A stretch of DNA of 64,000 bases, from NCBI GenBank assembly GCA_033398695.1, contig CM065814.1, positions 107,758,501 through 107,822,500 of the forward strand, in the 5' to 3' direction. Position numbers and translations under genes: made by a program. Each line of letters begins with the position of its first letter. The first letter of the stretch is position 1. Below, one piece after another: positions 1 to 64,000 of the stretch. The notes below the pieces were generated by a model. It worked only from the letters and a program-made list of their open reading frames with translations, did not search any database and was not told the origin of the DNA. The stretch is from Orobanche coerulescens. Taxonomy: Eukaryota > Streptophyta > Magnoliopsida > Lamiales > Orobanchaceae.

Positions 1-390
1 ATAACCCACCTCCTACTACTTTTATCGGAATAACATACTCCCTTGTGAAATTCGGAAGTATTTGTTCGCTATACTTCATAGTGGTGATCGAGTTCTTTAT
101 AAATTTTAATAGAGGGCAACCAAACATGTTTCTGGTCTATTAATCTTCATAAAGTGGTGTCCAACACCAACCCATCTAATGGATGATTCGATCTTCTTTT
201 TCCCCTTATTCACTCCCCTCAACCTATATGGTTTCTATAGTTCGTGAACAAGTTAAGTTTATACCATCGACGCTGATCAGTTTCACAATTGAATCTTATT
301 CGGCAATCGAACAGGTTTCTAGGGATAAATTTGCTCCAACCGAAGGCATCCAATGCACTCTCAGAATTTATCGACCCTCCCTGAATGACT
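1..390. other. Unassigned flank left of element X
   Basis: AT-rich sequence ending just before the TGTAATACCC terminus of element X. A 70-codon open frame (183-395) runs across the X border and resembles nothing I recognise, so I do not call it a gene. If X was inserted into copia C1, this should be more of C1, but I could not show that by sequence. Confidence 0.4.
386..390. repeat. Candidate target-site duplication of X, left copy
   Basis: TGACT precedes the X LTR start. GGACT follows the X LTR end at 21169-21173. Four of five bases match, as expected for an old 5-bp duplication around the whole 391-21168 composite. The match is short and could be chance. Confidence 0.45.
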
Positions 391-556
391 TGTAATACCC
401 ATACTTTTTATTGACAGTTTGACCTTGCCGTTCTTTCTATTTTGTCGCTCTGTAAACTCTTTGAGATGTTGAAGATATTGTTATAGCGTTTCGTACCTTG
501 TTTGGGTCATGATCGTGGTTGTTTAGACCTTGCGGAAGTGTTCTGGGTCAGAGAAA

Positions 557-1118
557 TAGCGTACGCTAGGCCTAGGCTAACGCACGCTAATTCTTCTTGA
601 GTAGCACACGCTAGCTTTGAGCCGTAGCACGCACTAAGGGACCAGATAGGGCAGAGACAGTAGCTAATCCTGCTCTCTGGACTACCAGTTAGCGCACGCT
701 AGGAGTTAGCTAGCGCACGCTATTCGTGGTCAGTAGCGCTCGCTAACAATGTCCGTAGCGCACGCTAGCGGGCTGGGTCGGCAGAGGCAGTGAGGTTGTT
801 AGGCTATCTGGACTATCAGGTAGCGTACGCTAGGCTTCGGCTAGCGCATGCTACAAGTATTGCGTAGCGCACGCTAAGATATCACATCAGCAAACACTAA
901 GACTCGAATAGGGCAGAGGACATTAGGTTCTGGACTCCAAATTCTGGACACCAGCTCCCAGTTAGCGCATGCTAACTATCAGCTAGCGCACGCCAAGAGT
1001 AGACGATTAGCGCAGGCAGCGGTTTTACCTAACGCACGCTAATGGGGCTGGCAGAAGCCACTGGACTACCCTGTGACCTTGCTAGCGTACGCTAAATATT
1101 GATGTGTAGCGTGCGCTA
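557..1118 (+). promoter_or_regulatory. X promoter lattice of 12-bp palindromes
   Basis: Copies of TAGCGCACGCTA and close variants start at 557, 578, 602, 625; 690, 711, 734, 756; 821, 842, 865; 963, 984, 1008, 1030; 1083, 1107. Within groups the step is 21-24 bp. Groups are separated by 65, 65, 98 (one member decayed) and 53 bp. The final pair ends 11 bp before the TATA box. Linkers carry CTGGAC. The position upstream of the TATA box suggests a U3 enhancer; the binding protein is unknown. Confidence 0.8.
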
Positions 1119-1129
1119 GACTGGGCAAG

Positions 1130-1138
1130 TATATATTA
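1130..1138 (+). promoter_or_regulatory. TATA box of X LTR
   Basis: TATATATTA right after the palindrome array. The same context (GGGCAAG then TATATATT) recurs in the second X LTR at 19848. Confidence 0.65.
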
Positions 1139-1829
1139 GACAGTTGACTTCCATTTCGTCTTTTTTTTCATCCTTCTCACATTACCGATCGGGAGAAGTG
1201 GGTTTTGGCGATTTGGAGAGTTCGGAGGCGATCTTTCTTCAGATATCAACATCTTTGGTTGGAGAACAAGGATTTCACATCTAATCCATTCCATCTTCCA
1301 TATCAAGGTAAAAATCCTTAGAACCCTAATTTTGGGAAATTTGGGGTTTTTCTTAGATTCGTCCAATTTATCCGATTTGGAGCTTGAGAACCTTGAGATT
1401 ATGATGTAGCTACCCCGTATACATGCTTTTTCTATGATTTTACGGATTGGTTTGTGCCGTGTTCAGACTAGTGAGGGCTTGGGTGATTTTCCAACCTCTA
1501 GTTGTTTATCCTTGTATTTTCGTGAATCGCAGACGGGTTTCAGGAGTTTCTTCGTGAGTTATGAGTATGAATTATTGATTATCATATCCCTTACAAATTG
1601 TTTCGGTACCGTAAATGTGTTCTTGGACCTACCGAACTCATACTCTTTTCCGTTCGATTTCTCGATGTCTCAAAGGCAAGTATATATTTATGATTGTATG
1701 TTCTCGACTTTGAAAGTAAGATATATGAATGGCATGATTATTTATATCCACTCTGGGACGGGCCGACGGGTCCTCTGAGGGTTTCGTAGCCTTTGGTGCG
1801 ATTCCACATATAATATGAGTTAACCACTT

Positions 1830-2378
1830 CTCAACCATTCGTAACATCTTTCCCAAATACACAACTCCATTCCAAAGTTTAACTGATATATGATTTCCAA
1901 AATCATAGCTTCTCAAGACCATCAATTCCGTCCCAACTCTATCACCTCATACTGTAACGTATAATATCTTTTTGAATCTCAAAACATATCAACTTAGAAT
2001 GGCAATAAATCTCAATGCAATTTAAAAATCCAAATACTTACAGATCGTGAAGCCGACAATTCCCCGTGATACTGGCACATGTCTCGACTCTAGAAAATAC
2101 TCGACACAAATATTTTCAAAACACACATTTTGCAAACTCAGTTCAACTCGATAACACAACACAGTTCTATCCGAAGAAACACGTTAACACCATTTGGAAA
2201 AGTTTGAAACAACCCCAGTATTACAGTGGTAAATCACATAACGCACAAGCCCGAGTGAACAACAAAAACTCACGGCTCTAATATTTGTCAACCGACAACT
2301 CGAATGACGCGATAAAAACACGACTCCACCCGACCCAACTGCCTAGGTTTTCTCAACCTAAGCTCCGATACCATATTC
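1830..2378 (-). mobile_element. Y internal region, PBS-side fragment
   Basis: Nearly identical to 7796-8347. It starts with the primer-binding site next to LTR1 and breaks off at the X junction (about 1827-1830, where a few bases are shared). No coding capacity. Confidence 0.8.
2361..2373 (-). other. Primer-binding site next to Y LTR1
   Basis: Minus strand reads TGGTATCGGAGCT, one change from the plant initiator tRNA-Met complement TGGTATCAGAGC, five bases from the LTR end. Confidence 0.75.
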
Positions 2379-3419
2379 TGTAACACCCCCAGAGCCATCC
2401 AGGAATATTACAGCGCCGTGGGCCCCGAGATGGAACCCACAAGACTGAAGGAAATTTTCGCAAACATTTACAAACGCCTAAGAGGCGAACGACGATACTA
2501 TCTTTAAAAACATTCGAAGACTTAATATAATCTGTTTAACAAAACCATCGTAAAATTTCATTTGAAATCACAAGGCCCGAAATGCCAAAGCACAACAGTT
2601 TAAAAATATATGTTAAGATATCGCTTACACGTATCAACAAAATAGTTTAGAAAACGATTTCCAAAGTAACCTAAGTTACCAGATACCAAAAGGCCATTTA
2701 GAATACTTACGCAGCGAAAAAAGACAAACAATTAAAATACTCTAGCAGCAGAATACAAGAACTGATCAGGAACTCAAAACATAAATACATGTCCTAGCCA
2801 GTATCCTCCGGGAAGCTCATCTCTCCACGACCGCTACAAGCTTGATAATACAAGAACCTAAAAAGAAAGCCCACGACGGGGTCAGCCATAATATCCAACA
2901 ATGATAACCATCACATCTCGTCAATAATTACATATCAATGAAAATACTAAGTAAGAATACGACCAATGTAATCTTACCACCATAACTTTACCAATTCATG
3001 ATAATATTTACCAAAGTTCACATCTTATATCCTTTCAACAACACAATATGCTCATACCGAAATATCTGTATTGTATCTCAACAATACCCAAGGTTCTCAA
3101 AACATTATCATAACTCACTGTACAAAATCTACTAACTCTGTCCAACCCAATCACATCTCAACATGATAATCGACTGTCCATCAAAGACAAATACCAAAAG
3201 AAATACGGAACATACCTCAGGATATGAAATGCCATGACGAAATCACGTCAGTCTAATCCACGATCAGATCAACACAACATACGGACATGGTCCTAACACA
3301 AGACCTACAAATGCATACTCATATGACAACGTCAATATGCTCACATCAATAACAACACTGTATACTTATGGCAAACCCATAATATACATATGCACAATAA
3401 CAACATCATATATGGTAAT

Positions 3420-3561
3420 CCAACGATCCAGTGCACACAGCTATAGATCCCCATGATGATCCCGTCGGACCAACGCATGGTGGCATTACCTGTCCAACGA
3501 TCCAGCGCACACAGCTATAGATATGCCATGTTGATCCCGTCGGGCCAACGCATGGTGGACA
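3420..3561. repeat. 74-bp tandem duplication in Y LTR1
   Basis: Two units starting CCAACGATCCAG at 3420 and 3494, each with CACACAGCTATAGAT and ending ACGCATGGTGG. The same pair occurs in LTR2 from about 9345. Confidence 0.8.
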
Positions 3562-4315
3562 TATGACAACAATGCACAACTTCACAAAACAACAGTACAC
3601 AATGCACGACAACAACCGTGCACAAATGCATGACAACAACGATACACAAATGTATCACAACATGATCGACACAAAATGACAAAAATGATTAGAGTACTTG
3701 TCCCGAGTCCTTCGAGAGAAATCTCGATGTCCAAACCATCACGAACAATTATCCTCAATACTCGACGGTACAAAATACCACGGACGGTAAATAATTCACG
3801 TCTTCATCTATACCACAATGTATCCTCGATACCAAGTATACCAACAATAAATGTAAATCATATACCTTATGATTTAATCCCAAAACTTGAATACAACCTA
3901 TAATCCCAAATCTCCTGTGATTAAGATTATAAACATTGCTATACGAATTATAAACGAATGAAACTGAAGCCATTCATTAAATATTGTAAAGTGAGCAAGT
4001 AATAACTTGCCTCGATACCGATGAAGCCGTTACCAATTCCATTGCCGTGATCTACAAGTACCTCGGCCCCAATCAATGCAATTCACGAACATTCTCGAAC
4101 ATGACCGCAACGCATAGTTCTAATCACCGATCAATAATCTCAACCTATTACAATAATCTATAAACAACAAGTTCGACAACAATCAATAATCGATAAAACC
4201 AATTCACAAACCCAACATCTCAACAATATCTCGGTTAACCACAAGTCTGATCAAACCAACTTAAACGATCACGAATTTATAGCCGAAACAGAATATACTA
4301 CCCTGCCTGTTGACT

Positions 4316-4397
4316 TAGCGCACGTTAATTACTTAACGTAGCGTGCGCTAAGTTGCTCCCGTTAGCGTGTGCTAGCCAGTAGGCTTAGCGTGCGCTA
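4316..4397 (-). promoter_or_regulatory. Second palindrome tetrad in Y LTR1
   Basis: Four copies of the TAGCG-NN-CGCTA palindrome start at 4316, 4339, 4363 and 4386 (steps 23, 24, 23), about 700 bp downstream of the main TATA box. A TATA-like TAGTATATTC lies 15 bp further downstream on the minus strand (4291-4300). This may be a second promoter. Confidence 0.6.
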
Positions 4398-5074
4398 ATG
4401 ACATGCAGTTGCATGTATTTCGGATACCAATCAACATATGGTGATTATCAAGAACACTAAGTGATTCTGAACCATGTTCAAAGCTATCAAAACAACGAAA
4501 TCTGATATCCTTTAACATACAAACAATCACTCAACTTATAATCCAAGTCCTATATCCATATGTCATCTTCCTCAATATCAACATCATGAAACATTAAGAA
4601 CGTAACAACACTTCCATAATCTATCATTACAGAGATTAATCATCAACAATGACATCAACATCCGCAAAGTAGAAGAAGGATTAACCAACTTATCTCAAAA
4701 AAATAAACTACACGATTCAAATCACACGAATCATATTAATATCATCATACTCCGATAATCCATCTCATAATCATGCTTGTCAACTTGTTAATATGATAAT
4801 TATTAACTCAAGAACATCAATCTTCATTCCAAAATGAAATCCAAAGGTGAAGAGTGATTACCTTGTATAGACGAACCATGTAGGGGAACAATCAGCTTCA
4901 TTCCAAGAATCATCAATAACTTCAAGAACAAGACTTTAATCTATGTTCCTCAGCTTAATCTTGTTAAAGATCATCATCTCTCAGTGTTTGGAATCTCAAA
5001 ATTCTTTCTAAAAACTCTCTCTCTCGAAATAAAGGAAGGAATGGCCGAATGAACATAATTCACATATGCAATCA

Positions 5075-5082
5075 TATATATA
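5075..5082 (-). promoter_or_regulatory. TATA box of Y LTR1
   Basis: Minus strand TATATATA, 11 bp after the last palindrome of the array, the same distance as in X and Z. Confidence 0.65.
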
Positions 5083-5093
5083 CTGACTGTTAT

Positions 5094-5551
5094 TAGCGTG
5101 CGCTACTTTTCCTTAGTAGCGTGCGCTATCGTTGTCCAGAGGGGACTGTTTTGCTTCGCACATCAGCTTACGTACGTAATACCCATGCAATAACGTACAT
5201 AAATTACACTGTCTAGCACACGCAATTTCTTAGACCTTAGCGTGCGCTAATTGTAGTTGACTTGCTACAGTCCGCACCTACCCCCGTGTCCCCACACGCC
5301 AAAAGCACTGACGAGGATAAGATTCCTTTTTGTCCGATCTTCAGTTAGCGTGCGCTAGTCCTTAGATTTTAGCGTGCGTTAGTACTACATTACAACATCC
5401 GTTGACTAGTCGGCACATGCGCCGAAAGTGGCTGGGTTCACACGTAGATTCCCTCTGAGCTGTTCTGCACTAGCGTACGCTAACATATGCCCGTAGCGTG
5501 CGCTACACCTGCACGATAGCGTGCGCTATACATGGGTATTAGCGTGCGCTA
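5094..5551 (-). promoter_or_regulatory. Y LTR1 promoter lattice of palindromes
   Basis: Palindromes start at 5094, 5117; 5168, 5191, 5214, 5238; 5346, 5370; 5471, 5494, 5517, 5540. From the TATA box outward this is pair, gap 51, tetrad, gap 108, pair, gap 101, tetrad. Most read TAGCGTGCGCTA on the plus strand (TAGCGCACGCTA in the element sense). The member at 5168 is TTACGTACGTAA, a form between the X/Y/Z motif and the G1 motif. Confidence 0.78.
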
Positions 5552-5826
5552 ACAAGGCTATATTTAGCCATTTTTAGCTACTCTTGTCCAACGCCTCGAC
5601 CTGCAGAATACGAACATACGGCATACTGAATACATATACATATTCCAACAATATTCTCAAATACAATTGTTGACTAAATACGACAATTATACCAATACAT
5701 ATGTCTTAGTACTTTAATTATTTTCCATACTGTACAGATTCCACGCTGTACAACATTACTCGGATAAAATAACATTAAACAATAGTAGAAGAAATTCCGG
5801 ATATTACTTACTACACCACTTAAAAT

Positions 5827-5846
5827 AAGTTTCGTCCTCAAAACTT
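5827..5846 (-). other. Hairpin next to Y polypurine tract (copy 1)
   Basis: In the element sense AAGTTTTG, loop AGGA, CGAAACTT: an 8-bp stem with one G-U wobble. The equivalent hairpin occurs at the same place in Z, G1 and G2. The second Y copy is at 11754-11773. Confidence 0.65.
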
Positions 5847-6251
5847 GCAATCCATCATAGAAAAATCAACAAACCGTTCAGCCAAAATATTCCGAAACCA
5901 TCACGACAACAATCAATCGTCATTATTAACGAATAACCAACACAGTACACTTACATATGTGCCAAGTCGACGATCTCCTGAGATACTAGCAAGTGACTTC
6001 ACTGTAAAGCCTCAATGTGCTTACAATCACAATTCCATGAGTCTCAACAAAATCTATCATCTTCGGATGAAATAATCTATCCGTGTCAAAACCTGCCTGC
6101 CTGATCGCACAATTAAGTCCCAATTATGATATAATCAATAATATACGATACAGTGAGAAACAACTGCCAAAAACAACGACATAAATCCCGAAACATCGAC
6201 ACAAAATTCAAACGCTCATACAATCATTAACAATGATCAACCAATAAATTA

Positions 6252-6467
6252 ATTGAGAATATCATCAACATGATAAACTCTAATACGACCAATCCAAAGG
6301 TCAAAACACAATCGAGAATATCATCAACATGATAAACTCCAATATGACCAACCAGAGGTCAAAACACAATCGAGAATATCATCATGATAACTCTAATATG
6401 ACTAACGAACGGTCAACGATAATCGAGAATAACTTCACACGGTAAGCTCCAACATGGTCAACACAAA
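6252..6467. repeat. 59-bp minisatellite in Y internal region
   Basis: Units begin ATYGAGAATATCATCAACAT at 6252, 6311 and 6369, with a weaker unit at 6421. Each ends with a GGTCAA motif. The same array is present at 12179-12393. Confidence 0.8.
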
Positions 6468-8330
6468 ACCACAGAAATAGATATACGAAAGAATAACATT
6501 CTCAAAACGACACACCAATCACATACAGTGGATCTCAATAAACACACCTGACTGTCGAACATACTCCTCGGCATACGAACAACCAATTATAAACCGATGA
6601 ACATATCCAATCATACATGGAGTGGGAACGACCACTTAATATCCAAAACCACCAACATGGGGTCACCATCCCCAAATCTACACTTACAGAGAAATCATTC
6701 AAAAATCACTATGGTAAAATCGCACTACTACCATACCAGTGGAATCGCATAGCACATATGTCCCGGTTTCAGAAAATCCAAAGTTCCAAAATCATATTCT
6801 GTACACGAATCTAGGATACGCAGCATATTCTTCTTATCCGATAAATCAACCGATCATCCCTGGACAACCAAACTACCATACTGAAGTTCGAATCTCTATT
6901 CATCGTTCCATACTGATGTCTCATCCAGTTTGTGAGTCACACTTATAACTTCATCATGATATGCACTATGCACTAAATGCGTATTTATATCAGTCACATT
7001 TTCAAAACCAGTTTGAAATCACATAGTCTTGTCAAGAAGACAAATTTTCGAAAGTTCTTTCAAAAATTTCAAAGCTCAAAACATAAATTTTGGTAAGACC
7101 ACAAAATCAATTTTCAAAAAAATTAAATTGGCTCGCTGGTGCCAAATATTCGATAACAGTTTCCTTCGAATCCACACGATCTCGAAGTTTTTAAAATGAA
7201 AAGTATGCAAATGATTGACCACATCCCTACTTCTGTATACCAATTCGGTTCGTCACCAATATCCACTGATATTCCATCGGAAAACCACACGGTAGAGTTC
7301 CAAAATCTCAGTATATAAATCCCGACCAAAAACTCCTATTTCACATATGACTTGCAACGTCAACCATTAACCCATCCTGGATCACCTCAAATATGCTATG
7401 ACAAAATATTGAAACAAATCAACACAGCGAAAGACTTCTCGAGAAGTTTCATTTGAACAAGTAAGCCAAAACCCAAAAAGGCATGGATGAAATAGATAAA
7501 CGATTGATAAAGTGTTTTACAATTCTCGGGAGTTTTAGAAAACATGAAAAAGCCTTTTGAAACATTAGGGTCTCAGCCCGTATATCGTTCCGCATTACAA
7601 AAAGTTTAAAAGTAGGAAACCTTTTTCTGGACCTCGAGTCTTAAGTTATAAAACTATTTCAAAAATCGATTGGGTCTCGGCCCAAAAATCTATTTTCGTA
7701 AAACATCCGTAGAACATTCATTTTGAAAAGTATAATTTTCAAATGCTCGAAAACAGTTCCATATATCTCAAAATGAACTAACATGACTACATGCTCTTCT
7801 CAACCATTCGTAACATCTTTCCCAAATACACAACTCCGTTCCAAAGTTTAACCGATATATGATTTCCAAAATCATAGCTTCTCAAGACCATCAATTCCGT
7901 CCCAACTCTATCACCTCATACTGTAACGTATAATATCTTTCTGAATCTCAAAACATATCAACTTAGAATGGCAATAAATCTCAATGCAATTCAAAAATCC
8001 AAATACTTACAGATCGTGAAGCCGACAATTCCCCGTGATACTGGCACATGTCTCGACTCTAGAAAATACTCGACACAAATATTTTCAAAACACACATTTT
8101 GCAAACTCAGTTCAACTCGAGAACACAACACAGTTCTATCCGAAGAAACACGTTAACACCGTTTGGAAAAGTTTGAAACAACCCCAGTATTACAGTGGTA
8201 AATCACATAACGCACAAGCCCGAGTGAACAACAAAAACTCACGGCTCTAATATTTGTCAACCGAAAACTCGAATGACGCGACAAAAACACGACTCCACCC
8301 GACCCAACTGCCTAGGTTTTCTCAACCTAA

Positions 8331-8342
8331 GCTCCAATACCA
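8331..8342 (-). other. Primer-binding site next to Y LTR2
   Basis: Minus strand TGGTATTGGAGC. It differs from the 2361 copy by one further transition. Confidence 0.7.
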
Positions 8343-10240
8343 TATTCTGTAACACCCCCAGTGCCATCCAGGAATATTACAGCGTCGTGGCCCCGAGATG
8401 GAACCCACAAGGCTGAAAGAAATTTTCGCAAATATTTACAAACGCCTAAGAGGCGAACGACGGTACTATCTTTAAAAACATTCGAAGACTTAATATAATC
8501 CGTTTAACAAAACCATCGTAAAATTTCATTTGAAATCACAAGGCCCGAAATGCCAAAGCACAACAGTTTAAAAACATACGTTAAGCTATCGCTTACACGT
8601 ACCAACAAAATACTTTAGAAAACGATTTCCAAAGTAACCTAAGTTACCAGATACCAAAAGGCCATTTAAAATACTCACGCAGCGGAAAAAGACAAACAAT
8701 TAAAATACTCTAGCAGCGGAATATAAGAACTGATCAGGAACTCAAAACATAAATACATGTCCAATCCAGTATCCTCCGGGAAGCTCATCTCTCCACGACC
8801 GCTACAAGCTTGATAATACAAGAACCTAAAAAGAAATCCCACGACGGGGTCAGCCATAATATCCAACAATGATAACCATCACATCTCGTCAATAATTATA
8901 TATCAATGAAAATACTAAGTAAGAATACGACCAATGTAATCTTACCACCATAACTTTACCAATTCATGATAATATTTACCAAAGTTCACATCTCGTATCC
9001 TTTCAACAACACAATACGCTCATACCGAAATATCTGTATTGTATCTCAACAATACCCAAGGTTCTCAAAACATTATCATAACTCACTGTACGAAATCTAC
9101 TAACTCTGTCCAACCCAATCACATCTCAACACGATAATCGACTGTCCATCAAATACAAATACCAAAAGAAATACGGAACATACCTCAGGATATGAAATGC
9201 CATGACCAAATCACGTCAGTCTAATCCAAGATCAGATCAACACAACATACGGACATGGTCCTAACACAAGACCTACAAATGCATACTCATATGACAACGT
9301 CAATATGCTCACATCAATAACAACACTGTATACTTATGGCAAACCCAACGATCCAGCGCACACAGCTATAGATCCCCATGATGATCATATCGGACCAACG
9401 CATGGTGGCATTACCTGTCCAACGATCCAGCGCACACAGCTATAGATATGCCATGTTGATCCCGTCGGGCCAACGCATGGTGGACATATGACAACAATGC
9501 ACAACTTCACAAAACAACAGTACACAATGCACGACAACAACCGTGCACAAATGCATGACAACAACGATACACAAATGTATCACAACATGATCGACACAAA
9601 ATGACAAAAATGATTAGAGTATTTGTCCCGAGTCCTTCGAGAGCAATCTCGATGTCCAAACCATCACGAACAATTATCCTCAATACTCGACGATACAAAA
9701 TACCACGGATGGTAAATAATTCACGTCTTCGTCTATACCACAATGTATCCTCGATACCAAGTATACCAACAATAAATGTAAATCATATACCTTATGATTT
9801 AATCCCAAAACTCGAATACAACCTATAATCCCAAATCTCCTGTGATTAAGATTATAAACATTGCTATACGAATTATAAACGAATGAAACTGAAGCCATTC
9901 ATTAAATATTGTAAAGTGAGCAAGTAATAACTTGCCTCGATACCGATGAAGTCGTTACCAATTACATTGCCGTGATCTACAAGTACCTCAGACCCAATCA
10001 ATGCAATTCACGAACATTCTCGAACATGACCGCAACGCATAGTTCTAATCACCGATCAATAATCTCAACCTATTACAATAATCGATAAACAACAAGTTCG
10101 ACAACAATCAACAATCGATAAAACAAATTCACAAACCCAACAGCTCAAGAATATCTCGGTTAACCACAAGTCTGATCAAACCAACTTAAACGATCACGAA
10201 TTCATAGCCGAAACAGAATATACTACCCTGCCTATTGACT

Positions 10241-10322
10241 TAGCGCACGTTAATTACTTAACGTAGCGTGCGCTAAGTTGCTCCCGTTAGCGTGTGCTAG
10301 CCAGTAGGCTTAGCGTGCGCTA
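10241..10322 (-). promoter_or_regulatory. Second palindrome tetrad in Y LTR2
   Basis: Counterpart of 4316-4397, with the same four members. The TATA-like sequence again lies 15 bp downstream on the minus strand (10216-10225). Confidence 0.6.
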
Positions 10323-11020
10323 ATGACATGCAGTTGCATGTATTTCGGATACCGATCAACATATGGTGATTATCAAGAACACTAAGTGATTCTGAACCAT
10401 GTTCAAAGCTATCAAAACAACGAAATCTAATATCCTTTAACATACAAACAATCATTCAACTTATAATCCAAGTCTTATATCCACATATCATCTTCCTCAA
10501 TATCAACATCATGAAACATTAAGAACGTAACAATACTTCCATAATCTATCATTACAGAGATTAATCATCAACAATGACATCAACATCCGCAAAGGAGAAT
10601 AAGGATTAACCAACTTATCTCAAAAAAACAAACTACACGATTCAAATCACACGAATCATATTAATATCATCATACTCCGATAATCCATCTCATAATCATC
10701 CTTGTCAACTTGTTTATATGATAATTATTAACTCAAGAACATCAATCTTCATTCCAAAATGAAATCCAAAGGTGAAGAGTGATTACCTTGTATAGACGAA
10801 CCATGTAGGGGAACAATCAGCTTCATACCAAGAATCATCAATAACTTCAAGAACAAGACTTTAATCCATGTTCCTCAGCTTAATCTTGTTAAAGATCATC
10901 ATCTCTCAGTGTTTGGAACCTCAAACTTCTCTCTAAAAACTCTCTCTCTCGAAATAAAGGAAGGAATGGCCGAATGAACATAATTCACATCTGCAATCAT
11001 ATATATATACTGACTGTTAT

Positions 11021-11478
11021 TAGCGTGCGCTACTTTTCCTTAGTAGCGTGAGCTATTGTTGTCCAGAGGCGACTGTATTGCTTCGCACACCAGCTTACGT
11101 ACGTAATGCCCATGCAATAACGTACGTAAATTACACTGTCTAGCGCACGCAATTTCTTAGACCTTAGCGTGCGCTAATTGTAGTTGACTTGCTACAGTCC
11201 ACACCTACCCCCGTGTCCCCACATACCGAAAGCACTGACGAGGATAAGATACCTTTTTGTCCGATCTGCAGTTAGCGTGCGCTAGTCCTTAGATTTTAGC
11301 GTGCGTTAGTACTACATTACAACATCCGTTGACTCGTCGGCACATGCGCCGAAAGTGGACGGGTCCACACGTAGATTCCCTCTGAGCTGTTCTGCACTAG
11401 CGTACGCTAACATATGCCCGTAGCATGCGCTACACCTGCACGATAGCGTGCGCTATACATGGGTATTAGCGTGCGCTA
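11021..11478 (-). promoter_or_regulatory. Y LTR2 promoter lattice of palindromes
   Basis: Counterpart of 5094-5551. TTACGTACGTAA occurs at 11095-11106 and TAACGTACGTAA at 11118-11129. In LTR1 the second of these has decayed (ACGTACAT). One TAGCG palindrome here is hit (GTGAGCTA). Comparing copies shows point decay of individual sites within a fixed layout. Confidence 0.75.
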
Positions 11479-11735
11479 ACAAGGCTATATTTAGCCATTT
11501 TTAGCTACTCTTGTCCAACGCCTCGACCTGCAGAATACGAACATAGGGCATACTGAATACATATACATCTTCCAACAATATTCTCAAATACAATTATTGA
11601 CTAAATACGACAATTATACCAATACAGATGTCTTAGTACTTTAATTATTTTCCATACTGTACAGATTCCACGCTGTACAACATTACTCGGATAAAATAAC
11701 ATTAAACAATAGTAGAAGAAATTCCGGATATTACA

Positions 11736-13179
11736 TACTACACCACTTAAAATAAGTTTCGTCCTCAAAACTTGCAATCCGTCATAGAAAAATCAACAAA
11801 CCGTTCAGCCAAAATATTCCGAAACCATCACGACAACGATCAATCGTCATTATTAATGAATAACCAACACAGTACACTTACATATGTGCCAAGTCGATGA
11901 TCTCCTGAGATACTAGCAAGTGACTTCACTGTAAAGCCTCAATGTGCTTACAATCACAATTCCATGAGTCTCAACAAAATCTATCATCTTCGGATGAAAT
12001 AATCTATCCGTGTCAAAACCTGTCTGCCTGATCGCACAATTAAGTCCCAATTCTGATACAATCAATAATATACGGTACAGTGAGAAACAACTGCCAAAAC
12101 CAACGACATAAATCCCGAAACATCGACACAAAATTCGAACGTTCATACGATCATTAACAATGATCAACCAATAAAATAATTGAGAATATCATCAACATGA
12201 TAAACTCTAATACGACCAATCCAAAGGTCAAAACACAATCGAGAATATCATCAACATGATAAACTTCAATATGACCAACCAGAGGTCAAAACACAATCGA
12301 TAATATCATCATGATAACTCTAATATGACCAACGAACGGTCAACGATAATCGAGAATAACTTCACACGGTAAGCTCCAACATGGTCAACACAGAACCACG
12401 GAAATAGATATACGAAAGAATAACATTCTCAAAACGACAACCAATCACATACATTGGATCTCAATAAACACACCTGACTGTCGAACATAGTCCTCGGCAT
12501 ACGAACAACCAATTTTAAACCGATGAACATATCTAATCATACATGGAGTGGGAACGACCACTCAATATCCAAAACCACCAACATGGGGTCGCCATCCCCA
12601 AATCTACACTTACAGAGAAATCATTCAAAAATCACTATGGTAAAATCGCACTACTACCATACCAATGGAATCGCATAGCACATATGTCCCGGTTTCAGAA
12701 AATCCAAAGTTCCAAAATCATATTATGTACCCGAATCTACGATACGCAGCATATTCTTCTTATCCGATAAATCAACCGATCATTCCTGGACAACCAAACT
12801 ACCATACTGAAGTTCGAATCTCTATTCATCGTTCCATACTGATGTCTCATCCAGTTTGTGAGTCACACTTATAACTTCATCATGATATGCACTATGCACT
12901 TAATGCGTATGTATATCAGTCACATTTTCAAAACCAGTTTGAAATCACATAGTCTTGTCAAGAAGACAAATTTTCGAAAGTTCTTTCTAAAAATTCAAAG
13001 CTCAAAACATAAATTTTGGTAAGACCACAAAATCAATTTCAAAAAAATTAAATTGGCTCGCTGGTGCCAAATATTCGATAACAGTTTCCTTCGAATCCAC
13101 ACGATTTCGAAGTTTTTAAAATGAAAACTATGCAAATGATTGACCACATCCCTACTTCTGTATACCAATTCGGCTCGTC
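11736..13179 (-). mobile_element. Y internal region, PPT-side fragment
   Basis: Matches 5809-7251, then breaks at 13179 (after a shared CGTC) into the Z LTR. Includes the hairpin at 11754-11773 and the minisatellite. No coding capacity. Confidence 0.8.
12179..12393. repeat. 59-bp minisatellite, second Y copy
   Basis: Same unit and copy number as 6252-6467, with point differences, so the array predates duplication of Y. Confidence 0.78.
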
Positions 13180-13374
13180 CGGATGATTATAACCTGAAAT
13201 CCATAACAAGAATTTCCCCACAACGGGTCCCCAGAGGGGTTAGCAATTACGCTAGTACAAGTAATCAAGGCAAACCAATCGCTTACATATTTCATAGTAC
13301 ATGCACCAATATCATTTCAAAAACCAAAACCAGACATGTCTTTTCCGGAAACAAACAGTCAAATAATCAATTTG

Positions 13375-13562
13375 CCTAGGACCAGGACGCCACCATGAAT
13401 CCCACCCGAGTCCTCTAAGGACCCTCCCGAGCTGGCCACTTTATAAAACAAATCACGCATAGGCATCGCCTAGGACCAGGACGCCACCATGAATCCCACC
13501 CGAGGCCTCTAAGGACCCTCCCAAGCTGGCTAGCGAAACAAACTCGTGAATCCAGAGTGAAG
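13375..13562. repeat. 94-bp tandem duplication in Z LTR
   Basis: Units start CCTAGGACCAGGACGCCACC at 13375 and 13469. The second unit is followed by a third, weaker echo (CCCGTCGGACCCTCCC). Confidence 0.8.
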
Positions 13563-14198
13563 TCATAGATTCCCCCGAGGCCCCGTCGGACCCTCCCAGG
13601 GTGAGCAAAGCACACATAATATACAATACCATTCCATGTTAAGCATAAAGGTTTCCAAAAATACTTGCCTTGAATTATTGACGACGTAATGAATGGAAGG
13701 AAAAACACCGACGAACGCTAGGAACCAACGGAACCGAACCTAACGATTCAAAGAATACAATCACAACCAACTCTAGACGAATACAGAAATGGAATACATC
13801 CGAAAATCCACCTACGATTCATGTATATTCGTATAAAAAATAACAAGGGCGGACCACAACCAAACCCTCCCGATTTCGCAAAACCATGAAAATATACCAT
13901 GAATCCATAGGAAAACTAATGATATCAACAAGATTAATCATATTCATCATGAATTAACTAACAGAACGGAACGGATCGAACGAAAATCCCAAAACCCCCA
14001 ATTTATCCAAAAATAGGGTTCTAAGAGATTTTACCTTGGATTAGGATGAAAGATTCGTGTTGATATTGATAATATACACCAAGAACTCAAGAAAGTTGAT
14101 GGTTGAGATGATCGGAAGAAGAAATCGCCCAGAATCGCCTTAGCAGCGGAGAGAAGGAAGAAATGAAACTAATACGTTCATCTCGGTCAACTCCCTGG

Positions 14199-14207
14199 TT
14201 TATATAG
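14199..14207 (-). promoter_or_regulatory. TATA box of Z LTR
   Basis: Minus strand CTATATAAA, 11 bp from the first palindrome. Confidence 0.68.
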
Positions 14208-14218
14208 CCAGGGATTGT

Positions 14219-14765
14219 TAGCGCGCGCTAATCCTCAAAGTTAGCGTGCGCTAACGAAACAAACTCCAGTCCAGTAGCCAGATTTTTGGCCGTTAGCGTG
14301 CGCTACTCTAAATGTAGCGTGCGCTAATAAACTCTCGGTAGCGCGCGCTATCGACCAATAGCGTGCGCTACCTGCACATCAGCCGAGTCCAGAAGCAACT
14401 GTCAGAACACACCTGATCCGGTTAGCGCGCGCTATCGACCAAACGTAGCGTGCGATAAAGTGTATCGGTAGCGCGCTCTATCGACCAATAGCGTGCGTTA
14501 CCAGGGCATCAGTCGAGTCCAGTGGCAAACTGTCCAGTACTGGACATTCACACTAGCGCACGCTACCGGGCGTCTCAGCGTGCGCTAACCCCCGACATTA
14601 GCGTGCGCTAGACTACGTAGCGTACGCTAATCTACCAGTCCAGAGGGCTGGAATCAGCACTGCCACTCCCAGGGCTTGCTCTCTAGCGCGCGCTACGAAG
14701 CAGTCGTAGCATGCGCTACTAAGGGACATCTAGCGTGCGCTATGCAGAAAAGATAGCGTGCGCTA
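14219..14765 (-). promoter_or_regulatory. Z promoter lattice of palindromes
   Basis: Eighteen sites start at 14219, 14242; 14294, 14315, 14339, 14359; 14423, 14446, 14469, 14489; 14554, 14576, 14599, 14618; 14684, 14707, 14731, 14754. Tetrads repeat every 129-131 bp. The pair next to the TATA box is 52 bp from the first tetrad. Every linker contains GTCCAG. Read from the TATA box outward the order is 2+4+4+4+4, the same as in X. Confidence 0.82.
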
Positions 14766-15027
14766 GGTACGAAATATAGACGGTCCAAAACACCGTAATA
14801 TGAACGAAACATCCAACGGAACATCTCAAAATGTATCATAACGTAGAATGGATCCACGGCAACCCCGAAACGGTGGTTCCGCACAACAATGACGAGAATC
14901 AGATCAACAGGTGGCTGAAAAGATACACTGAAAGATACACGACGGTCACTACGACCGAGAAATACACCGAAAATGAAAATACAAGGGAAAGAAAAATGCG
15001 GATATTACATTCTACCCCTCTAAAAAT

Positions 15028-15046
15028 AAGTTTCGTCCCGAAACTT
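15028..15046 (-). other. Hairpin between Z pol stop and polypurine tract
   Basis: Element sense AAGTTTCG, loop GGA, CGAAACTT: perfect 8-bp stem. The purine tract AGAGGGGTAGAA follows up to the LTR start at 15009. Confidence 0.65.
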
Positions 15047-16317
15047 AAGAAACAAACAACTCAGGGTACCTAGCACGCATGCTATCTTCGGTCTCCCAAG
15101 TTGCCTCCTCGACACCATGTCTCGACCACTGCACTTTGACCAAAGGGATGGTCTTATGCCTCAGTCGTTTCTCGTGATGCTCCAAAATCTTCAAGGGACG
15201 TTCTTCAAAAGTAATATCCTCGGCGACATCAATCTCCCCATAGTCGATGACGTGACTAGGGTCCGGGACATATTTCCTCAGTTGGGAAACATGAAAAACG
15301 CTATGAACATGACTCAGGGCCGGGGGTAACGCCAAACGGTATGCCAACCCACCAACTCGCTCAAGAATCTCAAAGGGTCCAATAAATCTCGGACTCAACT
15401 TCTCCTTTTTCCTGAAACAGAAAACTCCTCTCGTCGGCGACACCTTTAGTAGAATGTGGTCTCCCACCTCGAATTCCAAAGGTCGACGACGGACATCGGC
15501 ATATGACTTATGTCGACTCTGGGCAGTCAACATCCATTCCCGAATTAATTCTATCTTCCGCCTCGTCTCTAAAACGACATCCGGCTCGGTCCCGACCAAA
15601 TCGGACGCCTCATTCCAACAAATCGGTGATCGACATCGCCGACCATAAAGTGCCTCGTACGGTGCCATCCGAATCGACGCGTGCCAACTATTGTTGTACG
15701 TGAATTCGATCAATGGCAAATGCTCCTCCCAATCAGTGCTCCAATCGAGAGCACAAGCACGCAACATATCCTCAAACGTCTGGATAGTACATTCCGATTG
15801 TCCATCTGACTGGGGGTGGAAAGAGGTACTCAAATGCAAACGAGTACCCAACGCCTTATGCACCGCCTGCCAAAAGTGCGATACAAAACGGCCATCACGA
15901 TCCGAAACAATAGACTTCGGAGTACCATGAAGCCTCACAATCTGCGCGATAAACACATGGGCTAACTTCTCCGGGCCCCAAGTGTCCTTGATGCCTAGAA
16001 AATGTGCCGACTTGGTCAGACGATCAACAATCACCCATACCATATTCATGCCCGACCTCGATCTCGGCAAACTCGTAAAGAAATCCATCCATATATCTTC
16101 CCATATCCATCGTTGATGCTCGATTTTGACCTGCTGACAAGTCAAACATCTCGCTACAAACTGCGCGACCTCTTCCTTCATATCATTCCACCAGAAATTC
16201 CTCCTCAGGTCCTTGTACATCTTACTCGAACCAGGATGAACGGAGTAAAGGTGTAGCATGGGCCTCACGCAAAATACTCTGTTTCAGCTTTGAGTAGTTT
16301 GGTATACAAAGCCGACT
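15045..16317 (-). pseudogene. pol: Z integrase with chromodomain-like tail
   Basis: An open stretch of 407 codons from 16268 to the stop at 15045. It shows, in order, part of the zinc-binding HHCC domain ([11 protein letters not shown] then CLTCQQ), the DDE core ([13 protein letters not shown], and the acidic residue in FEDML), the GPFEIL C-terminal fold and a chromodomain-like end (VQWSRHGVEEATWE). This is the Tekay/Del-type integrase that inserts the cDNA. About 13 residues are missing between HQR and WEDIWMDF compared with G1, and the frame is cut from the upstream RNase H by a stop near 16318. Inactive as it stands. Confidence 0.9.
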
Positions 16318-17037
16318 CTAGAATTGCAAAACACCATCCTCATGAATCACAAATCCAGGAGACTTTCCCTTAAGAATATTCTCTCGGATTTGAGTAATCA
16401 TCGGATCCTCTAACTGTTTCAGCTTAATCTCATCGATCAAAGACGACGAAATCTCTAAAGCACAAAGTTGCCCGATAGCTCCAGGCGACAAAACCTCAAC
16501 ATCTAACTCGATCAAAGCCCGCCGAAGCTCAGACTGAGACGTAAGGACCTCAATCGTTCGCAACGCAACCGGTTTCCGACTCAAGGCATCGGCCACGACG
16601 TTCGCCTTGCCCGGATGATAAAGGATTTCGAGGTCATAATCCTTAATTAACTCTAACCACCTCCTCTGCCTCATATTCAACTCCCGCTGAGTAAATACGT
16701 ATTTCAGACTTTTATGATCGGTAAAAATCTGACATGCAGAGCCGAAAAGATAGTGACGTCAGATCTTGAGCGCAAAAACAACTGCCGCTAACTCCAAATC
16801 GTGAGTAGGGTAGTTAAGCTCATACGGCCTCAACTGTCTCGACGCATACGCAATGGTCTTGCCGTGCTGCATCAATACGCACCCAAGACCCTGACCCGAA
16901 GCATCAATGTAAACAGCAAAACCCTCGTTGCCGCATGGCAATGCTAAAACCGGGGTTGAAGTCAAATGCCTCTTCAGCTCCTCAAAACTCGACTGTCTCT
17001 CGTCATTCCAGATGAACTTCTCGTACTTATGGAGCAA
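16318..17037 (-). pseudogene. pol: Z RNase H and linker
   Basis: Two open pieces (17037-16759 and 16680-16318) separated by a frame break. The first has the RNase H start ([16 protein letters not shown]) and the ASRQLRPYE and [14 protein letters not shown] motifs. The second begins [15 protein letters not shown] and has the ADALSRK end of the domain. A stop at about 17037 separates it from RT. The product would degrade the RNA strand during reverse transcription. Confidence 0.87.
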
Positions 17038-17897
17038 CTATGTAAGCGGCCGAGCCAGTTTCGAGAAACCCTCGACGAACCTACGGTAGTAGCCAGCCAA
17101 ACCCACTCGGACTCCCTCGGCTGAAATCACGTGACCCAAAAACATCACTTCCTTAAGCCAGAACTCACATTTCGAGAACTTCGCATAGAGTTGCTCGGTC
17201 CTCAAAATGTCTAACACTATCCGCAAATGATGGGCATGCTCACCCTCATTCCTCGAATAGATAAGAATATCGTCAATGAAGACGACAACACACTTATCCA
17301 AATACTCAATAAAGACTTTGTTCATCAACTGCATGAACACCGCCGGCGCATTAGTTAACCCGAAAGGCATAACTACGAACTCATAATGTCCGTATCTCGT
17401 CCGAAAATCTGTTCTCGGAACGTCTGACTCCTTCACCCGAAGCTGATAGTACCCCGATCTCAAGTCGATCTTCGAGAATACCACAGCTCACTGCAACTGA
17501 TCGAACAAGTCATCAATCCTCGGCAGGGGATACTTGTTCTTGATGGTCACCTTGTTTAGTTCGCGGTAGTCGATACACAAACGCAGTGAACCATCCTTCT
17601 TCCGAACAAACAAAACCGGTGCGCCCCAAGGTGAAGCGCTCGGTCGAATATAACCCGACTCAAGAAGCTCACTCAACTGCTTCTTCAGCTCGGCCATCTC
17701 TGAAGGTGCCATGCGATACGGCGCCTTCGAAATCGGATCCGCGTCAGGCTCTAACTCTGTAGCAAACTCAACCTCACGATCCGGTGGCAATCCCGATAAC
17801 TCGTCAGGAAATACATCAGGAAACTCACTAACGATTGGAATCGACGAAAGCTCGACTCCACCATCCTCCGCCTTCAAGGCGTAGCACCAATAACCAG
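17038..17897 (-). pseudogene. pol: Z reverse transcriptase, fused upstream to a Y LTR
   Basis: RT in two in-register pieces separated by one stop (17485-17487, in the QLQ-stop-AVVFSK region). Motifs: LPPDREVEF linker, [53 protein letters not shown], and catalytic FIDDILIYS. Upstream, gag and protease are absent: at about 17897 the sequence switches to the Y LTR, so the open frame 17979-17488 begins with 27 residues encoded by Y LTR DNA before entering pol. The fusion is a by-product of the rearrangement, not a gene. Confidence 0.87.
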
Positions 17898-18321
17898 TAC
17901 AACCTATAATCCCAAATCTCCTGTGATTAAGATTATAAACATTGCTATACGAATTATAAACGAATGAAACTGAAGCCATTCATTAAATATTATAAACTGA
18001 GCAAGTAATAACCTGCCTCGATACCGATGAAGCTGTTACCAATTCCATTTCCGTCATCTACAAGTACCTCGGCCCCAATCAATGCAATTCACGAACATTC
18101 TCGAACATGACCGCTACGCATAGTTCTAATCACCGATCAATAATCTCAACCTATTACAATAATCGATAAACAACAAGTTAGACAACAATCAACAATCGAT
18201 AAAACCAATTCACAAACCCAACGGCTCAACAATATCTCGGTTAACCACAAGTCTGATCAAACCAACTTAAACGATCACAAATTCATAACCGAAACGGAAT
18301 ATACTACCCTGCCTGTTGACT

Positions 18322-18403
18322 TAGCGCACGTTAATTACTTAACGTAGCGTGCGCTAAGTTGCTCCCGTTAGCGTGCGCTAGCCAGTAGGCTTAGCGTGCG
18401 CTA
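18322..18403 (-). promoter_or_regulatory. Second palindrome tetrad in Y LTR3
   Basis: Counterpart of 4316-4397. The third member is TAGCGTGCGCTA here and TAGCGTGTGCTA in LTR1 and LTR2, so the three copies differ by single transitions. Confidence 0.6.
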
Positions 18404-19096
18404 ATGACATGCAGTTGCATGTATTTCGGATACCGATCAAATATGGTGATTATCAAGAACACTGTGATTCTGAACCATGTTCAAAGCTATCAAAACAACG
18501 AAATCCGTTATCCTTTAACATACAAACAATCATTTGACTTATAATCCAAGTCCTATATCCATATATCATCTTCCTCAATATCAACATCATGAAACATTAA
18601 GAACGTAACAACACTTCCATAATCTATCATTACAGAGATTAGTCATCAACAATGACATCAACATCCGCAAATGAGAAAAAGGATTAACCAACTTATCTCA
18701 AGAAAACGAACTACACGATTCAAATCACACGAATCATATTAATATCATCATACTCCGGTAATCCATCTCATAATCATGCTTGTCAACTTGTTTATATGAT
18801 AATTATTAACTCAAGAACATCAATCTTCATTCCAAAATGAAATCCAAAGGTGAAGAGTGATTACCTTGTATAGACGAACCATGAAGGGGAACAATCAACT
18901 TCATTCCAAGAATCATCAATAACTTCAAGAACAAGACTTTAATCCATGTTCCTCAGCTTAATCTTGTTAAAGATCATCATCTCTCAGTGTTTGGAACCTC
19001 AAACTTCTCTCTAAAAACTCTCTCTCTCGAAATAAAGGAAGGAATGGCCGAATGAACATAATTCACATCTGCAATCATATATATACTGACTGTTAT

Positions 19097-19554
19097 TAGC
19101 GTGCGCTACTTTTCCTTAGTAGCGTGCGCTATTGTTGTCCAGAGGCGACTGTATTGCTTCGCACACCAGCTTACGTACGTAATGCCCATGCAATAACGTA
19201 CGTAAATTACACTGTCTAGCGCACGCAATTTCTTAGACCTTAGCGTGCGCTAATCGTAGTTGACTTGCTACAGTCCACACCTACCCTCGTGTCCCCACAT
19301 GCCGAAAGCACTGACGAGGATAAGATACCTTTTTGTCCTATCTGCAGTTAGAGTGCGCTAGTCCTTAGATTTTAGCGTGCGTTAGTACTACATTACAACA
19401 TCTGTTGACTCGTCGGCACATGCGCCGAAAGTGGCCGGATCCACACGTAGATTCCCTCTGAGCTGTTCTGCACTAGCGTACGCTAACATATGCCCGTAGC
19501 GTCCGCTATACCTGCACGATAGCGTGCGTTATACATGAGTATTAGCGTGCGTTA
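19097..19554 (-). promoter_or_regulatory. Y LTR3 promoter lattice of palindromes
   Basis: Third copy of the array at 5094-5551, with several C-to-T or G-to-A hits (GTCCGCTA, GTGCGTTA). The TATA sequence lies just below 19090 on the minus strand. Confidence 0.72.
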
Positions 19555-19847
19555 ACAAGGCTATATTTAGCCATTTTCAGCTACTCTTGTCCAACGCCTC
19601 GACATACAGAATACGAACATACGGCATACTGAATACATATACATTTTCCAACAATATTCTCAAATACAATTGTTGACCAAATACGACAATTATACCAATA
19701 CAGATGTCTTAGTCCTTTAATTATTTTCCATACTATATAGATTCCACGATGTACAACATTACTCGGATAAAATAACATTAAACAATAGTAGAAGAAATTC
19801 CAAATATTACAAAATATTGATGCGTAGCGTGCGCTAGACTGGGCAAG

Positions 19848-19855
19848 TATATATT
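19848..19855 (+). promoter_or_regulatory. TATA box of right X LTR
   Basis: TATATATT after GGGCAAG, as at 1130. Confidence 0.6.
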
Positions 19856-20485
19856 GGACAGTTGACTTTCATTTCGTCATTTTTTTCATCCTTCTCACTT
19901 TACCGATCGGGAGCAGCGAGTTTTGGCGATTCGGAGAGTTCAGAGGCGATCTTTCTTCAGATATCAACATCTTTGATTGGAGAACAAAGATTTCACAACA
20001 TCTAATCCATTCCATCTTCCAAATCAAGGTAAAAATCCTTAGAACCCTAATTTTGGGAATTTTGGGGTTTTTCTTAGATTCGTCCGATTTATCCATTTTG
20101 GAGCTTGAGAACCTTGAGACTATGATGTATCTACCCCGTATACATGCTTTTCCTATGATTTTACGGATTGGTTTGTGCCGTGTTCGGACTAGTGAGGGCT
20201 TGGGTGATTTTCCAGCCTCTAGTTGTTTATCCTTGTATTTTCGTGAATCGTAGACGGTTTTCGGGAGTTTTTTCATGAGTTATGAGTATGGATTATTGAT
20301 TATCATATCCCTTGGGAATTGTTTAGGTACCCTAAGTGCGTTATTGGACCTACCGAACTCATACTCTTTTCCGTTCGATTTCTTGATTTCTCAAAGGCAA
20401 GTATATATTTATGATTGTACGTTTTCGACTTTGAAAGTAAGATATATGAATGGCATGATTATTTATATCCACTTTGGGATGGGGT

Positions 20486-20610
20486 GACGGGTCCTATGAG
20501 GGTTTCGTAGCCTCTGGTGTGATTCCACGGATAATATGAGTTAACCACTCTGGAAAGGACCGGCGGGTCCTCTGAGGGTTCCATAGCCTCTGGTGCGGTT
20601 CCACGGTTGA
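20486..20610. repeat. 76-bp tandem duplication in X LTR
   Basis: Units containing CGGGTCCT, GAGGGTT and GATTCCACGG (or GGTTCCACGG) start near 20486 and 20562. The left X copy is broken inside the first unit, next to 1829. Confidence 0.72.
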
Positions 20611-21097
20611 TCATGTATGTATTGATGTGATGGTATGAGATTTAGTTATTCCGGAATACTAGTCTTGAAATGATGAATTGACGGTTACCTTTACTTTAAT
20701 ATCGAGGAGTATTGTATTTCATATTCGATATACTTGCACTAGCTATTCGACGGCTAACCCCTTTATGGGGGAAATACTTTTTATGTATTTCAGGTTCCAG
20801 GAGAGCGGACAGGCAGGTATCGGGTCAGCATGAAGATGATGGGAAGACGTGATACTGTGTCTTATTTCCGGTTATATTTTATGTTCCTCCATTCGGTGTT
20901 ATTGTACTGGAATGGTTATTGAATACTTGAGTATTGCTTTTCAGTTTTCTTGATGTTCCGGCCTGTATTGTCGAGGTATTGATTTTGTGTTGTGATGTAT
21001 TTGGATACATTGGATGTGGTTTGAATACCCTTTGTATCGTCTTTCATTCCATTGTATTTGGACCTTCCCGGTCAAAGATTTATAGTTCCGTGTATGA

Positions 21098-21168
21098 TTA
21101 GCCTTGTGGGTCCACGGCGGGGCTCACGGCGCTGTAATATACCCTGAATAACTTGGGGGTGTTACAGG
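21098..21168 (+). other. Conserved 3' LTR end module (X)
   Basis: GTGGGTCCACGG, then GGCTCACGGCGCTGTAATA, then GGGGGTGTTACA. The same series ends the Y LTRs (2445-2379 and 8413-8348 on minus) and the G1 LTRs (37475-37543, 44583-44648). The internal TGTAATA echoes the LTR start. Confidence 0.7.
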
Positions 21169-21894
21169 ACTACCCTGATAACTCGGAAGCATAGCACATC
21201 CGGTTGGATTTCAATTTTCCGAAAGCTCGATGGAGGGAAGGAAAACCTTGAAACTTTTTAAACTTAATAATTTGTCGTGGGAGAATTTTTGCGATTAATG
21301 TTACACTTTGCACATTAATTCATTTAAGCGAGTTTGTAGCATTCATACCATATGAATAAAACATTCACATCCTAGTTGCTACCAACATGTAGTTCATGGA
21401 CCGTTCCTGGAACAAAAACATTGTAATCTAATTACATGTCTTCGGTCTTGAATCTTTGTATTCTCGAATGGATCTTCCTCCGGTCTTCGTCATTACATAT
21501 AAATTTTACATTGAAAAATTGCATCCTAGATACAAATATTTCTAGTAAAATAAATAAGCTCAAAATGGCCTTTACAACCCAATCGAATAAAACCGAACGA
21601 TTCAAAACTAAACTACATCCCCATTCAAAATTAATGCAACAATCACATTAAAATAATGGCATTTATAATTAATCTAAATATTGATCCAATCAATATAAAT
21701 TAATCCATCCAAATGAATTAATCCAATTAATTCACACAACCGTTAATTTTAACTTGTTCCGGACGAGAAAATATTTTATTAAATTAATCCCCCTAAGAAT
21801 AAAATTATCATAATGATATATTATTCAAATTAAATCCAACTTAACATGTGGAAAATTAATTATCGAACGAAATATAAAAAAACGGAGTCGAAAA

Positions 21895-22090
21895 ACACGG
21901 CCGAACCAAGCCCGAGTGCGCCCGACAAGGCTGCCGGCGGGGCCGCCACACGCGATCCATCGCCTAGCGGCGGCCGCGATCTGCCAGCGAGGCCGGGCTG
22001 CGAGGCCGGATCGCGGACCGCTGCCTGGGACCGCAAGGCAGCGCCCGGCCAGCTCCAAGCTGCCGAGTCCGTTTACATTTTCGGCTCGTT
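21895..22090. other. GC-rich block in C1 leader
   Basis: About 190 bp rich in CGGCC, GGCCGCC and GCGGCGGCCGCG-type runs, set in DNA that is otherwise strongly AT-rich. It lies about 240-430 nt downstream of the primer-binding site in element sense. Open frames in it (up to 99 codons) show no recognisable domain. A comparable block is at the same place in C3. Confidence 0.7.
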
Positions 22091-22316
22091 TTTTCGCCCC
22101 GATTCTAAAAATAATATTTTTCTAATCTTTATATTACATATTTAAATAAGTTTTTCAAAAGAAAAATAGATTTATATTGTAACATAAAATCATGAAAAAT
22201 TAATTTTTAGATGAACAATTGAAAATCAATACATAATACGATTATGATTCCATGTCATAAACCATTCAATCAAGCATTCCTAATACTAAATATCGTATAT
22301 ACGATCACAAGACCTA

Positions 22317-22329
22317 CGCTCCGATACCA
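22317..22329 (-). other. C1 primer-binding site
   Basis: Minus strand TGGTATCGGAGCG, one base after the LTR end: initiator tRNA-Met type. Confidence 0.75.
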
Positions 22330-22330
22330 C

Positions 22331-24358
22331 TGTTGGGATTCGGTGCCTAAAACGAAGGCGCAGCGGAAGCAATATATGAATCTAATTCGATCCGAATTCC
22401 TTAAGAGGATCGATCAAGCTACGTATATACGAATATAAAATGAAATAATGTAAGGTTCGAAATCATACCCTCGTAGTCCGTTGATTAAATGGTGAGAAGA
22501 TTATGTCCCTTGCGAATCCAACCCGCAGCAAGCTCTAGGATGATCCAACGCCGAAAACACCGCGTCTCTACTTGCCGCACCGTAGAAATGAACGGAACGA
22601 TAAGCACCCGATCAACCTCCAAGGTTACGGCTAGAATAGGATGATGAAGCTTTCAAATGTGAATATAACACTCTAAGTGTATAACTCACAATCTCTCAAT
22701 GATCTCTTGAATTTTCTCCAAGAAAAACTCAAGAAGAGTAAATGAAGAAGAAGATTATAAAGAAGACCAAGAAAATAATTTTCTCTCTCTCTCTTTCCTT
22801 GCAAATGAGTGGTATGTTTCAAGTCTCGGAAGAGAAGTGTAGTCTTCACAATATATCCTTCATTATCTCACCAAAATCACCTATCCATTAAAATAAGAGA
22901 TATGATATCTCTTAAGGTCTTTGGTCTTCCACCTATAAAGGTAGAGAAAGACCAAAAGGGAATGGGAGTAGGTGAGACAGCCTCTAGAAGAACCGGACGA
23001 GTTTGGTTCATTTCAAACTCCCGTGAGTCCAATCAGATAAATTCCATTCTGTTCTGATGTATTTATATCAATTAATTAATCCAATTAATTAATCATATCA
23101 AATACAAAATAATATAATTAATTTCTCCAAGAAATAATTATATTCATGAATTAAATTAATCACCCAGTATTATATCTAATTCATTAGGCCGTAAATTAAT
23201 TTATCTAATAAATTAATTCAGACACTCAATGTCCCATAATTAATTACACATCCAATGTTCAATAAACTAGATATCCAAAATATAATATTAATAAAGAGAG
23301 AATAAGATCGATTCATTCTGCGCGACTTGGTAGGTCTGTCTCAGTTAGCAATGGGAGGAACCAAAGAGTAGTAGCACCACCTAACCAGCCTGGAGGCATA
23401 TACTGTACCCTAACTGAGAATGAATGATGGGGATCATTCCAAAACCTTTCTATTGTGAATACCAGTATACATATAAACCCTTCTTTCAAATGTCCCGATC
23501 AAGTTATAGGGTCACGGTCAGTCAAACCCTATCTATACTTGACGCTATACTCGCCGCAGGAGATCGAACAGATCCGGTTGGTTGATTCAAGTCTAAGTGC
23601 ATGAGTTAATGCAAATAAAGATCATCGAGCTCTCGTGTATCCAATATAACTAGCTCCAATGCTTTGGCCAAAGACTTATGATCTCATCTGCCAATAACCG
23701 CATAGGACATATAACCCGTTCACTAACAGGAGAATGAATCCTATCTTGGTATTTAGTAGAACCTGCTACTTGCCCATCAAGACGCACGTCGAGGTTAACC
23801 CCCACCTTCTAGTTTTCTGGGTCGAACTACTTTAATGAAAATCTTAACGTCACAAGCACATCCCTACTAAATCATCAAGTCGAAGGTTTACGAATACCTA
23901 TCACAACCTTTCAATTTCGTCATTGACTGTCCCGAAGTGAAATCCGTGTGACGAATCGAGGGTGAGTCGGTTCGAGTATACTAATCTCATTAGCATACCT
24001 ACAATTTGTGCTCCCACTAACCATTAGTGTTCGACAGGCACTCTCCAAGTTAAAGAACACGTCATACAAGTCTTCATATAAACTTAACGCCCAGTCAAGT
24101 TTCATCGACTTGCGAATGACTAAGTATTTGAGCCATAAACTTTTCCAGTGCCGATCCCCTTATCCAATAAGGAGTGGAATGTTTTGTTCTCGAATACACG
24201 GACTAGTTTCTATATATATATTTACGAGTCAGGAATGCTAGTGACTACCAGTAAATAAAGAAACATATAATTGCCTTCTGGTAATGATTTACATAATAAC
24301 AAGTACAATGCCTCCACTCAACATCCTCTGAGTGGCATTCGAGGGCATACTCCTAACA
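22331..24358 (-). mobile_element. Copia C1, 5' LTR (2.03 kb)
   Basis: Ends TGTTGGGATTCGG at 22331 and CTCCTAACA at 24358. A second member of the family is the solo LTR at 55592-57533 with the same ends. Orientation is set by the primer-binding site to its left. Open frames inside are short and unconvincing. Inserted into the older copia pol that resumes at 24359. Confidence 0.83.
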
Positions 24359-25179
24359 GTAACCACGTCTATTAGCTGCATTTTCAATCCTTCTGAAATA
24401 ACTAGGCTAATTAAATAGCAGAATGTAATAACGTCCATTATGGGGGAGTACGTTTCCTTATAATCAATACCAGGGCATTGTGAGAAATCTTATGCCATAA
24501 CGAGCCTTGTACCTTAGGACTTTGTGATTCTCATTATGCTTTTTGACAAGAACCTATTGATGTCCTAAAGGCTTTACATTTGGCGTAGTTAGCACTACTG
24601 GCCCAAATACCTGGCGTTTTCTTAAAAAGTCAAGCTCTGCCTGGATTGCTTCCTTACATTTAAGCCAATCTTTTATACGCTGACATTCTTCAATAGAGCG
24701 TGGTTCGATATCATCGTGCTCTATAATTTCTTGATCAACTATGTATGCAAACGCATCATCAATATGAGTGGTCCATCGTTCCATTAAATCAGACGCACTT
24801 TCATAATTAATCGAGATCTCTTTATTCTCCGATGTTGAATCGATATTCAGGGCATCCCTCAGTAATGATTCGTGGACATATCTATACTTAGATACATTCT
24901 CGTGGGAGAGATTCCCAGTATTGATGATCAAGGGATTGATTTGTGCCTCATCTGCCCTTTTCTTCCTTAGGTGGGCGTTTATTGAACCAAGTGGCTACCT
25001 TTTTTTTCCGGGAACCATGACCTCAATCGCACTTCCATCGGGTGCGATTGCATCACTTGGTACATTTATTATACTCCCTGTTGGTCATAGTATACTATCT
25101 TACATCTTAGAAGCGGGGTTGAATAAGCTGTACTCTTTCTCGAAGTTTGATTTGTGTAGCGAAAGTCTTTAGACTAAGT
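24359..25179 (-). pseudogene. pol: Old copia pol fragment (integrase-RT junction)
   Basis: Minus strand, with one open stretch (24931-24554). It shows the region before the RT domain (SIEECQRIKDWLKCKEAIQA, a variant of the W..A...E motif), FLRKRQVFGPVV, and, after frame breaks toward 24359, TYSPVMD-like and VISE-like RT remnants. Cut on the left by the C1 LTR and on the right by a SIRE-like LTR. The residues match a copia RT of the long-LTR type, but the catalytic YVDD part is missing. Old and non-functional. Confidence 0.75.
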
Positions 25180-26246
25180 TGCTGTAAGTACAACAACTAG
25201 ACGATCTCGTGTAGTTTGGTGCTTGCAGGGTTTTCAAAGCAAGTATACTAAAATCACAAGCAATAGGAAAATAATGAGGACATAAAGTAATAACACACAG
25301 TTTAATGTGGTTCGAGTAATCCCCTCTACGTCTACAGGTTGTCCACACAGGAGTAAGAAGTTTACTAAAATCAAGGCGTACACAACTATATGATTTTAAC
25401 TAAACCCGTCTCTGTATCATGTACACAAATTGATACAGTCGACTATAGCTTGAGCTGTTCACACAGATTTGTTGTAGGCTTCTTCGACTTGCTTCTTCCC
25501 ACACAGATTGAAGCTCCATCCTTGACCCTATTCTTCCCACACAGGTCAGAATAGCTTGACTTAGTCCACACAGGGCTAAGGATCTCAACAATAAGGTTTG
25601 AAGTATCACGAGTACGAACAACAACTGTAGGCTTTGTAGGCTTCGCTGTAGTTGTGCACTTATGTTGTTCTTGTGATATTTGTTGTATGCTTGAAGAAAT
25701 ATATTGCTCTTGATAGTAGATTCGTCAATAAGTGATCCAGTAAGTTCGAGCAATGTCCTCTTGCTTAGGTTATTTATAACCTAAGAAATAGATCTGTTAT
25801 AAATATAGCCGTCAGCCGGTTGGTGAGATTTAGATAGCTCTGATTGGCGGCTTCAGAATGTTGAATTAAAGATGTTTCGCATTTAATGCTTCAGACATTC
25901 TCTTTGATCCGCATTAAATGCTCTTCTATCTGTAGTTTCTTTGGTTGCATTAAATGTTGTACTGTCGGCATTAAATACTACTTTAAAATCGTGAATTCTT
26001 TGTGAATAAAGAATTGGTTATCTCACAACTGTTTAAAGTTCGGTCTATATTCTGTTGTATTTGTGTTTTACTTTTTCTAAGTAAAACACCTGCAACATCT
26101 TTGTTGTGGCCAACGTTTATTCTTTGCTGTACTCTAAAGCTTAACTGTAGGATTTAACTTCTTTGGGCGATGTATAAAGTTGCGCTGTAGGGACAAGTTG
26201 TATGGTGCATTTATCAAAACACTTAGGAATATTATTTTTTCCAACA
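25180..26246 (-). mobile_element. SIRE-like copia, 3' LTR (about 1.07 kb)
   Basis: In element sense begins TGTTGGAAAAAATAATATTC right after a purine tract, a start typical of SIRE-type copia elements. The distal end is placed at about 25180 (TGCTGTAAG) with a few bases of doubt. Inside are at least five scattered CCACACAG motifs. The frame at 25753-25400 is not a recognisable gene. Confidence 0.72.
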
Positions 26247-26260
26247 ATTTCCCCTTTTTG
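26247..26260 (-). other. Polypurine tract of SIRE-like element
   Basis: Minus strand AAAAAGGGGAAAT next to the LTR start. It primes plus-strand DNA synthesis. The stretch 26261-26689 beyond it is AT-rich and I see no gene in it. Confidence 0.7.
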
Positions 26261-26689
26261 TAATACCAAAACCTTTTAAAACACATGGTTTTCTTCAAGT
26301 CTTATGTCAGATGATTTGACTTCGAGACTTAAACTTAAATTTGAGCTGCTGGCATGCAAGTGCTAAAACTTTAAATCCTACAAGACTAAGTGTATTACGA
26401 CTTAAATTATTATTAGCTCGTAGGCTCAATCTTACATCAAGTAGTCATATTTGAATACAACTTAATCTATAAATTGTTCGCAGACAAGTTCTTACAGCTT
26501 GAGACTTAGCAAATTTATACTTGGAAAAGATTTCAATATGAATCGTAATCAAACCAGTAACTAAATATTACGAGCTATAATCTTTTGAGGTAAAATAAGA
26601 TTTTATTCATAAGCTGGATTTCAGTGCTGTTCGAAATTGAAATAATACATCGGGGAGCATACAATAATGAAAAGATACAGCTGTCAGGA

Positions 26690-29600
26690 GTTATCCTCTA
26701 TAATGTTGTTGCTTCCAAGACTTCCAAGAGAGATCATGCTTGGTTCCTTTCCACCAGTTGACTAAGGAATCTCTGCCTTGGTCCTTATGGATGTTTCTTC
26801 CTTCTTGGGAGACATCGAAGGCGAGAATCCAGTCTTCTGGGTGAGTCTTCGGATCACCCTTCAGATGTTTAGACTTCAGCTTCAATTGTAAAGGGAGCTT
26901 TTCTTCTGACAGGGGCCTTGAGAACTCTTTCGAAGCATCCTACAGTGTCTTGAATTGATTAAACAAGGCTGATTCTCTGATGAGAGTACAAAAGTATATC
27001 AGCAGTTCATTATTCTTCCATGTCTTCAACTCTTCTGTTGATGGTTGTCTGTTTGTAGGAAGCTGAATCTCAGTGGGCTTACAAACTGTATTTTTTTCAT
27101 GGAAAATTAGGATCCTGGAACTCGGGATGAGAACCAATTACCATGTATCTTGTTCTCTTTGGCCTGGACTATGTCCGACCAATCTTCTCATAGATGTAGC
27201 AACATTGTTGTCCACTATTGCTTCCATCTCCCTTTCTTTCTCCAATCTTCATCTCCTTCCAGCCTCACGGGCTTCTTCCCCATTTTTGGTATTATCAAGC
27301 TCTGTGACTTTACCATGAATATCCCAAAGAATATCCATTGATTTAGCCTTGTCTTTAATGCCTTTCATCGAGTCCACCAGACTGGCGACCACTACAGTTA
27401 GGTCGTTGATTTTATGATCATGGGCAGTTAGTCTGGATCCGATGTACTCTAGGGAGGTAACTGTTTTGGCTTCAGCAACTCTTAGATTTTCCTGCTCCTG
27501 CTTGAGGATCCTCTCCTGGTGCTGCTTGAGCTGGTGCAAGGCATGCCATAAGGCATTCCACATGAGTCGGAATGCTTCTTCAACATCATGCACAACTCTT
27601 TTAGCGTTAGGGAGTTCATCTTGGGCAGTCTCTTGCATCCAATTGAGTTCCTTGCCGACATCATATAGTGCTTTTACAACATCCTATAAGAAGACGGTTT
27701 GGCGACTGATTTGCTGCAATTGCTCTATTCTTGCTTTGGTGCAAGGAGAGTGGGGATTGGCAATTTTTGAATCACCAGGGCTCTCCTAACTGTTCGATGA
27801 TGACATTGTGCTTTGGATTTTTAGGGTTATCGTCAGGTAGGAAGTCCTCATCTGGTTCATTTGATGAACATGTAGGGATAGGAGTTTGTACCTGTTTTGG
27901 GGCTGGAACCTATGTAGGTTCAGTCGGTGCTTCTATTTGGGAGATAGAGGGGACTGATTCCTCCTGCCTTGGTGGGGAGTATGTAGACTGTTATACAAGA
28001 GGTGCTGATTCCTCTCGTTGGCTCTCAGCTTCCGCCTGTTCCTTAGGAGGGACTGAATCCTCCTGTTAGACGGTGCGAGATGCATCTTCCTCAATCGGAG
28101 GGACCGATTCCTTCTTAATGGGAGATGCTGGTTTCTCCGGCTGCTCGTCAGGTGCAGCAACTTCAGTAATTAAAGAAGGGACATATTCCTCCTATTTGTT
28201 GCCAGTATGGACGGCTTTCTCTTGAGGGGTGGTGGACTTGGATTGTTCAGATGATGTCTCCTAGCCCTTGACATCCTTCGACTTAGCAAAATCTTTCTCG
28301 TGAGCCTCTTCATGGCTTATCCTCAACCCATTTGTAGGGCGTCATCAACCCCATCAGAGTCTATATCTGAGTGATGGCTTGAGCTTCGAGTCCCATCTTC
28401 AGACAGTTTCTTCCCTTTCAGTCGGGCCATCTTCTTTTCCACATAGTATTTCGTGCTGAGCCCATGGCAAAAAGGATCATCCCATCTGATAAGGACCTCG
28501 ACGTTCTCGATTATGTGACCTCCAACATGAATATTTTTTCCTCCTTTTAGTCTTCCTAGTTGTACAGAGTGTCATCTGGGGCGACTTTGTAGTCCTTCCA
28601 TAATTTGAAGCATTCAAATGCCTCATCGATTTAGACCTGGAGAACTGTTTTATTAATGATATCTGAGGGGGAGGGACTCCAAATATTAGAGGGCTCCAAT
28701 GTATGGTTGGACTCCTTTACAGGTATGGGAGCTTGTTGAGGACAGGGATCCCTGACAGGGTGGGGTGCCTTATGGGAGAGGGGCTCCTAACAGGAGAGGG
28801 CGCCTGTTAGGAGAGGTGGTTGTAGGCTCCGAAGGGGTATCCAATTCTACAACTCATTCCAACTTTACAAACAGTTGGCCATCCGTCATGACCGCAATAG
28901 GCACAGTATCTGTCGTAGGAGCAACCGAGGTTTCTTCTATAGGAGTAGCTTCCTGTGAGTCTGCTACTGCGGGAAAGGGTGCAGTAGGTGGAACTACCTC
29001 AGTGACCGCTGTAGTCACCTGAGGTGCTATAGGAACAGCTTTCAACTTTGAAGGCTTCTTGGTCTTCTGCCTTTTCTTCCTCTCGACAGTTGTAGGAAGC
29101 TGCTATCGGGAATAACCTTTTTCTTTCTAACGTGCCTCTTATTGCTATCATCAACCTTAGCCTTGGAGGAGTGATCGGTGACGTCTCTTGGATCACTCGA
29201 CATTGGTATTGAGAAGGGGTCGAGCATGTTGTCAAGCAGAGTTGCTTTGTTGTACAGGGTGGGCTCAGAACCCCCTAAGAATTTTCCAGCCAAAATCTTC
29301 TTGGCCGGATGAGATTGTTGTGTGCCAAATCAAGTCAACACATGGTTCAGCATCAGGCCGAAGGAATTTTTTGCCGAATCTGACTTTGAAGCATCCTCCT
29401 GTAGGCATTTCATAATCACTTGGCATCAGCTAACTTTCTCCCCAATCATGATGGCGACCATCATGCGAAACCTCTAATTTGTGCACATCTCAAAGGCTCT
29501 GGTGCTGTTCTCCACGACCCTTCAGAATTTTTGAAGATAAAAGTAGGGGAGGGTGAAATTCTTCTTATGGCACAATTGATAGATTTTTGAGCCATGGAGT

Positions 29601-30060
29601 TTTCGATGAAGTGTTTCTAGGCTTCCAACAAACTGTCAGAGCCAAAAGTTTCCAGCTCCTCCAGAGTCAGACCATCGGAAGGTAACTTGTATAATATCTC
29701 AAGGAGTTCCCTATTCATGGATATCTATTTCTCCTGTACAGTGCTAAAAATAATTGAAAGCCCTTCTTTTCGGATGCATCCAGATAGAATTCCTCCATGA
29801 TCTATTCATCATAATTTTCTGGGTGAAGGCTACCTAGTCTATATAGCCCTGATTTCTTGACATAGAGAATTACATGGTTCATCTCGGTCATGTCTTTGTT
29901 CTCAAAAATTATTGTTGAAGTACAGAACGAGCGAAGATACGTCCGTAAATGATTATGTCCTTTTTTCAGAGAAAGAGAGGAAGTATGTGAAGAAGTCATT
30001 TCTTGCAAAAGAGAGGTAAACACGAACTTAGCAGAAAAACTTCTAAGGATTTAAGCTGTA
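26690..30060 (-). pseudogene. Env-like 3' region of SIRE-like element, broken
   Basis: Between RNase H (ending near 30740) and the 3' LTR lies about 3.4 kb with the layout of the extra ORF of SIRE elements. From its start: a frame at 30023-29802, a basic and serine-rich part (29293-29042), a long proline/threonine/glutamate-rich low-complexity part (29045-27650) and a coiled-coil-like end (27638-27249). Frames are interrupted many times. No certain signal peptide or membrane segment can be read. Identification rests on position and composition, so it is tentative. The stretch 30061-30739 is AT-rich with no recognised gene. Confidence 0.5.
27249..27638 (-). pseudogene. Coiled-coil-like segment of the env-like region
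   Basis: An open stretch of 129 codons rich in Q, E, K and L (LKQHQERILKQEQENLRVAE) with leucine/isoleucine spacing like heptads through VASLVDSMKGIKDKA. SIRE env-like proteins are described as having a coiled coil near the C-terminus, which fits. Alternatively it is part of an unrelated structural ORF. Confidence 0.45.
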
Positions 30061-30739
30061 TGTTGTAGGCTCATTTAATTTGTAGAAAGCGTAAAGAGTT
30101 TGTAGGTTAGCATATTGGCCCTTTTATAGTGTGCAGGAAGGCTAGGTTACAGTGAACAGTCAAATTTAAGGGATGGGAACCATTTTTAAATAAACGTACA
30201 GGATGAATTCAGATGTAATCAGTTTTTGAAATTAACGCCCGGTCCCACCTATGACACACTACAACCTCCACTATTGCATGTTTAGGCCGTTTGAATTTTA
30301 AAATCACAGGATTCAAGATTTTAAAGTCCAGATGTCGTTTTAGTATTGAAAGTTGAATCATTTTAAAATCAGACGATGCACGTGGACTAAAACTGTTTTG
30401 AAAAAGGTTAAGTTTAAGGAATTTGATACGCTTAAAATATTAATTGAAATTCTACAGTATTTGTGTTGTATCCATGAAAGTACAGTGTGCCCCCTTAGAA
30501 GGTACATACAAGATTCAATTTTTACAACAATTTATGATTATACTGTATTCTTGGGTCCTATTATATTCCCCTTTTAAGTAATGCACACTTTATTTGTGAA
30601 AGGTAATTGTACCTTATTCTTCCTATAGTAAGGACATAACTCGCAGTTCTGAGTGTAGGATTAATTAAAGTGGACACTGGATTCGTGGGTCTTACAGCAT
30701 TTCCCCTTAATTGATGAGTAAAATTAAAACTTACAGGGA

Positions 30740-31690
30740 GTTTAATCGAGATGCACCATTCTCAATTCCTGACGAAGCATGCAGAGCCTTGTTATGCTTA
30801 GAGGTTTTGTGAAAATGATGGTTATTTAGATGTCTATATGAATTTGCTCGATCCAAACATCTTAATTCTCCAGATGATTCCTGATGAAGTGATGCTTCGT
30901 ATCAATGTACTTGGTCCTCGAGTGCAATACAGGATTTTGCATGATTGCGATTGCACTCGTGCTGTCGCACATGATTGGAGTTTCTCTTGCCTCTATGCCA
31001 TAGTCATGTAGTTGTTGCTGCATCCACATGATCTGCATGCAGCAGCTTCCAACAGCCTAATATTCTGACTCAGTTGTAGAAAGCGAGTTGGCCAATTGTT
31101 TCTTACTGAACCATGACACAAGTCTAGGTCCAAGAAAGTGACAAGTCCCGCTCGTACTCTTCCTATCTAACTTGCAGCCTCCAAGATCTGAGTCGCTGTA
31201 GCCTACCAAATCGAATTCTTCTTTTTTAAGATACCAAAATCATACATTGATTATTTTTTTTTGACGTACTTAAGGATTGTTTGGCTGTGGTGAAGTGTGA
31301 CTCTTTCGGTGCTACCTGAGATCGAGCACACACTCCTACAATGGGCATGCTGGCTATTAGGTACAAGAGTGAGACTATAAGCTTATTGTTGAGTGATTGA
31401 TCCACTGCTTTCCGACTTCGCTAGGGATGAAGACTTTGAAGTGTTCATTCTTAACTTATTGAGTAGCTCCTTGCGGTATTTCTCCTGGTTGATAAATATA
31501 CCTGTAGGTAGTTGTTTAACCAGCAATCCTAAGAAATAAATAAGTTCTCCAATCATACTCATTTCAAATTTATTTTGCATGAGATGAGAGAACTTCTTAC
31601 ACAGATCAAGGTTAGTTGAACCTAATATCACCTATATAGATTTGCACCATAAGTAGATCATCACCTTCCTGGATTTTACTTAGGAAAATA
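30740..31690 (-). pseudogene. pol: SIRE-like RT end and RNase H
   Basis: From 31690 downward: the end of the RT palm (DDLLMVQIYIGDI, where copia enzymes have YVDDI), then GSTNLDLCKKFSHLMQNKFE and FLGLLVKQLPTGIF of the RT thumb, then, in several frames, RNase H motifs (GYSDSDLGGCK, SWFSKKQ, a TESEYxA motif with a stop, a DSTSA motif, LHSRTK). The catalytic YVDD is changed to YIGD, so RT is dead. The residues match SIRE-type copia pol. Confidence 0.78.
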
Positions 31691-32095
31691 GGTGCCTCTT
31701 AAGACTGTGGCACATATGGCTCAATGCGACAATCGGTAACTATGAAATTGACATTAGGGGGCTTGTCTAGATCATCTTCCTCCATTTAATGAGTTTCCCT
31801 TTCGTTGGACTCTCTATATTTCTTATAGTGAATTGCGACTTGCTTGCTTACATGACAGTTCTTGTACCAATGTCCAGCATCTCCACAATGATAGCACGAT
31901 TCATCATCAACTCAAACTTTAGGGATGATAGGATGGGTAGGTGTGGCTAGCAGAGCCGGAAGCACCAATTCTATGCATTAAATTGAAAGAACCCCCACGT
32001 CCTCGACCACGTCCTCGACCACAACGTTCCTTACAGTGTTGTGGTTTGGGGTTGCCATGTCCAGTCCTATGTACATTGGGTTCTTTACATCTTTC
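31690..32095 (-). pseudogene. gag: Copia gag C-terminal fragment with zinc knuckle
   Basis: Minus strand reads an RGRGRGRGG stretch and then the CCHC knuckle CYHCGDAGHWYKNCH, followed by acidic residues. It passes directly into RT sequence at about 31685, so everything from protease to RT palm is lost by deletion or by joining of two elements. At 32095 it is cut by the insertion of C3. Confidence 0.65.
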
Positions 32096-33567
32096 TGTTA
32101 GGGTTGTATACTGCAAAGCATATTTTATGCTTATATTACCTTATTTCCCTATAACTACCTATGAGAATATTAATTACACATAATCACATGTTTTGCATAT
32201 TTATTAATTTTATGGTTATGCAAATGAAATGTCTAATTATTTTATATTTTAGATAATGTGGTTATTGGTGTCACACGGAAGATCACATTACCGGTGGCTT
32301 ATAAAATAATACAATAGTTCACAACCTATAAAATTCTAGACAAATTGTGTGAAAGGTTGTAATGTATGCTTGAGATTAGTTGGCCTTGACTATTAGCATG
32401 CATTAGCGTATTTGCATACGTTGAACGGGATCCTAGTGAGATAGAGTCTTCTATACTGACTATAAGAAGAACGTAAATCTCGAATAATTATTATTTCTTT
32501 ATTCTAAGTATATAATATTTAATTGTGTATTTATAATATTTATTGCTTTGATTTACCATGGGTGAAAGTCAAAATGATTGACTCAATAAGCTTCGTATCT
32601 TGGGCAATAATATTATTTATATGACAATTATTATAACAAGAAATTGTGACCCGACTCGTGCGGGTTGATGATGTCCCCTTGAGGAGCTCGATAATAATTA
32701 TTATATTAAACCCTGCAGGTGGATTTAATTCTGATATAATAATAAGGTTCGACTGGTACTACTCTTGGATAAAAAAATAATTAATTAAAATTGTCAGTAG
32801 CTTAAATTAACTAATGGACATTCGATATCTTAAATACGAGAAATAATATATTTAAAAAAGGATCCTGATTTCGTAAATTTGGATTTTAAGAGGAAGTGCA
32901 ATATTAACTCTTTAGTGGACTGAGTTGATATTTAATAGACTCAATATATTAGGAAGGGCCTAATATGGATATTTGAGGTCTATTAGGAGTCTTTTCCCTA
33001 ATCCTCCTCAAGATCCCTAGAGTAGTCCAAAAGCCTACAAATAGGACATGAGGGAGGGTTGGCCGCGGCATCATCAATTCTACACAAGGGTTTCGATTTT
33101 CCTTCTTAGTGTTTAATTGTGGATCTTGACTTGTGTATTTGATTCCACAATTGAGATAAAACTTTAATTCTAGCTACAAATCGAAATTACTTGAAGAAAA
33201 GAACACCCAGGGTTGTGAGAAACAAGATTTCGATCGATCTTTGTTGTCCAAGCAATATTCGGTAGCTCGTTGCCCACACCACGTCCGGATTAAGGCGGAA
33301 TCATACTCTAGAAGATCTAAAGGTATAAATACAAGAAGATCAAGGAGAAATTCAAAGACTTTGCTTCAAGGTTAACGTATTCCAAGATCTTTAAGATCTA
33401 GGCAGAATACTACAAATTATCATGTTTAGACGCATAAATATATATTGCTCGTTTAAATTGCTTATTAATATGTGTAATTAATTTGACGAGCCTAAATAGA
33501 TCTGATTCTTGAAGGCCGATTTGAGTAAATCCAAACCCGCCGCTTTCGCTGCGTTTTATTTCCATCA
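32096..33567 (+). mobile_element. Copia C3, 5' LTR (1.47 kb)
   Basis: Starts TGTTAGGGTTGTATACTGCA and ends TTCCATCA just before the primer-binding site. The start is repeated at 48376, where the 3' LTR begins. Intact length, AT-rich, no coding content. Confidence 0.85.
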
Positions 33568-33568
33568 A

Positions 33569-33580
33569 TATCAGAGCCGG
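33569..33580 (+). other. C3 primer-binding site
   Basis: TATCAGAGCCGG, matching the initiator tRNA-Met complement (TGGTATCAGAGCC) except at its first bases. Confidence 0.72.
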
Positions 33581-33892
33581 TCCTTAGGTTCCGTTCAATT
33601 TATTTAATTTTGTGATTAATTGCTAGCAATTTAAAAATATTCATATATTATGATCTTTGGAATATTTTTGCTAGAATTGTCTTGCAGGTGAATATGGTCC
33701 AATTATCATTGCTATATGATTTTCATTTTATTTTTACGCATTTTGGTAATTTGGCCCGGTCTTGAGGCATGTATAAGTTTTACCCGTGAGAAAATTCACG
33801 GGTAGAATATGATTTTTTTTGTTTCCTTGTAATTTTATTGTAAATTAGATGTATTTTATTTTATGTAAAATTGTAATTAAATTGGAGTACGC

Positions 33893-34085
33893 AAAGTACG
33901 AGGGAAAAGGAATTCCGTGGGAGAAGGAGTCCCAATCGGATGAACCGACCAGGATCGATAATTTGCCGTGCGGTCCGGCCACGGGCGTGCGGTCCAGAAC
34001 GTGGTCCAGGCTACTCGTCTGTGTTGGTCGTCCGGTGTATGGTCTTGTTCGTTTTTTCGTCGTTCGTTGCGTCCGTTGGTGCACA
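33893..34085. other. GC-rich block in C3 leader
   Basis: Stretch with CGGTCCGGCCACGGGCGTGC and GTCGTTCGTTGCGTCCG, flanked by AT-rich DNA and about 325-515 nt from the primer-binding site. Counterpart in position of 21895-22090 in C1. Confidence 0.6.
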
Positions 34086-34884
34086 ATATTTAAAATTTGG
34101 AATTTTCTTGTGCAATTAATTTTGCATGGAAAATAAAGTTTCTAAATTTAATAATTTTATAGACCAACCGGGAAGAGGTGACTGATACTTGAAGCAGTGG
34201 GAGATTTCGAGCCAGAGATTTTCTTGTTATTCAAAACGAGGAATAAAAGCCATGATAATTGGATATAATTATCCAGTTTTTTTGTTAGTTTTTACTGTTT
34301 AGATGTATGACTTGTATGAATGTATGTGTGATATGTTTCTTGCATGTTAGGACGAGAAAATTAGACACCTTAAGGCTAAAATAACTAAGTGATTAAATTA
34401 ATTTTTTTAAATAAAATCAAATTGGCCTCCATAATTAATTTAAATTGTGAAGTAATTAGCATGCGCATTGACATTAGGGCCTTCGTCCATATCGGATGTG
34501 CTAACAGGTTCACTACTTTTAAATTTCAAGTGATAACAAAAGGTAAATATTAATTTTTATGATAGGACCTCTCCATTTGTAGGACTATTATTTAGATAAT
34601 ATTTTAAGATTGTTAAATTATGGTGTTCACTTAGGTGTATAAATTAAAAAGCTCCCCATCAAAGTCTATGTTAAGGCCAAGAGGAACCAACTACTAATTT
34701 ACCAGTCATAACGTAAGTTGACTATATAGTAAAATTAAAGACGTGAAATTCTACTTGAAAAATGTGTGTAAACATCCACAAGATCGTGGCTTGCATATGT
34801 GGGTTTTTCAAGGTATTGGTTGCTAGCATATATATTATGTTTTTGAGGTTTTCACAATATATTTTGCTATGCACTATGTGATGA

Positions 34885-35179
34885 ATGTTTTTACTTTTAT
34901 TTCAGACGTCTTTCAATCCACTTGCTGTAATTCTCAAAGAAAACAAATTAGATGGAACTAACTTTGCTGATTGGAAACGTAATCTTAATATTATCATGAC
35001 TGCTGAGGAACACAAGTTTGTTCCAACTGAGGAATGCATATTGGAATCAAATGCGGATTCGACATCTGATGAGGTGAAAGAATACAACAAATGGAAGAAA
35101 TCTGATGAGATGGCTCGCTGTTACATCTTGGATTCTTTAGCAAATGTATTGCAGCATCAGCATCAGAGTATGGGCACGG
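34885..35179 (+). pseudogene. gag: C3 gag, N-terminal part, cut by G1
   Basis: Copia gag (UBN2-type): NPLAVILKENKLDGTNFADW, the usual K-L-x-G-x-N-Y/F-x-x-W start, then EEHKFVPTEE and the KSDEMARCYILDSL helix. The frame runs straight into the G1 LTR after codon GTG/ACG at 35179 and resumes at 44649. Gag forms the particle that carries element RNA. The AUG at 34885 is the first plausible start; the conserved part begins about nine codons later. Confidence 0.85.
35175..35179. repeat. Target-site duplication of G1, left
   Basis: CACGG, repeated at 44649-44653, exactly at both LTR ends. Inside C3 gag. Confidence 0.93.
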
Positions 35180-35516
35180 TGTAATACCCGTTTGTAATTC
35201 AGTAATTATCATTCAGTAATTGTCACTGTCGGATTATTCACTCATTATTAATCACTCATCATTCATGATTCATTCATTGTATTCATCGTTAGCGTATTTT
35301 AGCCGTGTATCAGTTACCGATCGTCATTCATCTCCGTTTGAGAATCGAGACGAGAAGTATTGTCATAATCATCGTGACTGGTAGTCTTTTGTTGGAAGTA
35401 TCACCTATTACATGTTATCGGACTCATTTATATTCATACAAGTATGGTATGTCGGATTATTCAGCGATGTGTGTCGAGTAGACGGAGTTGTCATTTTGTT
35501 GTTGTCCAACAGCGAG

Positions 35517-35906
35517 TTACGGTCGTAACATGCTTGTATTACGGCCGTAACATGCGTTCATTGTTTTCAGGACATGTCGGATGAAGGGTACTTACGGCTG
35601 TAAGGGTTGCGGCATACGGCCGTAAGTTGAGGCAGGTACGGCCGTAAGGCCTGGCCGGTTATGACCGTAAGATCGAGCAGGGGGCCCGGATTAGTTTTCG
35701 ACAAAGGCTTCTTACGCCGGTAAGTTTTGCCGAGTACGGCCGTATGAGCCGAGTTACGCCCGTAAGGCAGGTGCGGTTACGGCCGTAAGTCTGTCGGCAG
35801 AATTTCGACCAAACCAATTTACGCCCGTACGATGTGGCTGGTCACAGCCGTAAGGCTGTTAACTTGGAGAGGTTACGGCCGTAAGTAGGCTGATTTACGG
35901 CCGTAA
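35517..35906 (+). promoter_or_regulatory. G1 promoter lattice of TTACGGCCGTAA palindromes
   Basis: Fourteen sites start at 35517, 35539; 35592, 35614, 35636, 35659; 35712, 35734, 35754, 35777; 35819, 35842; 35873, 35895. Steps are 20-23 within groups and 53, 53, 42 and 31 between groups, all close to whole helical turns. The last site ends 10 bp before the TATA box. The motif is 5 bp + GC + 5 bp, the same format as TAGCG-NN-CGCTA in X, Y and Z, with different bases. Confidence 0.85.
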
Positions 35907-35916
35907 CATTCGGCAG

Positions 35917-35925
35917 TTTATATAG
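35917..35925 (+). promoter_or_regulatory. TATA box of G1 5' LTR
   Basis: TTTATATAG directly after the array; repeated at 43021 in the 3' LTR. Confidence 0.7.
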
Positions 35926-37547
35926 ACTTGGACGGGATTTTTGCACTCATTTCACCCTTATTCACTTGAGTTCCGAGAGAGAAGATTTTGGGAGGGACTT
36001 TCTTCATCACATCACTTGTTAACGAGTGTTCTAAGCATATATCTTGGATTGGGAAGCTTGGATAATCGATTTATCACAGATTCACCGGATCGAAGTGTTT
36101 GGATTTTCGAAGGTAAATTCTTCAACATCTTAGATTTCGATTTTGAGTTGGGATATGATGTTTTGGATGCTATAATCATGTTGTATGATGTGATATACTT
36201 GTGATTACAAATTGTTAAGGATTATCATCGGATTAATTGGGATTATTTGAAGAACACTTTGAATATTGATTTGGATTTGGGGGTTTTCGTTTAGATGTTG
36301 TTGAAATCTCGAATTGGATATTCATTTTAGATTATTGATTGTGTTGAAGATGTTTTGTTGGATCGAAACACTCCTTGGAAATTTGATATCGATATAATTA
36401 AGGATTGGTTGTAAACAATCAAAGATTGGTTACAACGTGTTTGTTATAATGCCCCAATGAACTTGGATTGTTCATATCGACGTTTTGAGTTAGTTATCAT
36501 CGTGCTTGATACGTATTTTGAGCGGATTGTTGGTAATTGTGTTATTCAAGGTTGTTCGAGCGACCGACATCTCGTTTAGGACATTTGTTCGAGGAAGAAC
36601 ATTCTTCACCGGTGTTGTGTAAGTTAATTCTTACTCGGGTAAAAGGATACTCACTCCTTTCGTTGTTGTTCATTCATAAATCATATTCATTCATAGTGTA
36701 ATAATCATATTGAGACTTGTAATAGTCAACTAATCATTCAATTCACGAGGAACGACGGTTCCAATCACTTCAATGAGCTATAATTCATTCGTTATTATCT
36801 CATCTCGGTGAGTCATTCTTGACCTTTGTCGGATTGTTATTCATTAATGTTCATTGGTCACTTTTGTTCTTGTGGACTTCTGGGTTCGTATTGCGTGGCC
36901 GAGTGGGGATGTGTGGATTTTTTATTCGGGCACATGATAGTCATGTGATCGGGTTCACCGACACATTGGACTGTGCACACGGTAACGTACCTCCGTGAGA
37001 CTAATTAGGTACAAGGGCGGGTGTGTCCGGACACTCGTCTTGTGCACGTTCACATAGCATTACGGGCGTACTATGATGCCCCTCTTCAGCTTAATTTCAT
37101 AATTAAGATATATCATGATTGTCTTTATTCAACTCTTGAGGATTGTTGTTCTGTGTAACTGACCCCGTTGGGGATGTTGTTTTCAGGTTATGGCAAGGCT
37201 AAAGCACGGGAAGAGAACATTGACGGCGAGGAGTCCCAGTAATACTAGTAGGGCCCCCAGTCCATTCGGTCATTCACGTTTTTCTTCATTTTATTTCCGC
37301 TGCAGACTTCCGTTTGAATACTCATTTTTATTTAGTGTTGTATATTTTATCTCCACATAAAATATACATGTATTCTGTATTATCTTGGGTGTGTTGTAAT
37401 GAAACTCCTCATCGGAGTAATTGATGATATAATGTGGTCCGGTACTACAATTATAGTATTTAAGTCATTAATGTTCATTCGCCTTGTGGGTCCCAGTCGA
37501 GGGTCCACGACACTGTAATAGTCGCCTAGTTTGGGGTGTTACAGAGT

Positions 37548-37559
37548 TGGTATCGGAGC
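37548..37559 (+). other. G1 primer-binding site
   Basis: TGGTATCGGAGC, one change from the initiator tRNA-Met complement, four bases after the LTR end. The stretch 37560-38042 is an AT-rich leader with no gene. Confidence 0.8.
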
Positions 37560-38042
37560 GTGGTTTTGAATACTACCTTCCGAGTCATGTCTCATTTGAA
37601 ATCATCGTTCATCAGACTAGTATCATTGGACTTTCGCGTCACGTGTGACCTGTGCAAGAGCCAAGCCCCTCAGACCAAAGAACAGTAAGATTTCTGACGC
37701 CATGGTATAATTTTTGGCAATAAGAATCACTCATTTATCATTCAATAAGCAACAATCCTCAATCATCATTTTCATTTTGATCATGTCGATCATGTTAACT
37801 AATTAATCACTCAGTTCATTTCATTACCCAGTTGTTGATCGTAAGGATCGTATCATTAATCTTGTTAACTTGTTCAAGATAATCATTTCAAGAATTTCAT
37901 CAGATAATCATGCCACCTCAGTTGATCATTCATGTAATCACTATGTTAGAGCGCGTATGCTCATTTTGATTATTTCATGACGTAATCATAATGTGATATT
38001 CATACAAGATCTATAATTATCATGTGACTTTCCTACGTCAGT

Positions 38043-38771
38043 ATGGAAATAGCTGTCAGAGGACGCGGGGGAAGAGGCCGTGATGCGGGCCGAAACCCGG
38101 GAGCTCGTGTGAATACATGCGCGAACGCGAGGAGTAATGCTAATTCAACAAGCAGCGACGCTGCCACTCATTCACCCGGATATAATCACTCACTGTTAGG
38201 GAGTCGTACCCGGAACATAGCTCAATCAGAAGGTGTTCGGGTTGATCCACTCACTTTTATGCAGGGCATGATGGCCCAGATGCAATTGCTTAATCATCAT
38301 TGCGCCACTCTGGCTGATTTAATCGAGAAAGGTCTTACTTATGAGCTTACTGCGAAGGAAGTTGCTAAGCATCAACCTTCATCTTCTGGCAAGAAATCGA
38401 AGAAGCGTAATCAGTCCGAAGGCAGGCAGGCAACCTTCAAGAAGCCTCGTGTGGGCTCTACTTTTGCTGAGAGACCTCCTACGGTGCATAGACCCGCAGA
38501 ATCTCAGTCTCGAGCGGCCAGTCCGGCCATCACCTGTTTCAACTGTGGAGCGCCGGGTCATTTCAGCACTAGGTGTTCGAGGCATACTATCACCTGTTTC
38601 AACTGTGGGATTGCCGGGCATAAGGTCTGTTTCTGCCGAAGAGACTCCAAGCATACTCTGGTGGCATCTCAGGCCCCGAAGCAATCAGCGGTTCAGAATC
38701 AGGCCACTCAGTCCGTTCTGTTTAAGACGACGGGAGCAACTACAGGCGGGACTCATACTTATCAGACATGA
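38043..38771 (+). pseudogene. gag: G1 gag lacking the capsid region
   Basis: A 242-codon frame: a glycine/arginine-rich start (RGRGGRGRDAG), an asparagine/serine-rich stretch, the short GVRVDPLTFMQGMMAQMQ helix, then at about residue 95-105 a direct jump to the basic KKSKKRN region, followed by two CCHC zinc knuckles (CFNCGAPGHFSTRC and CFNCGIAGHKVCFC). The Retrotrans_gag capsid domain that G2 gag shows (DARTWW region) is missing, so the particle-forming part is deleted. The stop overlaps the next ATG (ATGA at 38768), with pol in the -1 frame. Confidence 0.85.
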
Positions 38772-39289
38772 GCATCCAGTTCGGGGGCCGGCAAGCCCCG
38801 AATTCACGAGATGAAGAGGAGCGACGATCTGAAGGCCCGGATAATCTCAGGTACACTCGAAATTCTATCTCAACCTGTGTGTACCCTTTTGATACTGGTG
38901 CATCGCATTCATTCATTTCCGAGTCATGTTTGAGTAGACTACATTTGGGTACTGCTACTAGTTGTGAGCCTTATGTCATTGGTCTACCTGGCGGTAGAAG
39001 AATTGTCGGAGATCGTGAGGTTAAGGATTGTCCGATTCAGCTTCATGGCCGTGTTTGGTTAGCAGACCTAATCGTGGTGGATTTACCTAGGGATGATATT
39101 ATCTTGGGCATTGACTGGATGGATCGTCACGATGCCATCATTAGTGTCCGTAAGCATATGGTCACTATCATTTCAGACGATGGAGTCGAATGTGTATTTC
39201 AGGGAGGTAATCCCAGCTGTTCCAGAAGAATTATTAATATGATGGAAGCAGTGAAATTACTCAATCACGGGTGTGTTGGTTATTGGTGA
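38768..39289 (+). pseudogene. pol: G1 protease
   Basis: Aspartic protease with catalytic PFDTGASHSFIS near residue 41-52, the flap region (GLPGGRR) and the ILGIDWMDRHDA motif. It would process Gag-Pol. Starts in the -1 frame relative to gag through an ATGA overlap; whether this is natural or decay is unclear, as relatives usually have one frame. Ends at a stop (39287-39289) just before the RT linker. Confidence 0.88.
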
Positions 39290-39292
39290 TAT

Positions 39293-40101
39293 ATGACCGA
39301 AACCGAGAAATCATCAGTGATGTTGACAGATATTCCTGTAGTGAGAGAATATGCCGACGTATTTCCAGGCAAGTTACCTGGTTTGCCTCCACAGAGAGAT
39401 GTGGAATTCACGATTGAGTTGGATCCTGGTACGTCTCCAATATCGAAGGCACCGTATTGGATGGCCCCGACCGAAATGCAGGAATTAAAGAATCAATTGG
39501 AGTATTTGACCGAGAAAGGTTATATCCGACCGAGTGCGTCCCCATTGGGAGCACCAGTGTTATTTGTCAAGAAGAAGGATGGTTCATTTCGTTTGTGTAT
39601 TGATTATCGGGAATTGAACAGAGGGACAATCAAGAATAAATATCCTCTGCCACGTATTAATGATCTCTTAGATCAACTTCAGGGAGCTTCAGTATTTTCC
39701 AAGATCGACTTAAGATCTGGATATCATCAGTTGCGAATTCGAGAGTCGAATATCGCAAGGACAACATTTCGAACAGCTATGGTCATTATGAGTTTGTGGT
39801 AATGCCGTTTAGGTTAACTAATACACCTGCGGTATTCATGGAATTAATGAATCGAGGTTTCATCGACTATGTGGATCAGTTCGTGGTTGTCTTCATTGAT
39901 GACATTTTGATTTATTCTCGTGACCGGGAGGAGCATGAATTTCACCTTCATCAGGTTCTCGACGTGTTGAGACGAGAGCAACTTTATGGAAAGTTTTCTA
40001 AATGTGAGTTTTGGATGTACGAAGTGACGTTTCACGGACATGTAATTTCATCAGACGGTGTGCGTGTCGACCCTCAGAAGACGGAGGCTATCCGAGATTA
40101 G
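39293..40101 (+). pseudogene. pol: G1 reverse transcriptase
   Basis: Two open pieces (39293-39802 and 39796-40101) with a one-base frameshift between them at about 39790. Motifs: LPPQRDVEF linker, [47 protein letters not shown], and catalytic FIDD (codons 39892-39903). Ends at a TAG in place of a tryptophan-type codon after AIRD. Confidence 0.92.
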
Positions 40102-40167
40102 CTACCTTCGAAGAATGTTAAGGAAATTCGAAGCTTTCTCGGATTAGCCGGTTATTATCGGTGGTTT

Positions 40168-41610
40168 GTGGAAGGATTTTCTAAAATTGCTCAACCCATG
40201 ACGAACCTTCTGCGGAAAGATAAGAAATACATGTGGTCCGATGCTTGTAAGCGAAGTTTTGAGGAACTCAAGAGCCGGTTAATTTCAGCACCTGTCCTTT
40301 CTTTACCGCAAGGGATGGAAGGATTCATGGTGTATAGTGATGCGTCCGGACATGGCCTTGGATGTGTACTAATGCAGAACGGGAAAGTTATTGCCTATGC
40401 TTCACGGCAATTGAGACCTTACGAGGTTAATTATCCAACCCACGACCTAGAGCTAGCGGCCGTGGTATTCGCATTGAAGATTTGGCGTCATTACCTTTAT
40501 GGCGTCACCTGTCAAATTTTCACCAATCACAAGAGTTTGAAGAATATATTTACTCAGAAGGAGTTAAATATGCGACAGGGAAGGTGGTTGGAACTAATCA
40601 AAGATTATGTTATTGAGATCCTGTACCACCCGGGCAAGGCGAACATTGTCGCCGATGCCTTGAGTCGTAAGTCCGTTCATGAGCAAATGCTTGCTCGTTT
40701 AACAGTTCAGAAGGAGCTTCAGCAGGGGTTTCTGAGACCCGAGATCGAGGTTTGGTTACAACGAGTACAAGGGCAACTTTGTACGTTAGAAATTTCAAAG
40801 CCACTTGAGGAGGCGATCAGGGTGAATCAGGGTTCAGACCAATTTTTGTTGCGCATTCGAGGTGATGTGACTCAGGGGAAAGCCCCTGGATTTATGGTCC
40901 ACGAGGATGGACTTTTGCGATTTAAGAATCGGTTATGCGTACCGGCGAATGAAGAGTTGAAAAACTCAATTTTGAGAGAAGCTCATGCTACCCCTTATTC
41001 CATTCATCCGGGGTCTAGCAAGATGTACAAAGACTTGAAACAAAATTACTGGTGGAATAATATGAAGCGAGAAGTCGCAGAATTTGTTTCGAGATGCCTA
41101 ACCTGTCAGCAAGTCAAGATAGAACATCAGCAACCGGCGGGTATGCTGAAACCGCTCCTTATTCCAGAGTGGAAGTGGGAGGATATTTCAATGGACTTCA
41201 TCACGAGTCTGCCGACGAGTCGTCGTGGCATGAATACAATTTGGGTAAGTAGGGACCGCTTAACTAAGTCAGCTCATTTCCTTGAGATTAAGGATACGTG
41301 GGGTCCCGAGAGACTTGCCCAATTGTTCATCAAAGAGATAGTGAGATTGCACGGAACTCCTAAGAGTATTGTTTCTGATCGTGACGGACGATTCGTGTCA
41401 CATTTTTGGAAATCAGTTTATCGTGCCATGGGAACTCAGCTTAATTTCAGTACAGCTTTTCATCCTCAGTCCTACGGACAATCAGAGAGGACTATTCAGT
41501 CATTGGAGGACATGTTGAAGGCATGCGTCCTTGATTGGAAAGATGATTTGGAAGCCCAACTACCGTTGATCGAGTTCACGTACAATAATAGTTGGCATGT
41601 TTCGATTTAG
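40168..41610 (+). pseudogene. pol: G1 RNase H and integrase core
   Basis: 480 codons open. RNase [47 protein letters not shown] (where relatives have TDHKSLK; the catalytic aspartate is N here), ADALSRK. Integrase: zinc-binding [11 protein letters not shown] and CLTCQQ; DDE core with [18 protein letters not shown] and the glutamate of LEDML. Stops at 41608-41610 (TAG) in the NNSWHVSI region. The D-to-N change in RNase H alone should inactivate it. Confidence 0.92.
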
Positions 41611-42232
41611 TTGCCACCTTACGAGGCCTTGTACAGTCGTTGTTGTCAATCTCCCTTGTGTTGGGATGACTTATCAGAATCAATCGGCACTGAGCCCGAT
41701 ATGCTTAGACGCCTGTGAGAAGATAGCTTTGATTAGGAGTCGTTTGTTGACCGCTCAGAGTCGACAGAAATCATATACAGATAATCGTCGTCGACCATTA
41801 GAGTTCGAGGCAGGTGACCACGTTTTGGTCAAGGTATCCCCGAGTCGAGGTATCTTCCGTTTCGGAAAGCGGGGAAAGTTAAGTCCGAGATTCATTGGAC
41901 CGCTTGAGATTTTGGATCGAGTAGGCAGTCTGGTTTATCGATTGGCTTTACCTCCGACGTTGAGCCGAATTCATAATGTGTTTCACGTCTCTCAATTGCG
42001 GAAGTATGTTGCCGACCCGAGCCACATACTTCAGTTCGACGAAATCGAGATCGCGGATGATCATTCGTATGAGGAGCGTCCTATACGAGTTTTAGAGCGG
42101 CGAATCAAACAGTTGAAGAACAAGACGATTCCTTTGGTTAATATTCAGTGGTCTAGACACAGAGTCGAATAGGCTACTTGGGAAACCGAGGATAGTATGC
42201 GGGAGAGTTATCCCGAGTTGTTTGACCCTTAG
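41597..42232 (+). pseudogene. pol: G1 integrase C-terminal and chromodomain-like tail
   Basis: After one more frameshift: RRRPLEFEAGDHVLVKVSP, the GPLEILDRVGSLVYRLALPP fold, VFHVSQLRKYV, then a tail YEERPIRVLE ... PLVNIQWSRH of chromodomain type, which in chromoviruses directs insertion to heterochromatin. A TAG at about 42170 cuts the tail, whose last residues (PELFDP) end at the natural stop 42230-42232. Confidence 0.9.
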
Positions 42233-42248
42233 TTTCGGGGACGAAACT
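42231..42248 (+). other. Hairpin between G1 pol stop and polypurine tract
   Basis: AGTTTCG, loop GGGA, CGAAACT: perfect 7-bp stem that overlaps the pol stop codon. Confidence 0.65.
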
Positions 42249-42254
42249 CTTTTT

Positions 42255-42269
42255 AGGGGGGGGGGGGTA
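42255..42269 (+). other. G1 polypurine tract
   Basis: A followed by a run of 12 G and TA before the 3' LTR. Primes plus-strand synthesis. Confidence 0.8.
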
Positions 42270-44648
42270 TGTAATACCCGTTTGTAATTCACTAATTATC
42301 ATTCAGTAATTATCATTCACTAATTGTCACTGTCGGATTATTCACTCATTATTAATCACTCATCATTCATGATTCATTCATTGTATTCATCGTTGGTGTA
42401 TTTTAGCCATGTATCAGTTACCGATCGTCATTCATCTCCGTTTGAGAATCGAGAGGAGAAGTATTGTCATAATAATCGTGACTGGTAGTCTTTTGTTGGA
42501 AGTATCACCTATTGCATGTTATTGGACTCATTTATATTCATACAAGTATGGTATGTCGGATCATTCAGCGATGTGTGTCGAGTAGACGGAGTTGTCATTT
42601 CGTTGCTGTCCAACAGCGAGTTACGGTCGTAACATGCTTGCATTACGGCCGTAACATGCGTTCGTTGTTTTCAAGACATGTTGGACGAAGGGTACTTACG
42701 GCCGTAAGGGTTGCGGCATACGGCCGTAAGTTGAGGCAGGTACGGCCGTAAGGCCTGGCCGGTTACGACCGTAAGATCGAGCAGGGTGCCCGGATTAGTT
42801 TTCGATGAAGGCTTCTTATGCCCGTAAGTTTTGCCAAGTACGGCCGTATGAGCCGAGTTATGCCCGTAAGGTAGGTGCGGTTACGGCTGTAAGTCTGTCG
42901 GCAGACTTTCGACGAAATCGAGTTATGCCCGTACGATGTGGCTGGTCACGTCCGTAAGGCCGTTGACTTGGAGAGGTTACGGCCGTAAGTAGGCCGAGTT
43001 ACGGCCGTAACATTCGGCAGTTTATATAGACTTGGACGGGATTTTTGCACTCATTTCACCCTTATTCACTTGAGTTCCGAGAGAGAAGATTTTGGGAGGG
43101 ACTTTCTTCATCACATCACTTGATAAGGAGTGTTCTAAGCATATATCTTGGATTGTGAAGCTTGGATAATCGATTTATCACAGATTCACCGGATCGAAGT
43201 GTTTGGATCTTCGAAGGTAAATTCTTCAACATCTTAGATTTCGATTTTGAGTTGGGATATGATGTTTTGGATGCTATAATCATGTTGTATGAAGTGATAT
43301 ACTTGTGATTACAAATTGTTAAGGATTATCATCGGATTAATTGGGATTATTTGAAGAACACTTTGAATATTGATTTGGATTTGGGGGTTTTCATTTAGAT
43401 GTTGTTGAAATCTCGAATTGGATATTCATTTTAGATTATTGATTGTGTTGAAGATGTTTTGTTGGATCGAAACACTCCTTGGAAGTTTGATATCGATATA
43501 ATTAAGGATTGGTTGTAAACAATCAAAGATTGGTTACAACGTGTTTGTTATAATTCCCCAATGAACTTGGATTGTTCATATCGACGTTTTGAGTTCGTTA
43601 TCATCGTGCTTGATACGTATTTTGAGCGGATTGTTGGTAATTGTGTTATTCAAGGTTGTTCGAGCGACCGACATCTCGTTTAGGACGTTTGTTCGAGGAA
43701 GGACATTCTTCATCGGTGTTGTGTAAGTTAATAATTACTAGGTTAAAAGGATAATCAATCCTTTCGTTGTTGTTCATTCATAAATCATATTCATTCATAG
43801 TGTAATAATCATATTGAGAATTGTAATTGTCAACTAATCATTCAATTCACGAGGAATGACGGTTCCAATCACTTCAATGAGCTATAATTCATTCGTTATT
43901 ATCTCATCTCGGTGGAGTCATTCTTGACCTTTGTCGGATTGTTATTCATTAATGTTCATTAGTCACTTTTGTTCTTGTGGCCTTCTGGGTTCGTATTGCA
44001 TGGCCGGGTGGGGATATGTGGAATTTTTAGTCGGGCACATGATAGTCATGTGATCGGGTTCACCGATACATTGGACTGTGCATACAGTAACGTACCTCCG
44101 TGAAACTAATTAGGTACAAGGGCGGGTGTGTCCGGACACTCCTCTTGTGCACGTGCACATACCATTACGGGCGTACTATGATGCCCCTCTTCAACTTAAT
44201 TTCATAATTAAGATATATCATGATTGTGTTTATTCAACTCTTGAGGATTGTTGTTCTGTGTAACTGACCCCGTTGGGGATGTTGTTTTCAGGTCATGGCA
44301 AGGCTAAAGCACGAGAAGAGAACGTTGACGGCGAGGAGTCCCAGTGATACTAGTAGGGGCCCCAGTCCATTCGGTCATTCATGTTTTTCTTCATTTTATT
44401 TCCGCTGCAGACTTCCGTTTGAATACTTATTTTTATTCAGTGTTGTATATTTTATCTCCACATAAAATATACATGTATTCTGTATTATCTTGGGGGTGTT
44501 GTAATGAAACTCCTCATCGGAGTAATTGATGATATAATGTGGTTCGGTACTACAATTATAGTATTTAAGTCATTAATGTTCATTCGCCTGATGGGTCCCA
44601 GTCGGGGGTGCACGGCACTATAATAGTCGCCTAGTTTGCGGTGTTACA
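42270..44648 (+). mobile_element. G1 3' LTR
   Basis: Same parts as the 5' LTR. It has a 15-bp longer start (an extra AATTATCATTCA-type unit near 42295) and scattered substitutions, many of them C/T or G/A at CpG sites. Confidence 0.93.
42621..43010 (+). promoter_or_regulatory. Palindrome lattice of G1 3' LTR
   Basis: Counterpart of 35517-35906, with the same length (390 bp) and spacing. Several sites differ from the 5' copy by one transition (CG to TG or CA). Confidence 0.83.
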
Positions 44649-44653
44649 CACGG
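44649..44653. repeat. Target-site duplication of G1, right
   Basis: CACGG, second copy of 35175-35179. Confidence 0.93.
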
Positions 44654-45044
44654 CCGCAGAAATGATGAAAAATCTCGGCGAGATATTTGGTCATCAGAAC
44701 CGGCGGCTAGGCAAAATGCTATGTGGGTCTTGATGACGACCCAAATGCATGAAGGAACGCCGATAAGGGACCATGTTCTAAAGATGATTTCTCATCTAAA
44801 CGAACTTGGTATCTTAGGGGCTACTATCGATACGGAAATGCAGGTCGATATCATCATAGGTAGCTTACCTATGAGCTTTGAGCAGTTCAGCCTAAACTAT
44901 AATATGAATCGTAGGGAGTATACCTTGGCAGAATTCCTGACAGAACTTCAAGCTGCGGAAGGTCTCTTCAGGCAAGGGTATAAAGTTATTACGGCAACAG
45001 GTGTTTCGACTTCTAAATCCAAGTGGGGGAAGAAGAAGAAATAA
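44654..45044 (+). pseudogene. gag: C3 gag, C-terminal part
   Basis: Continues the gag frame across the G1 insertion (EMMKNLGEIFGHQ), hits a frameshift near 44700, and goes on as 44721-45044: HEGTPIRDHVLKMISHLNEL, SLPMSFEQF, NYNMNRREYTLAE, ELQAAEGL, then a lysine-rich tail. Typical second half of UBN2-type copia gag. A stop at 45042 separates it from the zinc-knuckle part. Confidence 0.85.
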
Positions 45045-45350
45045 GTTAGCCAGAAGCAAGTGGCAACTCTCAAGGTAAAGAGCAAAGCTCCTCACCCTGA
45101 GGTGAACAAAAAGCCAAAGGAAAAGTGCTACAAGTGCGGTCAGGAAGGACATTTCAAAACAGACTGCTCTGCTCTTAAGAATGGTATGTCTCGTGCACTA
45201 GTAGACAAAATATGTTTAGCAACTTGTTCTTCCACTTCATGTATAGTTGATTCAGGCTCCACTGATCATGTTTGCTTTGACTCTCATGGTTTTCACGCAA
45301 CCGAGCAGCTTAGTATGGGCAAGATCAACATCAACTAAGGAGATTATTCC
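45045..45350 (+). pseudogene. pol: C3 nucleocapsid knuckle and protease
   Basis: CCHC knuckle CYKCGQEGHFKTDC at about 45126, then the protease active site CIVDSGSTDHVC at about 45240. The frame ends at 45338 shortly after, so the protease is cut. Confidence 0.85.
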
Positions 45351-46500
45351 AGGCTTATGGATGTTGCAGTGGGAGTCGTGCAGTTGAAGATTAATGATAA
45401 AATATTAGTCCTTAATAATGTATTATTAATACCAAATATTGGAATGAATTTTATTTCGATTTCTAAATTAAGTTGTGATGGTTATTCAGTTTCTTTTGAT
45501 GGTGATACTATTATTAGAAGAAACAGTAAATATATTTGCAAAGGTATTTATACTGATGGACTGTATGTCATTAATACTGCACAAACTCCCATGTATAAAC
45601 ATAAATCGCTTAACTCTCTGTCTAAACCTAAAAAGAGAAAAGAACCTTCAAGCATAAACCAAATATATCTGTGGCATTTACAGTTAGGTCATGTAATCTT
45701 AGGAGGATTCAAAGATTGGTAGACGATGGCCCATTGGACGACCTCCAAGTTGAGTCATTTCCAATTTGTAAATCTTGTCTGGAAGGTAAAATGACCAAGA
45801 GGGTTTTTAAGACCAAGGGAAACCATGCTCAGAATGTGCTAAAATTGGTTCATACGGATGTATGTGGTCTAATAAAAATCTAGGCTAGGGGTGGTTTCGA
45901 ACACTTCATCACATTTATAGATGATTATTCGAGATATGGATACGTCTATTTGATGCGACATAAGTCTGAAACCTTTGACAAGTTCAGAGATTTCAAGGCT
46001 GAAACGGAGAAGCCTCATGGGAAGAGTATCAAGTCACTACGATCTGATCATGGTGGCGAATACCTTAGTGGAGAGTTTTTGGATTTCTTGGCAAATGAGG
46101 GGATTTCATCCCAGCTCACTGCACTGGGAACTCTACAACAAAATGGTGTTGCTGAGAGAAGAAATAAAACTCTTTTAGAAATGGTTGGGTCAATGTTGAG
46201 TTATTCATATTTACTTATTTCGTTCTGGGATATACCTTGGAAGCAGCGGCATACATTATAAACCTAGTGCCTTGGAAATCAGTTCCAAAAACACCCACAG
46301 CTTTATGGAGTGGGTGAAAGCCCAGTCTAGGACATATACGAATTTGGGGTACTCCAGCACATGTGCTGAATAAGGAAGCTGATAAGTTGGCATCTCGTAC
46401 AGAGGTACGAGTATTTGTAGGATATCCTAAGGGAACGAAGGGTGGCTTGTTCTATAGTCCCCAAGATCAGAAGGTCATTGTTATCACCAAACTGATTCCT
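45351..46500 (+). pseudogene. pol: C3 pre-integrase and integrase
   Basis: Pieces in changing frames: protease end (45357-45560), the GAG-pre-integrase motif LWHLQLGHV, zinc residues CKSCLEGKMTKRVF, LVHTDVCGLI, then the IN core FITFIDDYSRYGYVYL, SDHGGEYLSGEF and QNGVAERRNKTLLEMV. At least four stops or frameshifts. Copia integrase, inactive. Confidence 0.85.
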
Positions 46501-48266
46501 GAAAGAGGATTTTATGATTAGTCACAAGCCCATGAGCGAAATAATTCTGGAAGAGTTGAAGGGTGAGACTCCGTCTATACCAATCGTACAAGCGCTAACT
46601 AATACTGCACCATGTATCGATTTTGAGACTTTTACACCAACTCAGGATTTGCCTCATCGTAGTGGGAGGGTTGTTCGTCAACCGGAGCGATTCATAGGCG
46701 TGTGATAGTCTTCGGACTCAATCCCAGGCGAAGATGAATCAGATCCCTGGACTAACAAGGAGGAAATCCAAGATAAAGATGTTGATTCCTGGCAAGTAGC
46801 AATAGAATCATAAATGGGATCTATAGATTTAAATCAAGTGTGGGAGCTAGTAGAACTACCTGATGGGGTACCAGCTATTGAGAGTAAATGGGTCTACAAG
46901 CGAAAGAAATGAGGTGACCGAAAGGTTGAAACCTTCAAACCGAGTCTTGTGGCGAAAGGTTAGACTCAAAAAGAGGGTATCGATTATGATGAAACCTTTT
47001 CGCCGGTGTCCATGCTTAAGCCAATCTGGATTCTTTTAGCTGTAGCTGCGCATTTGGATGTGGAGATTTGGCACATGGATGTCAAGACTGCATTCTTGAA
47101 TGGAAGTCTATACAAGGAAATCTATATGCCCCAACCAGAGGGATTCATTGCTGAGGGATAAGACCACTTAGTGTGCAAGCTTAAGAGATCTATTTATAGA
47201 CTTAAGCAAGCAGTTAGATCTTGGAACAATCGATTTGATGAGGTTGTCCAGTCATATGGATTCATCCAATGTCCGAGTGAGAGTTGTGTGTATAAAGAAT
47301 GCAATGGAAATATATTTGTGTTTCTTGTACTGTATGTAGATGATATCCTTCTAATTGGGAACAACGTGAATGAGTTGTCGGACGTACGGGTATGGCTATC
47401 TGAGTAGTTTGATATGAAGAATTTGGGAGAAGCAGTACACGTCCTTGGGATCAAGATCTTTCGTGATCGGAAGAAAAGGATGTTGTGCTTATCTCAGGAA
47501 TCCTATATCGATACAGTGCTAAAGCGGTTTAGCATGGAGAATTTCAAAAAGGTTTTCTACCTTACAGACATGGAATTCAAGTATCTAAGTATATGTGTCC
47601 CAAGACACAAAAGGATATAGATGACATGAAGCTGATTCCTTATGCGTCAGCTGTGGGAAGCCTCATATATGTTATGCTTTGCACTAAACCAGATATTTGT
47701 CATGCCGTAGGCATGGCTGCTAGATATCAGTCGAACCTAGGGCCAGGTCACTGGACAAGCACATACTCAAGTACCTGAGAAGGACTCAAGAGTATATGCT
47801 AGTATATCAATCAGACATCCTGTGTCCAATGGGTTATACTGACTCATATTTTTTATCAGACAAAGTCTATTTCAGGTTATGCGTTTAGCTTGGGAGGTGG
47901 AGCCATTAGTTGGAGGAGTGTGAAACAGAAATGCATCTCCAACTCTACCATGGATGCTGAGTACGTAGCAGTCTCTGGGGCAGCTAAAGAGGCGGTATAG
48001 CTCAAGTACTTCTTGCAGGACTTGGATGTGATTCCCGATTTGTCAAAGGGTATTACACTTTATTGTGATAATACCGGTGAACTTGCAAATTCGAGGGAAC
48101 CACGATCCCACAAGGCAAGTAAGCATATCAACCGCAAGTACCACGTCATATGACACTTCATAAAGGAAGGAGACGTAGTTGTAACAGGGTTGCACCGGAA
48201 GATAATCTTACCGATCCTTTCACGAAAGGTCTACCCTCAAATTTTTTTGAAATGTATGTGGAATGA
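46501..48266 (+). pseudogene. pol: C3 reverse transcriptase and RNase H
   Basis: RHSGRVVRQPERF-type linker (about 46650), RT start (WELVELPDG region near 46840), WHMDVKTAFLNGSL near 47070, LKRSIYRLKQAVRSWN, catalytic LYVDDILLIGN near 47328-47360, FDMKNLGEAVHVLGIKI, then RNase H (ISGYAF, ISNSTMDAEY near 47940, DNT near 48068, HINRKYH). More than ten stops and frame changes. The end is placed at the stop 48264-48266 after an FEMYVE-like tail, with some doubt. Confidence 0.82.
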
Positions 48267-48291
48267 ATGGGATTATGGTGTATGGCAGCAC

Positions 48292-48375
48292 TGCTTTGAG
48301 TATAAGTGGTAGAAATGAGAGACTATGTAATAGGGTAGTATACTTAAAAGCGTGCTTTGAGTATAAGTGGGAGAT
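48292..48375 (+). repeat. Duplicated polypurine-tract region of C3
   Basis: TGCTTTGAGTATAAGTGG occurs at 48292 and again at 48353. The second copy runs into GGGAGAT and the 3' LTR. A duplicated tract is common in this copia lineage. Confidence 0.65.
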
Positions 48376-48680
48376 TGTTAGGGTTGTATACTGCAAAGCA
48401 TACTTTATGCTTGTATTACCTTATTTCTCTGTAACTACCTATGAGAATATTAATTACACATAATCACATATTTTGCATATTTATTCACGTTATAGTTACA
48501 CAAATGAAATGTTTAATATTTTATATTGTAGATAATATGGTGTGTTGGTGTCACACAGAAAATCACATTATCGGTGCCTTATAAAATAATACAATAGTTC
48601 AAAACCTATATAATTCCAGACAAATTATGTGCAAGGTTGTAATGTATGCCTGAGATTAGTTGGTCTTGACTATTAGCATG
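48376..48680 (+). mobile_element. C3 3' LTR, cut by G2
   Basis: Matches 32096-32396. It breaks after TATTAGCATG at 48680, where the G2 LTR begins. The remaining 1.17 kb should follow G2 beyond the window. Confidence 0.87.
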
Positions 48681-49673
48681 TGTAATGCCCCGACTTTCTA
48701 GGCATAATTATAGGGAAAAATAAGTAAAAAGGTGAATTTTAACGAAAAATAAATTCATTTGAGAATATTAAAATTCTCGCCTATAAAGTCAAATTGCTAC
48801 ACTGACTAAAATAAATATATATTACTTAAGGCAACGACATGTCATAATTGAGGTCATAATTACGGCGGAAGAAAATTTAAATTTATTATTACTAATCAAG
48901 AGTTTCCCCAAATAAATAGTTCAAAGCATAAGACATAAAAACAAGAACACCGTTTTAATAAAAATATCATCATATACCCTCTCGTCTTGCTCCTCCGTCC
49001 ATCCGACTTGGCTTAACCTGCGGAATCAATATATGTGGGGGTGAGCTTCCTCCAGCTCGTGAAAATAACACATATCACAATAATATACAAATTCATGGAA
49101 ACAATTTAATGATTATTATATCAATAAAATTTTCCTCAACATGAATACATACACAGAGTATCACATATAACATGAATCTAGCACGCATATGAATATTGAG
49201 GTTGTGCAGGTGTCCCAATACAATATATATCTTAAGATAGCCTCTTTATACTTACACAAGTGAGCCTGATTTACAACATGTATTCTTAATTTAAAACATA
49301 AATAGAATATCACATGGCGGTCCAAGTAAAGCAATTAAAGTGGAAATTCCCACTTGAATAAAATGATGCTGCTTGAACTTGAATATGAAGATGCTTGACT
49401 CCAAGTCGTAAGCCCGTAAATCCTTGTTAATATCTATAATTAGAATATTTTAAATTATTATTATTATAACATGACTAAACACAAAAATAGAAGTATTAAG
49501 TTAGATAACTAAAAGGGTAATGTTAAAACTTTGGTCAAACATGGGCTCGTTTGAAGATATTGAAAAACATTGGAATCAATTTGCAAGAATTCAAAACTGG
49601 AGGGATAAAGTAAAATTTTACCAAAAGTTGGGAATATAAGTTCCCTTTCTCCGCACCCGAAGGTCATCAGTTT

Positions 49674-49788
49674 CCTCTCTCTCTCTCTCTCTCGCTCTCG
49701 CTCTCGCTCTCGCGCTCGCTCTCGCGCTCGCGCTCGCGCCCTCCCTCCCTCCCTCCCTCTCCCTCCCTCCCTCCCTCCCTCCCTCCCT

Positions 49789-49841
<53 letters not shown>
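49674..49841. repeat. Compound microsatellite in G2 3' LTR
   Basis: (CT)n, then CTCTCG/CGCTCG repeats (about 49693-49738), (CCCT)n (49739-49796), then (CT)n to 49841. The 5' LTR has only short CT runs at the matching place (near 63310-63335). It gives rise to an arginine/glutamate-rich open frame on the minus strand that is not a gene. Confidence 0.93.
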
Positions 49842-49843
<2 letters not shown>

Positions 49844-49904
49844 GCAAAAGTCGGGTTTCTCCTTCTCTTTCTGAAGTGAAGTATTTCTCTCCCCCTCTAT
49901 GACT

Positions 49905-49909
49905 CTCCC
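49905..49909. repeat. Target-site duplication of C2, left
   Basis: CTCCC, repeated at 53936-53940. The empty site is seen in the other G2 LTR near 63410. Confidence 0.92.
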
Positions 49910-50098
49910 TAAAGGAAATGAATTCCTTGTCCCTCATTGAGATTATTACACCCATATATACAAAGTCTTAACCTATCAACTAGCCTACGATGCTGACCAC
50001 TTTTCCCACTTTTCTAATTAGGAGACAAACCTCCGTCATTTATGGTGTCTTCAAAAGTCTAAATGTTGACTACTTTTACACATATCTATATTCTATCA
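49910..50098 (-). mobile_element. C2 3' LTR
   Basis: In element sense TGATAGAATATAG to TTTCCTTTA. Differs from the 5' LTR at about five of 189 positions by eye. The first three bases (TGA) are also the pol stop codon. Confidence 0.9.
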
Positions 50099-51628
50099 TA
50101 CCCCCGCAGTCAAAGCAGGAGGAGGCCGAATGCTTAGACTGTCCCGAAAATCATCAAAAAGTACGCGCGAAAGTCCCTTCATGAAAATATCAACTATTTG
50201 ATACCGGGACGGAACATGTAGCACACGAACTTGGCCTTTTTCTACCTTTTCGCGAACAAACAAGATATCTAATTCAATATGTTTCGTTCGTTGGTGTTGA
50301 ACTGGATTTTCGGATAAGTAAATCGCACTTATATTTTCACAATACACCAAGGTAGCTTTCGAAATAGGAAGGTAAAGTTCAAGAAGTAAGTTTCTAATCC
50401 AACAAGAATCGGCCACAACATTTGCAACTCCACGGTATTCTGCCTCAGCACTCGAACGCGACAACGTGGGTTGCCGTTTAGAAGACCAAGAAATTAAATT
50501 ATCTCCAAGAAAAACACAGTATCCGGATGTAGAACGGCGAGTAACCGGACACCCTCCCCAGTCAGCGTCCGTGAAGGCTGTCAGAGAGGAACAAGACGAT
50601 TTGAACAAATGTAGACCCAAATCAATTGTGCCTCGGAGATACCGCAAAATCCGCTTGAGAACTGCCATATGTTCTACCGTCGGATCATGCATATGAAGAC
50701 ATATTTGTTGCATCGCATAACTAATATCTGGGCGGGTAAATGTTAAATATCGAAGTGCCCCAGCAAGACTACGATAATGAGTCGGATTATCATTCACATC
50801 ACCCGAACTGCCTAATTTCGCCTGAGTGTCCACCGGAGTATGGGACGGCTTGCACGAGGACATGCCAGCCCGTTCCAGAATTTCTTCGGCATATTTGCGT
50901 TGAGATAAAAATAAACCACCTTTATTACGTGTCACCGCAATACCCAAAAATTAATGTAAAACCCCGAGATCCTTCATTGCAAATTCCGAAGCAAGAGTGG
51001 CCATAATCTGCTTCCAGAGTTGATTAGATGAAGTTACAAGAATTATGTCATCGACATAAAGAAGGAGATAGGCAGTGTTGTGTCCATGTTTGTACACAAA
51101 CAGAGAATGATCAGACCGACTATGATGGAATCCCATAGAAAATACAAAATCAGCAAACCTCTTGTACCATGCCCGAGGTGCCTGCTTAAGGCCGTACAGA
51201 GATTTCTTGAGCAAACACACATGATCCGGATAATTACGATCACGAAACCCCATAGGTTGGTGCATAAAGACTGTCTCATGTAACTCACCATGCAAGAATG
51301 CATTCTTTACTTCCAACTGATGAATAGACCATGAATGTGCCAGTGCAATACTCAACCCAGTGCGAATTGTAGCTGGCTTAACAACCGGGCTAAAAGTCTC
51401 CGCACAATGGATGAGACCGGACATGAAGTTTATGAATTGTAGTAGAGGGGATGAGAGGAAAACAAAGACACCCAAAAACACGTAGATTTCAAAATGTTGG
51501 AACCCGAGCATAGAGAAGTTGTGTAGGAGAAAGATTTTGGAGCTTTTTATGAGGGATAATATTAAGCAAGTATGTGGCCATAGCCAAAGCATGATGCCAA
51601 AATGTAGCCGGTAAAGAGGAGTGAGCAA
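50096..51628 (-). pseudogene. pol: C2 reverse transcriptase and RNase H
   Basis: Two pieces in one frame (51628-50951 and 50947-50096) separated by one stop near 50948. RT: ETFSPVVKPATIR, LEVKNAFLHGEL, KKSLYGLKQAPRAWY, catalytic LLLYVDDIILV. RNase H: FTDADWGGCPVTRRSTSGYC, WSSKRQPTLSRSSAEAEYR, HIELDILFVREKV. The start of the frame is integrase-spacer sequence joined directly to the RT; the linker and RT N-terminus expected between integrase and ETFSP are missing. The final TGA lies at the LTR border. Confidence 0.92.
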
Positions 51629-51914
51629 GAAGGGTGCGCACCAAATTATTTATAGTGTGAATAGTCCGTTCGGCTTTTTCATTTTGGGAGGATGTATGAG
51701 GGCAAGATAAACGAAATACCATACCATCATTTTGACAAAAAGTATGGAATTGCAAATTGTCAAACTCCTTGCCATTATCACATTGAAAACATTTGATAGG
51801 CCGCTCAAATTGAGTTTTAATCATTTGACTAAAAGAAAGAAATACGAGGAAAACTTGTGATTTATTTCCCAAGGGAAAAGTCCAAAGAAAATCAGTATAA
51901 TCATCAATGAACAA
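51489..51914 (-). pseudogene. pol: C2 integrase core
   Basis: FIDDYTDFLWTFPL, CDNGKEFDN, SCPHTSSQNEKAERTI, LLNIIPHKKL: the DDE core of copia integrase. Separated from the pre-integrase piece by a stop near 51957 and from RT by a frameshift near 51490 plus the deletion. Confidence 0.9.
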
Positions 51915-51956
51915 GACATAATATTTGTGACCTGCGGAACTAAGAAAGGGAGAGGT

Positions 51957-52826
51957 CTACAGGTCACTATGGATAATATCAAACGACATATAAGTAAGAG
52001 ATGAAGACGGATAAAATGGAAATTTAACTTGTTTACCAAGCACACAAGAAGAACAAATATTATTCAAAACCGAGTTTCGACAATCAATAAGTTTAGAATT
52101 GCAAATGGAGAGAAATACAGGTGCTCCGGGATGACCTAAACGGTCATGCCATAAACTAGGTGATAAAACGACAAAACTTGAAGGAGCGGAAGCGAAAGTG
52201 TTGGAGTTGCGAGTGATGGGGTACAAGTCTCCAGTACTATCACATCTCAGAATTTGATTCCCGGTCTGGATATCCTTCACACAAAAGCCATATGGGTCAA
52301 ATTCAATAGAAACATTATTTTCAGTTGTGAAACGACGAACCGAAATCAAATTTTTAATTAAATTTGGAGCATGAAGGACATCTGATAATTTAAGAGGGGG
52401 AAGGGGAGAGGGAAAACATTGTTGTCCATAACCCTTAATGGGAATTGTTTGACCATTTCCAACAGTGATAGATTTATTATGATTGCTTAAATCAAAATAA
52501 GAGGAAAGGATACCTTGAGAACCCATCATATGTGAGGTTGCACCCGTGTCCATATAGAGACGATCATCCGGAACATTCAACGACATAGTATGCATAGCCG
52601 TTTCGATGTCAGTGGGCATATAAGAAGCTGTCTCCGATCCCGGATAAGTATGGGCTACATAAGCTTGAGGTGCCCTCTGACCAATAATGCCACGAGTAGA
52701 GGACGGACGGGGAGTTGGGACAGTAGGGTAAGGGCACGGAGGAGGAGTAGCATAACCAGGCGGGGGATTAGTCCATCTGGCAGCATAGTTCAACCATGGG
52801 GGTGGAGGCTGCCAAGTTCTAGCCAT
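51957..52826 (-). pseudogene. pol: C2 protease and pre-integrase zinc domain
   Basis: Proline-rich spacer, then the protease motif LYMDTGATSHMMG, a strand-rich region with ITVGNGQTIPI and LKLSDVLHAPNLIKNLISV, then LWHDRLGHPG and the zinc cysteines CSSCVLGKQVKFPF. In frame with gag and integrase. Confidence 0.92.
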
Positions 52827-52832
52827 CCCAAA

Positions 52833-53675
52833 CTACTGCTGCTGCTGAAAAGAAGGCCCGATGCCACGGCCCTCTTGGTTCTTGTTGCCCTTTCCATTCT
52901 GCTTGTTGTTCTTGCGCCCACGACCACTGGAAGAACGTTGCTGCCTTCCAGAAGCTGCATCTAAAACTTGATCAGAAGCCCCATGATTCGTTACCACCAA
53001 GGCTGTTCCGGACAGATTAGCAGCCATAGACGCTTGCTTCGCCTTTCTAGTCTCTTCCAGAATTAACTTCGAACGGGCCTCATAAAATTGGGGAAGAGGA
53101 TTTCTTTGTTGTATGATAATAGCCACACCATCATAGCTCTCAGACAACCCAGCGATCAATTGAAGCACCATTCTGTTGTTTGAGACAGGAGCACCAACAT
53201 TAGCCAATTGATCAGCCAATACCTTGAGTTCACGGCAATAGGAGGAGACATTCAGGAGATCATCCAACCGAACCTGGGAGAATTGATTCTCCAAATACAC
53301 AGCGCTGGAGTTCTTGTTATCCTGAAAAATACCCGCCAGGCGTTCCCACTGCTGCTGCGCAGTAGCATTAGGTTGGATGATTGTGTGCATCAAATCATTC
53401 GAAATGGTGCCATAGATCCACTGCTATACAAGAGCATCAAGACGAGACCATAAAACCGGGTCAACAACAGGTTCTTTTTCTTTCTCTGTGGCAGGAGAAT
53501 CACTAGTTACAGTGGTCTTCTCGGGTGGTATGATATGGTTAATTACAAGAAAAGCACGGCAGTGAATCCGAAACAATTCGGCCCAAGAGATGTACTGTCC
53601 CTATTCCATCTCAAGAACAAGAGGAATAAAGTTCTTGATGTTGGTGACAGTTAAAACCGGATGAATAGCCGCCAT
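52833..53675 (-). pseudogene. gag: C2 gag
   Basis: Likely start ATG at 53675, followed by the typical N-terminus (NFIPLVLEME) and ISWAELFRIHC. Stops near 53602 and 53424 precede the long open part 53393-52833: QQQWERLAGIFQDNKNS, ANVGAPVSNNRMVLQLIAGL, LILEETRKA, and a basic, glutamine/asparagine-rich end. No CCHC knuckle is visible, as in other Retrofit-like elements. A stop divides it from the protease part in the same frame. Confidence 0.88.
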
Positions 53676-53746
53676 TGAAAAGTGAGAGGAAGAAGACAAG
53701 AATTAGAGGGTAGTGGCTGATGGATCGAACTAGGCGTGCGATACCA
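53676..53746 (-). other. C2 leader with primer-binding site
   Basis: Minus strand TGGTATCGCACGCC directly after the 5' LTR (53733-53746). It matches the first seven bases of the initiator tRNA-Met complement. Confidence 0.65.
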
Positions 53747-53935
53747 TAAAGGAAATGAATTCCTTGTCCCTCACTGAGATTATTACACCCATATATACAA
53801 AGTCCTAACCTATCAACTAGCCTCCAATGCTCACCACTTTTCCCACTTTTCTAATTAGGAGACAAACCTCCGTCATTTATGGTGTCTTCAAAAGTCTAAA
53901 TGTTGACTACTTTTACACATATCTATATTCTATCA
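53747..53935 (-). mobile_element. C2 5' LTR
   Basis: 189 bp, ends TAAAGGAAATG and TATTCTATCA on the plus strand. Confidence 0.9.
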
Positions 53936-53940
53936 CTCCC
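53936..53940. repeat. Target-site duplication of C2, right
   Basis: CTCCC, second copy of 49905-49909. Confidence 0.92.
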
Positions 53941-54532
53941 TATGAACCTCAGTTACAAATACCATCACCATCGAGCAATAAAATACCAGCACATCGACTG
54001 CTTTGGATGTGCAGACCGATTGCAAAACTAAATGGCTCAGATTATGGCTGCAATTTCCGACGAAGCGAAAATGGCTCCATCGATTAGGATTTGAAGGCTG
54101 ATTTGTTTACAGGTTCAGATTTGAGAAAATCTAGAACTTTTTTTAATTTCAGGCTAAAAAAAATCTGGGTTGGGTTCTGCGGGTATGACGCCGATATTCA
54201 GGTTTGGATATTGATTCCTATTGGATGACTGAACGGGCTGAAGAACTGGGTTGGGAAATCCGAGTTTGGATTCGGTATTAGGGGTAATAGTGATTTTATT
54301 TGTGAAATTTTCTAAAGGGTTGCAGGAGGACAAGAAGAAGGAGATCTGAAACTACATGTATAAGTTTTATTTTGCAAAATTCCATCGTAATAATATGACA
54401 AGGATGATGAGAGATAAGCTAGATAGGAAATTTACCTTTGCTGGAGAGGAGCAGATTTGCAGAGTTAAGAAATCGGTAATGGCTGATCGATGGGAAAAAA
54501 AAGTGTATTGTGTATTTGTGCAGTAGGGTTTA

Positions 54533-54543
54533 CGTATTTATAC
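54533..54543 (-). promoter_or_regulatory. TATA box of G2 3' LTR
   Basis: Minus strand GTATAAATACG, about 455 bp after the LTR start. The U3 before it is plain AT-rich DNA without palindromes. Confidence 0.6.
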
Positions 54544-54998
54544 TCCTAGGTTAGGTATGAGATGTATTGTAGCCTTAGAAATATATATGATAGTATAATT
54601 TGTTGGGTTTTGGGCTAAAGAAAGGATTTTAATTAAAATTAATTGGATTTTAAATAATTGATACTGATATACAATAATAATATTAAAACTATTATTATTA
54701 ATGTTGTTCTCTATTATAAATATTATTATTATTAATTATAGTAGTATTAATAACAATGCTAATATTAAATGCTTCTTAAATTAAATTGATTAATTGACTC
54801 GGGCTTAGAACCTATGAGATCACGTACAAATGTTTGTGATACTCTAAATCAGATTAAATGAATTGACTTGTACGTGAAATAAAAATAATTGTACAATAAT
54901 TACTCACTCGGTGAGGTAATGGACTAAATGAAATGAAAATGCATTATTAATATTATTATAAATAATAATATTATATTATGAAAATGATGAATATTACA

Positions 54999-55035
54999 TC
55001 CTACCCCACTTAGAAAAATTTTCGTCCTCGAAAAT
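54999..55035 (-). other. G2 polypurine tract and adjacent hairpin
   Basis: Tract AAGTGGGGTAGGA at 54999-55011. Hairpin at 55018-55035: ATTTTCG, loop AGGA, CGAAAAT (7-bp stem) in element sense. Confidence 0.7.
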
Positions 55036-55047
55036 AAATGACATACC

Positions 55048-55586
55048 TCAATTGAAGAAATTTGGATAACGAGCTTGAAGTGCTTCTTCGCGCTCCCAAG
55101 TGACCTTATCTTTACTGTGGTTACGCCATTGAATTTTGACAAACACCTTTTCTTTGTTCCTCAACTGACACTGATCGATCGATAATAACTTATGGTTGTT
55201 CTTCATAAGTAAGATCTTTGTTCACCTCCAAGGCGGTATAGTTGATGACGTGGCTGGGACCGTGCACATACTTCCTCAACAATAATACATGAAAAATATT
55301 GTGCACGGCCGAAAATTCTGGGGGTAGAGCCAAACGGTAAGCTAATTCTCTAAGTCATTCCAGAATTTCGAACGGTCCAATATATCTCGGCCTCAACTTG
55401 ATCCTTGGACCAAAACGAATAATTCCCTTGGTAGGAGATACCTTAATGAATACCTTGTCGCCAACACAGAATTCGAGATCTTTCCTACGCTTGTCGGCAT
55501 AGGACTTCTGACACCTATTGTCTGTTTAATCATCTCGGGACCCAAGATTTTCCTTTCACCTACTTCGTCCCAATACAGTGGTGATC
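55048..55586 (-). pseudogene. pol: G2 integrase C-terminal and chromodomain-like tail
   Basis: From the solo-LTR border: RSPLYWDEVGERKILGPEM, then in changing frames KVSPTKGI, the GPFEILE fold, a LRKYVHGPSHV motif and the tail ending ALQARYPNFFN with a natural stop at 55048-55050. It continues the integrase that breaks at 57539. Several frameshifts. Chromodomain-like tail by position and by the GHLGARR-type remnant; key aromatic residues cannot be judged. Confidence 0.82.
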
Positions 55587-55591
55587 GAGAC
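55587..55591. repeat. Target-site duplication of the solo LTR, left
   Basis: GAGAC, repeated at 57534-57538. Confidence 0.92.
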
Positions 55592-57533
55592 CGTTGGGAT
55601 TCGGTGCCTAAAAACGAAGGCCCAGCGGAAGCGGTAAAACGAAAATTAATTCGATCTGAATCCCTACGAGGATCGATCGAGCTACGTATATACGAAAATA
55701 TAAACGAAAAGCAAGAGTCATAAGAAACTAACCCTCGAAGTCCGTTGATTAAATGGTAACCTTCTCTTGAGCTATTCCCCAAGCTCTTGAACGATCCAAC
55801 GCCGAAAGCACCGCGTCTCTACTTGCCACGCGCCGGAGAAACAATCGGAACGACAATCACCTTGCTATCCTCCGAGGATACGGCTAGAGCTAAGTGATGA
55901 AGCTATATATGTAAAGATTACTACACTCTAAGTGTTTTAATCTTACTCTCTCTATATGATTTTCTCTCAATTTTTCTCCAAGAAAAGTGAAGAAGAAGTT
56001 GATGAACAAAGATGAAGAAGACTTGGAGAAGTCTTTTCTCTCTCTCTCTCTACACTCTCACGTTGGAATTGGCTTGGAATCTCAAGTGAGAGATGTCTTC
56101 TTCATTTATTCAACTCTTCACATGATACGTCTCATTATTATGAGAATCAAAGCCCCACAAAGTCATCTTTTTCATATAAAATGAAAACAACAAGACAAGA
56201 GGAAAGTGGGTGGAAATTAGGGGGGCGGCTACCATGCAGAAACGGATGAGTTCGGTTCGCTTTGACTCCCGTGAGTCCAAACAGATAAACTATGATTCCG
56301 TTCCGATGTATTTGTATCGATTAATTAATCCAATTAATTAAATATATCAAATACAAAATAACATAATTAATTTCTCTAATAAATAATTATATTCATGAAT
56401 TAAATTAATCACCCAGTGATATATTTAATCCATTAAGCCGTAAATCAATTTATCCGATAAATCGATTTAAACATCCAATGTCCCAAATTAGATATCCAAT
56501 ATCTAATATTCATAATGAGAGAATTAGCTTAATTCATTCCGTCGTCAATCCTAATGCGCGACTCGGTAGGTCCGTCTCAGTCAGCAATGGGAGGAACCAA
56601 AGAGTAGTAGCACCACCTAGCCAGCCTGGTGGCCTACACTGCACCTCGATCTAGAACGAATGATTGGGATCATTCAAGAACCATTCTGTCGTGAATACCA
56701 ATATACGTATAAACCCTTCTTTCAAATATCCCGATCAAGTTATAGGGTCACGGTCAGTCAAACCCTATCTGTACTTGACGCTATGCATGCGTTAATGCAA
56801 ATCGAGATCATCGAGCTCTCGTATCTAATACACTAACTCCAATGCTTTGGCCAAAGACTTATGATCTCATCCGCCAATAACCGCATAGACATATAACCCG
56901 TTCACTAACAGGAGAAAGAATTCTATCTTGGTATTCGAGGACCTGCTACTTGCCGTCAAGATGCACGTCGAGGTTGACCCCGCCTTCCGGTTTACGGTGG
57001 TCGAACTACTCTAATGAAAATCTTGACGTCACAAGCACATCCCTACTAAATCCTCAAGTCAAAGGTTCACGAATACCTATCACAACCTTTCGATTCCGTC
57101 ATTGATCGTCCTGAGTGAAATCCGTGTGACGAATCGAGGGTGAGTTTCGAGTATACTAATCTAATTAGCATACCTATAACGTGTGCTCCCACTAACCATT
57201 AGTGTTCGACAGGCACTCTCCATGTCAAAGAACACGTCATACAAGTCTTCACATAAACTTAACGCCCAGTCAAGTTTCATCGACTTGCAAACGATTAAGT
57301 ATTTGAGCTATAAACATTTCCAGTGCCGACCCCCTTATCCAATAAGGAGTGGAACGTTTTGCTCTCAAATACACGGACTAGTTTCTATATGTTTATTTAC
57401 GAGTTAGGAATGCCAGTAACTACCAGTAAATAAAGAAACATTCATTTGCCTTATATAAATGGTTTACATAATTACAAGTACAATGCCCTCACTCAACAAC
57501 CTCTGAGTGGCATTCGAGGGCATACTCCTAACA
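55592..57533 (-). mobile_element. Solo LTR of the C1 copia family
   Basis: 1942 bp, ends CGTTGGGATTCGG (first T changed to C) and CTCCTAACA, with flanking GAGAC copies. Homologous throughout to 22331-24358. A perfect target duplication with a single LTR means the internal region and one LTR were lost by recombination between LTRs. Interrupts the G2 integrase. Confidence 0.92.
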
Positions 57534-57538
57534 GAGAC
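57534..57538. repeat. Target-site duplication of the solo LTR, right
   Basis: GAGAC, second copy of 55587-55591. Confidence 0.92.
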
Positions 57539-58438
57539 TTCATACCTTATAAAACTTCATACAGTGCCATACTGATCGTCGACTGATAACTGTTGTTGCA
57601 AGCAAATTCTACCAAAGGCAAAAGTCGTTCCCAATTATTGCCCATGTCTAATACACATGCTCGCAACATATACTCAAGAATATGAATAGTACCCTCAGAT
57701 TGACCATCAGTCTGAGGATGATAGGTCGTACTAAAATTCAAATGTGTTCCCAAAGCTTCTTGCGAACTTTCCCAAAAACGCGATGTGAAACGAGTATCCC
57801 TGTCCGATACTATAGAGACTGGCACTCCATGCAACTTTATAATCTCACTGATGTAATGTTGATCAAACTGATCCATTCGAAAGTTCATTTTTACCAGGAT
57901 GAAGTGAGCTGACTTTGTGAGTCAGTCCACAACAACCCAAATAACGTGATTCCCTCTTTCCGTTCGAAGCAAACCTACCACAAAGTCCATCATAATATGT
58001 TCCCATTTCTATTCCGGAATATGAAGCGATTTAAATAATCCAAATGGGCGTTGGTGTTCTGCCTTCACTTGTTGACAAAATATACACTTTCTGACAAAGT
58101 CTGCCACATCTCTCTTCAAACCTTCCCACTAAAATGGCCCCTTAAGGTCTTGGTACATCTTTGTACATCCAGGGTGTGCTGTATATGGAGTATTATGTGC
58201 CTCTTTCAATATTGCTTCTTTCATCTTAACAACGTTGGGCACACAAATCCTCCCTCCATAGTACATCGTGCCATCATCGGACACGCTGAATCCCTTATCC
58301 TCACCTGAAAGAGTACGTTCTTTCTTCGTGGCCAAAAAGTCATCTTATCATTGACCTTCTTTGATCTGCTTCCCCAAGGTTGGTTGTACCACCAAACTAG
58401 TCAATAATGACTCAATGGGCTTCGATGGTGTAGCTATT
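57539..58438 (-). pseudogene. pol: G2 integrase N-terminal part
   Basis: Pieces 58335-58129 (YYGGRICVPNVVKMKEAILKE, HPGCTKMYQDLKG) and 57888-57547 (KLHGVPVSIVSDRDTRFTSR, a YHPQTDGQSE motif, the acid of LEYML, LVEFACNNSYQSTI). Zinc-binding and DDE motifs are visible but broken by stops, including one just after DLKGPF. The catalytic region is cut from its C-terminus by the solo LTR at 57538. Confidence 0.87.
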
Positions 58439-58906
58439 TCAAGGTTCATTTTTTGAAAATTCCTTGACCAAGATTTCCTCTTTGGTCAACATACAGGCTA
58501 GGTCTCCTCTCGCCTTACGGATCAGTGCATCAGCAACTACGTTTGCTTTACCAAGGTGGTAATGAATTGTACAATCATAGTCCTTAACCAACTCTAGCCA
58601 TCTGCATTGCCTCATATTCAATTCCTTTTGTGTGAAAATATATTTCAGACTCTTGTGGTCTGTATAAATTTCACACTTACCTCCATACAGGTAATGCCTC
58701 CAAATCTTCAAGGCATGAACTACCGCTGCTAATTCCAAATCATGAGTAGGGTAGTTTAGCTCATGCCGTTTTAGTTGCCTTGAAGCATAGGGAACTACTT
58801 TGCCCTGCTGCATCAATACACATCCCAAGCCTTGCTTGGATGCATCACTGTAGATGACGAATTCTCTTGTCGGATCGTGGATGGTCAAAACTGGTGCTAG
58901 AGTCAA
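58439..58906 (-). pseudogene. pol: G2 RNase H
   Basis: [70 protein letters not shown]. The catalytic aspartates are present. Open for 155 codons and bounded by a frame break before RT. Confidence 0.9.
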
Positions 58907-59696
58907 TCTTTGCTTAATTTTTTGGAAACTCTCTTCACACTTCTCGTTTCACAAGAAAGCTTCTCCCTTCCTTGTCGAATTGAGTCATTGATGCAGCTAT
59001 CTTCGAAAGTCTCTCGATAAATCTTCGATAATAACCAGCTAAACCCAAGAAACTGCGAACTTCATTTGCATTACTCGGTATCTTCCAATCATTGAATGCC
59101 TCTACCTTGACTGGGTCAACCTCGATTCCCTTAGAAGTGATCACATGTCCCAAAAATACAACTCGGTTAAGCCAGAATTCACACTTATTGAACTTGGTAT
59201 ACAGCTTCTCCTTGCGCAGTATTCCCAATACCGTTCTAAGATGCTGCTCATGTTCAACCTTACTCTTTGAATACACAAGTATGTCATCTATGAAGACAAT
59301 GACAAACCTATCCAAATAAAGTTGAAATACACGGTTCATGATGTCCATGAATACTGCTGGCGCATTAGTTAAACCAAATGGCATCACTATAAACTCATAG
59401 TGTCCATATCGAGTTCGAAATATGTCTTCAGGATATCGTCATCCTTAATCCTCAGTTGGTGATATTTGGATCTCAAATCTATTTTCGGGAACACTCATGA
59501 TCCTCCAAGTTGATCGAATAGGTCCTCTATTCTAAGAAGTGGATATTTATTCTTTATCATGAGTCGATTAAGCTCACGATAGTCTATGCACATCCTCAAA
59601 CTTCCATCTTTTTTCTTCACGAAAGTACTGGCGCACCCCATGGCGATATACTCGGCCGGATAAATCCAGAGTCAAGCAGTTCCTGAAGTTACACTT
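58907..59696 (-). pseudogene. pol: G2 reverse transcriptase
   Basis: The long piece 59387-58935 has [13 protein letters not shown], catalytic [25 protein letters not shown] and [11 protein letters not shown]. The part 59388-59696 holds the earlier motifs (a DLRSKYHQLRI-type and [15 protein letters not shown] stretch) with frameshifts. Continues from the protease linker. Confidence 0.88.
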
Positions 59697-60183
59697 TCAT
59701 CTCTTGTAATTTCTTGGGCGCCATTCTATAGGGGCCTTCGATATTGGTGCCACTCCTGGCACTAAATCGATCGAGAACTCAACTTGACGACTCGTCGAAA
59801 CTCCCGGCAAGTCTTCGAAAAAGACATCTGGATACTCCTTGAAGATAGGAACATCAGCTACCGTATTCTCCAAAGTTGTTTTCCCATCACATTCACCAGG
59901 AATCCTTGGCAACTGCACTTCTTCAACATCTTCAAAGCTTTCATGGCTGAAATCACCTTCGGGGTATTACAGTGTCTTACTCCCTCGAATATGGTCTTGA
60001 TATCAACAGATGGACTTAAGGTCACCCTCCTTTCGGAGCATTCTACTATATTTCTATGTTTGTCCAACCAATCTATTCCCAAAATAACATCAAAATAACT
60101 GAGTTCAACTATGTGCAAGTCAATTAAGAAGCTATGTTCATTAATCTCTATCTTCACATTGTTAGCTATGGAGTCTACACGTA
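59697..60183 (-). pseudogene. pol: G2 protease C-terminal part and RT linker
   Basis: 60157-59858 has the VELSYFDVILGIDWLDKH motif, the second half of the retroviral-type protease whose active site sits at the end of the gag frame. 59918-59697 has the linker YPDVFFEDLPGVSTSRQVEF leading into RT. One or two frame breaks. Confidence 0.85.
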
Positions 60184-61284
60184 CTACACCCCCCCAGGCA
60201 TGCTAACTAACAGAGATCTAGGAACTTTACTACTTCTACAACCAGTCATAGTACAAATCTTCCTAGAGATGAATGAATGAGATGCACCCGTATCAAACAA
60301 CACCAAAGCAGGAATACTAGCAACTGACAACATACCTGACATGGTTTGGGGTTCAATCTCTTCCTCGGCCTCAGCCATACTATACACTCGAGCTTTGCAT
60401 CCTGAGCCTTGACCTTGCACACCTTTGCCCGGACCTTTGCCTTTTTTCGGACATGCTAAGGTCATGTGTCCTTCTTCACGGCAGAAGTAGCACCGACTTT
60501 GACCAAACATACAAGTACCTTTATGTCCTTTGCCACAAGTAGCACAGGTAGGTTTATCGGACCGTGGTTTCGCCCCTGAAAATCCAGTTTTAGCATTATT
60601 CTTACTACCACTTCCTTGATCGTGCAACTTGCGCTTGTTATTAGCTGCGACTGGTGGTGCTCTTACCTTTTCCACATCCAAACTGCCAGATATGTCCTCA
60701 GCCCTGACAATCGCTTCGTGGTAGGTCAAACGCCCATGACCAGCCAAGTGATGACGAATCTGGTCACGCAGTCCATCTCGAAACTTCTGAGACTTCATGT
60801 CATCCGTCTCGACCATGTGAGGAGCAAAAGGGCACATGTGATTGAACTTGCGCTCGTCAAGGAATTCCTTTTGCATCTTGGTTTTGTAAACCCTTGGGTA
60901 GTACTTATCCATAACCGTTTCGTTGAACTGGTCCCATGTAAACGCATCCTTCTCGCCTTGGGTTTTGAGTCTCCACACTCCAATCCACCATGTTCTAGCA
61001 TCCTCCTTGAGCTGAAACACGGCACATGACAACTTCTGAGCATCGGTGCATGCCATGTAATTGAATATGCTATCTAGGTTCAACAACCATTCTTCTATGG
61101 CTGCTGGTCCCTCATGACCAAGAAACACGGGAGGCTTGAACTTATTGAACCGCTTGATGACTTGAGCTTGAACTTGCTCAGGAGTTTTAGGTGGTAAAAT
61201 GGTCGCTCCTTGAAATAACGTGGCTAATCCAGGCAAAAATTGATCTTGAGTAGGTTGAGCGTTGCAGTTACCACGATTAGCCAT
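60184..61284 (-). CDS. gag: G2 gag with protease start
   Basis: An intact 366-codon frame from ATG 61284. Residues about 45-160: Retrotrans_gag capsid domain (FKPPVFLGHEGPAAIEEWL, LKEDARTWW, FNETVMDKYYP). Then a basic linker, a short C-C-H-C motif (CATCGKGHKGTC) and the zinc knuckle CYFCREEGHMTLAC at about 265, a G/K-rich stretch, and near the end the protease active site VLFDTGASHSFIS. Gag coats element RNA and builds the particle. The frame ends at a stop early in the protease. A short in-frame loss after LDERKFN is likely, since the usual YEREFxxL segment is brief. Best preserved gag here. Confidence 0.9.
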   Translation of the reverse strand: MANRGNCNAQPTQDQFLPGLATLFQGATILPPKTPEQVQAQVIKRFNKFKPPVFLGHEGPAAIEEWLLNLDSIFNYMACTDAQKLSCAVFQLKEDARTWWIGVWRLKTQGEKDAFTWDQFNETVMDKYYPRVYKTKMQKEFLDERKFNHMCPFAPHMVETDDMKSQKFRDGLRDQIRHHLAGHGRLTYHEAIVRAEDISGSLDVEKVRAPPVAANNKRKLHDQGSGSKNNAKTGFSGAKPRSDKPTCATCGKGHKGTCMFGQSRCYFCREEGHMTLACPKKGKGPGKGVQGQGSGCKARVYSMAEAEEEIEPQTMSGMLSVASIPALVLFDTGASHSFISRKICTMTGCRSSKVPRSLLVSMPGGV

Positions 61285-61514
61285 GAGTCTGCCAACGACT
61301 TATAAAAACCCATTAGTCGATGCAGTGCGAGAAATAGGGAATAAAAAGATAGTGATAGTAGGCATATAATAGTCACGTCACATAAAAGAATTGATAGAAG
61401 GCGATAGAAATAATAGATATTCATTATATAGAATACGTTTTTTAAAAAAATGGAACTGGAGACATCAACCGGAATTCTTAACATAATAGCTCTATACTTC
61501 TCATCATCACTGCT

Positions 61515-62078
61515 AATAATCTCTATGATAGGAATAGGGGGTCGCTGCCATGATAACATCATTCATGTTCTCCGTGAGGTCTTCCTTTGAGCTCTCATCA
61601 AGGACTTCTTCTGGATCTTCCTCGGAATCCTCCTCAGGGTCTTCTTCGGGGTCTTCTTTAGGATCCTCTTCCGGGTCTTCTTCGGGGTCTTCTTCAGGAT
61701 CCTCTTCTTCCGTAGAGTCGGGGCTCTAATTTTCAACTGGTATCACATCTCAAGCGTACATATCTAATAAACGCCCGGCTATGAACTTGAAATCGTCTGT
61801 GGTCTCCCGCTCTTCTGGTTTTCTCTTTATGGACTCTTGCCAAAGCTGGAAAACGCAATAGCCCCAATCATCAGGTAACTTTACCATTAGGTGGTTCAGC
61901 TGTTGCGTGACAGAACCTTGTTTCCCAAACTGCAACCACTTGCTCAGCTTGTTGATGACATAGTGCGGTGCATTCTCTGGAAAACTCGGATCATCCCACC
62001 AATCCTTGCGTGTGCCAGAAGACGCGAGTCATACGTAGCATGAAACCTCTTACGTGGCGTCATCCTAGGTTTGGCCAT
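61515..62078 (-). pseudogene. Extra ORF upstream of G2 gag, acidic tail
   Basis: Between primer-binding site and gag. ATG at 62078 opens a basic start (MAKPRMTPRKRFHATYDSRL). After a one-base frameshift near 62015 the frame continues through DDWGYCVFQLWQES and RETTDDFKFIAGRLLDMYA (stop TGA at 61750), then, in the same frame past one more stop, a tail of repeated EEDP units (about 61708-61608), to about 61515. Roughly 188 codons. The readable middle and the repeat tail in one register indicate a former protein. I recognise no family. Separated from gag by about 230 bp. Confidence 0.6.
61608..61708 (-). repeat. Codon-register repeat encoding EEDP units
   Basis: About eight 12-bp units of the type GAAGAAGACCCC on the minus strand, with third-base variation, as expected for a repeat held at protein level. 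Confidence 0.75.
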
Positions 62079-62249
62079 TCTAACAGTTTGCATATACATA
62101 CACAACATGTAAATAAAATGAAATGATAGATGCATGAATAATGATAGTTTTAACTTGAAATTCGGTACCTTGGACGGAGTGACGAAGTGGAGAAGCTGAG
62201 AGCATATGATACTTTTATATTTTTGCGAGTCTACAGAAAGGTAAAACCT

Positions 62250-62262
62250 CACTTTGATACCA
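62250..62262 (-). other. G2 primer-binding site
   Basis: Minus strand TGGTATCAAAGTG, initiator tRNA-Met type with changes near the end, three bases from the LTR. Confidence 0.75.
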
Positions 62263-62265
62263 CTA

Positions 62266-64000
62266 TGTAACGACCCGACTTTCTAGGGATAATTATGGAA
62301 AAAATAAGTAAAAAGGTGAATTTTCACGAAAAATAAATTCTTTTGAGAATATTAAAATTCTCGCCTATAAAGTCGAGTCGCTACACTGACTAAAATAAAT
62401 ACCTATTAATTAAGGCAACGACATGTCATAATTAAGAGGTCATAATTGCGGCGGAAGAAAATTTAAAAATTATTATTACTAATCAAGAGTTTCCCCAAAT
62501 AAATAGTTCAAAGCATAAGACATAAAAAAAGAACATCCTTTTAATAAAAATATCAGCATATGCCCTCTCGACTCGCTTCTTCGTCCATCTGGCTCGGCTT
62601 AACCTGCGGGATGAATATAGGTGGGGGTGAGATTCCTTCATCTCGTGGAAATCACACATATCACAATAATATACAAATTCATGGAAAGCAATTTAATGAT
62701 TATTCTATCATTAATATTTTCTTCAACATTAATACATACACACAATATCATATATAATACTTAATCTAAAGACGCATGAATATTGAAATTTTGCATGTGT
62801 CCCCACACAACATATATCTTAAGATAGTCTCTTTACACTTACACAAGTGAGCCTGATTTACAAAATGTATTCTGAATTTAAAACATAAATAGAATATCAC
62901 ATAGCAGTCCAAGTAAAACAATTAAAGTGATAGTGGAAATTCCCACCCAAATCAAATGATGCTGCTTGAACTTGAATATGAAGATACTTGACTCAAAGTT
63001 CTAAGCCCGTAAATCCTTGTTAATATATACAATTAGAATATTTTAAATTATTATTATTATAACATGACTAAAAACAAAAGTAGAAGTATTAAGTTAGATT
63101 TAAGTTAGAATTAAGTTAAAAGGGTAATGTTAAAGTTTAGTCAAACATGGACTGGTTTGAAGATAATGAAAAACATTGAAATCAATTTGCAAGAATTCAA
63201 CCGGAGGGCATAAACATAAAGTAAAATTTTACCAAAAGTTGGGAATATAAGTTCCCTTTCTCCTCACCCGAAGGTCATCAGTTTCATATCCCTCATTTCA
63301 CTCTTCAATTCTCTCTCTATATCTCTCTCTCTCTAGAAACTCTCACTGCTGCAAAAGTCGGGTTTCTCCCTCTCTTTCTGAAGTGAAGTTTTTATCTCCC
63401 TCTCTATGACTCTCCCTGTGAACCTCAGTTACAAGTACCCTCATCACCACCGAGCAATAAAATACCAGCACATTGACTGCTTTGAATGTGCAAATCGGCC
63501 ACAAAACTAAACGGCTCAAACTGTGGCTGCAATTTCCGACGAAGCGAAAGTGGCTCCGTCAATTAGGATTTGAAGGCTGATTTGTTTATAGGTTCAGATT
63601 TGGAAAAATCTAGAACTTGTTTTGATTTCAGGATCCAAAAAAAAATCCGGGTTGGGTTCCGTGGGTATGACGCTGATATTCAGTTTTGGTTATTGATTCC
63701 TATTGGATGACTGAATGGGCTGAAGAACTGGGTTGGAAAACCCGAGTTTGGATTCGGTATTAGGAATGATAGTGATTTTATTTGTGAAATTTTCTAAAGG
63801 GTTGCAGGGGGACAAGAAGAAGGAGATCTGAAACTACAAGTTTAAGTTTTATTTTGCAAAATTCCAGCGTGATAATATGACAAGGATGATGAGACATAAG
63901 CTAGATAGGAAATTTACCTTCGATGGAGAGGAGTAGATTTGCAGAGTTAAGAAATCAGCAATGGCCAATCGATGGAAAAAAAAGTGTATTGTGTATTTGT
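62266..64000 (-). mobile_element. G2 5' LTR, incomplete at the window end
   Basis: Starts TGTAACGACCCGACTTTC. It matches the 3' LTR at 48681-49909 and 53941 onward, without the microsatellite and without C2, so it shows the empty state of both. About 0.55 kb should lie beyond 64000. Confidence 0.9.

Follow-up and report, generated by a model that had tools for sequence, protein, structure and literature searches.

An array of eighteen 12-bp palindromes in the U3 region of a minus-strand Ty3/gypsy LTR is probably the upstream control region of a chromovirus-like LTR promoter, offering about 18 dimer-docking sites to a single host protein. The array (array b) occupies positions 14219–14765 of the window, by which we mean the whole stretch of Orobanche coerulescens DNA that was analysed (64 kb). 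In the mechanism we propose, some 18 adjacent sites would dock one host DNA-binding protein, bound as a dimer; the dimers would be packed about 22–23 bp apart, two of them always beside the TATA box, and would jointly recruit the transcription machinery or hold the CpG-dense U3 open. On the evidence of this one window the array looks functional, and from it we infer that the protein binds as a dimer and cooperatively, that it activates, that it comes from the host and that binding specificity differs between LTR families.

The 18 sites match the 12-mer TAGCGNNCGCTA on the minus strand, 13 of them exactly and five with one mismatch. They form a TATA-proximal pair (starts at 14219 and 14242) and four tetrads, with starts at 14294, 14315, 14339 and 14359; 14423, 14446, 14469 and 14489; 14554, 14576, 14599 and 14618; and 14684, 14707, 14731 and 14754. 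A previous sequence-only reading of this DNA had described eighteen 12-bp palindromes, and each was found where it had been placed (≤1 mismatch each), as were the distances between tetrad starts (129, 131 and 130 bp), the inner steps of 19–24 bp and the 52 bp from the pair to the first tetrad. The same reading had put the array 11 bp from the TATA box (TATATAAA, 14206–14199, minus strand), a figure obtained only when the preceding C is counted; from the upstream edge of the box to the nearest site we measured 12 bp. An inverted repeat, CCCTGG (14193–14198) and CCAGGG (14208–14213), encloses this TATA box.

Such a concentration of sites is far from chance expectation. Across the whole 64-kb window, the 12-mer has 75 matches with ≤1 mismatch, against 0.54 expected from shuffles, and all 75 fall within stretches that we interpret as LTR. 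Array b also came first when clusters of gapped palindromes were sought de novo (18 in 600 bp), with the arrays of another element (family D, below) next once AT-rich runs and alternative readings of the 12-mer were set aside. When ten random windows were generated from an order-1 Markov model, nine contained no cluster of five or more palindromes and one contained a poly-T cluster of five.

LTR b extends over 13180–15009 on the minus strand, with boundaries drawn by eye, and starts with TGTAATATCC at 15009; its other limit, 13180, marks the contact with a duplicated block at 13179 and is not a called 3′ end. The array begins 244 bp into this LTR, spans 547 bp and ends just short of the TATA box. 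Adjoining it, 35 bp before the LTR start, is the 3′ part of pol (15045–16268, minus strand), which was recognized by Pfam and by its translation and which carries Integrase_H2C2 (integrase zinc-binding) and SH3_Tf2-1 domains (Pfam) of the Ty3/gypsy type. A Pfam search of this ORF at E 0.001 returned no chromodomain match, and its tail looks chromodomain-like by eye; several homologues that are 56–60% identical to it have precomputed chromodomain annotation (PF00385). The best ten of the 7970 proteins scored show 52–66% identity over 86–98% of the query, and the organisms named among the matches listed (at least 120) are plants. We take the element that carries array b to be a Ty3/gypsy retrotransposon, probably chromovirus-like. 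Because the pol homologues come from plants and the array has an LTR context and a TATA box (TATATAAA), we read it as a plant retrotransposon promoter.

The same 12-mer also fills the U3 of two further LTR families in the window, a and C. Array a (557–1118, plus strand) has 16 sites, 15 with ≤1 mismatch and one with two, and its architecture of groups followed by a final pair, here before a TATA box at about 1130, nearly equals that of b. Its groups start at 557, 690, 821 and 963 (133, 131 and 142 bp apart), and some of their members have decayed. Family C is present in three copies on the minus strand, each with 10 pre-TATA sites (≤2 mismatches) and with a quartet of the 12-mer about 690–770 bp downstream of the TATA box (steps of 23, 24 and 23 bp). 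In copy 1 (5094–5551, with a TATA box at about 5082) the 10 sites make up a tetrad and three pairs (≤2 mismatches) and the quartet lies at 4316–4397; copy 2 occupies 11021–11478 (quartet 10241–10322), and copy 3, whose LTR is shorter, occupies 19097–19554 (quartet 18322–18403).

The letters of these sites are sharply bounded. Over 44 sites chosen by consensus with ≤2 mismatches (16 from a, 18 from b and 10 from C copy 1), the information content is 1.1–2.0 bits throughout the 12 positions and ≤0.24 bits at the eight flanking bases on each side. The motif had been proposed as TAGCG-NN-CGCTA; the palindromic arms are borne out, and the free NN centre is not, since CA dominates there (in promoter sense CA 29, CG 6, TA 5, TG 3 and CT 1). 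Because the centre is mostly CA (29 of 44, with three TG), the sites are oriented, a common orientation that is possibly due solely to origin by tandem copying. Decay of a central CpG is disfavoured as the source of this centre, as CA far outnumbers TG in promoter sense. A literature search with the letters of the 12-mer, judged by titles and abstract openings, found nothing related.

Comparison of a with b separates the sites from the sequence between them. At 16 aligned sites, which were picked by consensus and are to that extent biased towards high identity, 147 of the 160 outer letters agree, whereas the 10 inner spacers agree at 38%, as against 42% when shuffled; this comparison omits two decayed a positions, three adjoining inner spacers and one linker. 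Adding the two decayed a sites at their best offset gives agreement at 161 of 180 letters. Because the sites agree and the inner spacers are random, what has been conserved is the sites and not the repeat. The idea that this promoter array is a binding target is thereby strengthened: it is an LTR promoter array in which sites, not spacers, are kept between families, as protein binding predicts.

The same comparison bears on whether the lattice is a functionless product of unit copying, first of about 23 bp and then of about 130 bp. Array b contains a segmental duplication (14292–14403 against 14421–14534, 81% identical over 115 columns), and the units of array a are mutually similar at about 70–72%, sites included. 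Describing the array as ‘not a simple tandem repeat’ is correct only in part, because the tetrads at 14294 and 14423 sit within this duplication; array b is a diverged higher-order repeat, and its 130-bp period partly reflects duplication. As an account of the whole array, we nevertheless consider copying alone very improbable: neutral copies would decay evenly, yet the sites of a and b are about 90% identical beside random inner spacers, and a TATA-proximal pair is common to four families, one of which has other letters.

Outside the sites, three linkers of a and b score above shuffles at z 2.7, 1.1 and 0.8 (mean z of 1.27 in an all-against-all comparison), and z is 2.1 for the DNA that lies upstream of the array; a and b therefore retain a trace of common ancestry there. 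Linkers of D showed no such trace, with a mean z over shuffles of 0.31 against a and 0.12 against b. A second conserved motif of LTRs a and b is CTGGACT, of which every one of the four a linkers (within 637–1082) and four b linkers (within 14254–14683) has a single copy, always in promoter sense; these copies make up eight of the 11 in the window. The b linkers concerned, all read on the minus strand, are 14254–14293, from the pair to the first tetrad, and 14371–14422, 14501–14553 and 14630–14683, between tetrads.

Family D is a different Ty3/gypsy element with a pair of LTRs (35180–37543 and 42270–44648) that are 95.5% identical. The array in its 5′ LTR (35517–35906, plus strand) is built on a 12-mer of its own, TTACGNNCGTAA, with 14 sites (≤2 mismatches), seven of which contain CGGCCG, spaced at steps of 22, 53, 22, 22, 23, 53, 22, 20, 23, 42, 23, 31 and 22 bp; the array in its 3′ LTR (42621–43010, plus strand) has equal steps. 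Despite its different letters, D keeps the 20–23-bp steps and a lattice similar to that of the other families. Scans of viral contigs for adjacent site pairs returned four stretches per motif, with 2–4 sites in each retrieved stretch.

One element of the geometry is fixed across all four families (a, b, C and D): the last two sites start 23–24 and 46–47 bp from the TATA box. Past this proximal pair, which the shuffles kept fixed, site positions agree between families no better than with shuffled steps (six family pairs, p 0.07–0.52), a result that counts against an array of docked dimers. The 130-bp period, claimed at first for b, holds there and roughly in a, but not in C or D.

The sequence-only reading had further placed the sites roughly on one face of the DNA. 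At 10.5 bp per turn a shared face is ruled out, with R of the sites at 0.14–0.29 and the sites spread round the helix; what survives is a period of about 10.85 bp in a and D, weak in b and absent in C. Consecutive long steps cluster at 10.5 bp (R 0.57, p 0.004 versus uniform steps), with a mean turn of 54 degrees, and successive steps turn by about 51 degrees on average. The best-fit period is 10.95 bp in a, 10.85 bp in b and 10.80 bp in D. When every step is jittered, at most six in 10,000 random arrays match the fits of a, b and D (0.09 for C); restricting the jitter to the long steps gives p values of 0.011 in a, 0.13 in b, 0.003 in D and 0.71 in C (joint 0.008), so that the unphased C and the value for b alone also speak against docking. 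After manual grouping of the long steps into distinct classes, p is 0.03 both with C included (n = 7) and with C left out (n = 4), and the steps of 31, 42, 53 and 65 bp increase by about 11 bp. A helical rule for the sites is likely, though not at the pitch of relaxed DNA, and dimer packing at about 22–23 bp would account for most of the helical fit. Going further, and tentatively, the Ty3/gypsy elements of this plant may share a promoter scaffold whose geometry (proximal pair, steps of about 22 bp, phase of about 10.85 bp) is selected independently of the letters, in which case the letters of D, which differ from those of a, b and C at all sites together, would make the lattice a record of a change in partner protein or in its binding specificity; we treat this as possible but doubtful.

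The downstream quartet of C, superfluous for an activator that works purely from upstream, also weighs against a docking array and draws attention to another role, in which the sites would recruit not a classical activator but a protein that either counteracts DNA methylation, by removing or blocking it as VANC does, or establishes a chromatin boundary. C sites flank the TATA box on both sides, and array b is dense in CpG, with 56 in 547 bp (O/E 1.34, GC 0.55) against an O/E of 0.92 for the window; C (1.29) and D (1.40) are similar and a reaches only 0.98. In the accessible part of the VANDAL study (PMC5735166), VANC motifs accumulate as tandem repeats and vary among related VANDAL families. 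VANDAL elements code for VANC themselves, and its motifs are given there as YAGTATTAY and AGTTGTCC/AGTTGTAC. Both systems have arrays of short motifs in non-coding DNA and related families with different, jointly changed motifs, and for arrays whose motif letters differ from one relative to the next, VANC targets in VANDAL elements offer the best parallel. The published VANC motifs in that part are different from the palindrome of array b; in the window YAGTATTAY occurs four times and AGTTGTCC/AGTTGTAC once, scattered and never inside the palindrome arrays. No VANC-like gene appeared among eight of the 15 ORFs that reach 150 aa, where Pfam gave retrotransposon domains or nothing relevant, in a general scan rather than a dedicated search and with element b incomplete in the window. 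The fixed TATA-proximal pair also suits promoter function better, and overall we judge an anti-silencing or insulator array unlikely. A related case is the Drosophila gypsy insulator, which resembles array b as a cluster of sites (for Su(Hw)) that a host protein binds in a Ty3/gypsy-type element, and differs in lying within the 5′ untranslated region, in its unrelated motif and in its animal host.

Selection could also act on secondary structure, with RNA or single-strand hairpins that would feed small-RNA silencing as well, as in maize, where later work links palindromes to small RNAs and small-RNA hotspots lie at the palindrome-rich LTR regions of Sireviruses (excerpts of PMC5311732 and PMC10760457). 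Folded as single-stranded DNA, the array strand is indeed far more stable than 100 shuffles (z −6.28), but any set of palindromes would fold well. Compensated changes were found at 0 of 16 symmetric position pairs in a, b and C and at 0 of nine in D, counts that apply to pairing within sites, pairing between sites being possible too. The conserved centre does not pair, and the distance to the TATA box is fixed. Selected hairpins are, in our estimate, quite unlikely, and we return to protein docking at the promoter as the preferred reading.

In that reading the array resembles the known pre-TATA palindrome arrays of Sireviruses; what is new is the class of element, a geometry that has been measured and, in D, another set of letters. 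According to the sections of PMC2829016 available to us, the repeated motifs of Sirevirus (Ty1/copia) LTRs are palindromes in at least eight copies, lying chiefly in the upper LTR half; they start 200–400 bp past the PPT junction, extend for 300–500 bp upstream of the TATA box and form CpG islands shortly before this conserved box, with letters that vary by family and flanks that diverge. Array b is likewise palindromic with dyad symmetry and has 18 copies where at least eight are required; it starts 244 bp after the LTR start, lies before the TATA box and, at 547 bp, is slightly longer, and its GC of 0.55 and O/E of 1.34 are those of a CpG island, as judged from these values and not by an island-calling program (a, only 0.98).

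The differences are equally specific. The host element of array b is Ty3/gypsy and not Ty1/copia, and a CGG-CCG core, found in 12 of 13 published Sirevirus motifs (PMC2829016, in part), is lacking from the palindrome of a, b and C (CG-NN-CG, mostly with a CA centre), while D has CGGCCG in seven of its 14 sites. The tetrad lattice, the fixed proximal pair and the phase of about 10.85 bp were not met within the same sections of PMC2829016, which call the repeated motif Sirevirus-specific and absent from classic retrotransposons. Palindromic repeat arrays are present in cis-regions of several TE families (as cited in PMC10760457). Our literature search, by titles and abstract openings, found no such array described in a plant Ty3/gypsy element. 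Palindromic promoter arrays of the Sirevirus type are extended to Ty3/gypsy elements, and a measurable geometry is added, in which the repeat step and a pair anchored at the TATA box persist while the inner spacers randomize and, in D, the letters differ. The Sirevirus authors left open the identity of the host protein behind such arrays (PMC2829016, in the part available), and a sharply bounded, multi-copy 12-mer is a clean bait for a host protein on which such retrotransposons may depend.

Two further features of the window concern its repeats. A 5.4-kb block is duplicated at 96.6% identity (1827–7254 and 7796–13179), the second copy being the one that abuts LTR b; by eye it seems to comprise a 3.4-kb LTR with internal sequence on either side, the arrangement that unequal recombination of a retrotransposon would leave. 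A CTCT-type microsatellite of about 42 four-base units (49675–49841) adjoins a dispersed repeat at 48681–49692, a copy of which lies at 62266–63304.
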